Positions 1-64,000 of a stretch of DNA of 64,000 nt are shown here, piece by piece. Made by a program: the position numbers and the translations under genes. The notes under the pieces were generated by a model, which did not search any database, was not told where the DNA came from, and worked only from the letters and a program-made list of their open reading frames with translations. Source of the DNA: Bacteroidota bacterium (GTDB taxonomy: Bacteria > Bacteroidota > Ignavibacteria > Kapaibacteriales > UBA2268); the NCBI GenBank assembly GCA_004322215.1, contig SCSM01000023.1, forward strand, positions 124,001-188,000, in the 5' to 3' direction. The first letter of the stretch is position 1. Each line of letters opens with the position of its first letter.

Positions 1-1
1 T

Positions 2-94
2 TATAATTCCTCAAATATTCAACCTGGTGTTTATTTCCTGACAATTAAAAACGGAAATCACAACGAAACAAAGAAATTTGTAATCATCAGATAA
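2..94 (+). CDS. C-terminal end of a T9SS-sorted secreted protein (5' partial)
   Basis: Only the last 30 codons lie in the window. They read as the end of a type IX secretion C-terminal sorting domain: a PGVYFLTI strand, a short turn, then a KKFVIIR ending before TAA. This beta-strand pattern is the one that closes type A sorting domains in Bacteroidota cargo. The cargo part lies upstream and cannot be identified. An intrinsic terminator follows directly, so this is the last gene of its transcript. Confidence 0.75.
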   Translation, partial: YNSSNIQPGVYFLTIKNGNHNETKKFVIIR

Positions 95-111
95 AGAATA
101 TTACGATATTG

Positions 112-148
112 AAAAAGCCCTTTTGTATTAAGCGTAAGGGCTTTTTTT
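112..148 (+). terminator. intrinsic terminator
   Basis: An 11-bp perfect stem (AAAAAGCCCTT at 112-122 with AAGGGCTTTTT at 136-146) closes a 13-nt loop and runs into a T-tract. The A-tract on the other side would let it work in both directions. It follows the T9SS cargo gene ending at 94. Confidence 0.85.
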
Positions 149-298
149 AATTTATTATTACAATTACGAAAATTATATTATTACCATTTGTTAAAAACTT
201 CATTAATTTTGAATTTTTAAAACTGATTCTGAAATATGGCAATAGGATTTAGTAGCTGTTTCGTTGATTTTTAATAGAATATTGATTATTTTACAATT

Positions 299-604
299 AT
301 GAAAACGATTGAAGCAAATAGTGTTGATGTAATTAATATTATTAAAAATAATATATCTCATATCAAAGAATACGATGTGAAGAAATTAGCTCTATTTGGT
401 TCTTATTCAAGATATGATGCCCTTCCCGAAAGCGATTGCGATATTTTAGTAAAATTTGGCAAGAATACATTTCGTACTTACATCGGTTTAAAGGAATACC
501 TCGAAAATTTATTAAAACTGAAAGTTGATTTAGTGTGCGAGGATTCCATAAAAGATATCATTAAGCCCTACATACTGAAAGATGCAATATGGCTCGTAAG
601 TTGA
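299..604 (+). CDS. mntA: MNT-domain minimal nucleotidyltransferase, antitoxin of an MNT/HEPN pair
   Basis: A 101-residue minimal nucleotidyltransferase. The fold signature is visible as GSYSR at residues 34-38 followed by the metal-binding pair D46/D48 in SDCDILV, with D77 (VDLV) as the candidate third carboxylate. In characterised MntA/HepT modules the MNT protein transfers AMP to the HEPN toxin and neutralises it; that activity here is inferred from family and context. The gene overlaps the downstream HEPN gene by 16 bp, the usual order and coupling. About 200 bp of AT-rich DNA upstream contains no recognisable gene. Confidence 0.85.
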   Translation: MKTIEANSVDVINIIKNNISHIKEYDVKKLALFGSYSRYDALPESDCDILVKFGKNTFRTYIGLKEYLENLLKLKVDLVCEDSIKDIIKPYILKDAIWLVS

Positions 605-966
605 GAAATGTTAGTCTGTACATCAATGATATTCTTGATTCCATTCGAAAAATTGAGAAATACACAAATGATAAAGATTACCATCAATTCAAAAATGATT
701 CTCTAACTGTTGATGCGGTTATCAGGAATTTTGAAATTATCGGCGAAGCGGCTAATCAATTACCAAAATCTTTTAAAGAATCAACAAGTGATGTTGAATG
801 GAAATACATGATTGATTTTAGAAATGTAATCATTCATGAATATTTTGGGATTAATTATGAAATTATTTGGGATATAATTCAGAATGAGCTTTTACAGTTT
901 AAAAATAAAATATCAGAATTACAAGATAAATTAAATAACATACAAATTCCATTGGAATGGGATTAA
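589..966 (+). CDS. hepT: HEPN-domain ribonuclease toxin (DUF86/HepT-like)
   Basis: A 125-residue all-helical HEPN protein of the DUF86/HepT family. The Rx4HxY catalytic motif is intact as RNVIIHEY, with R78, H83 and Y85, and the IGEAANQLP helix typical of the family is at about 51-59. HepT proteins are RNases; the tyrosine of this motif is the residue AMPylated by the MNT partner in studied systems. The start overlaps the end of the nucleotidyltransferase gene by 16 bp, so the two are translationally coupled. Nothing suggests decay of either partner. Confidence 0.87.
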   Translation: MARKLRNVSLYINDILDSIRKIEKYTNDKDYHQFKNDSLTVDAVIRNFEIIGEAANQLPKSFKESTSDVEWKYMIDFRNVIIHEYFGINYEIIWDIIQNELLQFKNKISELQDKLNNIQIPLEWD

Positions 967-985
967 TTAATTATTTCGGAATTAT

Positions 986-3508
986 ATGAAAACACTTTAT
1001 TTTTTATTTGTTTTTGCAGTTAGCAACTTGTTAAGCCAGGGCTGGCAGGAAAATATTAAAGACCCCGCTAATTTCTACAGCATTCGCGAAGCATTTCTTG
1101 AAAGAATAAATTCTGATAAAATAGAAATGACATTGAAAAAAGCAGGTGAAGAAGGAGAGGAAGAACAGTTCCGACGATTTGAGTTTATGCTCGAGCCGAG
1201 AGTTTATCCTACCGGAAAATTTCCCAGACCGACTATTTTACTCGATGAATGGAATAAGTTCAAAGCATTGAATCAAACCGGTCTTGATACCATTACCGGG
1301 GGAAACTGGACTCCTTTGGAATCACCTTCCGGTTTTCCTTATGAAGGTTATTCAGGACGACTGAACTGCATTGCTTTTCATCCACTCGATACGAATATTA
1401 TGTATGTCGGTTCTCCTGCCGGTGGTTTGTGGGAAACTACCACAGGAGGTAAATCCTGGATTCCATTGGCCGATTACCTCCCTTCGCTCGGTGTATCCGA
1501 AATTGTAATTCAGCCGGATAATCCAAACATAATGTATATGGCTACTGGAGACAGGGATGCAGCGAATTTCATCAGCAATCCCTACTCTTACGGCTTGCTG
1601 AAAAGCACAAATGGCGGTGAAACATGGGATACAACAGGACTGAATTATTTATTTTCCGACCAGATGACGATTCAAAGATTAGTGATGCACCCTGATAATC
1701 CGAATATACTCATGGCGGCTGTCGAAGGAGTGGACGGAAATAAGAGGGGAATATGGAGAACGACAGATGCGGGAGTTTCATGGACAAAAACAAGCGGTGG
1801 TGCAAAATATGATGTCGAATTCAATCCTGGTGACCCGAACATTATGTATGCTGCCGGTTGGAAAAGCATACTGCGTTCAACTGATGCTGGTATGACCTGG
1901 ATACAAGTCAAATCAAACATTCTTCCGACAGACAGTATTTCCGAAGATAGAATTTCGGTAACGGCTGCCAATCCGCATTTGGTTTATTTGCAATATCTGA
2001 ATTCATGGACTGGAGGAACTTATGGTTTGTATAAGTCCGGTGATGATGGACTGACATGGGAAATGGTAAACCAGGAGGGAATCACTACACAGGGAGGTTA
2101 CGACTGGGTTCTGGCTGTTTCACCTATCGATACAAATATAGTTTTATACGGAGGTCAATATCTTTTCGGCTCTTACGACGGAGGAAAGAATCAGCTTAAT
2201 TTTCAATCCGGACACGTTGACCACCACGATTTGATTTATCATCCCAAAACTAAAGCATTGTTTAATTGCAATGACGGCGGTATTTATAAATCCTGGGATA
2301 ACGGCGAAACATGGGAAAACCTGAATAAGAGTTTGCAGACATTTCAGTATTACAGGATGGGAGCTTCGGCTACAAACAAAGATTTTATATTGACAGGGGC
2401 TCAGGACAATGGAACTCAGATACATGATTTTTTGTCCTGGCAGCAAATCGGAATCCTTGCTGACGGCATGGAATGTCTTGTTGATTACAGCGACCCCGCC
2501 ATTTATTATGTATCATATCAGTATGGTTATTTGATGAGATTCGGTGCTGGTGAAAATTTTTCTTTTCCGCCTAATGCTTTCAATTCTAAATACTATGCAT
2601 GGGTGACACCTTATATTATTCATCCTTCAGAACCCGCAACTTTATTTATCGGTGGTAAAGATATTTACAAATCAAATGATAGGGGAAATACTTGGGTAGC
2701 TATATCGAACAAGCTTACTGCAAATGATGGAGTTGGAGGTGGAATGCTGCGAACAATGGCTATTTCGGAATCGAATCCTGACAGTATTTTGTATGCTGCT
2801 TCTTATGTTGTTGCTTATAAAACCACCAATGCAGGAGTAACATGGCATAATATAACATCTAATCTTCCTACATCTGCTGGATGTTTCGATTGTTCGGCAA
2901 TCAGCAGCATAGCCGTTCATCCCATAAATCCGAATATTGCCTGGGTGGCTATGTCAGGATATTCTCCGACAAATAAAGTATTCAAGACAACTGACGGCGG
3001 TGAAACCTGGGTGAATATTTCCGAGAATTTACCCGCAATTCCTGTAAATACGATTGTATATCAGAAGAACAGCAAGGATGTATTATACATCGGAACTGAT
3101 TTAGGGATTTTCTGCAAAGACAGCACAGACAAAAATTGGAAGCCCTTCATGAACGGCTTGCCTAATGTTCCTGTGCAGGAACTGGAAATACATTATTGCA
3201 CACAAAAACTACGTGCAGCAACCTTCGGCAGAGGTTTGTGGGAAACGGATTTATATGGAGCCGTTGTTTCAGTTGATGATAATGAAGAACAAAGCACCGG
3301 AAAATATCTCTATCCGAATCCGGCAAATGGTTCCATCGAATTGCCTGATGAATTAATTAATAAAAATTCTCGGTTGATTATTTACTCATCAATTGGTATT
3401 GCGATTTATGAAGGAAATGCAACCAAAAGAATTGACATCAGCTCTATATCACCGGGAATATATTTAGTGAAAGTGAAGGATAGGTTATATAAATTTGTGA
3501 AGATGTGA
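986..3508 (+). CDS. secreted sortilin/BNR-type beta-propeller protein with T9SS sorting domain
   Basis: An 840-residue exported protein. An N-terminal signal peptide (about residues 1-17) precedes an array of repeats with the Asp-box-like pattern of VPS10/sortilin propellers (for example STNGGETWD, TTDAGVSWT, SDDGLTWE, TTDGGETWV) spread over about residues 110-740. The last 80 or so residues form a type A T9SS sorting domain (YPNPANGS ... GIYLVKVKD ... KFVKM). Such proteins are extracellular or surface-bound; glycan or protein binding is possible but the ligand is not visible. It starts 20 bp after the HEPN gene but is unlikely to be functionally linked to it. Confidence 0.88.
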   Translation: MKTLYFLFVFAVSNLLSQGWQENIKDPANFYSIREAFLERINSDKIEMTLKKAGEEGEEEQFRRFEFMLEPRVYPTGKFPRPTILLDEWNKFKALNQTGLDTITGGNWTPLESPSGFPYEGYSGRLNCIAFHPLDTNIMYVGSPAGGLWETTTGGKSWIPLADYLPSLGVSEIVIQPDNPNIMYMATGDRDAANFISNPYSYGLLKSTNGGETWDTTGLNYLFSDQMTIQRLVMHPDNPNILMAAVEGVDGNKRGIWRTTDAGVSWTKTSGGAKYDVEFNPGDPNIMYAAGWKSILRSTDAGMTWIQVKSNILPTDSISEDRISVTAANPHLVYLQYLNSWTGGTYGLYKSGDDGLTWEMVNQEGITTQGGYDWVLAVSPIDTNIVLYGGQYLFGSYDGGKNQLNFQSGHVDHHDLIYHPKTKALFNCNDGGIYKSWDNGETWENLNKSLQTFQYYRMGASATNKDFILTGAQDNGTQIHDFLSWQQIGILADGMECLVDYSDPAIYYVSYQYGYLMRFGAGENFSFPPNAFNSKYYAWVTPYIIHPSEPATLFIGGKDIYKSNDRGNTWVAISNKLTANDGVGGGMLRTMAISESNPDSILYAASYVVAYKTTNAGVTWHNITSNLPTSAGCFDCSAISSIAVHPINPNIAWVAMSGYSPTNKVFKTTDGGETWVNISENLPAIPVNTIVYQKNSKDVLYIGTDLGIFCKDSTDKNWKPFMNGLPNVPVQELEIHYCTQKLRAATFGRGLWETDLYGAVVSVDDNEEQSTGKYLYPNPANGSIELPDELINKNSRLIIYSSIGIAIYEGNATKRIDISSISPGIYLVKVKDRLYKFVKM

Positions 3509-3529
3509 AACAATAATTAAAAATTTTAT

Positions 3530-3907
3530 ATGAACACACTCTTAATTTTAGCAACAACACTAATTACACTGGCGCTTGTTTTCTATTCGCTTGGAATTTG
3601 GTCTGAACGTTTTGCAAAATATCTTAAAGGATGGCATGTAGTAGCATTTTGGTCCGGATTTCTTTTCGATGTTTCAGGAACATTTACCATGCACGTCCTA
3701 TCGGATGGACATAATTCATCAATCGCACATACTATTACCGGACAGATTGCTCTCTGGCTTATGTTTGCCCATGCATTGTGGGCGACCTGGGTAATACTCA
3801 AAGGGAGTAATTCGATGAGATTGAAATTTCACAGTTACAGTATTTTCGTTTGGATTATTTGGCTTATTCCATACTTCGGGGGAATGTATTTGGGTATGAG
3901 TAAATAA
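3530..3907 (+). CDS. HsmA-family small integral membrane protein
   Basis: A 125-residue protein with four predicted transmembrane helices (about 3-20, 38-55, 66-90 and 100-121). It carries conserved histidines in and near the helices (GWHVVAFW, FTMHVLSDGH, MFAHALW) that resemble the TIGR03987/HsmA family. The function of that family is not established. The gene is 21 bp downstream of the propeller protein and convergent with the next gene. Confidence 0.7.
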   Translation: MNTLLILATTLITLALVFYSLGIWSERFAKYLKGWHVVAFWSGFLFDVSGTFTMHVLSDGHNSSIAHTITGQIALWLMFAHALWATWVILKGSNSMRLKFHSYSIFVWIIWLIPYFGGMYLGMSK

Positions 3908-3965
3908 TAATATTTTACGTCTTGCTTTTTAAGAATAATAATTCTTTATTTATTAGTTAATTATT

Positions 3966-4475
3966 TCAAAAAGAATAACTTAGTATTATTCTGTTCAAAG
4001 TAAAATTCACATTAAATCCAGTATTATAAGTTGTGCTATTTGCAATTGTATATTTATTGTATGATTTTATTGCTCTTTTGAATTTCTCTTTGCTACTGGA
4101 AAATAAAACAAAACTTATTAAATCAAGAGCAGTTGCTGCAACAGCAGTAGAATAAATTGATTCTATTTTTGGTCCAGAACCGTAATTGTAATAGTTAATA
4201 ATATCAGCTAATGTAATTACTGTTAATAATAGACCACCAGCTAATGAAATGACAGCAAGTGTTTCATCTAATTTTGAAGAACTAACTAAATCGTGTGAAA
4301 ACTTATGATGGCTTATTATATCCGATATTTTCAATTTTGAATATTCAGTTGTATCAATGTAATAACTGTTACCCCAAAATGAATAATCAACTTTAATTGT
4401 ATCTTTTCTGCTTTGTGCTTGTGAGAAATGAGTAGTTACCAGGAATAAAATTGATAGAAGGATTATATGTCTCAT
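3966..4475 (-). CDS. hypothetical exported protein
   Basis: A 169-residue protein not recognised. It has a clear signal peptide (about residues 1-20, ending SQAQ), a soluble polar stretch (about 21-75), two hydrophobic segments (about 75-98 and 110-125), and a C-terminus ending in alternating residues and Phe (NRIILSYSF), the way outer-membrane beta-strands often end. It could be a small envelope protein. It has its own upstream AT-rich region and is divergent from the MFS gene. Confidence 0.55.
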   Translation of the reverse strand: MRHIILLSILFLVTTHFSQAQSRKDTIKVDYSFWGNSYYIDTTEYSKLKISDIISHHKFSHDLVSSSKLDETLAVISLAGGLLLTVITLADIINYYNYGSGPKIESIYSTAVAATALDLISFVLFSSSKEKFKRAIKSYNKYTIANSTTYNTGFNVNFTLNRIILSYSF

Positions 4476-4623
4476 AAAAATATTGGAAATAAAATATAAA
4501 AAAAATTTTTATAAAAATAAGATTAATGAATAAATAAAATAAAAGTTATTCTTGCTTTTTATAAATAAAAATTCTTTTTTTGTTCATTAGAATTTTTCAC
4601 AAAAATTATTTTTCCAAAATAAA

Positions 4624-5859
4624 ATGCAGGATAATTCTGTTAAGCCGAACCTGAAAGCATTGTTTTCGATTACAGTTATAGTCGGTGCCTTGGGTTATTT
4701 CGTAGATGTGTATGATTTGATTTTGTTCAGCATTGTACGTGTACAATCGCTGAAATCACTTGGATATAGTGGAGACCAGTTGCTCAATTATGGTGTGCTT
4801 CTGCTGAATTTGCAGATGCTGGGTATGCTTCTTGGTGGAATCCTTTGGGGTGTACTTGGCGACAAAAAAGGCAGGGTGAAAATTCTATTTGGTTCGATTC
4901 TGCTTTACTCTCTTGCAAACTTTGCAAACGGATTTGTACATAACATTGAAGCGTTTGTGATTTGCCGTTTCCTTGCAGGATTAGGACTCGCAGGAGAGCT
5001 TGGTGCTGCAGTTACTCTCGTGTTGGAAATCCTTCCAAAGGAAATCCGCGGCTATGGAACTATGCTTATTGCTACTGTCGGTGTAAGCGGTGCAGTTGTA
5101 GCAAATCTCGTTGCGAAACTATTCGACTGGCGAATGACTTTTATTATTGGCGGTGTACTGGGTATAGTGCTTTTATTTCTGCAGATGAGAGTTATTGAAT
5201 CAGGTACATTCAAAAAAGTTGAGAATTTGAAAGTCAGCCGTGGTAATTTCTTCAGCTTCTTTACAAATTGGAAACGCTTCATAAGATATATGAAATCTAT
5301 TTTCATCGGTTTGCCGATTTGGTTCAGCTTAAGTGTGCTGATTACATTTGCACCTGAATTTGCAAAAGCGATTAAAATCAACGGGACGATTCATGCCGGT
5401 GATGCTGTGATGTGGTATTACCTCGGAGCTACAATCGGCGATTTCACAAGTGGATTCCTGAGTCAATACTTTGGAAGCAGGAAAAAAGTTGTATTCGGTT
5501 TTATTTCGGTTTTAACAGTGATGGTCATTGTTTATCTATTACAAAATCATATTTCGACAACCACATTTTATATCATTTGTTTTATTACAGGACTTCCTGC
5601 CGGTTACTGGGCTGTATTTGTTACAATCTCAGCAGAGCAGTTCGGCACAAACCTGAGAGCCACAGCCGCCTCGACAATTCCCAATTTTGTGCGTGGCTTG
5701 GTTGTACCGATTACATTTTTGTTCCAGTATTTTGTATATCTGACAAATGTGAAAGCAAGCGGTGCCATTGTCGGTGGCTTATGCCTGCTTGTTGCATTTA
5801 TATCCTTATGGCGGCTGGATGAGACGTATAACAAGGATTTGGATTTTTTGGAAGAGTGA
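4624..5859 (+). CDS. MFS transporter
   Basis: A 411-residue major facilitator protein with about 12 membrane helices. The loop 2-3 motif A is present as GVLGDKKGRVKILFG at about 79-93, and the helix 4 region reads GLGLAGELGAAVTL, which resembles the sugar/metabolite:H+ symporter branch. It should catalyse proton-coupled uptake or export of a small organic solute; the substrate cannot be told from sequence. It stands alone between a divergent hypothetical gene and a thioredoxin-like gene. Confidence 0.85.
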   Translation: MQDNSVKPNLKALFSITVIVGALGYFVDVYDLILFSIVRVQSLKSLGYSGDQLLNYGVLLLNLQMLGMLLGGILWGVLGDKKGRVKILFGSILLYSLANFANGFVHNIEAFVICRFLAGLGLAGELGAAVTLVLEILPKEIRGYGTMLIATVGVSGAVVANLVAKLFDWRMTFIIGGVLGIVLLFLQMRVIESGTFKKVENLKVSRGNFFSFFTNWKRFIRYMKSIFIGLPIWFSLSVLITFAPEFAKAIKINGTIHAGDAVMWYYLGATIGDFTSGFLSQYFGSRKKVVFGFISVLTVMVIVYLLQNHISTTTFYIICFITGLPAGYWAVFVTISAEQFGTNLRATAASTIPNFVRGLVVPITFLFQYFVYLTNVKASGAIVGGLCLLVAFISLWRLDETYNKDLDFLEE

Positions 5860-6036
5860 AATCAATTACTAATTACTAATGATTATTTGGATAAGAAAAA
5901 TTTCAATTATATTTTTATATATTTGTCAAATAAATCATTCATCAATAAAACAAGAAGATATTTATATAAAATAAATAAATCGAATTTGGGGTTTTTCGGT
6001 TTCAATACTTTTTTATTTTAAAATTAGAGGCATATT

Positions 6037-7320
6037 ATGAAATATTTGTTTTGCTTAATCTTGCTTGTTGTATTTTTTATCCCATCTCATTCAAAAGATT
6101 TAAAATTTTACTTCAAGAATCTTCACAGAGAGCCAAGAGAAAATTATGGTAATATTGATCCATTATATTTATTTACATTTGATACTTTGAGAGTTGATGA
6201 TATAGATTTCCCGGTTATATTACCTAAGATTGGAAATATAGAAAATTTAGCATTTTCTCAATTATTTTTTACCGGGCGAGAAAATGCTGTCAACCCAAAA
6301 ATTACTTTTACTCTATTTAAAAATTATAATAGTGATACAATAGAAATATTCCCCGATTTGAACGGCAACATGGATTTCACTGATGATTCAATTTCATATT
6401 TCATAAGTAAAAAAAATCCATTCACTTATATTAATCTTCCAAATTCTAAGAATCCCGATGGAAAATTTCAATATAAAATTGGGTATTTGGTCGGAGTAGA
6501 TAGCATGGTTATTTTAAAGTATAAGGAACATTTTTATAATGATGATAAAAGTAAAGGATTTATTACTACTGACTCAAAATATTGGATAAGTGAAACAAGA
6601 CTAAATGTACTATCCTGCGATACAGTTGTTGATGGAGATTCAATTCAAATTGGTCTTATGGATTGGAACTGCAACGGGCTTTATAATGATATTGATACAA
6701 TATTAGAAAATAATTTTAACTCTGACAGAATATTGGTTGGCTATTATGGTAATGATATAATATCTCATGAACCCTCTGCAGGTGCTTCAATATTATTACC
6801 TGAAACTTTTGTTGATATCAGAGGTAGGATTTATCAATTGATTGAAATTGAACCGACAGGAAAATATGCTGTATTAAGACCGACTAATAAAACTTCATCA
6901 ATATTAAGAATTGGAGATGATTTACCGGATTTGAAATTTAAACTAATATCCGGAGATTCGACATCATTAAGAAGAATTATTGTGAAAGGGAAATACAACC
7001 TGATTGATATGTGGTCAATTGGATGTAAGGGGTGTATAATGTCTATTCCTAAATTTCAAATGCTTGATTCACTTTATCATGACAAATTTAATATAATAGC
7101 TCTTCATGATTGGCAAAGTGCATTTAATGTTATACAGAAATATATTGAAAAAAAGAGTCTAAAGTGGACAAATGGTATTCTCACACCTGAAATTGCAAAA
7201 AATCTTCTTGCATCAGGTGGGTACCCTTATTATATACTTGTTGATCCAGATGGAAAAATTTTTAAATTCAATGCTTATTTAAATGAGGTCGAAAATTTAT
7301 TGAAAAAATTTAGTAATTAA
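6037..7320 (+). CDS. exported TlpA-like thioredoxin protein with calcium-loop-like motifs
   Basis: A 427-residue exported protein with a signal peptide at about 1-19. The C-terminal third (about 290-427) is a TlpA/AhpC-type thioredoxin fold with C330-K-G-C333 as the redox pair and a cis-Pro context GGYPYYILVDPDG. The N-terminal 280 residues are not a known domain but contain two EF-hand or dockerin-like acidic loops, DLNGNMDFTDD at about 108-118 and DWNCNGLYNDID at about 209-220. A disulfide reductase or isomerase role in the envelope is inferred from the fold. RBS AGAGG lies upstream. The stop codon overlaps the end of the convergent transposase remnant. Confidence 0.8.
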   Translation: MKYLFCLILLVVFFIPSHSKDLKFYFKNLHREPRENYGNIDPLYLFTFDTLRVDDIDFPVILPKIGNIENLAFSQLFFTGRENAVNPKITFTLFKNYNSDTIEIFPDLNGNMDFTDDSISYFISKKNPFTYINLPNSKNPDGKFQYKIGYLVGVDSMVILKYKEHFYNDDKSKGFITTDSKYWISETRLNVLSCDTVVDGDSIQIGLMDWNCNGLYNDIDTILENNFNSDRILVGYYGNDIISHEPSAGASILLPETFVDIRGRIYQLIEIEPTGKYAVLRPTNKTSSILRIGDDLPDLKFKLISGDSTSLRRIIVKGKYNLIDMWSIGCKGCIMSIPKFQMLDSLYHDKFNIIALHDWQSAFNVIQKYIEKKSLKWTNGILTPEIAKNLLASGGYPYYILVDPDGKIFKFNAYLNEVENLLKKFSN

Positions 7321-7811
7321 AAATACCTATCATCCTTCCAGTTTTTTAGGTCGGTATTAATGTAATTCCAAATTTTTAAATATTCTTCTTTATTTCGAAT
7401 TATATGTTCATAAAATTTCGTTGCCAAACTGTATGAATTTTTGTGTTTTGACGAAACCATTTTGGTAACACCGATTTTACCATTACCAATAATTAGATCA
7501 TTATTGGATTTTTGACGGGATTCAAAATTTTGGACCCCTACATTATTTTGATTATGAATTTTTATTATTCCATGGATGTGGTTAGGCATTACTACAAATG
7601 AATCTAATTTAACATTCGGATAATGTTTTGTTATTTCATATCAGCATTTTTTTATAAAATTTCCCGCTTCATTTAATATCAGTTTATCATCAACAATTTG
7701 ACCAAATAGATGGTCTTTATAATAAGTACAAATAGTTATAAAATAATACCCTGCCCGGGAATAATCATATTCTCTGAAACGTAATGATTGTCTTTGAAAT
7801 TTTTCCGACAT
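7317..7811 (-). pseudogene. REP-associated tyrosine transposase (RAYT/Y1_Tnp), broken by one in-frame TGA
   Basis: Reading the minus strand from ATG at 7811 gives a complete Y1 transposase of about 164 residues. It opens SEKFQRQSLRFREYDYSRAG, continues through the FITICTYYKDHLFG strand and the HUH-type MPNHIHG motif, and ends in the helix ATKFYEHIIRNKEE that carries the nucleophilic tyrosine. One codon, at 7643-7641, is TGA where relatives have Trp (KKC-stop-YEI). Other genes here stop normally at TGA, so this is a nonsense mutation, not recoding. The catalytic half could still be translated from the internal ATG at 7589. The coding sequence also contains a palindrome (7514-7541) seen elsewhere in the window. 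Confidence 0.85.
7514..7541. repeat. 28-bp imperfect palindrome inside the transposase remnant
   Basis: The core is ATTCAAAATTTTGGA flanked by GGG and CCC arms, so the 28 bp can pair with itself with a few mismatches. It shares its GTAG-N-G-N-T and CAAAATTTTGAATCCC blocks, on opposite strands, with the intergenic copy at 10860-10887. RAYT enzymes are known to act on short palindromes of this kind. Confidence 0.6.
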
Positions 7812-7823
7812 AATTTACCATTC

Positions 7824-10706
7824 CTATTCATGCCTGTGTCCCGGAGGTCCGAATGGCATTTGCGGCTGCATCCCGAATGCACGAAGTGTGTATGAAAATG
7901 TCAGCATTATGTATTGTTGCAGGATTTTGTTCTGTGCATATTCAATATAGTAATCCGTAACATTTGTTTGAATGCTTTTATTTTGTTTCAGCGCATCGAA
8001 TAATGTCAGTTTGATTTCTCCTGAATTATTTGCAAACAATTTTTTTCCGATTGATATATTCAATAGTGTGAAGTTGTTGTTGTTTTCCTGTACCAATCCT
8101 GTATAAAATTGGTTTCTCAAATCAATATTCAGAAATACACCCTCCCAGAAAATCCAGTTCAGGTAAACACTGTTTGTGTAATAATTATAATTATTGTTCA
8201 AATCCTCCCGAATTGTGTTTTTTGTTATTGCAAAATTTCCTCTTGATGAAATTGTGAAATCAACATTTTCGCTGATGTTGCTCGTTAATACTATTTGCAA
8301 ATTTGTATTGTAAGCATTAGAAAAATTTGTATTATTGTTTACCAGACTCGGTGTCCTGGAAAATATTCCTCCTATATTAAGATTCATTTTCGATTTAATA
8401 AAATCCAAAGGAAATCCGTAAGTGAAAAAAGATGAGAGAGAATAAGAACCGCTGAGATTAACGGGTACTGTCAATTGACCGCCTGCAGGAAGAACAATTC
8501 CTCCCTGAAGTATAGAATCTTTTTGTGCAATGAATGTAGAATTCGCTATTGTATTGGTTTTGTAATTGAACGAAGTGAACAATAGAAATACATTGTTGAA
8601 ATCCGAACTGAAGCTGGAATAACGTCCCATCAGGAAATGGGAATATTGCTGTTCAAGTGCAGGATTACCGGTAGAAAGCTGCATCGGATTACTAACGTCA
8701 ATAACATTTTGCAATTGTGAAATTGAAGGTGAATTTGTTGATGTCCTGTAAAAAATATTCAGATTATCAGTTTTCGAAAATTTATATTGCAATCGCATCG
8801 ATGGAAGAATATTATCGAATTTATAATCCATTTTCAAATTAAGCGGGAAATCCTGTAAACTGTTTAATTCAGCTCTCTGGTATGCCAATCCAGTAGTAAA
8901 GTTTATTTCATCTTTCTTATACCTGTAATTTATTTCTCCTCTCTGAGTGAAATAATAATTGTCAAATTTGTTGGAAAGTAATGTATCGAGTATGTCATAA
9001 TCAATATTTGCGGGATTATAATCATAAGTCCTTTTATCCGAATTGCTGGAATTATAATTAACATTATAGCTTATTAATAATTGCTGGTTTTCTGTAATTG
9101 GCTCAGTGTAACTGATGTTTCCGGATAAACCATAGCCGCCAGTTGGAGCTTGTGAATTCTGATTCAACGTATCATAATTTTGGCTCGGTTTATAGTATAT
9201 GCTTTGTGTAAACTGACCGCTCGCACCATTCCTATCATTTGCACTTGTATTAATGCTGATCGAAAAAGTTCTTCCCCTGGTTTCAAATCTGTGTCTGAAT
9301 AATAACTCATTCGAAAAATTCAAACCTTCATAATTTGATTGATATAAATTATCCGATGAGTTTAAAGGATTATTTGTACTAAGTAAATAATCCGAGAATT
9401 GTGTATTATCAATATTACTCGCCTGCAGTGTAAGATTAGGTCTGAGAATTATAGAGTTATTTGTATCCAAATCAAATTTAAATCTGAAATTGAGCCGGTG
9501 ATTATTATTCTTATTGTATGAATCTGTGTTCTGATTGTAATAACTCAATGAATCGGTTGATAGTGTATATTCACGTTCCAAAATCTGGTCATTTATATTC
9601 GATGTATAATTGAAAAAATAGCTGCCTGTCACCTCAATATCATCTGTCCACATATCATTATAGTTTATACCAACGGCATGAGTTGTGCTTATTCCGTCCA
9701 TTTGCCCGACCATATAGTCACCCGCACCCGATTGGCTTAACATTCTTGTTTGTGCTCCGGGAGGAGGAGTGAATCCGCCGGGACCCATAACCCTGGATGC
9801 AATTCTTAAGAATTGCCCTCTTTGCCCGCTACCGCCTCCCATTATATCTAAAATATCCATGAAAGAAAAATTTTGCTGGCTAACATTATTCGTTAATCCC
9901 ATTATTGATATTCGCTGAGCATTATCAAATAAATTATAGTTAAGAGAGCCGTAATATTTATCCTGGTGCCCATATCCGCCGCTTATTTTTCCGAACTGCC
10001 CTTTTCGTTTGTTGTTCTTTGTTAAAATATTCATAGTTTTTGTGCTGCTCCCGTCATCGAATCCCGTGAATTCGGATTGCTCACTCATTTTGTCATAAAT
10101 CTGTACTTTATCAACTACATCGGCAGGTAGGTTTCTGAGAGCTAATGTTGGGTCATCTCCAAAAAATTGTTTCCCGTCAACGAGCACTTTCTTCACCTGT
10201 TCACCTTGTGCCTTAACCGTACCATCGCTTTCAACCTGTACTCCGGGCAGCTTTTTGACAAGGTCTTCTGTTGTTGCATCGGGAGCAGTCTTAACGCTTG
10301 TTGCATTGAAAATTGTAGTGTCTTCTTTTTGCTCTCCGATTGGTGCATTAGCTGTTACATTTACTTCATCTGTGCTAATCACAGATGAACTGATTAGTAA
10401 ATTTCCCAGATTCAAATCCTTGTCTTTAACTGAAATCTTTTTTTCTAAATCAAGATAACCCACATAAGTGATTTTCAATATGTATGTACCGCTTTTGACT
10501 TCCTTGATTTCAAATTCACCTCTTTTATTTGTAAGGTCGTGATATTTTGTTTCATTATTTTTATCGTTTAAAACAACAGTGGCACTAATTAATGGTGATT
10601 GATTTGAACTATCTAATGCAATACCTTTTATATTTACTGTTTGTGCTGTGGCTTCACTTATAAAAAAAATCGTACTTATTACAACTAATAATATCTTTCT
10701 ATTCAT
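7824..10706 (-). CDS. TonB-dependent-receptor-like outer-membrane protein with carboxypeptidase regulatory-like domain
   Basis: A 960-residue outer-membrane protein. Signal peptide at about 1-21 (ending ATAQ); a carboxypeptidase regulatory-like beta-sandwich at about 24-110; a plug domain at about 125-235 (TEDLVKKLPGVQVESDG, VLVDGKQFFGDD, LPADVVDKVQIYDK); and a large beta-barrel of the OMP_b-brl_3 type to about 945. The tail is rich in Pro, Gly and His (PFGPPGHRHE). This architecture is typical of Bacteroidota; no SusD partner is next to it, so a polysaccharide role has no local support. The substrate is unknown. Confidence 0.87.
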   Translation of the reverse strand: MNRKILLVVISTIFFISEATAQTVNIKGIALDSSNQSPLISATVVLNDKNNETKYHDLTNKRGEFEIKEVKSGTYILKITYVGYLDLEKKISVKDKDLNLGNLLISSSVISTDEVNVTANAPIGEQKEDTTIFNATSVKTAPDATTEDLVKKLPGVQVESDGTVKAQGEQVKKVLVDGKQFFGDDPTLALRNLPADVVDKVQIYDKMSEQSEFTGFDDGSSTKTMNILTKNNKRKGQFGKISGGYGHQDKYYGSLNYNLFDNAQRISIMGLTNNVSQQNFSFMDILDIMGGGSGQRGQFLRIASRVMGPGGFTPPPGAQTRMLSQSGAGDYMVGQMDGISTTHAVGINYNDMWTDDIEVTGSYFFNYTSNINDQILEREYTLSTDSLSYYNQNTDSYNKNNNHRLNFRFKFDLDTNNSIILRPNLTLQASNIDNTQFSDYLLSTNNPLNSSDNLYQSNYEGLNFSNELLFRHRFETRGRTFSISINTSANDRNGASGQFTQSIYYKPSQNYDTLNQNSQAPTGGYGLSGNISYTEPITENQQLLISYNVNYNSSNSDKRTYDYNPANIDYDILDTLLSNKFDNYYFTQRGEINYRYKKDEINFTTGLAYQRAELNSLQDFPLNLKMDYKFDNILPSMRLQYKFSKTDNLNIFYRTSTNSPSISQLQNVIDVSNPMQLSTGNPALEQQYSHFLMGRYSSFSSDFNNVFLLFTSFNYKTNTIANSTFIAQKDSILQGGIVLPAGGQLTVPVNLSGSYSLSSFFTYGFPLDFIKSKMNLNIGGIFSRTPSLVNNNTNFSNAYNTNLQIVLTSNISENVDFTISSRGNFAITKNTIREDLNNNYNYYTNSVYLNWIFWEGVFLNIDLRNQFYTGLVQENNNNFTLLNISIGKKLFANNSGEIKLTLFDALKQNKSIQTNVTDYYIEYAQNKILQQYIMLTFSYTLRAFGMQPQMPFGPPGHRHE

Positions 10707-10859
10707 AACTATTCATCATTTTAACAATTCACATATTTATTTGACAATTGGACGTTCAAAAAGTTTAATTCCTTTTTATCAATTTATTGATTGAAATAAA
10801 AAAATGAGGTTGAGATTTAAAATTTTAATAATAATTTAATTATTCAATCTAATTAATCT

Positions 10860-10887
10860 GTAGAGATTCAAAATTTTGAATCCCTTC
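10860..10887. repeat. palindromic repeat, intergenic copy
   Basis: A perfect 18-bp inverted repeat, GATTCAAAATTTTGAATC, with extended arms. It matches the palindrome inside the broken transposase at 7514-7541. It lies between the RNA methylase stop (10901) and the TonB-receptor promoter region, where a RAYT-mobilised REP-like element would be tolerated. The rest of 10707-10900 is AT-rich with no gene seen. Confidence 0.6.
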
Positions 10888-10900
10888 AATTCCTTAATAA

Positions 10901-11443
10901 TTATTTTTCAATTTGTTTCCAAATCCTAACCGCTTCATAAGCGACTATTCCTGCGGCAACACTTACATTTAACGAATGTTTGACTCCATACATTGGAATT
11001 TCAATTGCATCTTCACATTCTTTCAGTATATTATTATCAATTCCAGTTAATTCATTTCCCAAAACTAAGCAGAGTGGAAAATCGGATTTGGTTAATGTAT
11101 CATAACTTCTTCTTTTGTCAGTTATTTCGACCGCAATGACTTTTATACCGTTAGATTTTAATTCAATAATTGCATCAATGGGATTTTTAAAATATTTCCA
11201 TGGTACGGATTCGGTTGCTCCAAGTGCAGTTTTGTCAATTTCTTTTCGTGGCGGATATGGTGTAAAACCGCATAATATCAATTCTTTTAACCTTGCAGAA
11301 TCTGCCGTCCTGAATATTGAGCCAACATTATACAGACTTCTAACATTAATTATCATCAATGAAATTGGAAATCTGTCAATAGACAATGATTCTTCATTTG
11401 TTAATCTTTCCTGAATAATTTCATTGTGCAGCAACTTTTTCAT
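10901..11443 (-). CDS. TrmH/SpoU-family RNA 2'-O-methyltransferase
   Basis: A 180-residue SPOUT methyltransferase. The three SpoU motifs are visible: motif 1 NVRSLYNVGSIFRTAD at about 34-49, motif 2 LVLGNELTGID at about 126-136, and motif 3 IPMYGVKHSLNVSVAAGI at about 149-166, which form the trefoil knot that binds S-adenosylmethionine. The length fits the short catalytic-domain-only members, without the N-terminal substrate domain of RlmB. It should methylate a tRNA or rRNA ribose; which site is not determinable. Confidence 0.88.
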   Translation of the reverse strand: MKKLLHNEIIQERLTNEESLSIDRFPISLMIINVRSLYNVGSIFRTADSARLKELILCGFTPYPPRKEIDKTALGATESVPWKYFKNPIDAIIELKSNGIKVIAVEITDKRRSYDTLTKSDFPLCLVLGNELTGIDNNILKECEDAIEIPMYGVKHSLNVSVAAGIVAYEAVRIWKQIEK

Positions 11444-11553
11444 TAGTTTAGTGTTATTTGAGTCAATAGCTATACAAAATAATCGTCAACAAAAATAAGT
11501 TTATTTTATTATATACTAAATTACGAAATTGGCTTTAAAACGATAATTATTAA

Positions 11554-13992
11554 ATGAGATTAATACTTACCATATTTAAAAATATATTTTTAATAATACT
11601 TTTTTATTCGTCGGTATTTTCAGTTGATTGGGATACGAAAGGAAATGATTTTTGGCTTACTTTTCTTCCGAACTATCACATGAATAAGAACAATAGTGAT
11701 GACCGGCTCAAGCTGGGGGATTCACTATTTATATTTATAAGTTCTGATGAACCGGCTACAGGTACAATCGAATATGTTGATTTATCCGGGAAGCAATACA
11801 AACAAAATTTTTCTATAACCGAACCTGCAAAATTCTATATTTTTAAATTGATGTATCTTGATTATGAATTACTTGGATATAATGATAGTGGGATTCTCAG
11901 TTTCAGGAATAATAGCGAAACTGTAAAAAAACAATATTTTCATATTCAATCTGATAAGGAAGTAACTGTATATGCTCATAATCAGGCATTTAAAACAAGC
12001 GATGCTTGTCTTGTCTTACCGACAGACATTCTCGGGAAAAATTATTTTGTGATGACTTACAAAAGTGACGGAAATTATGATATTGTTTCCGGGAATCTGA
12101 GAGGAAACTCGACACCTTCTCAATTTGTCGTCCTGGGGACTGAGGATAATACGTTGGTAATAATTAATCCCTCCTCAGCAACTCAATTTAATAGTGCAAA
12201 TTCTCAAAGAATTATTTTGAACAAAGGCGATTCTTATCTTGTTCAGGCAAGGATTGATTCTAACGAACTGAACAATGACTTGACAGGGACTGAAATTCAA
12301 GCTGATAAGCCGGTTGCCGTTTTTGCCGGACATCAAAGGGCAAACATACCCGTTCTATCATTGAATTCTCCTTCGAGAGATTGTCTATATGAGGAGATGC
12401 CCCCAACAGACTCATGGGGAAAAAATGCTCTTCTCGCACCATATCAGCAACCGGGGAATATAACGAAAAACGGTACTGATATTTTCAGGATTTTAGCCGC
12501 TTTTGATAATACAAAAATATCTCTGAATGATTTTGTTATTGGACAATTGAATAAAGGTGAATATTACGAAGGTGAACTTACTGGACCTGGTTTTGTTGAG
12601 GCATCAGCCCCCGTACTTGTAGCTCAATTTAAGAAAACATCAGATTATGGTGCAGGCACAATTTTAGGAGACCCTTTCGAGATGCTTATTCCGCCTGTCG
12701 AGCAATTTATGAAAAGTTACAGAGTTTTGAATATTCAAGCTGCTGAATACAGCAGGGATTGGTTCGGGCAGCCGATTTATCAATCCGTATATACCGAACA
12801 ATATATTACAATTGTTGCCGGTGATTCTTCGATTTCTTCAGTTGTGATGGATGGTAGTCCGGTCTCATCAGGTAATTTTTTTTCGATTTCTTCATCAGGT
12901 TACTCTTATGCCAATCTGAAAGTCGGCGATGGTGTTCATACGATACGCTGTAATGACAAAATAGGTGTGTATGTTTATGGTTACGGCCAGGCAGATTCTT
13001 ATGGTTATGTAGGTGGGATGTACCTCCGAACTTTGGATTTGCAGCCGCCATTGGTTACAGGTATTGATAGTTGCAATTCTGTAATCGGTGCGGTCTTCGA
13101 TACATTAATTACCGATTCAAAATTGCAAAAAGTAGATTCACCGGTTGGTACTCAAATCAATGTAAATGTCGATATTGAAAAATTCACTCCTTATAAGGAT
13201 TCAGTGAGATTCAAAGCATCATTGATTGATAATTTCAAGGATGGAGAATTTGAAATTGTTGCCGTCGATTCATTCGGTTTGATAACTACAAAAAAATTCA
13301 CAATTCGGGGATTCACCCTATCATTTCCTGATATATCACCGAATAATTTAAAGTTTGAATTTGATAGTACAATTATTGGGTATTGTAATTGTGATTCCAT
13401 TCATATTAAAAACACCGGTATATTACCCTTAATATTAGAAAATAATATCTTTCTAAAAAGTAATTTAATATTTTCAATTCCTGCATCGCAGTTGCCATTT
13501 ATTCTGCAGCCGGGTGATTCTAAGATGCTGAAAATCTGTTATTGCCCCGTTGAATTAACTAAAAAGAAACAATCCGATACTTTACAAATGGAATATAATT
13601 GTATCAAAATAAAAATTCCGGTATCAGGTATATCAATTCCTTATTCTGTAATTGCTAATTCAAAGATTGAAAATGATAAATCGGGTTGCAATGTCCCTGT
13701 AAAAATAAGTATCATAGAATTACCTGAAATGGATTATTTGGGACAAATTTATCCGAATCCTGTCTCAAATAAAAAAGCCGTTTTTAATTTTAGTATTGCA
13801 TATAAAAGTAATGTTATTATAAAAGTTTTTGATTTATATGGCAATGAAACAAAAACAATAATTTCGGATTTATTAGATAAAGGAGTTTATGATGTTAATT
13901 TAGATTTTACAGATTTTTATCCGGGATTTTATTTTATAACATTAAGTACCGAAAGGATATTTTTATCAAAAAGTATTATTGTTCAAAATTGA
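11554..13992 (+). CDS. IgGFc-binding-domain secreted protein with T9SS sorting domain, paralog 1 of 3
   Basis: An 812-residue exported protein, the shortest of three tandem paralogs. After a signal peptide (about 1-23) comes a domain of about 460 residues like the bacterial IgGFc-binding N-terminal domain (PF17517 type): KGNDFWLTFLPNYH, VYAHNQAFKTSDACLVLPTD, DKPVAVFAGHQR, EEMPPTDSWGKNALL, DPFEMLIPPVEQF. Then follow one copy of a DGEFEIVAVDS module, a cell-surface beta-sandwich (about 600-700), and a T9SS sorting domain (LGQIYPNPVSN ... IIVQN). Whether it binds immunoglobulin-like or mucin-like ligands is untested. It lacks the second module present in paralogs 2 and 3. Confidence 0.82.
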   Translation: MRLILTIFKNIFLIILFYSSVFSVDWDTKGNDFWLTFLPNYHMNKNNSDDRLKLGDSLFIFISSDEPATGTIEYVDLSGKQYKQNFSITEPAKFYIFKLMYLDYELLGYNDSGILSFRNNSETVKKQYFHIQSDKEVTVYAHNQAFKTSDACLVLPTDILGKNYFVMTYKSDGNYDIVSGNLRGNSTPSQFVVLGTEDNTLVIINPSSATQFNSANSQRIILNKGDSYLVQARIDSNELNNDLTGTEIQADKPVAVFAGHQRANIPVLSLNSPSRDCLYEEMPPTDSWGKNALLAPYQQPGNITKNGTDIFRILAAFDNTKISLNDFVIGQLNKGEYYEGELTGPGFVEASAPVLVAQFKKTSDYGAGTILGDPFEMLIPPVEQFMKSYRVLNIQAAEYSRDWFGQPIYQSVYTEQYITIVAGDSSISSVVMDGSPVSSGNFFSISSSGYSYANLKVGDGVHTIRCNDKIGVYVYGYGQADSYGYVGGMYLRTLDLQPPLVTGIDSCNSVIGAVFDTLITDSKLQKVDSPVGTQINVNVDIEKFTPYKDSVRFKASLIDNFKDGEFEIVAVDSFGLITTKKFTIRGFTLSFPDISPNNLKFEFDSTIIGYCNCDSIHIKNTGILPLILENNIFLKSNLIFSIPASQLPFILQPGDSKMLKICYCPVELTKKKQSDTLQMEYNCIKIKIPVSGISIPYSVIANSKIENDKSGCNVPVKISIIELPEMDYLGQIYPNPVSNKKAVFNFSIAYKSNVIIKVFDLYGNETKTIISDLLDKGVYDVNLDFTDFYPGFYFITLSTERIFLSKSIIVQN

Positions 13993-14105
13993 TATAAAAA
14001 TTATTTAAACATTACAATAAATTTAAGTTAATTTAGTTTACTGTGATGATAATTAAAACTTAAGAAAACCTTCAGAAAATTATTATTGTTAATTTGGTGG
14101 CAGTA

Positions 14106-17100
14106 ATGAGCAAAAAATATTTAGCTAATCGAATGAAAATTAAATTCATCCTGCTGATTATAACAATTGTTGCATTATATGTTCCACTCCAGGCACAGTC
14201 CGATTCCTTGATTTTTGATACAAAAGGAACTGATTTCTGGCTGGTATTTCCTCCGAATTTTCATAACGGGAAATATTCCGGCTCACAAATGTACTATGAT
14301 GATTCCCTTTATATTTTTATTACATCTGACAGACCGACTACGGGTGTAATTGAATATATGAGCTTAAAAGGAAGAACATATTCAAAGAATTTCAGCATTA
14401 CTGACCCGACAAAAATTTATACTTTTTCCATTTTTTATCCGGATTTCGAATTGCTTGGATATAATGATAGCGGATATAATCTCGATTACCAGAATAACAG
14501 CGAAGTTATAACTAAATTGTATTTTCATATCTTAGCAGATAATGAAATAACAGTATATGCCCATAACCAGGCGGTTACAACCAGCGATGCTTGTCTTGTA
14601 TTCCCGACAGATATATTAGGAAAGGACTATTTTATTATGTCTTATAATAGTGATGGAAAATCTGATTTTGGATATTTATCAACTAGTTCTACTCCCTCAC
14701 AATTTGTAATTTTAGCTACGGAAGATAATACTAATGTAATAATAAAACCCAAACAACCGACAAGATTTAATGGCTTAAAAATTCAAAATATAGTTCTAAA
14801 TACTGGTGATGCTTATTTGGTGCAGGCAGATATAACTGAAACAAGTCTCAGAACAGATTTAACAGGCAGTGAAGTTCATTCCGACAAACCTGTAGCTGTT
14901 TTTGCCGGTCATCAGCGTTCTACGGTTCCTAATTCACCACCTGCAAGTAATCCATCAAGGGATTATTTGCTGGAGCAAATGCCTCCTATCGAGACTTGGG
15001 GACAAAATGCTCTGCTAATTCCCTATCAGCAGCCATCTAATGCCACTACACTGAGAAATGATATTTACAGAATACTGGCTGCAAACAATAATACTGAAAT
15101 ATTTATCAATGATGTATCTGTTGGCAAATTGAATAAGGATGAATTTTATGAAGGGCAATTGACAAGTCCTGCTCATGTAAGGTCAAATGCTCCAATTCTT
15201 GTAGCCCAATTCAAAAAGACTTCTGATTTCACATCATCGGGAGGTAATAATAATTATGGTGACCCTTTTGAGATGCTTATCCCCCCCGTAGAGCAGTTCA
15301 TGACTAATTACAGGGTAATTAACACCCAGGCACACGAAGGAATTTTTTCTGAAGCAGTCTATGTAGAACAATTTATCATCATAGTAGCTACGGATTCATC
15401 AATGGCTTCGGTTTTACTTGACGGTAATCCCATTCAACTTAGCTTTTTCAAGCCAATTCCAACTACAAAATATTTTTATGCTAATGTCAGGGTTTCAGAT
15501 GGAGTACATTCAATAAGCTGCAACGATAAAATCGGAGTATATGTTTATGGCTATGGTCCTGCAAATTCCTATGGCTATGTAGGTGGAATGAGCATGAAAC
15601 CATATGATTATTCACCACCTCAGATTGTTTTTGCAGATAGCTGCTATTCCCTCAGGGGAACAATTAGCGATACACTTGTTTCTGACTCAAAAATTAACAC
15701 AATCATTTCTGCTCCCGAATCACAGGTTAATGTAAATGTTATAATCGAACAGTTTAATCCTTATGCAAGACAGGTTAAATTCAGTGCAAAACTTAATAAT
15801 TTCTATGAAGACGGTGAATTTGAAATTATTGCTACTGACTCGATGGGATTATCTTCCACGAAGAAGTTTGAAATTCCCGGATTTACTTTATCAGTACAAA
15901 ATTTCAGAAACGGTACTAAACTTCCAGACCATAGTAAGATTTATAGAATCGGAAAAGAATTTTGTTATCCCGTGGTTATTGAAAATTATGGTAAACACAA
16001 TCAGAATATCAATGATTTGATTTTGAAAAATAATACCTCAAATTTCAGAATAGTATATAATACACCTAAAACTTTGAACCCCGGTCAAATTGATACTGCT
16101 TTTGTTTGCTTCAATTCACCGGTTGATACTAACATTATTGATACTTTATCAATCGTAGGGGATTGCGGTATAAGGAAAATTCAGTCATTCAATCTGACTT
16201 TCAGAGGCGATACGAATAAACCTGCAGTAAAAGCTATCGTTGACCCTTGCAATAAAACAACCAATCTGGTATTTACCGATTCCACAATTATTGATTTCGG
16301 TATGGCTTCAGTTGACATAATTGATACCGTTAATTGTTTGGTTACCATTGAAAAGTTTTTACCCAAATACGAAACAGTAAAAATTGAGGTCTTAGACCGG
16401 TATAAAGATGCAATTTATCATCTCTCTGCAACAGATTCGGCCGGTTTTGTTACAGATGTAATTGATACGATTCAGGGTTTCACTATTGCGTTTCCAGAGA
16501 TAAATGCCGGCACAAATTTATTTGATTATGACAGCACAATGATTGGAATAATCAATTGTAAAATGCTGAAAGTCAGCAATACTGGTTTGCTTCCTATCAC
16601 ATTTGACAAAAATATGTATTTGACAGGTAATATTATTTTTTCGCTGCCTTCGATTCAATTGCCTTTTACTATTAATCCCGGGGATATACAACTTTTGAAT
16701 ATTTGTTTCAGTCCCGTTCATTCGGCTCCTGAAATTCAATTCGATACACTTGTTCTCGAATTCAATTGTCTGGCGATAAAAATAAATATTCTTGGATTGG
16801 CTGAACCATTTATTACTGATTCTAAATCGAAATGCAATATTCCTGTCGTTTTCACGATGGACGATTTAACTTCAGAATCTTACCTGGGGCAAAGCTTTCC
16901 CAATCCCGCTTCGGATTACTCTTCCTTCATGTTTGGTTTGGCAGAAAATAATTACATTTCATTAAAAATTTATGATATTTATGGAGCTTTTAGACAAACA
17001 ATCTTCAGTGGGACATTAAACCGCGGAAATTACAAAATTCAAATAAATACTGTGGAATTGGAGCAAGGTGTATATTTTTATACTTTAACAACAGAGAATA

Positions 17101-17135
17101 ATAATTTTACAAAAACAATGGTAATCAGAAAATAA
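14106..17135 (+). CDS. IgGFc-binding-domain secreted protein with T9SS sorting domain, paralog 2 of 3
   Basis: About 1009 residues with the same layout as its upstream neighbour: signal peptide ending LQAQ; IgGFc-binding-type domain (KGTDFWLVFPPNFH, DKPVAVFAGHQRS, LEQMPPIETWGQNALL); then two copies of the DGEFEIIATDSMG/DAIYHLSATDSAG module, separated by an ENYGKHNQNINDLIL segment; a DYDSTMIGIINC beta-sandwich; and a T9SS sorting domain (LGQSFPNPASD ... MVIRK). An in-frame TTG at 14094 exists, but the ATG at 14106 is chosen; the ATG at 14133 would also leave a full signal peptide. It starts about 110 bp after paralog 1. Confidence 0.82.
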   Translation: MSKKYLANRMKIKFILLIITIVALYVPLQAQSDSLIFDTKGTDFWLVFPPNFHNGKYSGSQMYYDDSLYIFITSDRPTTGVIEYMSLKGRTYSKNFSITDPTKIYTFSIFYPDFELLGYNDSGYNLDYQNNSEVITKLYFHILADNEITVYAHNQAVTTSDACLVFPTDILGKDYFIMSYNSDGKSDFGYLSTSSTPSQFVILATEDNTNVIIKPKQPTRFNGLKIQNIVLNTGDAYLVQADITETSLRTDLTGSEVHSDKPVAVFAGHQRSTVPNSPPASNPSRDYLLEQMPPIETWGQNALLIPYQQPSNATTLRNDIYRILAANNNTEIFINDVSVGKLNKDEFYEGQLTSPAHVRSNAPILVAQFKKTSDFTSSGGNNNYGDPFEMLIPPVEQFMTNYRVINTQAHEGIFSEAVYVEQFIIIVATDSSMASVLLDGNPIQLSFFKPIPTTKYFYANVRVSDGVHSISCNDKIGVYVYGYGPANSYGYVGGMSMKPYDYSPPQIVFADSCYSLRGTISDTLVSDSKINTIISAPESQVNVNVIIEQFNPYARQVKFSAKLNNFYEDGEFEIIATDSMGLSSTKKFEIPGFTLSVQNFRNGTKLPDHSKIYRIGKEFCYPVVIENYGKHNQNINDLILKNNTSNFRIVYNTPKTLNPGQIDTAFVCFNSPVDTNIIDTLSIVGDCGIRKIQSFNLTFRGDTNKPAVKAIVDPCNKTTNLVFTDSTIIDFGMASVDIIDTVNCLVTIEKFLPKYETVKIEVLDRYKDAIYHLSATDSAGFVTDVIDTIQGFTIAFPEINAGTNLFDYDSTMIGIINCKMLKVSNTGLLPITFDKNMYLTGNIIFSLPSIQLPFTINPGDIQLLNICFSPVHSAPEIQFDTLVLEFNCLAIKINILGLAEPFITDSKSKCNIPVVFTMDDLTSESYLGQSFPNPASDYSSFMFGLAENNYISLKIYDIYGAFRQTIFSGTLNRGNYKIQINTVELEQGVYFYTLTTENNNFTKTMVIRK

Positions 17136-17138
17136 TAG

Positions 17139-17170
17139 AAGGATTTATAAGTCATAATGATAAAATCCTT
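17139..17170 (+). terminator. weak hairpin after paralog 2
   Basis: AAGGATTT at 17139-17146 can pair with AAATCCTT at 17163-17170, just after the paralog 2 stop. There is no proper T-tract, so it may be a weak terminator or an mRNA 3'-end stabiliser. Confidence 0.3.
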
Positions 17171-17272
17171 TATTTAATAAAAGGTGTGTTCGGGCTGAGT
17201 TTTTTTATTAGTTAAATAATACTGATAGAATATATCAAAAATTAATTATTTGTTGATTATTATTGGCTTAGA

Positions 17273-20200
17273 ATGTTCACAGAAATTTTCTGGAATCGCT
17301 TGCAGTTAAATATAACTGTATTTATAGTAGTCATGATTACTTCGTATATTTCACTGCATTCCCAGATTGATACACTTCATTTCGATACTAAAGGAACTGA
17401 TTTCTGGCTGACATTCCCTCCTAATTATCATATTGGAAAATCAAATTTGCGAAATAAATATGATGATTCATTATACATTTTTATTACTTCCGACAAACCA
17501 ACAAGCGGAAAGATAGAATATATTGGGGCAAGAGGAGTTCCATTTACAACTTTATTCAGCATACCAGACCCTACAAGAATTTTTACTTTCTCAATATTTT
17601 ATGAAGATTTTGAACTGCTCGGTTTCAACAACAGCGGTTCATTGGGAAATCGTAATAATAGCGAAATAGTTACAAGAGAATACTTTCATATTACTTCCGA
17701 TTATGAAGTTACCGCCTATGCTCATAACCAGGCAAACATGACAAGCGATGCCTGTTTAATTTTGCCCACTGATATATTGGGTAATAACTATTTTATCATG
17801 TCTTATAATAGTGATGGAAACATTAATTCCTATTCTGGAAGTTTGAGTTCTTCTTCGACACCCTCTCAGTTTGTTATTTTAGCAACTGAAGATAATACCA
17901 ACGTTACAATTATCCCGAAACAAGAGACGCAGTATAATAATAGAAATACTCAAAATATTTTATTGAACAAGGGCGAAGCTTATCTCGTTCAGGCAAAAAT
18001 AACTATTTCAAGTTTAAAAACCGATTTGACAGGTAGTGAGGTTCACAGCGATAAACCTGTTGCTGTATTTGCCGGACACCAGCGTTCTACCTTGCCAAAT
18101 AATTTTACAACTACATATCCGACGAGGGATTATTTATTAGAACAAATGCCCGCGATAGAAACCTGGGGACAAAATGCTTTGATTATTCCTTATCAACAGC
18201 CGTATAATATTACTTCCGATGGAAGTGATAAATTCAGGATTCTTTCAGCCAATGATAATACCAAATTGTATATTAATGATGTTTTCAAAGCAAACATAGA
18301 CAAAGGAGAATTTTATGAAGATGATATAACTGGTCCTGCACATGTCAAAGCAAGCGCTCCTGTACTTGTAGCACAATTCAAGCAATCTTCTGACCTTACA
18401 AGAAATATTTCTAACAATAACGGCGACCCGTTTGAAATGCTGATTCCGCCTGTTGAACAATTTATGAATAATTACAGGGTCATCAATACACAGGCAAATC
18501 AATATAGTAATGCAGAAAAAGTATATGAGGAACAATATATTACTATTGTTGCTCCTAATGTTTCATTAGCTTCCGTTCGCCTCGATGGTAATCCTATTCC
18601 CACGAGTAATTTCCTCCCGGTTCCTACATCTAATTATTTTTATACTAATGAACGTGTCAGCGATGGTGTTCATACTATCAGTTGCAATGAAAAAATCGGA
18701 GTTTATGTTTATGGCTATGGCGATGCAAATTCTTATGGTTATGTCGGTGGTATGAGCATGGAAAGGATGGACGTTTCACCTCCTCAGTTTGCAACAATTG
18801 ATTCATGTTTTTCAATGAGAGGTGTTATCACTGATACTATGGAAAATGATTCAAAAATTTATTCGGTTATTTCTCCACCTGAATCTCAGGTAAATGTTAC
18901 AGTGAAAATAACATCATTCAATCCTTATGCAAGCTTAATTGATTTCTCGGCTCGGCTTAATAATTTTTATGATGATGGTGAGTTTGAGATTATTGCAACA
19001 GATTCGATGGGCCTATACTCTACTAAAAAATTTGAAATTCCCGGTTTCACTTTATCTGTTATGAATTTCAGGAATGGAACTATTCTGCCTGAACTTAAAG
19101 ATTCATACAGAATCGGTAAACAATTTTGTTATCCGGTTGTTATTGAAAACTATGGTAAACACCGGCAAAATATTAATGATTTGATTTTAAAGAATAATAA
19201 TTTCTCAATTATATATAATACGCCTAAAATAATAAATCCCGGTGAAACTGATACAGTAATGATATGTTTCAGTTCTCCTGTTGATACTGTTTTAATTGAT
19301 ACATTATCAATTGTAGGTGATTGCGGCATAAGAAAAATTCAGGCATTTAACCTGTCATTGTGGGGGGATTCAAATAAACCGGCTGTTAAAATGAATACTG
19401 ACCCTTGCAACAAAGTTATCAATATTACAGTTTCAGATTCGACCGGTGGTGATTTCGGATTGGCATCGGTAGATATCATTGACACAGTCAATTGTTTGGT
19501 AACTATTGATAATTACCTGCCACAATATGAAAATTTTCGAATCGAAGTGATTGACCAATGCAAGGATGCAATCTATCATCTGGTTGCAACCGATTCTGCC
19601 GGTTTCGTTTCCGACATAATTGATACTATCCAGGGTTTTACTATTGCATTTCCTGATATTAATCCCGCTGCAAAAACCTTTGAATTTGATTGTACTAAAG
19701 TTGGTATCGTAAATTGTCAGAAACTAAGAATCAGTAATACCGGACTGCTCCCGTTTACATTTGACAGGAATATGTTTATTAGCCATAATATTATTTTTTC
19801 CATTCCGCAATCCAATATTCCGTTAACTCTTAATCCTGGTTCTTCGGAATTTATTGATATATGTTTCGCTCCTTACTATAGCTATTCCGATGTGCAACGT
19901 GATACATTTGTTCTCGAATTTAATTGCATTTCGAAAGAAATTTATTTATCCGGGATTGCTGTTCCCGAAATTACTGCATCAAAATCCAATTGTAATATTC
20001 CTGTAATATTTACATTGAATGAAATTCCTTTGTTTACATTCCTTGGTCAAAACTACCCGAATCCGACTGAAGACAATGTCTCGGTTAAATTCGGTGTGGA
20101 GGACGAAGGATTAACAAGCATTCGTTTATTTGATTTATTTGGAAATTACAGGCAAACAGTATTTGAAAACAATCTGAAGCCGGGTATTTATGAATTAAAA

Positions 20201-20293
20201 TTTTCGACAGAAAATCTCGAACAGGGAGCTTATATTTATATTTTATCATCAGGTGGAAAATTAATATCAAAAGCAATGATTGTTAAGAAATAA
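17273..20293 (+). CDS. IgGFc-binding-domain secreted protein with T9SS sorting domain, paralog 3 of 3
   Basis: A 1006-residue exported protein that follows paralog 2 along its whole length, including the two-module central part (YDDGEFEIIATDSMG and KDAIYHLVATDSAG) and the T9SS ending (LGQNYPNPTED ... AMIVKK). The IgGFc-type domain is intact (KGTDFWLTFPPNYH, VTAYAHNQANMTSDACL, DKPVAVFAGHQRS). Paralogs 2 and 3 resemble each other more than either resembles paralog 1, which suggests a recent duplication. Secretion across the outer membrane and attachment or release at the cell surface follow from the sorting domain; the binding partner is unknown. Confidence 0.82.
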   Translation: MFTEIFWNRLQLNITVFIVVMITSYISLHSQIDTLHFDTKGTDFWLTFPPNYHIGKSNLRNKYDDSLYIFITSDKPTSGKIEYIGARGVPFTTLFSIPDPTRIFTFSIFYEDFELLGFNNSGSLGNRNNSEIVTREYFHITSDYEVTAYAHNQANMTSDACLILPTDILGNNYFIMSYNSDGNINSYSGSLSSSSTPSQFVILATEDNTNVTIIPKQETQYNNRNTQNILLNKGEAYLVQAKITISSLKTDLTGSEVHSDKPVAVFAGHQRSTLPNNFTTTYPTRDYLLEQMPAIETWGQNALIIPYQQPYNITSDGSDKFRILSANDNTKLYINDVFKANIDKGEFYEDDITGPAHVKASAPVLVAQFKQSSDLTRNISNNNGDPFEMLIPPVEQFMNNYRVINTQANQYSNAEKVYEEQYITIVAPNVSLASVRLDGNPIPTSNFLPVPTSNYFYTNERVSDGVHTISCNEKIGVYVYGYGDANSYGYVGGMSMERMDVSPPQFATIDSCFSMRGVITDTMENDSKIYSVISPPESQVNVTVKITSFNPYASLIDFSARLNNFYDDGEFEIIATDSMGLYSTKKFEIPGFTLSVMNFRNGTILPELKDSYRIGKQFCYPVVIENYGKHRQNINDLILKNNNFSIIYNTPKIINPGETDTVMICFSSPVDTVLIDTLSIVGDCGIRKIQAFNLSLWGDSNKPAVKMNTDPCNKVINITVSDSTGGDFGLASVDIIDTVNCLVTIDNYLPQYENFRIEVIDQCKDAIYHLVATDSAGFVSDIIDTIQGFTIAFPDINPAAKTFEFDCTKVGIVNCQKLRISNTGLLPFTFDRNMFISHNIIFSIPQSNIPLTLNPGSSEFIDICFAPYYSYSDVQRDTFVLEFNCISKEIYLSGIAVPEITASKSNCNIPVIFTLNEIPLFTFLGQNYPNPTEDNVSVKFGVEDEGLTSIRLFDLFGNYRQTVFENNLKPGIYELKFSTENLEQGAYIYILSSGGKLISKAMIVKK

Positions 20294-20404
20294 CCCCTAA
20301 ACCGGAAAAATTAAAATAAATTCACAAATCCTTAGTCAATTCCTAAATTCTGATGTAATTTTGAATTATTAAAAAAGATTAATTTTTGAACGGAGCGTCT
20401 TGTA

Positions 20405-22066
20405 ATGAAAAAATTTGCTTTAATCACAGCAGCAATTATTGGTGGGATTGTTCTTGGATTTTACATCCAACCTCTTATTTCCGAAGACAACATTTATCAA
20501 CAAATAAAGAAATTTCAGGATATTTTAATCACTGCAGATAAAAATTATGTCGAGCAGGTTGATACCCAGAAACTCGTTGAAGCAGCTATTCGCGGTATGC
20601 TCGAAGAGCTTGACCCTCACTCGGTTTATATCTCTGCGGATGAAATGAAAAAAGTTGACGAAGATTTCCAGGGAAGTTTTGAAGGCATTGGTGTCGAATT
20701 TGATATTATAAATGATACGATTACAGTTGTTTCTCCCATTCAGGGAGGACCCAGTGAATCACTCGGCATTTTATCCGGTGATAAAATAGTCAAAATAGAC
20801 AGTCAGAATGCCGTCGGTATATCCAGGTCTGATGTACCTAAGAAACTCAAAGGTCCAAAAGGCACTCTTGTCCAGGTGGATATTGTTAGGAGCGGAATTA
20901 AAGATTTACTCCATTTCAATATAACACGCGATAAAATTCCACTCGTTAGTGTTTACGGTTCATTCCTTATTGATGGGACTGATATCGGAGTCGTACAAAT
21001 TAATAGGTTTTCAGCTACAACTCATAAAGAAATGATGGAAGCTCTCGCAGAATTAAGGTCAAAAGGAATGAAAAAACTCGTTCTCGACTTGAGAGATAAC
21101 CCCGGTGGCTATTTGAATCAGGCATATCTTATGGCTGATGAATTTATCCATGGAGGTGACACCATCGTTTATACAAAGGGAAGACGTTCTGAATTCGATG
21201 AAGTTTATATTGCTGCAAGTGGTGGTGAATATGAAGAAATTCCTCTTATAGTGTTAATAAGTGCCGGCTCTGCATCTGCAAGCGAGATTGTCTCCGGTGC
21301 AATTCAGGATTTGGACAGGGGACTTGTGGTCGGTACTACTTCTTTCGGTAAAGGACTCGTACAAAGGCAATTCAAGTCATTCGACGGCTCAGCTTACCGC
21401 CTGACTATTTCCAAATACTTCACTCCAAGCGGCAGATGCATTCAAAGACCTTATAAAGATAAGGAAGAATACAGGCATCTTGCAGGTCGGCTCGAACTCG
21501 AAGAGGGTTCCTACATTGATGACCCGATAAAAAAAATTCATAACCAGGTTATGAAATTTAATAAAGGTAAAGAACCTGAAAAAGATAAGGATTTTATCAA
21601 ATTTGATTCATTGCCATTGTATAAAACCAAATATAATAGAATGGTTTTTGGCGGCGGCGGAATTACACCTGATTATATAATTAAACCGGATACTATCAAT
21701 AAATTCAGCAGGGATTTAAGAAGTAAAAATTTATTCTTTGAATTTGCTAATGATTACGTTCATGGCGAAGGCAGTTTCATTAAGAATAAATACCAGATTA
21801 ATTATCTTGACTTCGTTAGAAATTTTGAAGTCAATGGCGAATTAATAAATGAATTTAAAAAACTTGCCGAATCGAAAGATATTAAATGGGATGAAGACCT
21901 ATACAAACAAGACCAGGATTTCGTCAAGATTTCGATTAAAGGGAACATTGCTCGAATTATCTGGAATACAGACCGTTCTGCTCAGATTTTTGCGGCTCTC
22001 GATAATCAATTGGCTAAAGCAATCGAGTTGTTTCCCGATGCGATGAAAATCTCAAGATTAAAGTAA
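20405..22066 (+). CDS. ctpA: S41 C-terminal processing protease (CtpA/Prc family)
   Basis: A 553-residue protease with an N-terminal membrane anchor (about 4-22), a PDZ domain (about 90-175) and the S41 catalytic domain (about 180-370). The catalytic pair is visible: nucleophile S291 in GSASASE and general base K316 in TTSFGKGLVQ, 25 residues apart as in Prc. The C-terminal 180 residues are a family-typical extension. It would cleave envelope proteins near their C-termini in the periplasm. RBS GGAGCG precedes the ATG. It has a bidirectional terminator downstream. Confidence 0.92.
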   Translation: MKKFALITAAIIGGIVLGFYIQPLISEDNIYQQIKKFQDILITADKNYVEQVDTQKLVEAAIRGMLEELDPHSVYISADEMKKVDEDFQGSFEGIGVEFDIINDTITVVSPIQGGPSESLGILSGDKIVKIDSQNAVGISRSDVPKKLKGPKGTLVQVDIVRSGIKDLLHFNITRDKIPLVSVYGSFLIDGTDIGVVQINRFSATTHKEMMEALAELRSKGMKKLVLDLRDNPGGYLNQAYLMADEFIHGGDTIVYTKGRRSEFDEVYIAASGGEYEEIPLIVLISAGSASASEIVSGAIQDLDRGLVVGTTSFGKGLVQRQFKSFDGSAYRLTISKYFTPSGRCIQRPYKDKEEYRHLAGRLELEEGSYIDDPIKKIHNQVMKFNKGKEPEKDKDFIKFDSLPLYKTKYNRMVFGGGGITPDYIIKPDTINKFSRDLRSKNLFFEFANDYVHGEGSFIKNKYQINYLDFVRNFEVNGELINEFKKLAESKDIKWDEDLYKQDQDFVKISIKGNIARIIWNTDRSAQIFAALDNQLAKAIELFPDAMKISRLK

Positions 22067-22081
22067 TGATATATCAAAACC

Positions 22082-22114
22082 AAAAAAGCCCGTTTTGTGA
22101 ACGGGCTTTTTTTT
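22082..22114. terminator. bidirectional intrinsic terminator
   Basis: A 13-bp perfect stem (AAAAAAGCCCGTT with AACGGGCTTTTTT) closes a 5-nt loop, with A- and T-tracts on either side. It separates the convergent ctpA and ispH genes and overlaps the ispH stop. Confidence 0.92.
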
Positions 22115-23018
22115 ATACTTCAACCAATTCCTTCGATAATTTATTTTCAAGTTTTTCTTTCACCTTTTCCATGTACCATTGTGGTGTGCTGGTTGCTCCT
22201 GTAATGCCGACTTTTTCGACTCCTGCAAGCCATTCATAATTTATCTCATCGATATCTTCTATAAAATATGTTTTAGGATTTGACTGAAGGCATACATGAT
22301 ACAAACTCTTGCCGTTTGATGAATTTTTCCCTGCAACAAAAAGCACTATGTCATTATTCGCTGCAAATTCCTGTAATTTGTCTTCCCTTCCATATACATA
22401 TTTACAAAGAGTATTTTTTGCAATAAATACTTCGTTGATTTCACCACCGTCAATAAAATCCTTGACTTTATTTTCGAGCGCTTCTTTAATTTCGTAGAAT
22501 GCCTGTTTCTCCATAGTAGTTTGTGAGAACAGCATTGTTTTTCTGCTGAAGTCAATTTTTTCAAGTGCTTCTTCTACAGATTTAACGACAATACATTCAC
22601 CGTTGCATACACCGCTGATGCCGATTACTTCCGCATGGTCTTTCTTACCGTAAACAACAATCTGGTAACCCATGTCGTACGCTTTTTTTATTCTGTTCTG
22701 CAACGCCTGTACGAGAGGACAGGTTGCATCCACGACATTCAAACCCAAATCATCAGCCATTTTAAAAGTTGATGGCGGCTCGCCGTGAGCTCTGATTATT
22801 ACCTTTGATTTTTCCTTGGGTATTTCCTGAAGCTGGGAGTGGGTAATTGTTTTTAATCCCTTTGCTTCGAGCCGTTCAATCTCCCTCGGATTGTGTATTA
22901 TATCTCCAAGAACATAAACCTGTTCATCGGTTGAGTTCTGAAGCACCTCTTCGACTTTATCTATTGTTTTTACTACTCCCCAGCAGAAACCTGCTGAGTC
23001 ATCTATTGATATTATCAT
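22113..23018 (-). CDS. ispH: 4-hydroxy-3-methylbut-2-enyl diphosphate reductase
   Basis: A 301-residue IspH/LytB, last enzyme of the MEP isoprenoid pathway, reducing HMBPP to IPP and DMAPP with a [4Fe-4S] cluster. The three cluster cysteines are C12 (GFCWGV), C100 (DATCPLV) and C205 (NTLCKYV); substrate-binding histidines are at H42, H78 (RAHGEPP) and H128 (KKDHAEV), with T167 in SQTTM. The third cysteine context lacks the common TICxAT wording, a variation seen in the Bacteroidota-type branch. RBS AGGAA precedes the ATG. It supplies precursors for UppS encoded at 36999. Confidence 0.92.
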   Translation of the reverse strand: MIISIDDSAGFCWGVVKTIDKVEEVLQNSTDEQVYVLGDIIHNPREIERLEAKGLKTITHSQLQEIPKEKSKVIIRAHGEPPSTFKMADDLGLNVVDATCPLVQALQNRIKKAYDMGYQIVVYGKKDHAEVIGISGVCNGECIVVKSVEEALEKIDFSRKTMLFSQTTMEKQAFYEIKEALENKVKDFIDGGEINEVFIAKNTLCKYVYGREDKLQEFAANNDIVLFVAGKNSSNGKSLYHVCLQSNPKTYFIEDIDEINYEWLAGVEKVGITGATSTPQWYMEKVKEKLENKLSKELVEV

Positions 23019-23122
23019 ATATATTCCTGATTTATATTAGGATTAATTATTTATTTATCATTTGTCAAATTAATATAATCCAAAATACATTTTGCATCTT
23101 GCATTTTACATTTTAAATTAAT

Positions 23123-23701
23123 TTAAAGCTCCGATTTAAGCATCTTCTTCCAACCGTATGGGTCCCAAAAAAATCCTTTAATTGTTCTGCTTGGTTGCCT
23201 TTCGGACTGAATTTTTTTACTAATATAATTATTCCCTTCCAGCACATCTATGGTAATTGAATAATCAGAAAGGTCATAAAAACATATTTCCGGAACTTTA
23301 TTCAGCTTATACACATCCCGCTTTATTGTGAAATCATAATTTTTTGTCGTGTCTGTCACTATTTCGAAAATCATGTCGGGAATTCCAATAAATTCGTTGG
23401 TCCCGAATATTCCTTTGTTTTGGTAAGACACGAAAATAATGTCCGGAACGAATTTTTGATTTTCACCGAATGAAGTGATTAATCTCGAACCAATCACTTT
23501 TCCCATTTCATGATTCTTGATGTGATTATAAATTTGATTAACAATAATAATAAAACTTTCTTCATGTTCGATTGTTGCGGTTGATTGTACCATAATCATG
23601 CCTTCGTAAAATTCTGCTTTTATGTTTTTTAATGAATAAAAATCTTCAAGCCCTCCACTGATATAAATTAAAAAAGGGCTTTTATATGATAACTCCGGCA
23701 T
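23123..23701 (-). CDS. Uma2-family (DUF820) putative endonuclease
   Basis: About 192 residues from ATG at 23701 (an in-frame TTG at 23728 is an alternative). The PD-(D/E)xK-like core is recognisable: FVPDIIFV, then GIPDMIFEIVTDTT and the KRDVY helix. Uma2 proteins belong to the restriction-endonuclease fold and often occur as many scattered copies; their role is not well established. The gene is solitary, about 100 bp upstream of the ispH start and transcribed the same way. Confidence 0.75.
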   Translation of the reverse strand: MPELSYKSPFLIYISGGLEDFYSLKNIKAEFYEGMIMVQSTATIEHEESFIIIVNQIYNHIKNHEMGKVIGSRLITSFGENQKFVPDIIFVSYQNKGIFGTNEFIGIPDMIFEIVTDTTKNYDFTIKRDVYKLNKVPEICFYDLSDYSITIDVLEGNNYISKKIQSERQPSRTIKGFFWDPYGWKKMLKSEL

Positions 23702-23988
23702 TATGTCAAGAGTGCTATTCAATTTCAATAATGGTTTAATCGTATTTCATTTCTTATAAATATAAGGGACGGCATTAACAAAAAAAAATTTAAAATTTAT
23801 TTGCACTTTTCTAAGTAATTGAAAAAATTCAATAAACCGGTAATGGATACCTAATCCGGGAGCCGTCTTATTTGCTATTTATTTATATTTTTTGTAAGTT
23901 TTGAAACTGTAAAGTAAATGTGTTTGATTTTATATAGCTTTGAGCAATTTATAAATTAAAATAATTTATACTTATTGCATAAATAAAT

Positions 23989-24008
23989 ACCGGTATCACC
24001 GGTTTTTT
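23989..24008 (+). terminator. terminator-like hairpin ahead of sdhC
   Basis: ACCGGT, a 3-nt loop, ACCGGT and six T residues, ending 56 bp before the sdhC start. It is short but has the form of an intrinsic terminator, so it could attenuate the sdh transcript or simply insulate it. The rest of the 363-bp gap at 23702-24064 is AT-rich; a GC-richer patch at 23838-23870 (containing CCGGTAATGG and CCGGGAGCC) could not be matched to a known RNA element. Confidence 0.4.
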
Positions 24009-24064
24009 ATATATATGACTCTTTTAATTAACAATATATTATTCACAATCAATTAATAGGATTT

Positions 24065-25087
24065 ATGATACTGATTAACTACCTAAAATCTACCATCCTC
24101 TGTAAATTTGTGATGGCAGTAACGGGAGTTATTCTGGTTCTATTTGTCATTGGCCACTGTGTTGGTAATATGCAGGTTTTCCTGGGTAAAGACGCGTTCA
24201 ACAGTTATGCATATTTTCTCCAGGAACGTATTGGTGAACTTCTGTTTATTATAAGATTGGGCCTTGTTTTGGCACTCGTTTTTCACATTGTTACTTCTGT
24301 CCGGCTTAAATTCCTGAACCTGGATGCTAAGCCGACAAAATATCAGGTAAAAAATTATGTCAAGGCACGCCTGACCTCGAGAACGATGATTTGGACCGGA
24401 ATAATGATTTTTGCTTTTGTAACTTATCATATTTTGCATTTTACTATGGGGGTTGTTCATCCCGAAGATTACAACAAATCTGAATTTTACGTGTCGAATG
24501 CAGTCTCTGTTGAAAAGGTCGGTAATCTCACCCAAGAGGAAATTGAAGCATCAGATGAATGCTTAAAAAAAGATTTAGTAATAATACCAAAAATCGGCAA
24601 AGAAGAATGCTGTTCAAAAGAATCCGGAACAACTACTCAAATGGGCAAAGATGAATGCTGTGTCAATGAAACAAAAAATACTGCAAAAGTTAACAATGCC
24701 ACCCTCAACAAAGTCGAAGGGTCTGATGAATGTTGTACAAAAGACTCTGTTACATCTTTTAAAGAAAATTTTGTAAAATACAATGGCAGATTGTACAAAG
24801 TAGAAGGCGATGAACCGATTTTATCCGAAAGGCACGATGCCTATGCTATGGTAATTAGCGGCTTCAAAAAGCCACTCGTTTCAATTCTCTATATTTTGGG
24901 GGTGATTCTACTTGGATTTCATTTAAATCATGCAATCCAAAGTTCATTCCAGACTTTAGGTTATAATAATCCTAAATATTTCCCTAAGATAGTAGCCGGG
25001 AGCACTATTTTATCAATAATTCTTGTTTTATGTTACATTTCAATACCGATTTCGATTCTTTTGGGATTGGTGGGAGGAGGAGTATGA
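24065..25087 (+). CDS. sdhC: succinate dehydrogenase cytochrome b subunit with a cysteine-rich insert
   Basis: A 340-residue Bacteroidota-type SdhC with five membrane helices (about 17-40, 56-80, 109-131, 268-292 and 309-335). Candidate haem-ligand histidines lie in the helices at H31, H74, H122 and H286/H289. Relatives are roughly 220-230 residues; the extra length lies between helices 3 and 4 (about 135-250) and contains four repeats centred on EC or ECC: C166, C182-C183, C198-C199 and C223-C224. The strongly basic loop 2-3 (about 80-107) should be cytoplasmic, which puts the insert in the periplasm. The reading frame is continuous through the insert and back into the conserved [11 protein letters not shown] helix, so it is not a frameshift. 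It overlaps sdhA by 4 bp. Confidence 0.9.
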
Positions 25088-26997
25088 CATTAGATTCTAA
25101 AATTCCATCAGGACCATTGAAAGACAAATGGGAAAAGTACAAATTCGAAATGAAGCTTGTCAATGCAGCAAATAAAAGAAAATACAAAGCTATCGTTGTC
25201 GGTACGGGATTAGCAGGTGCGTCTGCAGCTGCATCTCTCGCAGAGCTCGGTTATGTCGTCGAAGCTTTTACATATAACGACAGTCCCCGCAGGGCTCATA
25301 GTATTGCTGCTCAGGGCGGTATTAATGCCGCTAAGAACTATCCTAATGATGGTGACAGCATTTGGAGACTGTTCTATGATACGATTAAAGGTGGAGACTT
25401 CAGGGCGAGAGAGGCAAATGTTTACCGCTTAGCTCAGGTGAGTAACAATATTATTGACCAGTGTGTGGCTCAGGGTGTTCCATTCGCGAGAGAATACGGT
25501 GGCTTGCTCGATAACCGTTCTTTTGGTGGGGCACAGGTTTCCCGGACATTTTACGCAAGAGGACAAACGGGACAGCAATTGTTATTGGGGGCTTATTCTG
25601 CTTTGAGCCGTGCAATCGGCAAAAAACAGGTTACTATGCACGTCCGAAAAGAAATGCTCGACCTTGCTATTATCGATGGAAAAGCAAGAGGTATTGTAAC
25701 AAGAGACCTTGTGAATGGCAAAATTGAATCATTTTGGGCTGATGCTGTCATTCTTGCTACCGGGGGCTATGGAAATGTATTCTTCCTTTCCACAAATGCA
25801 CAGGCATGTAATGTTACAGCTTCCTACAGGGCTTATAAGAAGGGTGCTTTGTTTGCAAATCCATGCTTTACTCAGATCCATCCCACCTGCATTCCTTTAA
25901 GCGGCGAACATCAATCAAAACTAACTTTGATGTCCGAATCTCTGAGAAATGACGGTAGAATTTGGGTTCCGAAAAATAAAGGCGATAAACGCAGACCAAA
26001 CGAAATTCCCGAAGAAGACAGAGATTACTATCTCGAAAGAAAATACCCGAGCTACGGGAATTTGGCTCCAAGGGATATTTCTTCCCGTTCTGCTAAAGAA
26101 GTTTGTGATGAAGGCAGGGGAGTCAGTGCCACCGGCTTTGGTGTCTATCTTGACTTTGCAGACTCCATCAAGCGTTTAGGTAAAAAAGTAATTGAGGAAA
26201 GGTATGGTAATCTGTTTGAAATGTATGAAAGAATTGTTGGAGAAGACCCATATACGACACCGATGATGATTTATCCTGCTTCGCACTATGCAATGGGTGG
26301 CTTGTGGGTAGATTATAATCTGATGAGTACTATTCCGGGACTTCATGTGCTTGGCGAAGCTAACTTTTCCGACCATGGTGCAAACCGTCTCGGGGCAAGT
26401 GCTTTAATGCAGGGTCTTGCAGATGGATACTTTGTCATACCATACACAATCGGTGATTATTTTGCTAAAAATAAATTCGATAAAGTAACAACTGACCATC
26501 CTGAGTTTAAAAAGGTCGAGGCAGAAGTTGTCGAAAAAACCAACAAACTTCTTTCGATAAAAGGTAAAAAGACTCCGACAATGTTCCATCGCGAACTTGG
26601 TAAAGTTATGTGGGAATATTGCGGTATGGGAAGGAATGAAGCCGGTTTGAAAAAAGCTTTGGAACTTGTTCCAAAAATCCGTGAGGAGTTCTGGCAGAAT
26701 CTTACCATAACAGGTGAAGGTAACGATTTGAATATTTCACTTGAAAAAGCAGGAAGAGTAGCAGATTTCCTTGAATTCGCAGAAGTGCTTTTGTGGGATG
26801 CTCTCGAAAGGGATGAATCCTGCGGTGCTCATTTCAGAGAGGAGCATCAATATCCTGACGGAGAAGCAAAACGAGATGACGAACACTTTGCACACGTGGC
26901 TGCATGGGAATATACTGGTGTCGGTAAGAAACCCAATAGACACACAGAACCACTTGTTTTCGAGAATGTACAATTAGCGGTGAGGAGCTACAAATGA
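25084..26997 (+). CDS. sdhA: succinate dehydrogenase/fumarate reductase flavoprotein subunit
   Basis: A 637-residue flavoprotein. The start is set at ATG 25084 because it overlaps the sdhC stop in an ATGA and has the purine-rich GGGAGGAGG just upstream. The Rossmann motif [17 protein letters not shown] (about 37-53), the covalent-FAD histidine in [11 protein letters not shown], and the active-site HPTCIP and [13 protein letters not shown] segments are present. It oxidises succinate (or reduces fumarate) and passes electrons to SdhB and then to menaquinone through SdhC. Length and order match the Bacteroidota C-A-B operon. Confidence 0.96.
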
Positions 26998-27749
26998 GAT
27001 TAACACTTTATATATGGAGACAAAATAATGCCTACGATAAAGGGCGAATGGAAAAGCACCAGGTCAATGATGTTCTCGAAGATATGTCTTTTCTCGAAAT
27101 GCTGGATGTTCTTAATGAGAAATTAATACTCGAAGGTAAAGAACCGGTTGCGTTCGACCATGATTGCCGCGAGGGTATTTGCGGTGCTTGTTCACTTACA
27201 ATTAACGGAATACCGCACGGACACGAGAAAGCAACTACGACCTGTCAATTGCACATGAGGAAATTCAAGGATGGCGATTCGATTTATATCGAACCATTCA
27301 GAGCAAAGGCATTCCCGGTCATTAAAGACCTTATTGTTGACAGGACTGCATTCGATAGAATTATGCAGGCAGGAGGATTTATTAGCATTAATACAGGCAA
27401 TGCACCTGAAGCTAATGGGCTTCCTGTTTCAAAAAAGAACGCAGATTTATCGATGGATGCCGCTGCTTGTATCGGTTGCGGTGCTTGTGTTGCAGCTTGT
27501 CCAAATGGTGCTGCAATGCTTTTTGTTTCGGCTAAAGTTAGCCAGTTTGCATTGCTGCCACAGGGACAGCCGGAAAGAAAAAAACGTGTTCTTGCTATGG
27601 TAAATCAAATGGAGAAAGAAGGATTCGGTGCCTGCACTAACTTCTATGAATGTGAAGCTGCTTGTCCGAAACAGATTTCTGTAAGGTTTATTGCTATGAT
27701 GAACAGGGACTACCTTTGTTCGAGAGTTACTGAACCGGTTGAAGTATAA
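26994..27749 (+). CDS. sdhB: succinate dehydrogenase/fumarate reductase iron-sulfur subunit
   Basis: A 251-residue protein with three iron-sulfur sites: the [2Fe-2S] ligands in CREGICGAC plus the later TTCQ, the [4Fe-4S] set in [12 protein letters not shown], and the [3Fe-4S] cysteines in the C-terminal CEAACP region with the C of the earlier motif. It relays electrons from the flavin of SdhA to the quinone site in SdhC. It overlaps sdhA by 4 bp, completing a tightly coupled three-gene operon that ends in a terminator hairpin. Confidence 0.95.
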
Positions 27750-27771
27750 GATTTAAATTTCTTAATATAAT

Positions 27772-27805
27772 AAGCCATTTTTGAAATTCAAAAGTGGCTT
27801 TTTTT
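27772..27805 (+). terminator. intrinsic terminator of the sdh operon
   Basis: A 14-bp stem (AAGCCATTTTTGAA with TTCAAAAGTGGCTT, one G-T wobble) with a very short loop and a T-tract, starting 22 bp after the sdhB stop. Confidence 0.85.
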
Positions 27806-27863
27806 ATGCTCAATTATTTCTTAAATTGGAATATTATTATTAATAATAATAGTGAAATATTAT

Positions 27864-28817
27864 ATGAAAAAGAGAATCTTATCCTTATTCATCGTCGTGA
27901 GTGCAATTATATGTGTTTACTCTAACTTATATTCTGCCGAAAAAGTTTATATGCCATTCTTTGAATTGATTAATGTTCATGCTGATTATCAATACTCGGT
28001 TGCGAGATTATTCAAAAATTATGTTGATGAACAAGGTAGGTATATATTAATTATTCCTCAAAGAGCTGATAGCTTAATAGCACAACCACCTTTAAACGAA
28101 ATTCGGGAAACAGCCAAATCTAATGACTGCTCATTCTTCATTGTCGCCGATATGAATCGAATTGGAGAGACGGTTATTATTTCGGTTTCTATGTATAAAA
28201 CTGAAAATAGTCAGCTCATCTGGAAAGACCGCCTCAAAGCAAATACTCCCGATGACATTGACCCGATTCTTCAAAAATTATCGAGAGTAATCGGAACCGA
28301 ACATAAAGCTGCTGAAGATGGTGATATTTATAGTGTAACAAGCTACGAATCTCAGCAATTAAAACAAATCCATTCTATAAGCGCTTTCGGTATTTCCATT
28401 GGAGGTGCATTATTGATGTCAAATCCTTTTATTGATGACCCGTTTTCGGGAGGTGGAGGAATATTCTGGTCTTATGACATTAGAACAGTACTTTTTGAGG
28501 TTGATGCACAATCCTATTTTCTTGGGAGTTATAGTGTCGGTCATTTAAGCATAGATGTCTATCGCCCCTTCTTTGCAGAAAGTAGCACGCCATTTTTAGG
28601 TGGTGGATTAGGTTTCGGTTATACAACAGGTGCGTCTAATGGACAAGGCAACGGAATGATGCTCTTCGTTGGCGGTGGTTACATCTTCGGACGTACTGCA
28701 GATGTCGGCTTAAGAGTTAGGGCTCAATATATGCTCGGTGCTTTCAAAGTCGAGAATACTGAAAAATCATTGCCTCACGGTTTTATGCTCAATATGGAGT
28801 TATATTTTGGCAAATAA
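27864..28817 (+). CDS. exported protein with FlgO/CsgG-like N-terminal and barrel-like C-terminal part
   Basis: About 317 residues from ATG at 27864 (an in-frame GTG lies 12 bp upstream). Signal peptide to about residue 25 (LYSAEK). The first part, about 25-150, has the alpha/beta pattern of a FlgO/CsgG-type domain: conserved-looking ELINVHADY, a LIIPQRAD strand and WKDRLKANTPDDIDPIL. The last 150 residues are rich in Gly and alternating hydrophobics (GISIGGALLM, GGGLGFGYTTG, LFVGGGYIFG), suggesting an outer-membrane barrel. No family is claimed with certainty. It overlaps the next gene by 11 bp. Confidence 0.6.
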   Translation: MKKRILSLFIVVSAIICVYSNLYSAEKVYMPFFELINVHADYQYSVARLFKNYVDEQGRYILIIPQRADSLIAQPPLNEIRETAKSNDCSFFIVADMNRIGETVIISVSMYKTENSQLIWKDRLKANTPDDIDPILQKLSRVIGTEHKAAEDGDIYSVTSYESQQLKQIHSISAFGISIGGALLMSNPFIDDPFSGGGGIFWSYDIRTVLFEVDAQSYFLGSYSVGHLSIDVYRPFFAESSTPFLGGGLGFGYTTGASNGQGNGMMLFVGGGYIFGRTADVGLRVRAQYMLGAFKVENTEKSLPHGFMLNMELYFGK

Positions 28818-29229
28818 ACTCAAAATAAAATTTTTATTCTTATTATTAATATTGATTTTTATGTGCTCCTGTGGCACTACAATGATAATTTGTCCCGAAA
28901 GCAAGGCAGAAATTTATTTGGACAATGAATATGTTGGACAAGGAATTGCGGAAGTTAAAAGCATCGGCTTTCCGCATACTGCTGATTTGGAAGCACGAAG
29001 AGGTGGGAGAGTAATTGGAAAGACAACTATGTCCCGTAGTTTCACTTTCGGAACTTTTTGTATTGGTTTGGTTACCTATTATACCGGGTTTATTTGGGCT
29101 TGGTATTATCCCGATGATGTTACTATACCAATTTATGCCAATTACATGCCCGGAAATGAATATAAAAGTTTATGGGACCATTCTGATGAAAGCATTTGGT
29201 CAAAACCAATTCAATCATTGAAAAAATAA
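28807..29229 (+). CDS. PEGA-like lipoprotein
   Basis: The likely start is TTG at 28807, preceded by GGAG at 28796-28799, giving 140 residues. It yields a lipoprotein signal peptide with a Cys-containing lipobox (IFMCSCG). Starting earlier would add a non-signal N-terminus encoded inside the previous gene. The mature part opens like a PEGA domain (CPESKAEIYLDNEYVGQG), followed by an arginine-rich loop and a hydrophobic aromatic segment (FGTFCIGLVTYYTGFIWAWYY) before a polar tail. The 11-bp overlap with the upstream barrel-like gene suggests the two act together in the envelope. Confidence 0.6.
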   Translation: MANKLKIKFLFLLLILIFMCSCGTTMIICPESKAEIYLDNEYVGQGIAEVKSIGFPHTADLEARRGGRVIGKTTMSRSFTFGTFCIGLVTYYTGFIWAWYYPDDVTIPIYANYMPGNEYKSLWDHSDESIWSKPIQSLKK

Positions 29230-29240
29230 TGCATTATTAT

Positions 29241-29807
29241 TTATTTCGGTTCTTCCTGATTTTCCCTGAATTTATATTCTCTCAGGATATTTAGTATATC
29301 TTCTTCCCATGACAATTTTGGAGTTTCTACTATTCTTCCTATTTCTTCACCCTCTACTTCGAGAACTAATGTCGGCACCTTTTCTATTTTATAATAATTA
29401 GCAGTACCCGATGGTTCATTCTTTTGTCTGTCAACACCGTAGAGAAGTATTTTATCAGGGAAAATTCCTGCACCTGTGATTAATTTATATAATTTGGGTA
29501 GTTCTGTTTCTGAATCGCTGCACCAGGAACCCGCAAAAATCAAAAAATCTACACCGTAATTTGTTGCCATATCCGATATTTCACTTGCTCTTTTCAGATT
29601 AGGCATATAAGAAGGGGCACTGTAGCTTTCCCAGCCGGCATTCTCCTGCCATTCCTCCCATGTGAGATGACCGACAATCATGGGCTTCCCGTTTTCATCC
29701 GATTCAATAGAATATTTGGAACTTGAGCATGAATTCAATATAATTTGTAAAACGATTACAAATACTATTATACCGGTATTTCTTAAAACTGATTTCATTT
29801 TTTTCAA
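29241..29807 (-). CDS. thioredoxin-family lipoprotein
   Basis: A 188-residue protein with a lipoprotein signal (IILNSC, Cys at about 27). It has a thioredoxin-like domain at about 75-180, of the Bacteroidota group in which the usual CxxC is replaced by a GSWCSDSETELP active-site loop with one Cys, followed by a KVPTLVLE cis-Pro strand. A lone active-site cysteine argues against classic disulfide exchange. It is divergent-convergent with its neighbours and has no obvious operon partner. Confidence 0.72.
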   Translation of the reverse strand: MKKMKSVLRNTGIIVFVIVLQIILNSCSSSKYSIESDENGKPMIVGHLTWEEWQENAGWESYSAPSYMPNLKRASEISDMATNYGVDFLIFAGSWCSDSETELPKLYKLITGAGIFPDKILLYGVDRQKNEPSGTANYYKIEKVPTLVLEVEGEEIGRIVETPKLSWEEDILNILREYKFRENQEEPK

Positions 29808-29864
29808 ACAAATAATATTTTTTTAATAGACTTAAATGCAGAGATAAATATTATATTTTATATC

Positions 29865-31178
29865 TCATTTTATCAGTAGATTATCCAATATCTGTGCCAG
29901 TTTTTTTGCGGCTTCTCTTCTCTCATAACTTTTGATTAATTCTAAATCAGGTGAGAAAGACTGGTCCTTGTTTTTCCAGGACTGATAATAAAATTTAATA
30001 ATCCCGGTAATTCCGTTTATATCGGATTGATGTGCAACTTTTCCGCTTTGAGTTTCATTCATTAGCTTTGCAATTGCACTGTCTGTAGGTGCAACAGCTA
30101 TAATTGGTCTCATCACACCAATGTACTCATATACTTTTCCGGGAACAATTTCCTCACTTTCTTTTGCTTCGTCAACAACAAGAAGTAGTGCATCCGATTG
30201 AATCAATAATTTTATGCTCTCTGCATGAGGAATGTATGAAATAATTTCAATTGAATCCTTGAAAGACGCATTCCTGAACATTTCCTCAACTTCTGCTCCG
30301 AATCTACCGACAAACCTAAGATGAATTTCTTCTGGCTTAAAGCCCCCTTCTTTAATTAATTTTTCAATTGCTTCAAAAAAGCTCGCAGGATTCCTTCTAC
30401 CATACATCGAACCACTGTATGTAATAGTAAATTTATCGTTTTCTCTTTTCTCGACTTTTGGAAAATCCGAAGAATCAAAACCATTAGGTACATGGTAAAA
30501 TTTATCTTCTTTGAGTAATGGATATTTCCCCAGAGCATCCTTGATAATACCTTCCCATGCACACTCTACGGCATCCGATTCTGTAAATACTGAACGCTCC
30601 ATTCTAATATCAAACAAATCAGGGAGGAACCATCTCTTTGGTGCAGTTAGGAATCCCCGCCACGGGTCTCGGAATCCTGCAATCCATGGCACATTGTATA
30701 AACGTTTAAATTTTCTTGCAATGAGCGAACATGTATATGGTGGAGAAGAACTGTAAACAGCATCAATCTTATATTCCTTCTGTATTTTTTTTATTGCTTT
30801 GTTCGCTGTCATCCTCCATGCTGTTCGTGCATCGGGAATGAAAAGTGTAGCACGAATAAATTCAGCAACTTTATCTTTTAAACTTAACTTTTGGCTTTCC
30901 TTTTTTATAACATTTACATCAATCGCACCTTTTTTCCTTCCGGTAAAAAAACGGTAAATGTCGTATGGCTCATAAATATGTGTTCTCACAACGATTGTTG
31001 AATCCGGTACTTGCGATAATAGTGATTCATCAACCGCTGGAAATTGTCCGTTAGATACTGTCAGAACAATCGGCTGCCAGCCGAATTCTTGCAGATACTT
31101 CACATGCTTCAGCACTCTCTGAACGCCGGGTCCTCCCGAAGGTGGAAAATAATATGCTATGATTAATAGGTTTTTCAT
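29865..31178 (-). CDS. glycosyltransferase, GT4-like
   Basis: A 437-residue GT-B fold glycosyltransferase. The N-terminal donor-independent lobe starts KNLLIIAYYFPPSGGPGVQR, the wording of GT4 enzymes that build surface polysaccharides; the second lobe carries FTITYSGSMYGRRNP, LRFVGRFG and the E-x7-E-type region around DEAKESEEIVPGKVYEYI. Sugar donor and acceptor cannot be told. Its first 69 bp occur again at 32700-32768, beyond the AlbA_2 gene that starts 8 bp upstream of it. Confidence 0.85.
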   Translation of the reverse strand: MKNLLIIAYYFPPSGGPGVQRVLKHVKYLQEFGWQPIVLTVSNGQFPAVDESLLSQVPDSTIVVRTHIYEPYDIYRFFTGRKKGAIDVNVIKKESQKLSLKDKVAEFIRATLFIPDARTAWRMTANKAIKKIQKEYKIDAVYSSSPPYTCSLIARKFKRLYNVPWIAGFRDPWRGFLTAPKRWFLPDLFDIRMERSVFTESDAVECAWEGIIKDALGKYPLLKEDKFYHVPNGFDSSDFPKVEKRENDKFTITYSGSMYGRRNPASFFEAIEKLIKEGGFKPEEIHLRFVGRFGAEVEEMFRNASFKDSIEIISYIPHAESIKLLIQSDALLLVVDEAKESEEIVPGKVYEYIGVMRPIIAVAPTDSAIAKLMNETQSGKVAHQSDINGITGIIKFYYQSWKNKDQSFSPDLELIKSYERREAAKKLAQILDNLLIK

Positions 31179-31180
31179 TT
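31112..31180. repeat. direct repeat, intact copy (glycosyltransferase 5' end)
   Basis: The first 22 codons of the glycosyltransferase plus its start. By eye it matches 32700-32768 at about 62 of 69 positions, with a block of over 30 identical bases in the middle. The two copies are 1,588 bp apart and in the same orientation. Confidence 0.85.
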
Positions 31181-31186
31181 ATATTT

Positions 31187-32662
31187 TTAAGAAGTCACTA
31201 AGTATTTACTTTTTTTGCTTATAAAAAATTTTTTAATTACTTTTTCAGCTCTATCAGTTAAAATATATCCCCCACTTTTTGGAGGCCCAATAAATTCAAT
31301 AATATTATTGGATTTTAAAAACGATAAATCATTTTCAACCGTTCGAGGAGTTATACCAAAAAATTTTGATAAATTTTGGACATTGATTGTTTCTTTTTTT
31401 AGCAATAATTCCAAAATAAATGTTAATCTTTGCAATTGTTTTCCTTTTACTCCGAAATTTACTCCGAAATTTACTCCGAAATTTAAAGCGAAATTTTTAG
31501 CGAAAATTTCGCTATAAATTTCTTCATTTTTTTCAAACTTTTTACTAACTATTCTTTTAAATTTAACAGTAAAAAAATTATTATAATTGAATTCAGCTTT
31601 AGGGAGTTTCAGATTTTTTAGTGACATTTGAATACGATTGATACCTGTACCAAGCATTTCGATATACCCTGCTCTCAACATTAATGAAGCAAGTATTGGG
31701 TTTCGTGTTACACTAATTCGTCCAAATTCAGATGGGTCTAAACCTTTTGGCAATCCTCCCGGATTTGTAATTACTAACCTATCATCAAATACTTCAATCA
31801 TAACATTCGCACCCTTTTCAAAATAATCCCTGTGGATTACAGCATTAACAACAGCTTCACGAAGAGCTGTTTCAGGTATTTCAAGCGTTTCTTCCCTTCT
31901 TATTTTTTCGATGGTATAACCTAATTTTAAATGTTTTTTTAGAAAAGTGATTGAATCTTCAACGTTTGTAATAATATCTGAATTAAAATCTTTTCTGTCC
32001 AATACATTTACTTTTTCAATTCCTTTATATAGAACACAGGTTATCTTTGATTGAATTATGAAGTTTTCAGGATTTTTTGCAAAAAATAATATACCTGCTT
32101 GATTAAATAAATACTTATTATTTTCTTGCTTTATTAAATCAAGATTTTTTAAAACATCAATAGCTTTATAACTTGCAGATATACCGCAAAGCTTTACAAA
32201 ATGAAAAAATGAATTTTTATTAAAATCTCTCCTAAAATTGAATTTATCGTTGAATAATTCATCAAATCTTATTTTACCTTCATTTTGTATAAAGGCAATT
32301 ATATCATTCCTGTTCATCTTTTGAGAATTTGCTCCAACTCTTAGAAAAAAACCTTCGGAACAACGGTATGGTTTATCTAATCCTTCTTTTATATTAATTA
32401 TTACTATGTTTTGATGTTTTTCAATCTGAATGTTAACTGATGGGTCGCAATTAATAGCTATATCCTGAATCTGTGATTTTATTTTATTATTCAATTCAAA
32501 TCCTGTAATGTCCCCATTATCATTTATCCCTAAAAATATTCTTCCGCCGGATGAATTAGCAAAAGCTACTAATTCTTTAGTTAGGTTTGATAAGGATTCT
32601 TTGAACTCAGTTTTATAACCTTCACCTTCTTCAATAATAATATTTAATTCATTTTCGGTCAT
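31187..32662 (-). CDS. AlbA_2/Schlafen-like ATP-binding putative transcriptional regulator
   Basis: A 491-residue protein. The N-terminal AlbA_2 (divergent AAA_4) domain is seen as EGEGYKTEFKESLSNL, ELVAFANSSGGRIFLGIND and the later FFLRVGANSQKM (about 10-130). The central HATPase-like part contains ALREAVVNAVIHRDY and RLVITNPGGLP (about 265-310). A linker of NFGV repeats (about 388-405) leads into a winged helix-turn-helix (about 412-475: LSKFFGITPRTVENDLSFL). Such proteins are thought to regulate transcription or act in accessory or defence loci; no function is proven here. It sits 8 bp upstream of the glycosyltransferase in an apparently inserted segment. Confidence 0.8.
   Translation of the reverse strand: MTENELNIIIEEGEGYKTEFKESLSNLTKELVAFANSSGGRIFLGINDNGDITGFELNNKIKSQIQDIAINCDPSVNIQIEKHQNIVIINIKEGLDKPYRCSEGFFLRVGANSQKMNRNDIIAFIQNEGKIRFDELFNDKFNFRRDFNKNSFFHFVKLCGISASYKAIDVLKNLDLIKQENNKYLFNQAGILFFAKNPENFIIQSKITCVLYKGIEKVNVLDRKDFNSDIITNVEDSITFLKKHLKLGYTIEKIRREETLEIPETALREAVVNAVIHRDYFEKGANVMIEVFDDRLVITNPGGLPKGLDPSEFGRISVTRNPILASLMLRAGYIEMLGTGINRIQMSLKNLKLPKAEFNYNNFFTVKFKRIVSKKFEKNEEIYSEIFAKNFALNFGVNFGVNFGVKGKQLQRLTFILELLLKKETINVQNLSKFFGITPRTVENDLSFLKSNNIIEFIGPPKSGGYILTDRAEKVIKKFFISKKSKYLVTS
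31449..31496. repeat. 12-bp tandem repeat inside the AlbA_2 gene
   Basis: Three perfect copies of ACTCCGAAATTT (31449-31484) and a fourth altered copy, encoding NFGV NFGV NFGV on the minus strand. Because the unit is a multiple of three, copy number can change without breaking the frame. Similar short repeats between the ATPase and winged-helix parts are known in this protein group. Confidence 0.85.
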
Positions 32663-32699
32663 TTCTTAAATTCAATTAATTGAATAAAACTCAAAAACA

Positions 32700-32768
32700 G
32701 CACACGCTGAACACCAGGTCCTCCCGAAGGTGGAAAATAATATGCTATGATTAGTAAGTTTTTCAATT
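32700..32768 (-). pseudogene. duplicated 5' fragment of the glycosyltransferase gene
   Basis: On the minus strand this reads KNLLIIAYYFPPSGGPGVQR, identical to the N-terminus of the glycosyltransferase at 29865-31178, but with TTG instead of ATG at the start. After about 23 codons it diverges, running into LFLSFIQL and a stop near the AlbA_2 start. It begins 13 bp downstream of the PemK toxin stop. The simplest reading is that the glycosyltransferase once followed pemK directly and the AlbA_2 segment was placed between, leaving a copy of its 5' end behind. Confidence 0.85.
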
Positions 32769-32781
32769 TATTTTTTTAATA

Positions 32782-33141
32782 TTATACAATCTCAATACAA
32801 TTTTGTGCTGTTGCTATTATTTCTTCAAGTTCTTTACTCTCATTTCCTAACTTTCTAACTATTCTCTCGATTGATATACATCTGATTTGATAGCAGTTAA
32901 CAGCACTTTTTACATTCAATCCATTTTGTTTGTTAGGAACTAATTTATACAGCCACCAGATTTTTTCGAAATCATTTTTCCATGTAGTTATTGGTGCAAC
33001 TATTTTCAAATCCAAACCAATGGCAAAATCCCCATTAATAATAATCGCGGGTCTGATTTTTTTTATTTCATCACTCAAAGTCGGATTAAAATCCACTAAA
33101 CAGATATCACCCTGCTTTATTTCAATAGTCTTGGATTTCAT
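32782..33141 (-). CDS. PemK/MazF-type endoribonuclease toxin
   Basis: A 119-residue toxin of the PemK/MazF/CcdB fold. The N-terminal signature KQGDICLVDFNPTLSDEIKK and the KIRPAIIIN strand place it clearly, with the IVAPITTW strand and CYQIRCISIERI at about 83-94. Family members cut mRNA at short sequences. It is coupled to the upstream antitoxin by a 4-bp ATGA overlap. Nothing indicates inactivation. Confidence 0.88.
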   Translation of the reverse strand: MKSKTIEIKQGDICLVDFNPTLSDEIKKIRPAIIINGDFAIGLDLKIVAPITTWKNDFEKIWWLYKLVPNKQNGLNVKSAVNCYQIRCISIERIVRKLGNESKELEEIIATAQNCIEIV

Positions 33142-33425
33142 TCAATCCCGTCAGCAATTTCATCAATATATAAATCTTTTTTTTGTTTATTATAATAAGG
33201 CATTGATTCTTCAGTCATTTGATTTAATAGAGCAGCCCTTATTTCCTTAGGTAATTTTCTCAGGTCTTTTGCACTTAGTTTTCTTGAATTCAATTCTTTA
33301 TCGACAAGTTCTTTAACAACTTGTGATACCGGTTTATTTTCAATGGTTGATAAGAGGTTGAATTTTTGCTTTTCCTCCTTCGTTACTCTAATCGCTATCA
33401 TTGAAGAATTTATAGTTTGAATCAT
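33138..33425 (-). CDS. antitoxin partner of the PemK/MazF toxin (probable ribbon-helix-helix)
   Basis: A 95-residue protein. Residues about 8-48 have the length and pattern of a ribbon-helix-helix DNA-binding domain (MIAIRVTKEEKQKFNLLS, then QVVKELVDKEL). The C-terminal part is charged and probably wraps the toxin. Assignment as antitoxin rests on position directly before the toxin with a 4-bp overlap. The operator-like repeats just upstream fit autoregulation by an RHH protein. Confidence 0.78.
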   Translation of the reverse strand: MIQTINSSMIAIRVTKEEKQKFNLLSTIENKPVSQVVKELVDKELNSRKLSAKDLRKLPKEIRAALLNQMTEESMPYYNKQKKDLYIDEIADGIE

Positions 33426-33433
33426 ATATCCTT

Positions 33434-33471
33434 TTTGTATTTACGTATTTACATATATACAAATATACAAA
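33434..33471. promoter_or_regulatory. putative autoregulatory operator of the PemK antitoxin-toxin pair
   Basis: Starting 9 bp upstream of the antitoxin ATG, TTTGTAT at 33434-33440 is answered by two ATACAAA copies at 33457-33463 and 33465-33471, with CGTATTTAC between. This short inverted-repeat pattern is what RHH antitoxins usually bind. Inference from pattern and position only. Confidence 0.45.
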
Positions 33472-33548
33472 TTTTCAATTTATAATTTTCAATTTTCAAT
33501 AAATTTTCAATTAAATAAATTTTCAATTAAATAAATTTTCAATTAAAT
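33469..33548. repeat. 16-bp AT-rich tandem repeat, five units
   Basis: Three perfect copies of AAATTTTCAATTAAAT at 33501-33548, preceded by two altered copies from 33469. It fills the space between the antitoxin promoter and the end of ychF. No spacers, so not a CRISPR array. Its 16-bp period does not match a helical turn. Confidence 0.85.
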
Positions 33549-33587
33549 ATTCATTTAAAGTTCAACATTCAAAATTTAAAATTCGTT

Positions 33588-34673
33588 TTACCCGTGTCTT
33601 ACATGCAAAATATCACCATCCTTTACTATATACTCTTTTCCTTCGAGCCGGAATACGCCATGCTCCTTGCACTTTGCGAATGATTTGTATTTAATAAAAT
33701 CTTCATAGTGAGTTACTTCCGCTCGGATGAATTTATTGAAAAAGTCTGTGTGTATAGTACCTGCGGCAATTTGAGCATTATCCCCTTCGTGAATCGTCCA
33801 GGCACGGCATTCATCTTCACCTACTGTGAAGAATGATTGCAATCCGAGTAATCTGTATGCACTGCGGATAAGCCGTGAAAGTGCGGATTCTTTAATGCCA
33901 TACTCTTCCATGAACATTTTTTTCTCTTCTTCTTCGAGAGAAACAAGTTCTTTTTCAATTTTAGCAAAGAATGGTTCGATGCGAATTTTCTTTCCCTTGA
34001 TGGATTGTCTTAATGACTCTACGATTTCATCTGCTCTCGAAATGTCTTTTTCATCCAGATTCACGGCAACCAGAAGTGGTTTTGCTGTCAGCGGTTGATA
34101 ATTTTTCATAAGCAGTATTTCATCTTCATGCATTTCTCTTTCCCTAAGTGGTATTCCTTTTTCCAAAGAATCATTCCATTTTTTCATTATTTCTTTTTCT
34201 TTTAATGCCTGCTCTTTTGATTTCTGCTTACCCATCTCCCTTTCCAATTTTTCCTGACGGTTTTCTATGAATGCAAGGTCAGCAAATAATAATTCATCTT
34301 CGAATATCTTAATATCTCTTAATACATTAATGCTTCCTTCCGGATGCGGTATGCTCTCATCCTCGAATGACCTGACTACATGAATCAATGCATCGTTGTT
34401 CCTGACTTTTGTCATAAAACCAGTATTGAACATTGAGCCGGCTTTTTCGCCTTTCTGAACACCGACAAGGTCAACGATTTCGATCGTCGCATTTACTTTC
34501 TTTTTCGGCTGAAAAATTTCAGTAAATTCATCTAATCTCTTATCCTGCACTTTTACAGTTGCAATGTTTGCCTCATGCCTTTGGATAGTATGCCGGTCAA
34601 GCTGTGTTTCAGTCAGTGTCTGAAAGAAAGTTGTCTTTCCTGAATAGGGTAGTCCCACAATAGCAATTTGCAT
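33588..34673 (-). CDS. ychF: YchF-type GTPase/ATPase
   Basis: A 361-residue Obg-family P-loop protein. G1 is GLPYSGKTT at about 7-15, G3 is DLVGVQKGEKAG, and the G4 position reads NLDE (VAVNLDE) instead of NKxD, the hallmark of YchF, which prefers ATP. A coiled-coil insert lies at about 125-165 and a TGS domain ends the protein (YKSFAKCKEHG ... DGDILHVRHG). YchF binds ribosomes and is linked to redox and stress responses in other bacteria. It is a solitary gene. Confidence 0.92.
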   Translation of the reverse strand: MQIAIVGLPYSGKTTFFQTLTETQLDRHTIQRHEANIATVKVQDKRLDEFTEIFQPKKKVNATIEIVDLVGVQKGEKAGSMFNTGFMTKVRNNDALIHVVRSFEDESIPHPEGSINVLRDIKIFEDELLFADLAFIENRQEKLEREMGKQKSKEQALKEKEIMKKWNDSLEKGIPLREREMHEDEILLMKNYQPLTAKPLLVAVNLDEKDISRADEIVESLRQSIKGKKIRIEPFFAKIEKELVSLEEEEKKMFMEEYGIKESALSRLIRSAYRLLGLQSFFTVGEDECRAWTIHEGDNAQIAAGTIHTDFFNKFIRAEVTHYEDFIKYKSFAKCKEHGVFRLEGKEYIVKDGDILHVRHG

Positions 34674-34804
34674 GGTTATATCCTTTTTAGAATTTTAATC
34701 TTATTAATTATTCAAAGTAAAACAATTCTTTTTTGATTGCAAAAGATTTGAATAAAAATAAATTTTCGCAGAAAATTTTAACCGAAATTGTGAAATGTGA
34801 ATTA

Positions 34805-36049
34805 TTAATTATTAATTTCTTTTTTGTAAACTACCAGTGCTTCAGGAAAAGGTGATAAAACCCTCTCCAGCACTCCCTGAGTCACTGAAATTGTGATTCC
34901 ATAATTTGTAATCGGCACTCCGGCTTCCTTTGCTTTATGTATTCTTACAAGTTTCTCGTTTCGTGTCAGCATACATCCTCCGCAATGAATAATTAATTTA
35001 TAATCATTCAAATTTGCCGGGTAATCTCTCCCTGCTGAATAATCAATATGAATGTTATAACCGATATATTGTCTAAGCCAGCGTGGGATTTTCACTCTTC
35101 CTATATCATCTTCATTTGGATGATGACTGCATGCCTCTGCTATTAATATTTTATCTCCTGCTTTGAGTTTTTTTATTTCTGCCGCACCTCTGACTTCTTC
35201 TAACAAATCACCTTTGAATCTTGAAAACAGTATTGAAAATGTAGTACATTTCACATCAGCAGGAGTTTCAGCAACCATCTCATTTACCACTTGCGAATCA
35301 CACACAACGAGTGCCGGCTTTTGTACAAGTGATTTCAATGCTAATGAATATTCAGTATCTTTTACCACCAGTGACATTGAATTGCTATCCAGCAAATCCC
35401 GAATTGCCTGAACCTGTGGCAATATAATTCTGCCTTTCGGTGCTTCTCTGTCAATCGGAACAATTAGTATTGAAACACTTCCCTGCGGAACTAAATCCCC
35501 GATTAAAGGTAATGGATTCGTATATTCAGTTGGTAATATTTCAGGCAGATATTTTTTAAATTCATTTACATATTTATTACTGTTCGGCTTGTCTATGCAT
35601 GAGCAATATAAAATATGTCCTGTTTTTGATTTTAATTTTGTTCTGAATTCTTCCGTTGGCTTTTCAATATCTATTTTATTAATTGCTATTATAATTGGAA
35701 TTTCCAACCTATTTGCAATATCAGAAATATTTTCTTCATAGTCTGTCCAAATATTCGGTTCACAAATAAGCACTATAATTTCCGCCCTGTCAACAATCTT
35801 CATCGTTTTTTCTATTCTAATATTCGATAGAATTGATTTATCGTCTATTCCTGCAGTATCCAGGAAAGTCACAGGTCCTATTGGAAGTAACTCCATTGAT
35901 TTTTCTACTACATCTGTTGTCGTTCCGGGTACAGGAGAAGTCAAAGCCACATCCTGATTGGCAATCATATTCAGGAAACTGGACTTTCCTGTATTAGTCC
36001 TGCCGAACAGGGCAATTTGCAATCTCAATGATTTTGGTGTACCAAGCAT
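34805..36049 (-). CDS. hydF: [FeFe]-hydrogenase maturation GTPase HydF
   Basis: A 414-residue protein with the HydF architecture: an N-terminal GTPase domain (G1 GRTNTGKSS at 16-24, DTAGIDD at 64-70, NKID at 124-127), a dimerisation domain (about 180-290), and a C-terminal [4Fe-4S]-binding domain. The cluster signature CxHx(about 45)HCxxC is intact: C307-S-H309 and H355-C356-G-G-C359. HydF is the scaffold on which HydE and HydG assemble the 2Fe subcluster before transfer to the hydrogenase. No hydE, hydG or hydA is present in this window, so its partners must lie elsewhere if the pathway works. Confidence 0.93.
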   Translation of the reverse strand: MLGTPKSLRLQIALFGRTNTGKSSFLNMIANQDVALTSPVPGTTTDVVEKSMELLPIGPVTFLDTAGIDDKSILSNIRIEKTMKIVDRAEIIVLICEPNIWTDYEENISDIANRLEIPIIIAINKIDIEKPTEEFRTKLKSKTGHILYCSCIDKPNSNKYVNEFKKYLPEILPTEYTNPLPLIGDLVPQGSVSILIVPIDREAPKGRIILPQVQAIRDLLDSNSMSLVVKDTEYSLALKSLVQKPALVVCDSQVVNEMVAETPADVKCTTFSILFSRFKGDLLEEVRGAAEIKKLKAGDKILIAEACSHHPNEDDIGRVKIPRWLRQYIGYNIHIDYSAGRDYPANLNDYKLIIHCGGCMLTRNEKLVRIHKAKEAGVPITNYGITISVTQGVLERVLSPFPEALVVYKKEINN

Positions 36050-36190
36050 AAAAATCAGATATTAATTAAGTATCTTAATCAAATATTAATAAATACATAA
36101 ATAATAATACAAAATTAACCAAAAAGATTGAGTGCAACTTAATCGAGTGGTAATTTAGCTGAATAGAATGTCGCAGAAGCAAGAGAATCA

Positions 36191-36225
36191 AAAAAGCGTC
36201 TTGACGAGAACAAAACGCTTTTTTT
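36191..36225. terminator. intrinsic terminator, possibly bidirectional
   Basis: AAAAAGCGT at 36191-36199 pairs with ACGCTTTTT at 36215-36223, with A- and T-tracts on the two sides. It lies just after the stop of the 31-residue ribosomal protein gene on the minus strand. Confidence 0.75.
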
Positions 36226-36227
36226 AA

Positions 36228-36323
36228 CTAACGATTTCTCTTTTTATGACGATTTTTTCTAAGTCTCTTTTTTCTCTTATGAGTAGCCATTTTATGGCGT
36301 TTTCTTTTTCTGCCGCAAGGCAT
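36228..36323 (-). CDS. small basic AURKAIP1/COX24-domain (mS38/bS22-like) ribosomal protein
   Basis: A 31-residue open frame with ATG at 36323 and TAG at 36228. It is almost entirely Lys, Arg and His with an ATHKRKKRLRKNRHKK core. This closely resembles the tiny AURKAIP1/COX24-domain proteins of Bacteroidota, related to mitochondrial mS38 and mycobacterial bS22, which sit in the small ribosomal subunit. It has its own terminator, and is flanked by hydF upstream on the genome map and HU, in a 440-bp stretch otherwise free of genes. The start and stop are unambiguous; the exact ribosomal name is inferred. Confidence 0.8.
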   Translation of the reverse strand: MPCGRKRKRHKMATHKRKKRLRKNRHKKRNR

Positions 36324-36489
36324 AATTTCTCCGATTTTAGTTAAAAAAATTTACATTACTATTATTTTACATTTTTCCGGAATAAATTTTAAAATCAATA
36401 ATTCAGGAAAATGAATTTAAAATCTTTTTTTTAAAGCCAATATTTTAGCAAAAGTTGTAATAAAATGAATAAATTAATTATACACTATA

Positions 36490-36786
36490 TCATTCGCCTT
36501 TTGACTTCATTGTTTCATTTACTTTATGTAGAAACTCGGGAGAAGGTTTGAATACTGGAACAAATCTCTTTTCCAGAGGAACTAAATCGCCGGTTTTGGG
36601 ATTACGTGCCATTCTTGGTTTACGGCTCTTGAATTTAAAAACACCAAATCCTCGTAATTCAATCCGCTTGCCGGTTGATATAGCCGTTATGATGCTTGAA
36701 AAGACACCATCAACAACTGCCTTTGTTTCAATTTTTGTTAGCCCGGTAGCTTTTGCGATTTCGTCAACAATATCTGCCTTAGTCAT
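36490..36786 (-). CDS. HU/IHF-family nucleoid DNA-binding protein
   Basis: A 98-residue HU/IHF-fold protein: helices TKADIVDEIAKATGL and ETKAVVDGVFSSI, the GRIELRGFG-like strand (GKRIELRGFGVF) and the DNA-intercalating arm (KSRKPRMARNPKTGD, about 52-66). The C-terminal PVFKPSPEFLHKVN helix is as in HU. It bends DNA as a homodimer or heterodimer. It is a single gene with an AT-rich leader. Confidence 0.93.
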   Translation of the reverse strand: MTKADIVDEIAKATGLTKIETKAVVDGVFSSIITAISTGKRIELRGFGVFKFKSRKPRMARNPKTGDLVPLEKRFVPVFKPSPEFLHKVNETMKSKGE

Positions 36787-36998
36787 AATGTACCTAAAAA
36801 TTTAATTATGAAATACATACAATTATTAAAATTTTCATTTTAAAGGAAAGCAAATTTAAAAAAACAAAATAAAAAACAAAAACTTTCGATAATAAATATA
36901 TTGGAGTGCCAAAAAAATAAAACTTTGATTTCTTTGAAAATAACGGCAATCAAGGTATTTTTGTAGCTTGTTCAAATTGGATTAACTGCGGAGATTAT

Positions 36999-37841
36999 GT
37001 GAGCTGGGTTAAAGAACAATCCCCGGACGATAAAATAGTTCAGGAAAATATTATTAAGGAAGGTAAGCTCCCAAAACATATTGCTGTTATTATGGATGGC
37101 AATGGCAGGTGGGCGCTTGAACGCGGTTTATCACGTACTGAAGGTCATCAGGAAGGGATTGAAAGCGTCAGGGATATTGTCAAAGCTTCTTCTCAGATTG
37201 GCGTTAAATATCTTACTCTGTACGCTTTTTCCATCGAGAACTGGAAAAGGCCCATTACCGAAGTCGGTGTCCTAATGAAATTACTCGAACACTATTTGAG
37301 GCAGGAACTCGAAGAGCTCCATAATAATAATGTTCGGCTTCTGTCCATTGGTAAATCAAGTTCGCTTCCGAAAGTCGTACAACGGCTTCTACACGAATCT
37401 TGTGAAACAACAAAGGATAATACTGGTTTGACATTAACATTGGCTTTAAGTTACAGCGGGAGATGGGATATTGTAAGAGCTGTGCAAATGATTGCCCTCG
37501 ATGTCAGGCGGGGCAAGGTTTCGCCTGAAGATATTAATGAAGATTTGTTTTCTAACTATTTGCAGACTAAAGGAATTCCCGAGCCCGACCTGTTAATCAG
37601 AACAAGTGGCGAAATGCGACTGAGCAATTTCCTTTTATGGGAGATGGCTTACGGTGAAATGTATATTACTGATAAGTACTGGCCCGAATTCAGACGTAAC
37701 GATTTATATGATGCTTTACTCAATTTTATGAACAGGGAGAGACGATTTGGAAAAACTTCTGCACAAGTTGCTTCCGAGAATTATATTAAACAGAAAGATT
37801 CTTATTTACAAAGGGTTGTTAATGCTATTAAAGGCAAATAG
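36999..37841 (+). CDS. uppS: undecaprenyl (isoprenyl) diphosphate synthase
   Basis: A 280-residue cis-prenyltransferase starting at GTG 36999 (the overlapping ATG at 36997 is followed at once by TGA). The catalytic Asp is D33 in VIMDGNGRW; the SRTEGHQEG, TLYAFSIENWKRP and LLIRTSGEMRLSNF/LWEMAYGE motifs of the family are in order. It condenses IPP onto farnesyl diphosphate to make the lipid carrier for peptidoglycan and surface glycans. It opens the uppS-bamA-skp-skp-lpxD run, a conserved envelope gene order in Bacteroidota, and overlaps bamA by 20 bp. Confidence 0.95.
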   Translation: MSWVKEQSPDDKIVQENIIKEGKLPKHIAVIMDGNGRWALERGLSRTEGHQEGIESVRDIVKASSQIGVKYLTLYAFSIENWKRPITEVGVLMKLLEHYLRQELEELHNNNVRLLSIGKSSSLPKVVQRLLHESCETTKDNTGLTLTLALSYSGRWDIVRAVQMIALDVRRGKVSPEDINEDLFSNYLQTKGIPEPDLLIRTSGEMRLSNFLLWEMAYGEMYITDKYWPEFRRNDLYDALLNFMNRERRFGKTSAQVASENYIKQKDSYLQRVVNAIKGK

Positions 37842-40173
37842 ATTATTTCCAATCATTATTTTACTTTTTATTAACTGTCTTTTTGGATTTGCCCAGCAGG
37901 ATGCTAAATCCTATGTTATTGCAGGCATTCAGGTCGAAGGCAGTAAATTTGCCGACGAAGAGACTATTATCGCATTGAGCGGTTTGAAGCCCGGGGATAG
38001 AATCAACATCCAGCCGATTGACCAAAAGTTCCAGATTGCTATGAAAAACCTCTGGAATCGAAAACAATTCTCCGATGTTGAAATTGTGATTGATAAAATT
38101 ACTCCGCTCGGTGTGTTTTTGAAAATAAAGGTCAAAGAATTTACAAGATTAAGTGAAATAATAATTGAAGGAAATAAGGAAGTTTCCAGAGAAGAAATTA
38201 TCAAAGTCATCGCTAAAGTCAAAGGAGATGTATTAACTCCTTATGAACTTTATCTTGCTAAACAAGCAATAAAGAAAAAATATACCGAAGAAGGTCTGCT
38301 TTTTGCTAAAATTGATGCTGAAATTGAACCGACCGATACAAGCTACTATTCAAAAATGGTGCTCACTATTGATGAAGGAACTGAGTTTCACACTGCTTCG
38401 ATTGATTTCGTCGGGAACAAAGATTTTTCCAATAAAGAACTCGCAGGTACATTCGATGAAACACATACTAAGCATTGGTGGCAATTTTGGCGTTCCTCCA
38501 AATTTGATACGAAGGAATATGAAAAGGATAAGGAATTGCTTAAGTCTTTCTTTAAAAAAGAGGGCTATGTTGATGCAGAAATTTTGAGAGATTCGCTTAT
38601 TTATGATGAAAAAAATTCCGAAGTCCATATTATGCTCTGGGTGGACGAAGGAAAAAAATATTATATTAGGAATATTGAATTCGATGGTAATACGGTTTAT
38701 CCTGCTTCACTCTTATTATCGCGGCTTGACTTCAAAAAAGGCGATGTTTATGACCAGGATAAATTTGAGAAGAATCTGAACGGTAATGAAGACCAAACAG
38801 ATGCACTTTCCTTATACGCCGATAACGGCTATCTGTCCATCCGTTTTATTCCTGATGAAGTCAGGATTAATCCCGATTCTGTTGACATCAAAATTAAAGT
38901 TTATGAAAACCAGAGATTGAAAATCAGACGAATTGAAATCGCCGGAAACACAAAAACAAAAGACAAAGTTATTAGACGTGAGTTATACACAAGACCGGGG
39001 GATTATTTCGACAGGTCGGCTGTTATTAGAAGTGTCAGAGCTTTAGGGGTAATGAACTATTTCAATCCTGAAGCATTAAAACCCGATGTTAAGCCCGTTG
39101 ATGAATCGAACATTGACCTGATTTATCGTGTCGAGGAGAGGTCAACCGACATGGTTAATGCCTCAATTGGATTTGCCGGCTCTTTCGGATTGACCGGCTC
39201 TGTCGGCTTAACATTTAATAATTTCTCCATAACCGAGCCATTGAGCGGTGGTGGTGGTCAAATTTTTAATATACAGGCAGAATTCGGTCAGGCGAACAGA
39301 TACCAGACTTTTGCTATTGGTTTTACTGAACCTTGGTTAAATGATGAACCGACTACTGTTGGTTTTAATTTATTTTATAGAAATATCCAGTATTTTTACA
39401 ACCAAAAATCTATTGGGGGAAGTGTAAATGTCGGGCGTAGATTCCGCTGGCCCGATGATTATTTCCGCGGTGACTTGCGATTGAGAATCCAAAGCAACCA
39501 GGCAGATACTATTTACCTGACAAGACCCGGGATGGAAGTTACATTGGGACAAACAATTTCCCGTATAAGCTTGAACCATCCTTTTTTCCCGACTTATGGT
39601 TCAAGATTCAGTTTTTCTACTGACTTTGCAATGGGTTCACTTGGTTTAGGTATAATAGATTATCTTAAAAATGAGCTGAAATTCGAAATGGTTCATCCCC
39701 TTATGAAAATTGATGAAAACGACAGGATGGTACTCTATCTCAGTTCTAATATCGGTTATATTACAGGAGTAAGAAACGATACTACCTACCCCCCTATGGA
39801 ATTGTATTATATGGGTGGAAGCGGTTTATCAGGTTATTTCGGTACTATTCCCCTAAGAGGTTACCAGGATAATTCTATTGGTCCCAGATATGGCGGTCGG
39901 CTTATGGCAAAATATACTGCAGAACTTAGGTTTGCCATATCCATGAATCCTATGCCTGTTTACGTTTACGGATTCGCCGAAGCCGGAAATGTTTGGTATT
40001 CTCTGAAACAGGCAGACCCGTTCAATCTCAAACGCACTGCAGGTGTCGGTTTGCAAATCAATCTTGCTCCTATTGGAATTATCGGGTTCAGTTATGGCTA
40101 TGGATTTGACCCGCCCGGTGTTATGGGAGAAAAAAGCGGTTGGAAATTTTTATTCCATTTGGGACAACAGTAA
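37822..40173 (+). CDS. bamA: BamA outer-membrane protein assembly factor
   Basis: About 783 residues from ATG 37822, chosen because it gives a proper signal peptide (LLKANRLFPIIILLFI ... GFAQQ); an earlier in-frame ATG at 37747 lies inside uppS and would prevent this. Five POTRA-like repeats occupy about 30-410 (for example VIAGIQVEGSKFADEE, EIIIEGNKEVSREEI, FDGNTVYPASLLLSRL, IEIAGNTKTKDKVI), followed by the 16-strand barrel. It inserts beta-barrel proteins, including the two TonB receptors here, into the outer membrane. Confidence 0.94.
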   Translation: MLLKANRLFPIIILLFINCLFGFAQQDAKSYVIAGIQVEGSKFADEETIIALSGLKPGDRINIQPIDQKFQIAMKNLWNRKQFSDVEIVIDKITPLGVFLKIKVKEFTRLSEIIIEGNKEVSREEIIKVIAKVKGDVLTPYELYLAKQAIKKKYTEEGLLFAKIDAEIEPTDTSYYSKMVLTIDEGTEFHTASIDFVGNKDFSNKELAGTFDETHTKHWWQFWRSSKFDTKEYEKDKELLKSFFKKEGYVDAEILRDSLIYDEKNSEVHIMLWVDEGKKYYIRNIEFDGNTVYPASLLLSRLDFKKGDVYDQDKFEKNLNGNEDQTDALSLYADNGYLSIRFIPDEVRINPDSVDIKIKVYENQRLKIRRIEIAGNTKTKDKVIRRELYTRPGDYFDRSAVIRSVRALGVMNYFNPEALKPDVKPVDESNIDLIYRVEERSTDMVNASIGFAGSFGLTGSVGLTFNNFSITEPLSGGGGQIFNIQAEFGQANRYQTFAIGFTEPWLNDEPTTVGFNLFYRNIQYFYNQKSIGGSVNVGRRFRWPDDYFRGDLRLRIQSNQADTIYLTRPGMEVTLGQTISRISLNHPFFPTYGSRFSFSTDFAMGSLGLGIIDYLKNELKFEMVHPLMKIDENDRMVLYLSSNIGYITGVRNDTTYPPMELYYMGGSGLSGYFGTIPLRGYQDNSIGPRYGGRLMAKYTAELRFAISMNPMPVYVYGFAEAGNVWYSLKQADPFNLKRTAGVGLQINLAPIGIIGFSYGYGFDPPGVMGEKSGWKFLFHLGQQ

Positions 40174-40225
40174 TTATAATGAATTTGAAATCTAATAAAC
40201 AATTATTTTTTTCAAGGAGTTTTTT

Positions 40226-40765
40226 ATGCGTAAATATGTTTTTTTAAGTTCTGTATTTATTTTTCTTGTTCTTTTCAGCATCGATGGCTTTTCACAAAAA
40301 GGTGGCATCAGCATTGGAGTTGTTGACATTGAAACTATTGTCAAATCCATGCCTGAAGCAGACAATGCCGATAAAATGATTAAGGATGTCGGATTAAAAT
40401 ACCGCGATTCTCTCCAGGTAATCGAAAAAGAATACATGGCAAAAGTTGATGATTTCGACAAACAAAAAACTATGATGACACCCGACCAGCAGAAAAAGGA
40501 ACAGGAAAACATCAGAGCTATCCAGGTCAGATACCAGCAATTCCAGGAAGAAAAATTCGGTGTTCAGGGCGAAATCGCTCAAATGCGAGAAAAGTTATTG
40601 GAGCCAATCAGGAATAAAGTTAAAGCTGCAATCGAATCGGTGGCAAAAGAAGAAAAGCTGAATTTCGTCTTAGATAAAGGTAGTTCCGCTCTCTTGTATT
40701 CCGAAGAAAAATCGGACATTACCTATAGGGTAATTGATAAAATGAAAAGGGGCGATAATAAATAA
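40226..40765 (+). CDS. OmpH/Skp-family periplasmic chaperone, copy 1
   Basis: A 179-residue protein: signal peptide at about 1-20, then the Skp pattern of a short beta-strand (IGVVDIETIVKSMPEAD), two long charged coiled-coil helices (about 50-145) and a closing strand (LNFVLDKGSSALLYS). It would hold unfolded outer-membrane proteins for BamA, which is immediately upstream. A strong RBS (AAGGAG) precedes the ATG. Confidence 0.88.
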   Translation: MRKYVFLSSVFIFLVLFSIDGFSQKGGISIGVVDIETIVKSMPEADNADKMIKDVGLKYRDSLQVIEKEYMAKVDDFDKQKTMMTPDQQKKEQENIRAIQVRYQQFQEEKFGVQGEIAQMREKLLEPIRNKVKAAIESVAKEEKLNFVLDKGSSALLYSEEKSDITYRVIDKMKRGDNK

Positions 40766-40866
40766 TTCTGATTATCGAAAACTACTATTTCAGTATTTAA
40801 GATAAAGATGCAGGGGATATTATTTGACCGTTTTACTCTTTTGAATCAATATAATGAGAGAAAAAT

Positions 40867-41607
40867 ATGAAAAACAAATTTTTTAATGCCGGTTTACTTG
40901 CGGCTGTTGTTTTGTGTGCAATCATTATGCCCCTGCGACTGTACTCGCAAAAGGTTGCGTTCATTGCTTCTGATGTTATTCGTGAGAATTTTACCGAAGC
41001 AAAGCAGGCAGACCAAAGGATTAGAACCATCGTGGATGAATGGAAGAGAGAACTCGAGACTATCGAAAAAAACATTGATATTCTCGAGACCGAAATTAAA
41101 AAGAACCGGCTCATTTGGACCGATGATGAGAAACAGGATAAGGAAAAAGAACTCCAAAATCTCAGGACCGAGAAAATGACTTATGCAAGGACTAAGTATG
41201 AAACCAACGGCGAATACGACAAAATCGTCAAAGACATCCTCAAACCGATTGAAGAGAAAATTTATGCTGCTGTCCAGGAAGTTGCAAATGAAGAAGGGTA
41301 TGATATAATTTTCGATAAAAGCGTTCAGCCCCTTCCCTACACCAACTTTAAATATGACCTGACAGTCAAGGTTCTACGCAAACTCGGTGTTGACGTCGAA
41401 GCTCTCGAAAAAGAACAACAGGAGAAAATCAACAAAGACCCGCGAAATCAGCAAAAGCAATCAAAGGAACCTCCCAAAAGAACTAAGTCGAGAACCAGGG
41501 AGGAAGAATCACGTGATGTCGAAAGACAACCAATGATTGATAAGCCGGTAATGCAGCCGTCATTATTGCCTGATACTACCAATCAGGGTACGATTAAACC
41601 AAAATGA
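40867..41607 (+). CDS. OmpH/Skp-family periplasmic chaperone, copy 2, with basic tail
   Basis: A 246-residue Skp paralog: signal peptide (about 1-22), VAFIASDVIRENFTEAKQAD strand, coiled-coil arms (about 55-125), and the returning EEGYDIIFDKSVQPLPYT strand. Beyond the usual end at about 180 it has a 60-residue extension rich in Lys, Arg, Glu and Gln (QQKQSKEPPKRTKSRTREEE), probably disordered. The two Skp copies after bamA are usual for this group; the tail distinguishes their likely clients or partners. Confidence 0.85.
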   Translation: MKNKFFNAGLLAAVVLCAIIMPLRLYSQKVAFIASDVIRENFTEAKQADQRIRTIVDEWKRELETIEKNIDILETEIKKNRLIWTDDEKQDKEKELQNLRTEKMTYARTKYETNGEYDKIVKDILKPIEEKIYAAVQEVANEEGYDIIFDKSVQPLPYTNFKYDLTVKVLRKLGVDVEALEKEQQEKINKDPRNQQKQSKEPPKRTKSRTREEESRDVERQPMIDKPVMQPSLLPDTTNQGTIKPK

Positions 41608-41736
41608 AACGGAAGATAGAAGTTGATGAAGATTTATTTCTCTCCATAAATTACTGTAATTAAAAAATAAATGTAAATTGAATTTAAAAAATTTATAATT
41701 TTGCTATCTATTAATTAATAATATTTGGGGATATTA

Positions 41737-42801
41737 ATGTTTCAAATGAAACAACTCTCCTGCGAAGAGATTGCAAAGAACATAAACGGCAAGCTTGTAG
41801 GGAGCATTGACCATGATATTAGCGGATTGAACAGAATTGAATTTGCAAGAAAAGGCGAACTCACTTTTTTGGCAAATCCTAAATATGAAAAATATCTAAA
41901 AACAACTAATGCATCCTGCATTATTATTCCCGAAACTGTTAAGGAAAAACCTTCAAAAGACAAAGCTTATATCGTTGTCGGCGACCCTTACCATGAATTT
42001 GTAAAATTATTAAAAATACTCGAATCTCAAAAAGAAAGAAAATCCGGATACATTCATCCCACAGCTATCATTGGTGATGATGTAAAATTACCCGACAATA
42101 TTTATATTGGTCCCTATTGTGTGATAGGTAATGGTACTTCAATCGGTGAATTCGCCTATCTTCACCCAAGGGTAACCATCGGAGATTATGTCGAAATCGG
42201 CGATGGCACTATATTCTATCCTCATGTCGTTTGTTTCGACAATACAAAAATCGGCAAGAATTGTATTATCCATGCTGGGGCTGTCATCGGTGATGACGGC
42301 TTCGGCTATATCGAACGAAATGACGGTTCCTACGAAAAAGTTCCCCAAATGGGTAATGTCATTATCGGGAACAATGTCGAAATCGGCTCCAACACTACAA
42401 TTGACAGGGCTATGATCGGAAGCACCGTTATCGAAGACGGTTGTATAATTGATAATCTCGTCCAAATCGGGCATAACGTCATCGTGGGCGAAAACACTGC
42501 TATGGCGGCACAGGCAGGTGTTTCCGGCTCCTGCAAAATCGGCAAAAGAAACCGGTTCGGCGGGCAAGTCGGCTTGGCTGGTCATCTCGATACTGCAGAT
42601 GATGTCATATTATTATCCCAATCAGGCGTTGCAAAAACGATTCCCGAAAAAGGTGTGTATTTCGGCTCCCCAATCAAAGACAGGACTAAGGCATTCAAAA
42701 TTGAAACTGCTCTTCAGCAATTACCCGATATATTGAAAGATTTTTATAAACTAAAAAAAATCGTTATTGAAAAACTCAACCTCAAAGATTTCACCGATTA
42801 A
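41737..42801 (+). CDS. lpxD: UDP-3-O-acylglucosamine N-acyltransferase
   Basis: About 354 residues from ATG 41737, chosen over the in-frame TTG at 41725 because GGGGA at 41727-41731 is then correctly spaced. The N-terminal uridine-binding domain (about 5-90) precedes a left-handed beta-helix of hexapeptide repeats (about 100-320) with the catalytic His in VQIGHN. The family-typical VSGSCKIGKRN and PIKDRTKAFKIE helix follow. It transfers a 3-hydroxyacyl group in lipid A synthesis, so the organism should make LPS. Confidence 0.93.
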   Translation: MFQMKQLSCEEIAKNINGKLVGSIDHDISGLNRIEFARKGELTFLANPKYEKYLKTTNASCIIIPETVKEKPSKDKAYIVVGDPYHEFVKLLKILESQKERKSGYIHPTAIIGDDVKLPDNIYIGPYCVIGNGTSIGEFAYLHPRVTIGDYVEIGDGTIFYPHVVCFDNTKIGKNCIIHAGAVIGDDGFGYIERNDGSYEKVPQMGNVIIGNNVEIGSNTTIDRAMIGSTVIEDGCIIDNLVQIGHNVIVGENTAMAAQAGVSGSCKIGKRNRFGGQVGLAGHLDTADDVILLSQSGVAKTIPEKGVYFGSPIKDRTKAFKIETALQQLPDILKDFYKLKKIVIEKLNLKDFTD

Positions 42802-43045
42802 TTTTTTTAGTGGATAGTGAATAATTTCGGATATTAATATAAGAAGAATGGCATTCTGAATTTATTTCTGAATCCACAATTTGTCTTGTCCTAAATAAGG
42901 TTTAAATTTTTGTTTTTTCTATTAAGGTTTATTGGATATAATAAGGTTTTATAAATTAATCCGCAGAATCGGTTCAATCAATCTCATCCCTGTTCTATTA
43001 CTTTTGTCCTTTATATTAAAAATAGGTCTTGATGAGGGCTATGGC

Positions 43046-43076
43046 TATGGATTCCTGCTTTCGCAGGAATGACAGG
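43046..43076. repeat. intergenic palindrome
   Basis: ATTCCTGC at 43051-43058 pairs with GCAGGAAT at 43063-43070 around a 4-nt loop, followed by GACA. This wording is a frequently repeated intergenic palindrome in many bacteria. It may also stabilise the speA mRNA 3' end. The remaining 250 bp of the lpxD-speA gap show no gene; an untranslatable trace at 42950-43000 may be a decayed repeat. Confidence 0.5.
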
Positions 43077-43088
43077 GTAATTCGTAAA

Positions 43089-44978
43089 TTACTCAAGGTA
43101 TGTATATCCGTACAAACCAGAACGGTAGTTTGAAAGAAATTCCTTTCCTTCCTGTGTGCTGATTTTTCCTTCCTTGACGGAAGTTGTAACCCATGTCTCC
43201 ATTGTACGCACCAGCTTTTTGGCGTTGTACTGCACATAATCGAGCACGTCGGCAATTGTCTCGCCATCAATGATTTGGTCAATCTCATATCCGTCTTCTG
43301 TCAGCACGACATGAACGGCATTGGTATCGCCGAAAAGATTATGCAAATCGCCGAGAATTTCCTGGTATGCACCGATAAGGAAAACAGCGAGATAGTAGGG
43401 TTCATCAGGTCTCAGCTTATGCAAGGGGAGATAATGTGTGAAGTTTTTTACTCCGATGAAATTATCAATTTTTCCATCAGAATCGCAGGTAATATCCTGG
43501 ACAGTCGCATTCAATGTCGGCTTCTCGTTAAGCCGGTGAATCGGCATGATTGGAAATACCTGGTCAATCGCCCATGAATCCGGTAGTGACTGGAACAAAG
43601 AAAAGTTGCAGAAGTATTTATCAGCCAGCATCCTGGAGAGAGGCCTTAACTCATCGTTTGTATGTTTTGCCTCTAAGCTGTAATCATATATTTCACGAGT
43701 GATTGTCCAGAACAATCGTTCGATTGATGCGCGGGTTTTCAGGTCGAGCAAGCCGAGACTGAAAAGGTCGAGTGCCTCTTCGCGAATTTGAACCGAATCA
43801 TGCCATGACTCCAGCATATTGGTGTTTTTCAATGATTCGAGAATCGAGTGAAGTTCCTGGACCAATTCATGGTCCTTCTCGGTAACCTTTGTGTCGTCGT
43901 CCCATTCGGGAAGTGTGGTAGTTTCGAGAACATCGAACACAAGGACAGAATGATGTGCAGTGAGTGAGCGTCCCGATTCGGTAATAATGTTCGGATGTGG
44001 CAGATGGTTTTTATCGCTTGCATCCTGAATCATGTAAATCGCATCGTTGGCATATTCCTGGATTGAGTAATTTATGCTACTGGGATTTGTAGAGCGGGTT
44101 CCGTCATAATCAACGCCCAGACCACCGCCAATGTCAACAAATTCTACATTGCATCCCGTCTTTTTGAGCTCGACATAAAACTGAGCGGCTTCTCTCAAAG
44201 CATTTTTAATTTTCCTGATTTTTGTTACCTGGCTGCCAATGTGGAAGTGAATCATTTTCACTTGCTTTAGCAAATTGTGGTGTTCTGCGATGGATAATGC
44301 CTCGAGCAGCTCGCTGGCATTCAAACCGAACTTGCTCTGGTCTCCGCCTGAATCTTCCCATTTACCGCTGCCGGCAGTCGAGAGCTTGATTCTAATTCCG
44401 ATATTCGGCTTTACTTTCAGTTTCTTTGCGATGGTGATTATCAACTTGAGTTCGTTCAGCTTTTCGACAACAAGATAGATTTGCTTGCCCATTTTTTGAG
44501 CCAGCAAAGCGAGTTCTATGAAATCCTGGTCCTTGTATCCATTGCAAATAATGAGTGCATCAGGATTAGATGTAATAGCAAGGACAGCGTGAAGTTCCGG
44601 TTTAGAGCCGGCTTCCAGACCAATATTATACCTGATGCCGTGTCTGACGATTTCTTCGACAACTGGTCTGACCTGGTTGACTTTAATCGGGTAAATTGTA
44701 TAATACTTCCCTTTGAACTCGTATTCTTTTGCTGCGGTTTCGAAGCATTTTGTTATTGACTCCAGCCGGTCATCCAGTATATCAGGAAATCTGAGCAGAA
44801 CAGGAAGGGATACATCCCTTAGCTGAAGTTCATCAATTAATTGTTTTAAATCTATATTTGCACCGTTCCTCCTCGGAGAAACAGTAACATTGCCTTCATC
44901 ATTTATACTGAAATAATCTGCCCCCCAGCCATTTATATTATACTGTTCCGCAGAATCTTCTACTCTCCATTTTCTCAT
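43089..44978 (-). CDS. speA: biosynthetic arginine decarboxylase
   Basis: A 629-residue PLP enzyme of the SpeA type. The PLP lysine is K99 in YPIKVNQ, in a TIM-barrel domain (about 70-340), and the later VDIGGGLGVDYDG (about 272-284) contacts the cofactor phosphate. A C-terminal barrel and helical insert complete the usual length. It converts arginine to agmatine, the first step of polyamine synthesis. No speB or other polyamine gene is nearby. Confidence 0.94.
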   Translation of the reverse strand: MRKWRVEDSAEQYNINGWGADYFSINDEGNVTVSPRRNGANIDLKQLIDELQLRDVSLPVLLRFPDILDDRLESITKCFETAAKEYEFKGKYYTIYPIKVNQVRPVVEEIVRHGIRYNIGLEAGSKPELHAVLAITSNPDALIICNGYKDQDFIELALLAQKMGKQIYLVVEKLNELKLIITIAKKLKVKPNIGIRIKLSTAGSGKWEDSGGDQSKFGLNASELLEALSIAEHHNLLKQVKMIHFHIGSQVTKIRKIKNALREAAQFYVELKKTGCNVEFVDIGGGLGVDYDGTRSTNPSSINYSIQEYANDAIYMIQDASDKNHLPHPNIITESGRSLTAHHSVLVFDVLETTTLPEWDDDTKVTEKDHELVQELHSILESLKNTNMLESWHDSVQIREEALDLFSLGLLDLKTRASIERLFWTITREIYDYSLEAKHTNDELRPLSRMLADKYFCNFSLFQSLPDSWAIDQVFPIMPIHRLNEKPTLNATVQDITCDSDGKIDNFIGVKNFTHYLPLHKLRPDEPYYLAVFLIGAYQEILGDLHNLFGDTNAVHVVLTEDGYEIDQIIDGETIADVLDYVQYNAKKLVRTMETWVTTSVKEGKISTQEGKEFLSNYRSGLYGYTYLE

Positions 44979-45068
44979 TGGCTATTCAATTGTTTTAGGT
45001 TTCTCAAAAAAACAAAATTAAATATATATTTATTATGAACAATTAAAAATTTTGGTATCGAAATTTTA

Positions 45069-46163
45069 TTAATATTGATGCCTGTATAGTAAATGTTTAT
45101 CATCAATAAGAAGCAGATTATTTTGAATTTCCTCCTGGAATCTTTTAACTTTTAACTGATTCCTTCCAATCCAACTCTTTGTTTCTTCTACCGCAGCTTC
45201 ATTAAAAAGGAAATAATTATAAACCTCGAAAATACCCTGTTCAATAAGTTTTTTATGCCAGTCTAATAACACATTCGGGAAAGTTACATCTAAGTTTTCA
45301 GCATACCACAGTTCGATGAATTTCTTTCTGATTTGATAAAGAACATCAATTGAAAATTGTGAAGTATCAGCCGGTAAAATATCTTTTGCCGCTTCCTGCA
45401 TAACACTCTGATAAGCCATGTCGAAAGGTAAATCTTTATTTGGCCTCTTTACCGTACTCGTTATCATGCTTGTTGTGAACTGAATTGTATGCATAGAATC
45501 TTTCTGAAAGTAAAAAGATTTTTTAAAAAAGTCGAAAAGCAGGTGTGACATCTCCTTAGATTTCAAATTGCTTTCAGTAAGATTAATGAATATCTCACCA
45601 TAAATAACAGCCCAGCAACTGAATCCGGATTGGAAATAATACTTCGAAAGAATTAAATAGTTATTTGCAAACTGAGGGTCAATGAATATCCCGTTTTCCC
45701 AACTGCTGAGTGCCTTCCTAATATCTTTCTGTGATATATAATTAATTCCAATCTCATAGTACAATCTCCCGGACTTTGGGAATTTGGCTAAACCATTCTT
45801 ATAAATCTCAAGTGATTTTTCTCCGTTGTTCATAGCATCATAGCTATTCCCGAGCAATTGGTAAATTTGCGGATTTACTTCTTTATGATTAGTAAGTGAG
45901 TCGAGTATTTTAACTGCTTCTTCAAAATTATCTTTTTTATATAATGCAAGTGCCTTTTCATAAGGATAAGCTATCGGTTCAGGATTTAAAAGCATGGCGC
46001 TGTCGCACTTGTCAATTGCATCATCATATTTACCGTTGTTTATACTTTGAATTGCTGATAGGTAGAGCTCGTTCGCTTTCGTGGAATTGTCAATTTTTTG
46101 AATTGAAAAAACAGAAATACAATTCAATAAAAACAAAAGAAGCCCTAAACCAAAAAACTTCAT
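45069..46163 (-). CDS. exported TPR-repeat protein
   Basis: About 364 residues from ATG 46163 (an in-frame TTG lies 12 bp upstream). A signal peptide (about 1-20) leads into tetratricopeptide repeats over about 25-180: pairs of 34-residue helices such as AIQSINNGKYDDAIDKCDSA, YQLLGNSYDAMNNGEKSL and YYEIGINYISQKDIRKAL. The C-terminal half has no recognised domain. A protein-protein interaction role in the periplasm is likely. It is downstream of cinA on the same strand. Confidence 0.72.
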   Translation of the reverse strand: MKFFGLGLLLFLLNCISVFSIQKIDNSTKANELYLSAIQSINNGKYDDAIDKCDSAMLLNPEPIAYPYEKALALYKKDNFEEAVKILDSLTNHKEVNPQIYQLLGNSYDAMNNGEKSLEIYKNGLAKFPKSGRLYYEIGINYISQKDIRKALSSWENGIFIDPQFANNYLILSKYYFQSGFSCWAVIYGEIFINLTESNLKSKEMSHLLFDFFKKSFYFQKDSMHTIQFTTSMITSTVKRPNKDLPFDMAYQSVMQEAAKDILPADTSQFSIDVLYQIRKKFIELWYAENLDVTFPNVLLDWHKKLIEQGIFEVYNYFLFNEAAVEETKSWIGRNQLKVKRFQEEIQNNLLLIDDKHLLYRHQY

Positions 46164-46229
46164 AACATTTTCCAATTACTATAAAAATTTGTTCGTAGAG
46201 AAGTTTTTTCTCACATAATATTTGATATA

Positions 46230-47483
46230 TTATTTATTTTCTTTTAATTTCATGTGAAGCAGTCCTAAAGCTCTTCCGACAAATAATTCACGGTTTACGT
46301 TACGGTCGTCTCCAAAAACGTATTTCTTAGCAGTAGTTGTCTTCTCATCGCTGATACCAATCCATACTGTGCCCACAGGTTTTTCATTAGAACCGCCTCC
46401 CGGTCCTGCAATTCCTGTAACGCTAACTCCATAATCAGTGTGAAATTTTAATCTGACATTTTTTGCAAGCGCAACAGCAGTTTCTTCGCTGACTGCACCG
46501 TGTTCATTGATGAATTCTGCAGGTACTTCAAGTATATTCATTTTTGCTTCGTTACTATAAACGATTACTCCGCCGATAAAATAATCGGAGCTGCCGGAAA
46601 TATCCGTGAAAGCTCCACCAAGAAGTCCTCCTGTGCAGGATTCAGCAACAGATACGGTTTTATTTTTTTCTTTCAATAATTTACCGACTGTTTCAGCTAT
46701 AACTTCTTCACCGGTGCTTGATATAAATCTTCCTGCCCTGCTTTTAATAAAATTTTCAATTTTATTAATTTTTTCCAGCGCAGATTTATTGTCTTTGGCT
46801 TCATACCCTATTCTAAGTTTCACCCCTTTAAATGATGGTAAAAATGCAAGAGTACCACCATCAAGAAATTCATTGGGATTTCCAAGTAAATCTGCAAGGT
46901 GTGATTCTGGAATTCCAATTGTATTTAAAGTTTTGTAGAGAACGACATCTGATTTTCTTTTGATTATTTCACCTTTAATTAAAGGAAGAACATGATTAAT
47001 CATAATATCTTTCATTTCAGCGGGGACACCTGGCATCGAAATAATAATCTTGCCATCTTTCTCAAAAAGCATTCCCGGAGCAGCTCCTGCATTATTGATG
47101 AGAATCTTGCATTTCGATGGAAGTTCAGCCAATCCTTTATTTCTTTCTAAGAATTCTGTCCCTCTTTTTTGATATGCTTCTTCGAGTTTCTTATATGTCG
47201 GTTCATGTTTAACTAGTTTATCATTAAAATATTCGGTTAAAACCGGTTTTGTAATATCATCGTGTGTTGGTCCCAATCCACCTGTCAGAAGTAAAATATC
47301 TGAACTTTCCATGAGTATATCCAATGCCTGAAGCATTGATTCCTTTTCGTCAGGTACAACAATATGTTTAATTATTTTTGTACCTATTGAAGTGCATTGA
47401 GATGCAATCCATGAAGCATTAGTACTGATAATTTGCCCAATACAAAGCTCATCACCTATAGTTAAAATTGAAACTTTTATCAT
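46230..47483 (-). CDS. cinA: CinA-type nicotinamide-nucleotide amidase/competence-damage protein
   Basis: A 417-residue full-length CinA. The N-terminal MoaB/MogA-like domain (about 1-170) starts VSILTIGDELCIGQIISTNA and has LLLTGGLGPTHDDIT; the C-terminal deamidase domain (about 260-415) contains VAESCTGGLLGGAFTDISGS and GVSVTGIAGPGGGSNEKPVG. The C-terminal domain hydrolyses NMN to NaMN; the N-terminal domain is a pyrophosphatase in some relatives. It lies between rpsA and the TPR gene on the same strand, beyond the rpsA terminator. Confidence 0.92.
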   Translation of the reverse strand: MIKVSILTIGDELCIGQIISTNASWIASQCTSIGTKIIKHIVVPDEKESMLQALDILMESSDILLLTGGLGPTHDDITKPVLTEYFNDKLVKHEPTYKKLEEAYQKRGTEFLERNKGLAELPSKCKILINNAGAAPGMLFEKDGKIIISMPGVPAEMKDIMINHVLPLIKGEIIKRKSDVVLYKTLNTIGIPESHLADLLGNPNEFLDGGTLAFLPSFKGVKLRIGYEAKDNKSALEKINKIENFIKSRAGRFISSTGEEVIAETVGKLLKEKNKTVSVAESCTGGLLGGAFTDISGSSDYFIGGVIVYSNEAKMNILEVPAEFINEHGAVSEETAVALAKNVRLKFHTDYGVSVTGIAGPGGGSNEKPVGTVWIGISDEKTTTAKKYVFGDDRNVNRELFVGRALGLLHMKLKENK

Positions 47484-47521
47484 ATTAATTAACCCGTTTT
47501 AATAACTTAATTGGCAAAAAT

Positions 47522-47553
47522 AAAAAAAGGCAGGTAAAATCACCTGCCTTTTT
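47522..47553 (-). terminator. intrinsic terminator of rpsA
   Basis: AAGGCAGGT and ACCTGCCTT form a 9-bp stem with a 6-nt loop and an A/T-tract on both sides. It is positioned just after the rpsA stop on the minus strand. Confidence 0.88.
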
Positions 47554-47571
47554 CTGATTTATAAGAAATTG

Positions 47572-49557
47572 CTATTCTGCATTTTCAGTTTGAGTTTCAG
47601 TTGCAACATTTTCTTCTAAAGATGTATCAACAGTAGTTAACGTTTGCTCGGTATCAGCCGGTTCCTGAATCAATTCTTCAGGATATGCCTCCCGCTTAAT
47701 CTCATCAAAATCGGGATAATCGAAAACTGCTGCTTTTGCCTCTTCACTATGATATTCAATCTTGAAATGCGGGTCATTAGCAAATTTCTCCGAGTTAGGC
47801 ACAGGATGCTGAGCAATGTAATCATCAATTATTGTTTTATCCTTGCCTCTTAAAAATTCGACGACTGATAGGACAATCTTCTTAGCTTCTTTGTCAAATT
47901 CAACAACCTTCATAGGAAGTTTGTCCCCTATGTTGAAATATTCACTAATTACTCTAACCGGTGCAAATGCAAGCTGCGAGACAGGAATGAACCCGTCAAC
48001 TCCCTCGGGCAATTCGACAATAACACCTTTCTCGATGATTCTCTCGATTTTTGCCTCGGTTTCAGCTCCTACTTTATATCTCTCCTGGAAGAATTCCCAC
48101 GGGTTTTCTTTGATTTGTTTATGTCCTAATGCAATCCTTCTTTGTTCAGGGTCAATGCTGAGAACTGTAACTTCAATTTCATCTCCCTTCTTAACAAATT
48201 CCCCGGGATGACGGATTTTCTTTGTCCAGGACAAGTCGCTTATATGAACCAAGCCGTCAACGCCCGGTTCGAGTTCGATGAATACACCAAAGTTGGTAAG
48301 ATTACGAACAATACCTTTATGCAACGAACTGACAGGGAATTTTTGCATTAAATCAGACCATGGGTCGGGTTCAAGCTGTTTCATTCCGAGTGCAAGTTTC
48401 TTGTCATTTTTATCTATGTTAAGCACAACTGCTTCTACAATTTGTCCCATAGAAACAATTTGTGACGGATGTTTTACATGCTGTGTCCAGGACATTTCAC
48501 TAATGTGAATTAATCCTTCAATTCCTTTTTCGATTTCTATAAATGCACCGTAATCGGTTAAACTGACTACTTTACCGCTTACCCTGGTATTCGGTTCGTA
48601 TTTTTCTCCTATTGTATCCCATGGGTGAGGTGTTAATTGCTTCATACCCAAAGATATTCTCTTCTTATCATCGTCAAATTCAAGAACGACAATTTTAACT
48701 ATCTGGTCAAGTTTTACAATTTCACTCGGATGAGTAACTCTTCCCCATGATAAATCCGTGATGTGAACTAATCCGTCAACGCCACCCAAGTCAACAAATA
48801 CACCGAAGTCAGATATTGCTTTGACCGTTCCTTCGAGGACAAGACCTTTTTCGAGCCGGGAAACTATTTCGTTCCTTTGTTCACTTAGCTGTTCCTCGAG
48901 AAGAACCTTGTGGCTAACGACGACATTTTCACTTGGATGATTAACCTTAACGACTTTTACATCAATTGTTTTTCCAACCCAGCTATCGAAATCTCTAACC
49001 GGTCGCACATCAATTTGTGAACCCGGTAAAAACGCTTCAATACCAAGAAGGTCAACAACCATTCCACCTTTAATCCGCCTGAGTATCCTGACAGGTACAA
49101 TTTCCTGTTTATCATATAATCTGATAATATCTTCCCAAATTCTCATAAAGTCGGCTCTGCGGCGGGACAAGATAAGTTTGCCATCGGCATCTTCCATCTT
49201 CTCGATATAGACGTCAATCCTGTCGCCTATTTGAAGTGTTTCCGCATTCAATAATTCTGCTCTCGGAATAATACCGAAGGATTTAAAACCGATATCTACA
49301 TGAATTTCATCTTTTGATATGCTTTGGATTTTTCCGCTTACGAGCTCGTCTTCCTTGATTTTTGTTATTGTCTTGTCAAATAAGGATTCGAAAGATTTAT
49401 CATCTAATTCAAGATTATCGAAACTATATTCTATTAATGAACCTACAGGTATATTAGGTGTTATGGGAATATGGGTAAATTGTGTTTCGGTTTCTGTTAG
49501 TTGTTCATCATTAATTATGATTTCCTCTTCGTTAATGATTGTTTCTGTTTCAGACAT
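47572..49557 (-). CDS. rpsA: 30S ribosomal protein bS1
   Basis: A 661-residue S1 with an acidic N-terminus and six S1 RNA-binding domains. The third to fifth are closest to consensus (GTVKAISDFGVFVDLGGVDGLVHITDLSWGR and its repeats). The last is followed by a Glu- and Thr-rich acidic tail (about 625-661). It helps mRNA recruitment to the ribosome. RBS GGAGC stands 7 bp before the ATG. It is the longer, acidic-tailed form usual in Bacteroidota. Confidence 0.94.
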   Translation of the reverse strand: MSETETIINEEEIIINDEQLTETETQFTHIPITPNIPVGSLIEYSFDNLELDDKSFESLFDKTITKIKEDELVSGKIQSISKDEIHVDIGFKSFGIIPRAELLNAETLQIGDRIDVYIEKMEDADGKLILSRRRADFMRIWEDIIRLYDKQEIVPVRILRRIKGGMVVDLLGIEAFLPGSQIDVRPVRDFDSWVGKTIDVKVVKVNHPSENVVVSHKVLLEEQLSEQRNEIVSRLEKGLVLEGTVKAISDFGVFVDLGGVDGLVHITDLSWGRVTHPSEIVKLDQIVKIVVLEFDDDKKRISLGMKQLTPHPWDTIGEKYEPNTRVSGKVVSLTDYGAFIEIEKGIEGLIHISEMSWTQHVKHPSQIVSMGQIVEAVVLNIDKNDKKLALGMKQLEPDPWSDLMQKFPVSSLHKGIVRNLTNFGVFIELEPGVDGLVHISDLSWTKKIRHPGEFVKKGDEIEVTVLSIDPEQRRIALGHKQIKENPWEFFQERYKVGAETEAKIERIIEKGVIVELPEGVDGFIPVSQLAFAPVRVISEYFNIGDKLPMKVVEFDKEAKKIVLSVVEFLRGKDKTIIDDYIAQHPVPNSEKFANDPHFKIEYHSEEAKAAVFDYPDFDEIKREAYPEELIQEPADTEQTLTTVDTSLEENVATETQTENAE

Positions 49558-49815
49558 TAAAGCTCCAAAAAAAATAATAATTTTAAATAATGCCAGCCAC
49601 GGCGTTAATTATATGGCTAAAAAAATAAAAAATATCTGTATAGAACTTTGCAATTTAATGGATTTATTTGATTTTTCAAAATTTATTTTGTACTAACGAT
49701 TGCAGGTTCTATTATCTAGAGTACTAAAAAAATAGAATTTACTATATTGGATACTTCTCTTCTTAGGTGGATTAGTTCATAAGAGTGATAAAAATTATTT
49801 GAATATTTATTATTA

Positions 49816-51123
49816 TTATTGAATGTAGAGCAAACCTGTCTCAACATTTTGAATTGCCTGAAATGAATAAATATACAGACCCTTTGAAATCCCTGTATAA
49901 TTATAATTAATAGTGTAATTTCCTTCTGATTTATCCTCATTTAATGGCTGTGATACTACATTGCCAAGCATATCATATAAGGTAAGATTAATGTGTGAAG
50001 GCTGACTTAAATAATATTTAAATATGACTGAATTATTGATTGGTTCATTAAAAATTTTGAGATTAAAATAAGAGTTTTCTCTTTGTTCATTTACGTCATT
50101 TATTTTTATATATACACTTTCAGTATAAAGTGTTTCCAACACTGCTATTGTATTTGTAATTCTGCATTTATAATTGCCGGTGCTGTCTGCAAAGTATGTA
50201 ATACCATTTGCAGCGGGTATATCAACACTGTCTAACATCCATTGATACACATTAGCAGAACCTTCTGTATTAGTAGTCAACAAATAGCCCTGACCACTTT
50301 TTTCAACTAATATTGGTATAATTGTATCCTGAAATTCATATTCACTATTATTATATTCAGCTATTTGTTCCAGGTATTTGAAAATTAATTTATTTCCTGC
50401 AACTGAAATTTTATTAAGATTCGGATAAACATTTAAGTCCGGAATTGAATCGAAACTACAACCGCCAATTAATAAAGTATCCAATTTTGGTGTATTAAAT
50501 ATAGGTAATGCGCCAGATAATTTTCTATTCACTTGAATATCAAAATAATTTAATTCAGGCAAATTAAGAACTGGTAATTCACCTGATAGTTTATTTTCAG
50601 TGAGATAAAGGGAACGTAATTTAGGTAAATTAAAATCAGGTATATTACCTGATAATTTATTCAATCTAAGATTCAAATATTGCAAATTAGGTAAATTTAG
50701 TATAGGTATTTCACCAGTTAAATTTAATTCAAAGAGTGTCAATTCTTTTAACGATGGAAGGTTGAATGAAGGTATGGAGCCGGATAAATTTCCGATAGCT
50801 AGATATAAAATTTCAAGGTCAGGTAAATTCAATTCAGGTAGTGTACCAGTTAAATTATTTGCATGTAAAAAAATTGTAATTACAACACAAATTGTATCAT
50901 TTCCTTGAACTAATTCGGTCGTAATAATACCGGCCCATTTATCTAATGGAATTGTTGTAAGCCAACCATATCTATCCTCCCAATTATTTCCATTAGTACT
51001 TTGATAAAATTTTACAAGTTCCAATGAATCATTTACCCTTGTATATTTTCTTGCTGTTGAAGAGTAAATCAAAAAGAAAACAGATAAGATAAATAAACAA
51101 TATTTTATTGAATTATTTAACAT
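49816..51123 (-). CDS. secreted leucine-rich-repeat protein with T9SS sorting domain
   Basis: A 435-residue exported protein. Signal peptide (about 1-24), an LRR-N-cap-like stretch with NGNNWEDRYGWLTT, then about eight 21-residue repeats of the plant-type form (LNLPNLQYLNLRLNKLSGNIP), an Ig-like segment (about 285-350: GQGYLLTTNTEGSANVYQWML), and a T9SS sorting domain ending VETGLLYIQ. The repeat type suits protein or glycan recognition outside the cell. It is the third gene of a tight operon, 1 bp from the metalloprotease gene. Confidence 0.82.
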   Translation of the reverse strand: MLNNSIKYCLFILSVFFLIYSSTARKYTRVNDSLELVKFYQSTNGNNWEDRYGWLTTIPLDKWAGIITTELVQGNDTICVVITIFLHANNLTGTLPELNLPDLEILYLAIGNLSGSIPSFNLPSLKELTLFELNLTGEIPILNLPNLQYLNLRLNKLSGNIPDFNLPKLRSLYLTENKLSGELPVLNLPELNYFDIQVNRKLSGALPIFNTPKLDTLLIGGCSFDSIPDLNVYPNLNKISVAGNKLIFKYLEQIAEYNNSEYEFQDTIIPILVEKSGQGYLLTTNTEGSANVYQWMLDSVDIPAANGITYFADSTGNYKCRITNTIAVLETLYTESVYIKINDVNEQRENSYFNLKIFNEPINNSVIFKYYLSQPSHINLTLYDMLGNVVSQPLNEDKSEGNYTINYNYTGISKGLYIYSFQAIQNVETGLLYIQ

Positions 51124-51124
51124 A

Positions 51125-52255
51125 TTAATTTTTTATTAATAATGGTTTTGTTACAATTTTATTATCCATTTCAATTAATAATAAAAAAAGACCGCTTGGC
51201 AAATCAAACGTAGGATAAGAAAAAAAATAATCACCTTTATCTTTAATTTCATTTGATAATAGTCTAATAAATTTACCGGATAAATCGTAAAGAGATATTC
51301 TGACTTTAATTAATTTTTCTAACTTATATTGAATTGTAAAATATGGAAGTTCTGTTGGATTTGGAATAATATTTATTATATTTTCATAATCAATATTTTC
51401 AAATACATCTGTTGGGGGATCAATACGAACAGGAATCCTACCCATACAACCTTGGCAATATAGTCTTCGAAAACGATCTGCATCGCATTGCAAGATTGTT
51501 GGATTATTTGTATAATTACCAACTAACCAATAACCTTCAATCATTAAACCACTCATATCATGGGGAAGACCTAAATAATGTCCCATCTCATGTAATAGAA
51601 TGTATTGAAATAATATTCCTCGTCTTTCAGGTTGAGTTCCAAGATATTTAAATACATAAGCTGGATCTGTTGTCCAAAAATTATAGAATTCACTGCTTTG
51701 AAGATAATATTCATCTGAATTATTTAACCAGATTTCACTCATTCCGTGTGAAGGAATTACCTCAGTCCCACAGTTTGATGCAGCAACAATATCATCCATA
51801 GCATTATAATCAACAGCCGTTGCTGTATATCCATGAGCATAAGGGTGATCTGGAACTTCAGGATTTATAGTCCAATAGAACCTGGCGCCATTATCCGTTG
51901 CCATCCATATTATTTCCTCTCCGCATGCAGGATCGCATTGTGCTGCCCAATAAGCCATACACCAATTTATCAATGCAGAGGTATAATTAACATCAAATGA
52001 TTCGTAATATCTTTCACTTGCAAAATTTAATGTTTCTATTAGGTCGTTATTGTAATAAACTATTTGTGCTTGATGAGTAGTATTATGAGGCCATTTCTCA
52101 TAAGGAGGAAGATTAACATCATAATATTTTATAATTCTATTATTGCAATCATTATTATGAAACAATTTTTTCCTACACATTCCTTGGGAATCAGAATTGT
52201 AATAATTTAAAATAAATATTAAAAAGAAAATTAATATTTTATAAATATTTATCAT
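51125..52255 (-). CDS. secreted zinc metalloprotease (metzincin-like) with T9SS sorting domain
   Basis: About 376 residues from ATG 52255, chosen over an in-frame TTG at 52267 because it makes an ATGA overlap with the upstream gene. A signal peptide precedes a catalytic domain with the metzincin zinc motif HEMGHYLGLPH (HExxHxxGxxH), and several Cys pairs (CDPACGEE, CQGCMG) for disulfides. A T9SS sorting domain closes the protein (IIPNPTELP ... KPLLIKN). It should digest extracellular protein, but the substrate is unknown. The Met-turn region reads MSGLMIEG shortly after the zinc motif. Confidence 0.85.
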   Translation of the reverse strand: MINIYKILIFFLIFILNYYNSDSQGMCRKKLFHNNDCNNRIIKYYDVNLPPYEKWPHNTTHQAQIVYYNNDLIETLNFASERYYESFDVNYTSALINWCMAYWAAQCDPACGEEIIWMATDNGARFYWTINPEVPDHPYAHGYTATAVDYNAMDDIVAASNCGTEVIPSHGMSEIWLNNSDEYYLQSSEFYNFWTTDPAYVFKYLGTQPERRGILFQYILLHEMGHYLGLPHDMSGLMIEGYWLVGNYTNNPTILQCDADRFRRLYCQGCMGRIPVRIDPPTDVFENIDYENIINIIPNPTELPYFTIQYKLEKLIKVRISLYDLSGKFIRLLSNEIKDKGDYFFSYPTFDLPSGLFLLLIEMDNKIVTKPLLIKN

Positions 52256-53217
52256 GGTATCCACCAATGCTTAATTATAGAAATTTTATCATTTAAATTG
52301 TTTCGAAAATCTTCTATACTTGGTTGAGTGCCTAATCCCCAAAAATTTGATGGATCTAATACATTTTCATTTTCAATTTTAAATAGTCCCCCGGATTGTT
52401 CAAATTTATAAACTGGATGTATATAATCAGTTCCTTTTTGCATAGAAATATGTTCTAAAAAAACGAAATATTCTTCGCCTTTTACAACTGTTCTTATTAT
52501 GCCAGGAGGATATTCATAAACTTCGTCTCTTGGTCCGGTCTTTGCTTCGAATGGATAGCCAAATAATAGACATTGATATGAATCAAGAATTGCATTATTA
52601 ATTTTGTTATTATCATAATGACAATTTTCAGGTAAATAAATTCCTTTTATTTTTTCTAAAACAGTTGAAGCTACATTTACCCAATTCATTGTTTCATTGA
52701 AGGTAGTATCAACGCCTACAACTACAGAATCTACTCTGATTCTTAATATATAATGTGAAACAATTAGAAAAGCAAAATCTTTACCGAATTCATTTATTCT
52801 TTTGGATATCTCTTGTTGAGTCTTATAATAAGTATTTGATGGTGAACTTTTAAAAGTTGGTCCTGGGAAAGAATCTCTTAGCGTATTTATATAACTCCTT
52901 AAAAGTGTTGGGTTATAATCACAAACTGAATACAAATAACGAGCAACTACTTTAATTGTATCAATGGAAGTTCCTTCAATAAAATCAAAAATAGGAACTC
53001 CGTATTCATTTCGTGATAATGAATCCATCACTATATATCCTACCATGCAATCCAATGGCATATCCGAATGGTAAGTAGGTATCTGGGTTAAATATTCCAA
53101 TTGAATTGCAGATTGATAAACTTGATCATTTCCTGTACCAGAAAATTGTGCTTTTGTTTCAACTTGAGATAGAAGTGTTAAAAAAATGAAAAAAAATAAA
53201 ATTTTTAGTGCTTTCAT
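52252..53217 (-). CDS. hypothetical exported protein, first gene of the metalloprotease/LRR operon
   Basis: A 321-residue protein with a clear signal peptide (about 1-24, ending TKAQ) and no sorting domain, so it probably stays in the periplasm or at the membrane. No known domain recognised. It has conserved-looking acidic and aromatic segments (YLYSVCDYNPTLLRSYINTL, EVYEYPPGIIRTVVKGEEYF). RBS GAGGAAA precedes the ATG. A 4-bp overlap with the metalloprotease gene argues for a joint role, perhaps as chaperone, inhibitor or substrate of the protease. Confidence 0.65.
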   Translation of the reverse strand: MKALKILFFFIFLTLLSQVETKAQFSGTGNDQVYQSAIQLEYLTQIPTYHSDMPLDCMVGYIVMDSLSRNEYGVPIFDFIEGTSIDTIKVVARYLYSVCDYNPTLLRSYINTLRDSFPGPTFKSSPSNTYYKTQQEISKRINEFGKDFAFLIVSHYILRIRVDSVVVGVDTTFNETMNWVNVASTVLEKIKGIYLPENCHYDNNKINNAILDSYQCLLFGYPFEAKTGPRDEVYEYPPGIIRTVVKGEEYFVFLEHISMQKGTDYIHPVYKFEQSGGLFKIENENVLDPSNFWGLGTQPSIEDFRNNLNDKISIIKHWWIP

Positions 53218-53396
53218 GTGATTTCCTCATGATAATTATATATTAATTTAATTATTTCTTTATTAAAAAGCAAGTAAAATATTATTTTTTAGAAAATATT
53301 TTTTTCTGAATTTTTTGCACATTTTGTTATATACCGATAAAAAATTATTTTAAAAAAGTAAGATAAGATTTTTCCGGAAATAAATAATAAAAATAT

Positions 53397-53415
53397 CCCC
53401 CTTTTTCAAAGGGGG
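53397..53415. repeat. palindrome downstream of the TPP-regulated receptor gene
   Basis: CCCCCTTT at 53397-53404 pairs with AAAGGGGG at 53408-53415 around a 3-nt loop. On the minus strand a T-rich run follows, so it can serve as the receptor gene terminator. The same wording is a common dispersed intergenic palindrome in other bacteria. The gap 53218-53459 has no other structure seen. Confidence 0.55.
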
Positions 53416-53459
53416 ATTAAGGGTATTTCATTGATTCTTCTGTGCATTTAGTATGTGAA

Positions 53460-55871
53460 TTAAATACATAGTTCAATTCCAAAAAATATGCTTCTTTCTG
53501 CAGCAGGGAAGAAATCTTTTCCTTCCGCACCACCGGCATATAGCCGATTCAACAAATTTATTATCTGAGCATTAATTTTAATTCTTTGAAGCGAGAATAC
53601 ATCTTTGAATGTATAGGATAAATCAATATTCAAAGTATAATAATTATCAATTACATTATCAATATAATATTTTTTATCATACATATCCTTTAATAGCTCT
53701 GTCTTTAATCTTCGGTCTGTTTGCAAAAGATTACCGAAATTATCTGAACGAAATTCACCGATTTTTTCGCCAAAGAATCCTCCTACAGATTTTGCAAGTA
53801 TTGAAAAATAGAAATCTTTATAGGTGTATGCTAATCTTATATTGCTGATAAAATCCGGGAAACCTGCAATTGGATTATCAGCCAATGAAATTTTCTCGTT
53901 CAATGAAGTTATATAATCGTATTCTATAATTTTATTTTGGCTGATGCAAAAATTCCCTGACAGGATTAAGTTTCCAAAGGATTTTTCAAAAATTTTATGC
54001 CATGCTTCTAACTCGATACCGAAATGTCTTGACCTTGGAGCATTTCCATCTATTGGATTACCGAATATATCTACCATTCCGCTTTTGACAAGTTCATTTA
54101 AATATTCCATCAAATAAAAATTAAAACTTATGGAATAATTATTTTCTTTACGATTGAATCCAAGCTCAAAATCAAGCATTGATTCCGGCTTAACATAAGG
54201 ATTTGAAAAATTGTAACGTCCGAGAGTATCTCCTTCGAATAGGGGAGTACCACCGAAATATATATCATCCGCTGGATAGAAATTTCTCATTCTTGGTTCA
54301 CGGCTTGTATAAGCGGTCATAAAATAGATATTTGTATTTTCATCATAAATATAATTCAAACCTAATCTCGGATTCAGAAAGATATAATTAATATTAAATA
54401 AAGTATTTCCGTTTCCTACAGTATCACCGTTTATTGATATATATTTTGTATATCTGTTCCCTGCTTTTTCACCGTCAATCGAATAAGACTGACTGACAAT
54501 TTGCATCTCCCCGCTTAAATTAAATTTATCATTTAATTTATAGTTTTCCCTTGCAAAAAATGAATAAATGTCTCTTTTTCCATAGTAGGAATAAATCCTG
54601 TAATCAGAATTAAAGTTTTCAGGCAATTCCTCAGAGAACAGAATATTACTCCAATGTTCCGAACGGTGAATTCTTAATTCAGCACCTAAGGTTAAAATAC
54701 CGGTTCCGTGATTCCACAATAAGCGAGGTATCCAGCCGCCTTGCTTGTTGGCAACAGTTGCTCTAATCAATGAATTCTTCAAACTTCGTCCATTACTGAA
54801 AATAATGCTGTCCTTAGCAAGCCAATCAGTCAAAGTCTTGTCAGCCCAGGTTCCGTCATAATCGTAATACCCTTCACCTGTATAATAAAACAAAGCTGAT
54901 TTGAAAGTGAGCGATTCATTGATATACCAATCATTGAGAATTTCATAATGTGGCTGTGAAAACTCTTCTGATTCCTGTTTTCTTCTTATCTGGTAATAAT
55001 CTACCGTTGCACCACTCGTATCATAACTCCAATAATTCGGATTTGTTCTTCTTAATGAAACATCGGTTACATAACTTTTAGGAAGCCCGTTATAAGCCAA
55101 TCCGTCAGTAATGGGACCTCCGAAAATATTAATTTGGGTGCTTAAATTTTTATCGAACCTTGCACCGCTGAGGAAATAACTGCTAAGATATGCCCAGGAA
55201 CGGTCACGGTAGCCCTCTGAATTAATTTTTGAAAGCCGTCCGTAAAAAGCATAATTCCCGGTGAGCCCCGATGAAACTTCAAGTGAATATTTACTTAATG
55301 TCGGTTGGTATTTAGGTTCACTCCCACTTGTATATTCCTGGTATCCGATACCTGAATATAAAGTGATTCCTCTTTCTTTCGTGAAATTCGATGTTGTGAG
55401 ATTGATGCTGCCTCCAATAGCTGCGGCTCCGTAGTTAATCAAACCGGCACCCCTTTGCACCTGGATATTGTCGAGGTTGGAACCAATATCGGGAAAATCA
55501 ATCCAATAAACCTGATGGTCTTCGGGGTCATTTTGTGGAATTCCGTTTATCATCACTGATAAACGCCTTTGGTCAAATCCCCTCATGGTAAGATTTGTAT
55601 ATCCGATTGAATTACCATTTTGTGAATATGAATAGATGGATGGCAATTCACTAATCACATCGGGAATGTCTCTGACGTTGTAAATGTTTTTCAATTCATC
55701 TTTCGACATTTCCGAAAATGGAATTGGACTAATTCCAGTAATAGCCCTTGTGGTAGTTACTGTAATGCTCGGTGTTCTATACACCTTGTTTGTATCAGTC
55801 TTGTCTTCAGAAAAGAGACAAAAGTATGAGATAATCAAATAGATTATCGAAGTCAATAAAACCTTTCTCAT
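53460..55871 (-). CDS. TonB-dependent receptor, predicted thiamin-compound transporter
   Basis: An 803-residue outer-membrane receptor: signal peptide (about 1-21), a plug domain at about 45-160 (SEMSKDELKNIYNVRDIPDVISELPSI, MTRGFDQRR-type segment MRGFDQRRLSVMINGIPQ, IQVQRGAGLINYGAAAIGGSINL), and a 22-strand-type barrel ending FFGIELCI. A TPP riboswitch lies in its leader, so expression should fall when thiamin pyrophosphate is high. That is the context of the OMR1-type thiamin receptors described in Bacteroidota. No thi genes or inner-membrane transporter are adjacent. Its substrate (thiamin or a precursor) is inferred. Confidence 0.85.
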   Translation of the reverse strand: MRKVLLTSIIYLIISYFCLFSEDKTDTNKVYRTPSITVTTTRAITGISPIPFSEMSKDELKNIYNVRDIPDVISELPSIYSYSQNGNSIGYTNLTMRGFDQRRLSVMINGIPQNDPEDHQVYWIDFPDIGSNLDNIQVQRGAGLINYGAAAIGGSINLTTSNFTKERGITLYSGIGYQEYTSGSEPKYQPTLSKYSLEVSSGLTGNYAFYGRLSKINSEGYRDRSWAYLSSYFLSGARFDKNLSTQINIFGGPITDGLAYNGLPKSYVTDVSLRRTNPNYWSYDTSGATVDYYQIRRKQESEEFSQPHYEILNDWYINESLTFKSALFYYTGEGYYDYDGTWADKTLTDWLAKDSIIFSNGRSLKNSLIRATVANKQGGWIPRLLWNHGTGILTLGAELRIHRSEHWSNILFSEELPENFNSDYRIYSYYGKRDIYSFFARENYKLNDKFNLSGEMQIVSQSYSIDGEKAGNRYTKYISINGDTVGNGNTLFNINYIFLNPRLGLNYIYDENTNIYFMTAYTSREPRMRNFYPADDIYFGGTPLFEGDTLGRYNFSNPYVKPESMLDFELGFNRKENNYSISFNFYLMEYLNELVKSGMVDIFGNPIDGNAPRSRHFGIELEAWHKIFEKSFGNLILSGNFCISQNKIIEYDYITSLNEKISLADNPIAGFPDFISNIRLAYTYKDFYFSILAKSVGGFFGEKIGEFRSDNFGNLLQTDRRLKTELLKDMYDKKYYIDNVIDNYYTLNIDLSYTFKDVFSLQRIKINAQIINLLNRLYAGGAEGKDFFPAAERSIFFGIELCI

Positions 55872-55877
55872 GGCAAA

Positions 55878-55882
55878 TCTCC
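55878..55882 (-). promoter_or_regulatory. ribosome binding site with a possible sequestering partner
   Basis: GGAGA sits 6 bp before the receptor ATG. The leader also holds AATTTCTCC (minus strand of 55925-55933), which could cover this site, and the riboswitch itself contains GGAGAAAATT (minus strand of 56020-56029), which could pair with the same AATTTCTCC. This would allow translation control by mutually exclusive pairing. Inference only. Confidence 0.4.
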
Positions 55883-55961
55883 AAAAATTAATTTATCAGT
55901 AATGCCACGTTGAAAGCTTAATTAGGAGAAATTCTGTTGGTTTTGTGAAAGTTGAGATATC

Positions 55962-56048
55962 GTTATCCCTCCGCCGGTATTATCCGGATCAGGTTCATTG
56001 AGTTTAATCTCAGCCCCGCAATTTTCTCCTGGCGAAGCACCTCCAACG
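55962..56048 (-). ncRNA. TPP (thiamin pyrophosphate) riboswitch, THI element
   Basis: On the minus strand the conserved blocks appear in order: GGAGGTGC near the 5' end, GGGGCTGAGAT in the middle, and TGAACCTGATCCGGATAAT followed by ACCGGCGGAGGGA at the 3' side. These are the signature CUGAGA and GAACCUGAUCnGGnUAAU sequences of the TPP aptamer, about 87 nt long. It ends about 90 nt before the ATG of the TonB-dependent receptor at 53460-55871, the only gene it can regulate. No T-tract hairpin follows it, so translational control is more likely. Confidence 0.93.
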
Positions 56049-56166
56049 ATAAAATAAAAATAAAGATTTTTCCTCATACGAGCAAAATAAATTTTATGGT
56101 TTGATTTTTTATGAAATTATCTTAATTTGCGTATGCAGCATATTTCCCAATTAAATTACGTCGTTT

Positions 56167-57429
56167 ATGGACAAGTTTGTTATTGAAGGCGGAAGAAGAC
56201 TATCAGGCAAATTGAGTGTCTCGGGAGCTAAAAACGGTTCTCTGGCACTTATGCCCGCATCTTTACTTGCACCTGGATTTTACCATCTTTATAATACTCC
56301 AGACCTTAATGATATTTGGACGATGCTCAAGCTTATCAGTTCAATGGGGGTAAAATGTGATTTCGGTGATAATACTCTTACTATTGATTCGCGGGAGATA
56401 ACAAGCTTCGAAGCACCTTATGAACATGTAAAAAAAATGAGAGCTTCCTTTTATGTTCTTGGACCATTAATTGCCCGATTTGGCAAAGCCAGAGTGTCAT
56501 TACCGGGCGGATGCGCGTGGGGTCCGCGTCCTGTGGATTTGCATCTCAGAGGGCTTGAAAAACTTGGTGCGGAAATCAACATTGAAGGAGGATACGTTAA
56601 TGCTCAGGCAAAAGGTTTGACAGGTGCTCATTTCCATTTTGACATATCGAGTGTCGGGGCAACAGGAAATGTATTGATGGCTGCTACTTTGGCAAAAGGT
56701 ACAACATTGCTGACTAATGCCGCTATCGAACCGGAAATCACCGCTCTCGAAGAAATGCTCGTAAAAATGGGTGCTAAAATCAACGGTGTCGGCACAACAA
56801 CATTGGAGATTGAAGGTGTCGAAGAATTGAATCCGGTCGATGAAACTACTATACCGGATAGAATTGAAGCAGCAACTTATCTTATTGCTGCAGCTATGAC
56901 AAAAGGTGAAATTATTATTGAAGACATAAACCCGTCACATCTTAGTGCTGTTTTTTCCAAGCTTGAAGAATCCGGTTGTGAACTGAAAATTAATAATGAT
57001 TCAGTTTCACTGAAAATGGATGTCGAGCCAAAGCCGGTAGATTTGATTACTTCTGTTTATCCGGGAATTCCGACAGACATCCAGGCGCAATGGACTGCAT
57101 ATATGTTGTTGGCAGATGGTGTATCTAAAGTTACCGACACAATTTATCATGACAGGTTTATGCATATACCTGAATTGCAAAGGTTGGGAGCGGATATTAA
57201 CGTAATTGATAATGCTGCAATTATCCAGGGCGGAAAAAAGCTAACAGGAGCAGTGGTTATGTCGTCAGACCTTCGTGCAAGCGCATCGCTTATTTTAGTA
57301 GCTCTTGTCGCTGAAGGACAAAGTGAAATTCTAAGGATTTATCACATTGACAGGGGATACGATAGTATCGAGGATAAATTAAACGCCATCGGTGCTTCCG
57401 TGAAAAGAGTGAAAACCGATTTGATTTGA
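56167..57429 (+). CDS. murA: UDP-N-acetylglucosamine 1-carboxyvinyltransferase
   Basis: A 420-residue MurA with the usual two inside-out alpha/beta domains. K22 (SGAKNG) and the catalytic C116 in PGGCAWGPRPVDLHL are present; the Cys form is the fosfomycin-sensitive type. It transfers enolpyruvate from PEP to UDP-GlcNAc, the first committed step of peptidoglycan synthesis. It is divergent from the TPP-regulated receptor and followed 16 bp later by a LytM/EnvC-like gene. Confidence 0.95.
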   Translation: MDKFVIEGGRRLSGKLSVSGAKNGSLALMPASLLAPGFYHLYNTPDLNDIWTMLKLISSMGVKCDFGDNTLTIDSREITSFEAPYEHVKKMRASFYVLGPLIARFGKARVSLPGGCAWGPRPVDLHLRGLEKLGAEINIEGGYVNAQAKGLTGAHFHFDISSVGATGNVLMAATLAKGTTLLTNAAIEPEITALEEMLVKMGAKINGVGTTTLEIEGVEELNPVDETTIPDRIEAATYLIAAAMTKGEIIIEDINPSHLSAVFSKLEESGCELKINNDSVSLKMDVEPKPVDLITSVYPGIPTDIQAQWTAYMLLADGVSKVTDTIYHDRFMHIPELQRLGADINVIDNAAIIQGGKKLTGAVVMSSDLRASASLILVALVAEGQSEILRIYHIDRGYDSIEDKLNAIGASVKRVKTDLI

Positions 57430-57445
57430 GTTTGAACTATTTGAA

Positions 57446-58831
57446 ATGAATAGAAAATTATTAATATTATTATTATGTTTTAGCATCGCTTGTGTTTATA
57501 TAGGTGATATAAATTCTGTTTACGCAAAACAAAAATCGAAAAAATCACACGTTTTTAAAAATAAAAAAATTTTTTCAGTAAAAAATAAACAAACATCAAC
57601 AAAAAAATCAAATAGTTCCTCCGCCATTAAATCCAAAACATCCGCTGGAATTAAATATTATAATGAAAAAGGTGATTTAAAACAACATCAGAATGATTTG
57701 GATAAACTTACCAAATCAATATCCGAAGCAAAGCAAAAGCTGAACACTTTGCAGAGTAAAGAAAAAGCTGAGGTGTCAAAATTAAATCAACACAAGCAAA
57801 AGAGTACTGTTCTGAAGAAAGATATTAATATACTGGTAAAAAAAATTGACGAGTACCAGGATACAATTGGTGTTCTAAGGTATCAACAGGAATCTCTGAA
57901 AAACAAACTTTCACGATTGAGAAAGGAGTATTCTGCTCTTTTAAAAGAATATTATTTGCAAAGCAATACAAATGTCAGTCAACTTGTAACGCTTTCGGAA
58001 TCACCATTTAAAAGCATCCAAAAAGAGATTTACATGAGACATCTCACAAAAAGAATGTCCGATGTTGCACATTCTATTTTAAATACGAGTGATTCAATAA
58101 ACAGAAAAGAAGTAGTATATGAAGTTCAAACAAACGAGCAGTTTGCAATAAAAAACAAGAAAGAATTTGAAAACAAGCTTGTCCAGAAAACCATAGCGGG
58201 GCAGGAAGTTAAAATCGGTCAAATACGAAAAGACAAAAATCTACTCGCTAAACAACTCGAAGACATGCAGCAAAGTGCAAGAAAACTGAAGGGAATAATT
58301 AATCAATTAATTCAAAAAGAGATTGCTAAGGAGAAGAAGAAAAGCGAATCTGTGACATCGAAAAATTCAAAAAGTAAAGACAATATTAATCCCTCAAAAG
58401 AAAAATATTCATCTATTGTCATTCCATCTGAGACGAAGAGAACATCGATTGGACGGCTTGTTTGGCCCACAAGTTCAAGGTCAATATCGAAATATTATGG
58501 AGCTAATAAAAATCCTGAAACTAATACTATTTTTGATAATCCTGGCGTTGATATTTCGGCTAATGTCGGTTCCCCGGTTTTTGCAGCTGCCGATGGCGTT
58601 GTTTCATTAATCCACTGGTTGCCGGGTTATGGTACTCTTATTATAATAAATCACGGTGGAGGTGTCAGGACGGTATATGCTAATCTTTCAACTGTTAATG
58701 TTAGAAAGGACCAATCGGTGAAACAAGGGGCAGTCATTGGAAGAACCGGACAAACAGTTGACGCTGCCTCCCTGCATTTTGAATTATGGCAGGGTAGCAG
58801 CAGATTAAATCCACTCGGATACCTCAGGTAA
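57446..58831 (+). CDS. EnvC-like coiled-coil protein with degenerate M23/LytM domain
   Basis: A 461-residue exported protein. Signal peptide (about 1-27), a Lys/Ser-rich stretch, long coiled coils (about 70-160 and 215-295), and a LytM domain (about 335-461). The zinc-site residues are largely replaced: the first motif reads NPGVDI where active enzymes have HxGxD, the second YANL where they have YxHL, and the third keeps LHFEL. Loss of zinc ligands is the mark of EnvC/NlpD-type activators that switch on amidases without cutting murein. It follows murA by 16 bp and is convergent with tatD, its stop adjoining the tatD end. Confidence 0.85.
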   Translation: MNRKLLILLLCFSIACVYIGDINSVYAKQKSKKSHVFKNKKIFSVKNKQTSTKKSNSSSAIKSKTSAGIKYYNEKGDLKQHQNDLDKLTKSISEAKQKLNTLQSKEKAEVSKLNQHKQKSTVLKKDINILVKKIDEYQDTIGVLRYQQESLKNKLSRLRKEYSALLKEYYLQSNTNVSQLVTLSESPFKSIQKEIYMRHLTKRMSDVAHSILNTSDSINRKEVVYEVQTNEQFAIKNKKEFENKLVQKTIAGQEVKIGQIRKDKNLLAKQLEDMQQSARKLKGIINQLIQKEIAKEKKKSESVTSKNSKSKDNINPSKEKYSSIVIPSETKRTSIGRLVWPTSSRSISKYYGANKNPETNTIFDNPGVDISANVGSPVFAAADGVVSLIHWLPGYGTLIIINHGGGVRTVYANLSTVNVRKDQSVKQGAVIGRTGQTVDAASLHFELWQGSSRLNPLGYLR

Positions 58832-60247
58832 TTAAAATTTAAACTTAGGATAAAATACAATTCCGAATCTTGGAATTGAGAAATAATGAGTTAACAATGC
58901 CTCATTGCTGGAACCGGGAGGATAATGAGTATTTATGTGTGATAATAACTGATTAATTTTCACTTCCAGCAACCCATTAATTAATCCATAATTTGTATTA
59001 AGGTTAAAGAGAATGCCCAATCCAAAATTTATATAACTTGCATTTTTGTTCTCATTATTTATCTGGCTAAAAATTGCAGTATAACCCAATGTGCCAAAAA
59101 AATTGACTCTTGAATAAGGATTAACAATCCAATTTGAGCTGAGTTCGAAAATATTATAAGTGTATGGTTTTATCAATCCGATATTTTGAGGTTCCTCTGA
59201 AATCTTATTGTTTATTGAATATATATATGAGGCATCAAAAACCAAATAATCAAGCAATCCGAAAAATAGTGTACCTCCATAAGCAAGAAGTCCTTCATAA
59301 GTAACATTTTGAGTTCGTCCTTTAGTTTCATATTCTTCCACGATTGTGTTGTACCCGATAATGGGTCCTATACCGATTAATTTATGATATGGATTTTCGT
59401 ATCCTTCTGCTTCATTTCCGCTTTCAGTTGTATCCGGATTTTGTGAAAATAAAGCAGAGGTTGTTAACAAAAAAAATAAAATTAATGTCATTAAACCAAA
59501 AAGTTTTTTTGCATTTGCTGTTGTCATCGAGATTACCTCTTCAATTGTTATATTTTTTAATTCTGCTATTTTTTCTGCAACATATTTCACATAAGATGGC
59601 TCGTTTCTTTTACCTCTGAAAGGTACCGGAGTCATAAACGGAGAATCAGTCTCCAATAAAATTCGTTCCATCGGTGCCTTTTTTACCACTTCATCAAGGT
59701 TTACTTTTTTAAAAGTTATATTACCTGTAAAAGAAACATGAAATTCTAAATTAAGAGCTTTTTCCAAAAAATCAACACCGCTTGAAAAACAATGTAACAC
59801 TCCTTTCAGATTTCCATCTTGTTCTTCATTCAAAATATTGTAAATATCTTCATCAGCTTCCCTGTTATGCACAATAACCGGTATATTTCTTTTCTTAGCG
59901 ATTTTTATTTGTTCACTGAAAATTTTCTTTTGTTCATCGGGTGTCGCAAAATCGTAATAATAATCAAGACCTATTTCACCAATTGCAACAACTTTTTTCT
60001 CATCGCTGTTTTTTTCAACGAGTTTTAATTCCTCGTCTCCGGCTTCTTTAGCATTATGTGGATGAATACCCATTGCACAATAAATTTCATTTCTTGATTT
60101 CGCAAACTCGAGCAGGGAATTCAAATTTTCCGGTTCAACTCCCGGAACTATTATACATTCGACACCTCCTGATTTTGCCCTCGCAATTACCTCGTCAATA
60201 TCCTCTTTAAATGCATCAAAATTTAAATGTGCATGTGTATCAATCAT
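58832..60247 (-). CDS. tatD: TatD-family metal-dependent hydrolase reading through into an outer-membrane-protein-like domain
   Basis: One 471-residue open frame made of two parts. Residues 1-252 are a complete TatD: H5/H7 in THAHL, E91 in GEIGLDY, H127 in VIVHNRE, H152 in LHCFSSG and D201 in LETDSPF, closing with the usual TTANAKKLFGL. At once comes M253 (ATG at 59491-59489), which begins a signal-peptide-like stretch (LILFFLLTTSALFSQN) and about 200 residues of outer-membrane barrel pattern ending PKFKF. A 1-base change in the GGTTTAATG junction would give TatD a TAA stop overlapping that ATG (TAATG), as in two coupled genes. So either a real fusion or a 1-base indel. TatD proteins are 3'-5' DNA exonucleases or DNA-repair-linked hydrolases. 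bcp is 5 bp upstream. Confidence 0.85.
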   Translation of the reverse strand: MIDTHAHLNFDAFKEDIDEVIARAKSGGVECIIVPGVEPENLNSLLEFAKSRNEIYCAMGIHPHNAKEAGDEELKLVEKNSDEKKVVAIGEIGLDYYYDFATPDEQKKIFSEQIKIAKKRNIPVIVHNREADEDIYNILNEEQDGNLKGVLHCFSSGVDFLEKALNLEFHVSFTGNITFKKVNLDEVVKKAPMERILLETDSPFMTPVPFRGKRNEPSYVKYVAEKIAELKNITIEEVISMTTANAKKLFGLMTLILFFLLTTSALFSQNPDTTESGNEAEGYENPYHKLIGIGPIIGYNTIVEEYETKGRTQNVTYEGLLAYGGTLFFGLLDYLVFDASYIYSINNKISEEPQNIGLIKPYTYNIFELSSNWIVNPYSRVNFFGTLGYTAIFSQINNENKNASYINFGLGILFNLNTNYGLINGLLEVKINQLLSHINTHYPPGSSNEALLTHYFSIPRFGIVFYPKFKF

Positions 60248-60252
60248 CAGAT

Positions 60253-60726
60253 TTATTTACTCTTTAATTCCTTCAATTTATTTATTATTTCATCAACATG
60301 GCCTTCGACACTGACTTTCGGGTTAACATATTTGATTATTCCTTTCTCGTCAATTATGTATGTGGTCCTTATAACACCTATGTATTTTCTTCCGTAAAGT
60401 GTCTTTTCTCCCATAACATTATAAGCATTGCAGATTGTTTTGTCAGAATCACTGATTAGAGTGAAATTCAATTCAAATTTGGATTTAAATCCGACATGGG
60501 ATTTAACACTGTCAGGGCTAACACCAAGAACTACAGCACCGGTTTTTGTTATTCGTTTCATATTATCCCTGAAATCACAAGCTTCCTTCGTACATCCCGA
60601 AGTATTGTCTTTAGGATAAAAATAAAGAACAATCCATTTCCCTTTGAAATCCGAAAGTTTAACCTTATTTCCATCATCGTTTAAAGAAGTGAAATCCGGT
60701 GCCTTTTTCCCAGTAGTCAATGCCAT
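60253..60726 (-). CDS. bcp: thioredoxin-dependent thiol peroxidase (peroxiredoxin Q)
   Basis: A 157-residue peroxiredoxin of the BCP/PrxQ class. The peroxidatic cysteine is C45 and the resolving cysteine C50 (SGCTKEACDFRD), the atypical 2-Cys arrangement. The PKDNTSGCT and IRTTYIIDEKGII segments are as in the family. It reduces hydroperoxides with thioredoxin. It lies 5 bp upstream of tatD, so the two are probably one transcript. Confidence 0.94.
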   Translation of the reverse strand: MALTTGKKAPDFTSLNDDGNKVKLSDFKGKWIVLYFYPKDNTSGCTKEACDFRDNMKRITKTGAVVLGVSPDSVKSHVGFKSKFELNFTLISDSDKTICNAYNVMGEKTLYGRKYIGVIRTTYIIDEKGIIKYVNPKVSVEGHVDEIINKLKELKSK

Positions 60727-60794
60727 AATAATTTTATTTTGATAATATTAAAAAAATTAACAAATCAATAATTTATTTAACGAATTAAATATCA

Positions 60795-62561
60795 TTAAAT
60801 TTCCTTAGCGTTAAATATATCAATAATCGCCTGTTCAATCGGTGTTTTATCTGTAATATCTTCAACACCGTTTTCATGCTTATCCATTGTTGATTTTAGC
60901 TCAGGTTTACCGAGTATTTCGATTTTTTGAACATCTTCACCAGCTAATGTCAATTTATTGCCGGAATTTGAAATTGTTTCTGATTGCTTTGATTTACCTA
61001 AAGAAAATTTTGTCTTAACTTCCCCTCCATAATATTCGGTCAGTAGTTTCTCGAGTTCATGTGTCTTTTTATGAAATAATTCATAAATAAATTGTTCGTT
61101 TGTTTCGAGGACAATTTCTCCATTAAAAAATAAAGGTGATACCAAATCACCATGATTTAGCATATAAAACCCGGTTTCCTTATTTGCGTATTTTGAAAGA
61201 AAGCCACTCCATCCGTTTTCCAATTGATTTATCTCAATTGAATTGCCACTGCTTTTTATTTGCTTATTAGATTCATTTTCAGATTTGTTTTTTACTGTAG
61301 AATATGATTCCACCGGTTCATTCAGGATTTTTTTTTCAGACCTTGGTTCTGTGGCTTGAACAATCGGGAATCCCTGTTGAACTCTTGATGAAAGAACCCC
61401 TGAAGACCCCTGGTTTTTATTCAGGAATTCGAGTATTGTACCGATTTCAACAGCAGAATCGAGTGAAGCAAGCTGAGTCAGAGCCAGCTCAAATTTAATT
61501 CGCGGTTGAGGCGAATATCTTAAAGATTGCTCAGCCGTAGCAATATGATTCAGTATCCTCAAAATATCCGCTTTACTGAAATATGATGCTTCTCCTTCCA
61601 ATTTTTCAATGGCTGCAGAGGAACGTTCTATCAACTTTTTATTTTCGGAAACCTTGATAACGAGCATATTTCTGAAATGTTCGAGCAATCCGCCAAGACA
61701 TTCAAGCATGTCATAACCTTTTGAAATTACTTCATTCGTTATATCGAACATTTCCTTAACATTTTTTTCACGTATTGCCTTGCTGATACGGAAAAAGAAC
61801 TCGTAATCTATAAGATGTAATGCATCGGAGACTTCTGTATAAACTATATTATTACCGCAGAAAGCAACCACCTGGTCAAATATGCTTTGTGCATCGCGCA
61901 TTGACCCGTCACCTTTTTTTGCGATTGTGATAAGTGATTCTTCATCGATTGTAATCTTCTCAGCTTTAGCAATATTTGAAAGATGGGAACTTATCCTTTC
62001 GATTTCAATTCTTTTGAAATTATGTCTCTGGCACCTGCTCAATATAGTTGCAGGAACTTTATGCTGTTCGGTTGTTGCGAATATAAAAATCATGTGCGGA
62101 GGCGGCTCTTCCAGCGTTTTCAATAATGCATTGAATGCGGAAGTCGATAGCATGTGCACCTCATCAATAATATATATTTTATATTTTCCTGATACGGGAG
62201 TGAATTTTGCATACTCCCTGATTTTCTTTACATCCTCGACACTGTTATTCGATGCGCCGTCAATTTCAATTACATCCAGCGACCTGCCTTCGAGTATGGA
62301 TATACAGGATTCACATTCATTGCATGGCTCGTAATCAGTTAAATTTGAACAATTTAATGCCCTTGCCAATATCCTTGCTGTTGTGGTTTTACCGATTCCC
62401 CTCGGGCCACTGAAAAGATAAGCATGGTGTTTCCTGTTGAGTCGAATTGCGTTTTTAAGTGTCATTGTGATATGTTCCTGTCCGATAACGTCAATAAATT
62501 TCAATGGTCGCCATTTTCGGGCAGTTACAATATATTCTTGCATTTGATTGTCTTTTGTCAT
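60795..62561 (-). CDS. dnaX: DNA polymerase III subunit gamma/tau
   Basis: A 588-residue clamp-loader subunit. The AAA+ domain has Walker A GPRGIGKTT at about 52-60, a zinc ribbon with C71, C80, C83 and C86, the DEVHML Walker B and the SRC arginine-finger motif (ILSRCQRHNF). Domain III follows at about 245-370, and the C-terminal part (about 370-588) is variable and Glu/Ser-rich as in tau. It loads the sliding clamp. No frameshift signal for a short gamma form was evident. Confidence 0.94.
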   Translation of the reverse strand: MTKDNQMQEYIVTARKWRPLKFIDVIGQEHITMTLKNAIRLNRKHHAYLFSGPRGIGKTTTARILARALNCSNLTDYEPCNECESCISILEGRSLDVIEIDGASNNSVEDVKKIREYAKFTPVSGKYKIYIIDEVHMLSTSAFNALLKTLEEPPPHMIFIFATTEQHKVPATILSRCQRHNFKRIEIERISSHLSNIAKAEKITIDEESLITIAKKGDGSMRDAQSIFDQVVAFCGNNIVYTEVSDALHLIDYEFFFRISKAIREKNVKEMFDITNEVISKGYDMLECLGGLLEHFRNMLVIKVSENKKLIERSSAAIEKLEGEASYFSKADILRILNHIATAEQSLRYSPQPRIKFELALTQLASLDSAVEIGTILEFLNKNQGSSGVLSSRVQQGFPIVQATEPRSEKKILNEPVESYSTVKNKSENESNKQIKSSGNSIEINQLENGWSGFLSKYANKETGFYMLNHGDLVSPLFFNGEIVLETNEQFIYELFHKKTHELEKLLTEYYGGEVKTKFSLGKSKQSETISNSGNKLTLAGEDVQKIEILGKPELKSTMDKHENGVEDITDKTPIEQAIIDIFNAKEI

Positions 62562-62670
62562 AATTGTTATTTTTTTAAATTAAGTTTTATTATTTTGAAA
62601 ACTATAAAATAAGATTATAAACGATTGAATATTCAAATTAAATGTTTTTTTTCAAATTTTCGAGTATTAT

Positions 62671-64000
62671 ATGAAATTTTTTTTATTCTTGTTTTGTTTT
62701 TATTTTGTTTTCTCTTTAAATGTATATGAATCCAATTCACAGAATACAAAGCCGGTTATATTAAAGCCGGATAAAAAAGTAGGTAGAACTTGCGAAGTGT
62801 ACTCAAACACACTTATTATTAGATTTAAGAAATCAATTGATAACAATGAAAAAGCTGCCAATTCACTGTTAAACTCAGATGCTACACTTGTTAACCCGAT
62901 ATTTGACAGAAAGCTTAGTATTAAAGATAATAAAAGCAGGATTTTATCCGAAACATCAGAAAAAATAAAAATTATCGAAAATGCGGAAGAACCTTTGTTG
63001 AGAACTTATATTTTACACTATGATTCAGATTTAGCTCCCGAAATTTATGCAAAACAGCTTTTGAAAAATAATCAGAATATTGAAATCGCAGAGCCGTATT
63101 ATTTGGATGAGATACAAGCAATACCGAATGACCCTTATGTTACAAGCCAGGATATGTTATATACAATTCATGCTTTTGAATGCTGGGACAGTGGAATGGC
63201 TGGGGATTCTTCGGTTGTAATCGGTATAAGCGATAACGGAGTATTCCAGGGGCATGATGACCTGGCTAAATCAATTGCTCCGAATTGGGGCGAAATACCG
63301 GATAATGGGATTGATGATGACGGTAACGGGTATACAGATGATTTTAAGGGATATAACTTTGCTTATAATGATGATAATAAAGGATATGACTATACGTATA
63401 ATCCCGCTGATGACCATGGGACAAATGTAGCAGGTATATGCGGGGCTACCGTTAATAACAAAATTGGTATTGCCGGCGTTGCCAACAAATGCAGGATTTT
63501 TCCGATAAAAATTGCAAAAAATTCAGACCCGACTCATCTCCCTTATGGTTATCAATCCATATTATATGCTGCTGTCTGTAAAGTTAAAGTCCTCAATTGC
63601 AGTTGGGGTAAAGAAAAGATTTTTTCAGATGTTGACCAGTCGATAATTGATTATGCAGTGGCTAAAGATGTTGCAATTGTTGCTGCAGGAGGAAATGGAT
63701 ACGGTAGTACACAAGCATGGTATCCTGCCGGTTATCATGGTGTTCTTGGAGTTGGCGAGGTTGACCAAAGCGATTATGCAACTTCGGTTACTTCACTTGG
63801 GTCACACATCGGAATAATGGCACCGGGTGAAGGAAATTATTATACAAAAAACAACAATTCGTATGATAATTCCGGATTGGGGACTTCTTATGCTTCACCG
63901 GTTGTAGCTGGTGCTGTAGCTCTTGTCAGAGCAAAATATCCGGAACTCAGTGCAGTTCAATCACTTGAATTTATACGCCAATGTACTGACGACATTTCTT
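62671..64000 (+). CDS. secreted subtilisin-like (S8) serine protease, 3' partial
   Basis: At least 443 residues, running off the window end. From ATG 62671: signal peptide (about 1-19), an inhibitor-like propeptide (about 30-150), and the S8 catalytic domain. The triad motifs are visible: Asp in IGISDNGVF, His in DDHGTNVAGICGA, Ser in GTSYASPVVAGA; the oxyanion Asn context reads AAGGNGYG. In this lineage such enzymes usually end in a T9SS sorting domain, but that part is outside the window. Likely an extracellular peptide-scavenging enzyme. Confidence 0.88.
   Translation, partial: MKFFLFLFCFYFVFSLNVYESNSQNTKPVILKPDKKVGRTCEVYSNTLIIRFKKSIDNNEKAANSLLNSDATLVNPIFDRKLSIKDNKSRILSETSEKIKIIENAEEPLLRTYILHYDSDLAPEIYAKQLLKNNQNIEIAEPYYLDEIQAIPNDPYVTSQDMLYTIHAFECWDSGMAGDSSVVIGISDNGVFQGHDDLAKSIAPNWGEIPDNGIDDDGNGYTDDFKGYNFAYNDDNKGYDYTYNPADDHGTNVAGICGATVNNKIGIAGVANKCRIFPIKIAKNSDPTHLPYGYQSILYAAVCKVKVLNCSWGKEKIFSDVDQSIIDYAVAKDVAIVAAGGNGYGSTQAWYPAGYHGVLGVGEVDQSDYATSVTSLGSHIGIMAPGEGNYYTKNNNSYDNSGLGTSYASPVVAGAVALVRAKYPELSAVQSLEFIRQCTDDIS

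Follow-up and report, generated by a model that had tools for sequence, protein, structure and literature searches.

Few respiratory enzymes are as conserved as complex II, whose membrane anchor is usually regarded as a few helices joined by short loops. In the 64,000-nucleotide stretch of contig SCSM01000023.1 analysed here (herein referred to as the window), which comes from an uncultured bacterium, an sdhC gene encodes an anchor whose helices 3 and 4 are separated by a long segment with repeated cysteine pairs, each behind acidic residues. The locus raises the question of what a thiol-rich loop might do on an otherwise standard respiratory subunit, and whether its cysteines are maintained or have drifted into place.

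The sdhC gene and its loop between helices 3 and 4

The sdhC frame is open from the ATG at 24065 to the stop at 25087, and its product matches the b558 family model TIGR02046 at E 4.4e-56 (189.9 bits, against a curated cut-off of 96) and scores above the Pfam cut-off for PF01127, in agreement with the first-pass annotation, which had called the family standard. Members of the b558 family have five helices, four haem-ligand histidines and the gene order sdhCAB, as does this SdhC (sdhA follows at 25084 and sdhB at 26994); the window SdhA is approximately 95% identical to that of congeners. We assign SdhC to this family and predict its haem content and SQR activity from sequence. H31, H74, H122 and H286, found in helices 1–4, appear to make up an intact haem-ligand set. 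The features considered below are as follows:

24065..25087, + strand: sdhC, 340 aa, dihaem b558-type SQR membrane anchor with insert (TIGR02046, PF01127)
24155..24157, + strand: His31, helix 1, predicted periplasmic-side haem ligand (H in 104 of 104 order-level SdhC; role taken from the family)
24284..24286, + strand: His74, helix 2, predicted cytoplasmic-side haem ligand (H in 104 of 104 order-level SdhC)
24428..24430, + strand: His122, helix 3, predicted periplasmic-side haem ligand (H in 104 of 104; role taken from the family)
24449..24829, + strand: predicted periplasmic loop between helices 3 and 4, residues 129–255, 127 aa
24554..24562, + strand: unit A, D164-E165-C166, with Leu at the second Cys position
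24602..24613, + strand: unit B, E-E-C182-C183 (EECC)
24650..24661, + strand: unit C, D-E-C198-C199 (DECC)
24725..24736, + strand: unit D, D-E-C223-C224 within GSDECC, aligning with the single motif of three relatives
24920..24922, + strand: His286, helix 4, predicted cytoplasmic-side haem ligand (H in 102 of 102 rows reaching this column)
25084..26997, + strand: sdhA, flavoprotein, 637 aa, its ATG overlapping the sdhC stop
26994..27749, + strand: sdhB, iron-sulphur subunit, 251 aa

According to the available text on the D. gigas QFR (PMC6175931), that enzyme has five transmembrane helices, the first two joined by a periplasmic helix and the second and third by a cytoplasmic helix, and its proximal haem is ligated from helices 2 and 4. 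The same layout would place both loop 3-4 and the C-terminus of SdhC in the periplasm, and the periplasmic location proposed earlier for the insert is supported by this analogy and by the conserved haem-ligand histidines. Among solved chains, 9lay chain C is nearest in sequence; it gives a phmmer match on either side of the loop, with 11 residues between the matched stretches as opposed to 122 in the window SdhC, too few to accommodate such an array.

Loop 129–255 contains 7 Cys, 25 Asp/Glu and 15 Lys, and lacks any CXXC. C166, C182-C183, C198-C199 and C223-C224 each stand behind an acidic pair at the positions first reported, 16, 16 and 25 residues apart ([DE]EC cores 48, 48 and 75 nt from start to start), with acidic and lysine neighbours in contexts such as ECCSKE and DECCTKD. 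Among 100,000 shuffles of the 127 residues, none gave three or more [DE]ECC and two gave four or more [DE]EC, with at least three CC in 185; SdhC is also the only one of 48 largely non-overlapping window ORFs of at least 80 aa to contain a CC dipeptide (three). At the DNA level, three of the 33-nt unit copies share 64, 67 and 76% identity with the fourth, taken as reference, and pairwise comparison of the four units gives 6 to 13 differences over the 21 bases that follow the 12-base core and 1 to 3 over the 12 bases within it. An AlphaFold model built on a five-sequence alignment has a mean pLDDT of 50.7, with ten-residue blocks of the insert at about 23–42, which is consistent with a disordered loop; a model this poor does not establish disorder. 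Elsewhere in the protein, Cys32 (24158–24160) comes immediately after His31, the haem ligand of helix 1, as part of a GHC; each of the four SdhC in the clade described below has it, and so do rows L006 and L026.

Searches for the origin or identity of the insert were largely empty. Tandem Repeats Finder reported no array in it and a plasmid collection held no match. We rejected a mobile or repeat-element origin, as the insert protein query matched only itself in its own genome, besides one weak match antisense to an 866-aa ORF (E 0.012) that we dismissed as chance. A metallothionein or other known metal-binding domain was likewise rejected as the identity of the insert, there being no convincing domain-model match: the window loop gave a sub-threshold Pfam match only (E 1), no match in NCBIfam, and nothing better than E 0.76 in a PDB sequence search. 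The corresponding inserts of two SdhC from a second clade (L029 and L048, see below) had no Pfam match, and that of L029 none in the PDB search at E up to 1. The 226-aa Cys-rich insert of L029 had no second copy in seven genomes, so that a donor gene was not found, and neither the window genome nor those of L046 and L048 gave a match to it at E up to 1.

Cysteine clusters in relatives, across the order and in the phylum

How unusual the loop is depends on the relatives chosen. In 25 class- and phylum-level SdhC (a non-random sample, as nine were chosen for long open frames), loop 3-4 spans 3–18 aa and holds no Cys; the long open frames, considered as possible loop inserts, contained none in those examined. 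Against these distant proteins the short loop that the first-pass annotation ascribed to relatives, and its count of about 115 extra residues, both stand. They do not hold for the three closest SdhC: in the congeners RIFOXYC2_FULL_35_21 and WY4.bin46 and in clean1621 from a neighbouring genus, the loop is already 61–70 aa long with one GSDECC, at the same loop position and in the same operon, such that the window, with four motifs in 127 aa, exceeds the congeners' 70 aa (one DECC included) by 57 residues. The statement that no such insert was familiar was similarly wrong in part, given the single-copy motif in these three relatives and the Cys-rich loops and tails of other lineages. The remaining genome of the same genus has no SdhC match, and its sole SdhA match is weak (28% identity).

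The window SdhC, the two congeners and clean1621 form a supported clade (100/97) in which GSDECC is invariant in four of four, the codons for G, S and both C differing only synonymously; the alternative foreseen at the outset, close relatives with the insert but without conserved cysteines, is not what we found. In the aligned loop stretch every other invariant run is shorter than GSDECC. The three relatives share 62, 60 and 36% identity with the window over the rest of the aligned loop, and 90, 90 and 80% over the membrane core. Permutation places a six-column invariant run at p 0.013 (alignment columns 221–251) or 0.059 (columns 210–257) in an alignment that was itself anchored on the motif, and the conservation of GSDECC within this four-member clade thus appears suggestive, not overwhelming.

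Within the window's family (f1), an SdhC match exists in 49 of 54 genomes; one SdhC was taken from each (one of them without its C-terminal part, at a contig end), and the motif is absent from 42 of these 49 (one of the 42 being cut short). Family loops without Cys pairs span 15–62 aa (median 41), those of other families in the order 11–21 aa, and apart from the seven Cys-rich rows the family loops contain only 6 Cys in 2393 residues. A second supported clade of the family (100/100) comprises L048 (9 loop Cys, four CC, with the context ACCEQKE that again sets CC beside acidic residues and Lys), L046 (5 loop Cys) and L029 (a 266-aa loop with 35 Cys); their C-terminal segments hold two or three Cys each, those of L046 and L048 ending in GGCC. 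The sdhC with 35 loop Cys lies at L087:8890-10365 (minus strand) in genome G032 (72% complete), with no sdhA beside it within 20 kb; a partial sdhA starts another contig (L099), and the Cys-rich SdhC of this genome may be a second copy.

Across the order, we compiled 104 SdhC rows, one for each genome that gave a match among the 123 searched, second copies being excluded. At least two Cys occur in loop 3-4 of nine rows and in the C-terminal tail of nine (15 rows in union), and in the N-terminal tail, loop 1-2, loop 2-3 or loop 4-5 of none of the 104; single Cys were found in loop 3-4 (two rows), loop 4-5 (eight), the N-terminal tail (one) and loop 2-3 (one). Both segments that carry clusters are predicted to face the periplasm. 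L065 and L163, from one genus, have two loop Cys each; the pairs are of the ACPPS..C type, and loop 3-4 is otherwise short in both. In a genus belonging to another family, six of the seven rows (L059, L060, L061, L076, L186 and L187; examples KDCPDTPDCKCE and ACDNTEACAAMKDCCK) have 3–4 Cys in the C-terminal tail, also predicted to be periplasmic, the tails of L186 and L187 containing MKDCCK, with CC beside acidic residues and Lys. In this genus sdhA directly follows the sdhC with the Cys-bearing tail. The clusters of these other lineages resemble that of the window in lying on the predicted periplasmic face and often adjoining acidic residues or Lys; they differ in reaching 35 Cys and, in some, in occupying the C-terminal tail where the window has the loop. 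Counts are odd in several cases (7, 9, 5 and 35 in loops, and 3 in four tails), and an even number, just 2 Cys, is found in five of the nine Cys-bearing loops.

In a quick tree built from 102 rows, with two truncated rows excluded, the cluster trait requires at least five changes, and each of four Cys groups can be separated from the other groups by a single branch, rows outside the groups being left out of this count. A single origin for the two Cys-loop clades of f1 is not rejected by the AU test (p 0.193, log-likelihood 17.7 lower), and gain within the family is hence not proven to be independent. In the wider phylum, a search with a Cys-rich query matched 323 of 395 genomes; among the matches listed, alignments begin at query residue 54 or later, missing the first three CC pairs, and such a search is blind to unrelated Cys loops.

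A candidate metal-binding arm and its alternatives

We tentatively hypothesize that the loop is a disordered periplasmic thiolate arm with which complex II binds a thiophilic metal at its outer face, a reading suggested by sequence patterns that we consider plausible yet short of probable. Loop 3-4 of an otherwise ordinary dihaem SdhC would have become an apparently disordered, acidic and thiol-rich arm, whose paired thiolates would stay at least partly reduced and could serve, at the outer face of the complex, as ligands of Cu(I), Zn(II), Hg(II) or As(III). The arm might then either capture toxic soft metal ions ahead of the haem/menaquinone site or hold bound metal there, and extra copies of the motif would amount to extra metal sites. 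For such cysteine pairs we infer that metal binding is more likely than disulfide formation.

Several observations count in favor of the metal-binding arm: GSDECC is identical in four SdhC whose surrounding loop is far less conserved than the membrane core; clusters are confined, among the 104 rows, to loop 3-4 and the C-terminal tail, in four groups on the tree; CC recurs beside acidic residues and Lys; and the odd counts in loops and tails argue against purely paired structural disulfides. Vicinal-cysteine metal sites are found in HgcB and in mercuric reductase (MerA), a soluble flavoprotein, unlike SdhC. A C-terminal vicinal Cys pair is given in the available text of PMC8261052 as one of the signatures essential for MerA, which also counts for the metal-binding arm; the cysteines are adjacent as in the window SdhC, to which we found no sequence relation, and the GGCC ends of L046 and L048 can be likened to this arrangement. 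Against it count the missing match to any metal-protein family in Pfam and the PDB, the lack of a second Cys in unit A, the even number in five of nine Cys loops, and an invariant run that is only modestly unusual in a motif-anchored alignment. The enzyme does not need the motif, since most family members do without it.

DsbD_TM was found in all 15 genomes searched (12 of the window's family, the window genome included), and six-frame searches for DsbB (PF02600) and VKOR (PF07884), to our knowledge the two quinone-linked thiol oxidases, matched none of the 54 family genomes, the window's included; these searches were confined to the window's family, and their controls were positive in 6 (DsbB) and 3 (VKOR) of 14 named genomes. 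Cells of the family would, at this sensitivity, have a supply of periplasmic reductant and neither oxidase, which makes a reduced thiol state plausible.

The strongest alternative, which we regard as possible but rather unlikely, is that this is a fast-drifting disordered loop that expanded and acquired its cysteines through chance events and duplication and that has little function, if any. Such drift would fit the length and variability of loop 3-4 across the family, seen also in members that have no Cys pairs, the sufficiency of one motif in congeners and of none in the bulk of the family, and a unit A that lacks one Cys. It fits less well with the scarcity of Cys in the other family loops, with the persistence of GSDECC as the longest invariant run of an otherwise divergent stretch, with clusters in four groups of the tree, and with the distribution among segments, no row having two Cys in a cytoplasmic segment although eight have one in loop 4-5.

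If the pairs were instead redox-active, with dithiol/disulfide couples trading electrons with periplasmic thiol proteins and the outer haem/menaquinone, or serving as a redox switch of the enzyme, the place of the loop would be apt: as delimited, it begins 7 residues past the helix-3 haem ligand His122, on the outer side, and in the related D. gigas enzyme menaquinone lies close to the other (low-potential) haem, according to the available text of PMC6175931. The missing DsbB and VKOR, with DsbD present wherever it was searched for, would also suit a thiol role of this kind. We nevertheless consider it improbable, because most family members lack the Cys loop as well as DsbB and VKOR, so that the loop is not a general thiol oxidant, and because the window loop has no CXXC. 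We know of no oxidase site made of vicinal Cys pairs in a flexible acidic loop.

Equally doubtful is an intermolecular disulfide staple, in which CC pairs would join SQR protomers to one another or link SQR to a different protein of the periplasm or membrane. In its favor, three of the four clade members have one CC per SdhC, and the D. gigas QFR is a homodimer whose C subunits share a 1340 A^2 contact (available text of PMC6175931); expansion to 7 or 35 cysteines, odd numbers in several loops and tails, and the lack of both oxidases in the family point the other way.

A more specific proposal, which we judge very unlikely, is that SQR doubles as a thiol oxidase, passing electrons from periplasmic dithiols by way of the CC pairs to either the outer haem or menaquinone, a DsbB-like activity that would have been gained more than once; its premise, cells devoid of DsbB and VKOR, covers the window's family only. 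DsbB and VKOR are membrane proteins that react with quinone and bear Cys pairs in the periplasm, and the likeness to SdhC is one of analogy only: SdhC itself matched neither family in Pfam, the window loop is without a CXXC, and neither family was found in any of the 54 genomes.

An assembly or frame artefact in the window genome can be set aside as scarcely credible: although the four-copy form occurs only there among the SdhC examined, the frame runs on into the conserved helix 4, as had been argued at first for an encoded insert, the 33-nt copies have diverged enough to make mis-assembly of identical repeats unlikely, and the separate assemblies of congeners show a single copy at this position.

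Significance and other cysteine-bearing ORFs

In the open literature, covered through titles and the openings of abstracts, we did not find a Cys-rich insert in a bacterial SdhC described, and as far as this search shows the metal-binding arm that we favor, or whatever its cysteine pairs prove to do, is an undescribed variant of a standard subunit. Clusters of thiols on one face of complex II in several lineages of one order would point to an unrecognised periplasmic task, such as metal capture, redox sensing or thiol exchange, and SdhC with 0, 1, 4 and many motifs provide a natural series for testing function.

The window has no counterpart, between an S41-protease-like ORF and a 301-aa minus-strand ORF, of a 915-aa ORF with 64 Cys and seven CC that a congener encodes three ORFs upstream of sdhC (L090:4555-7302, minus strand). 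Positions 11554–20293 of the window hold three similar large tandem ORFs with hydrophobic N-termini and 10, 12 and 14 Cys, all even numbers.
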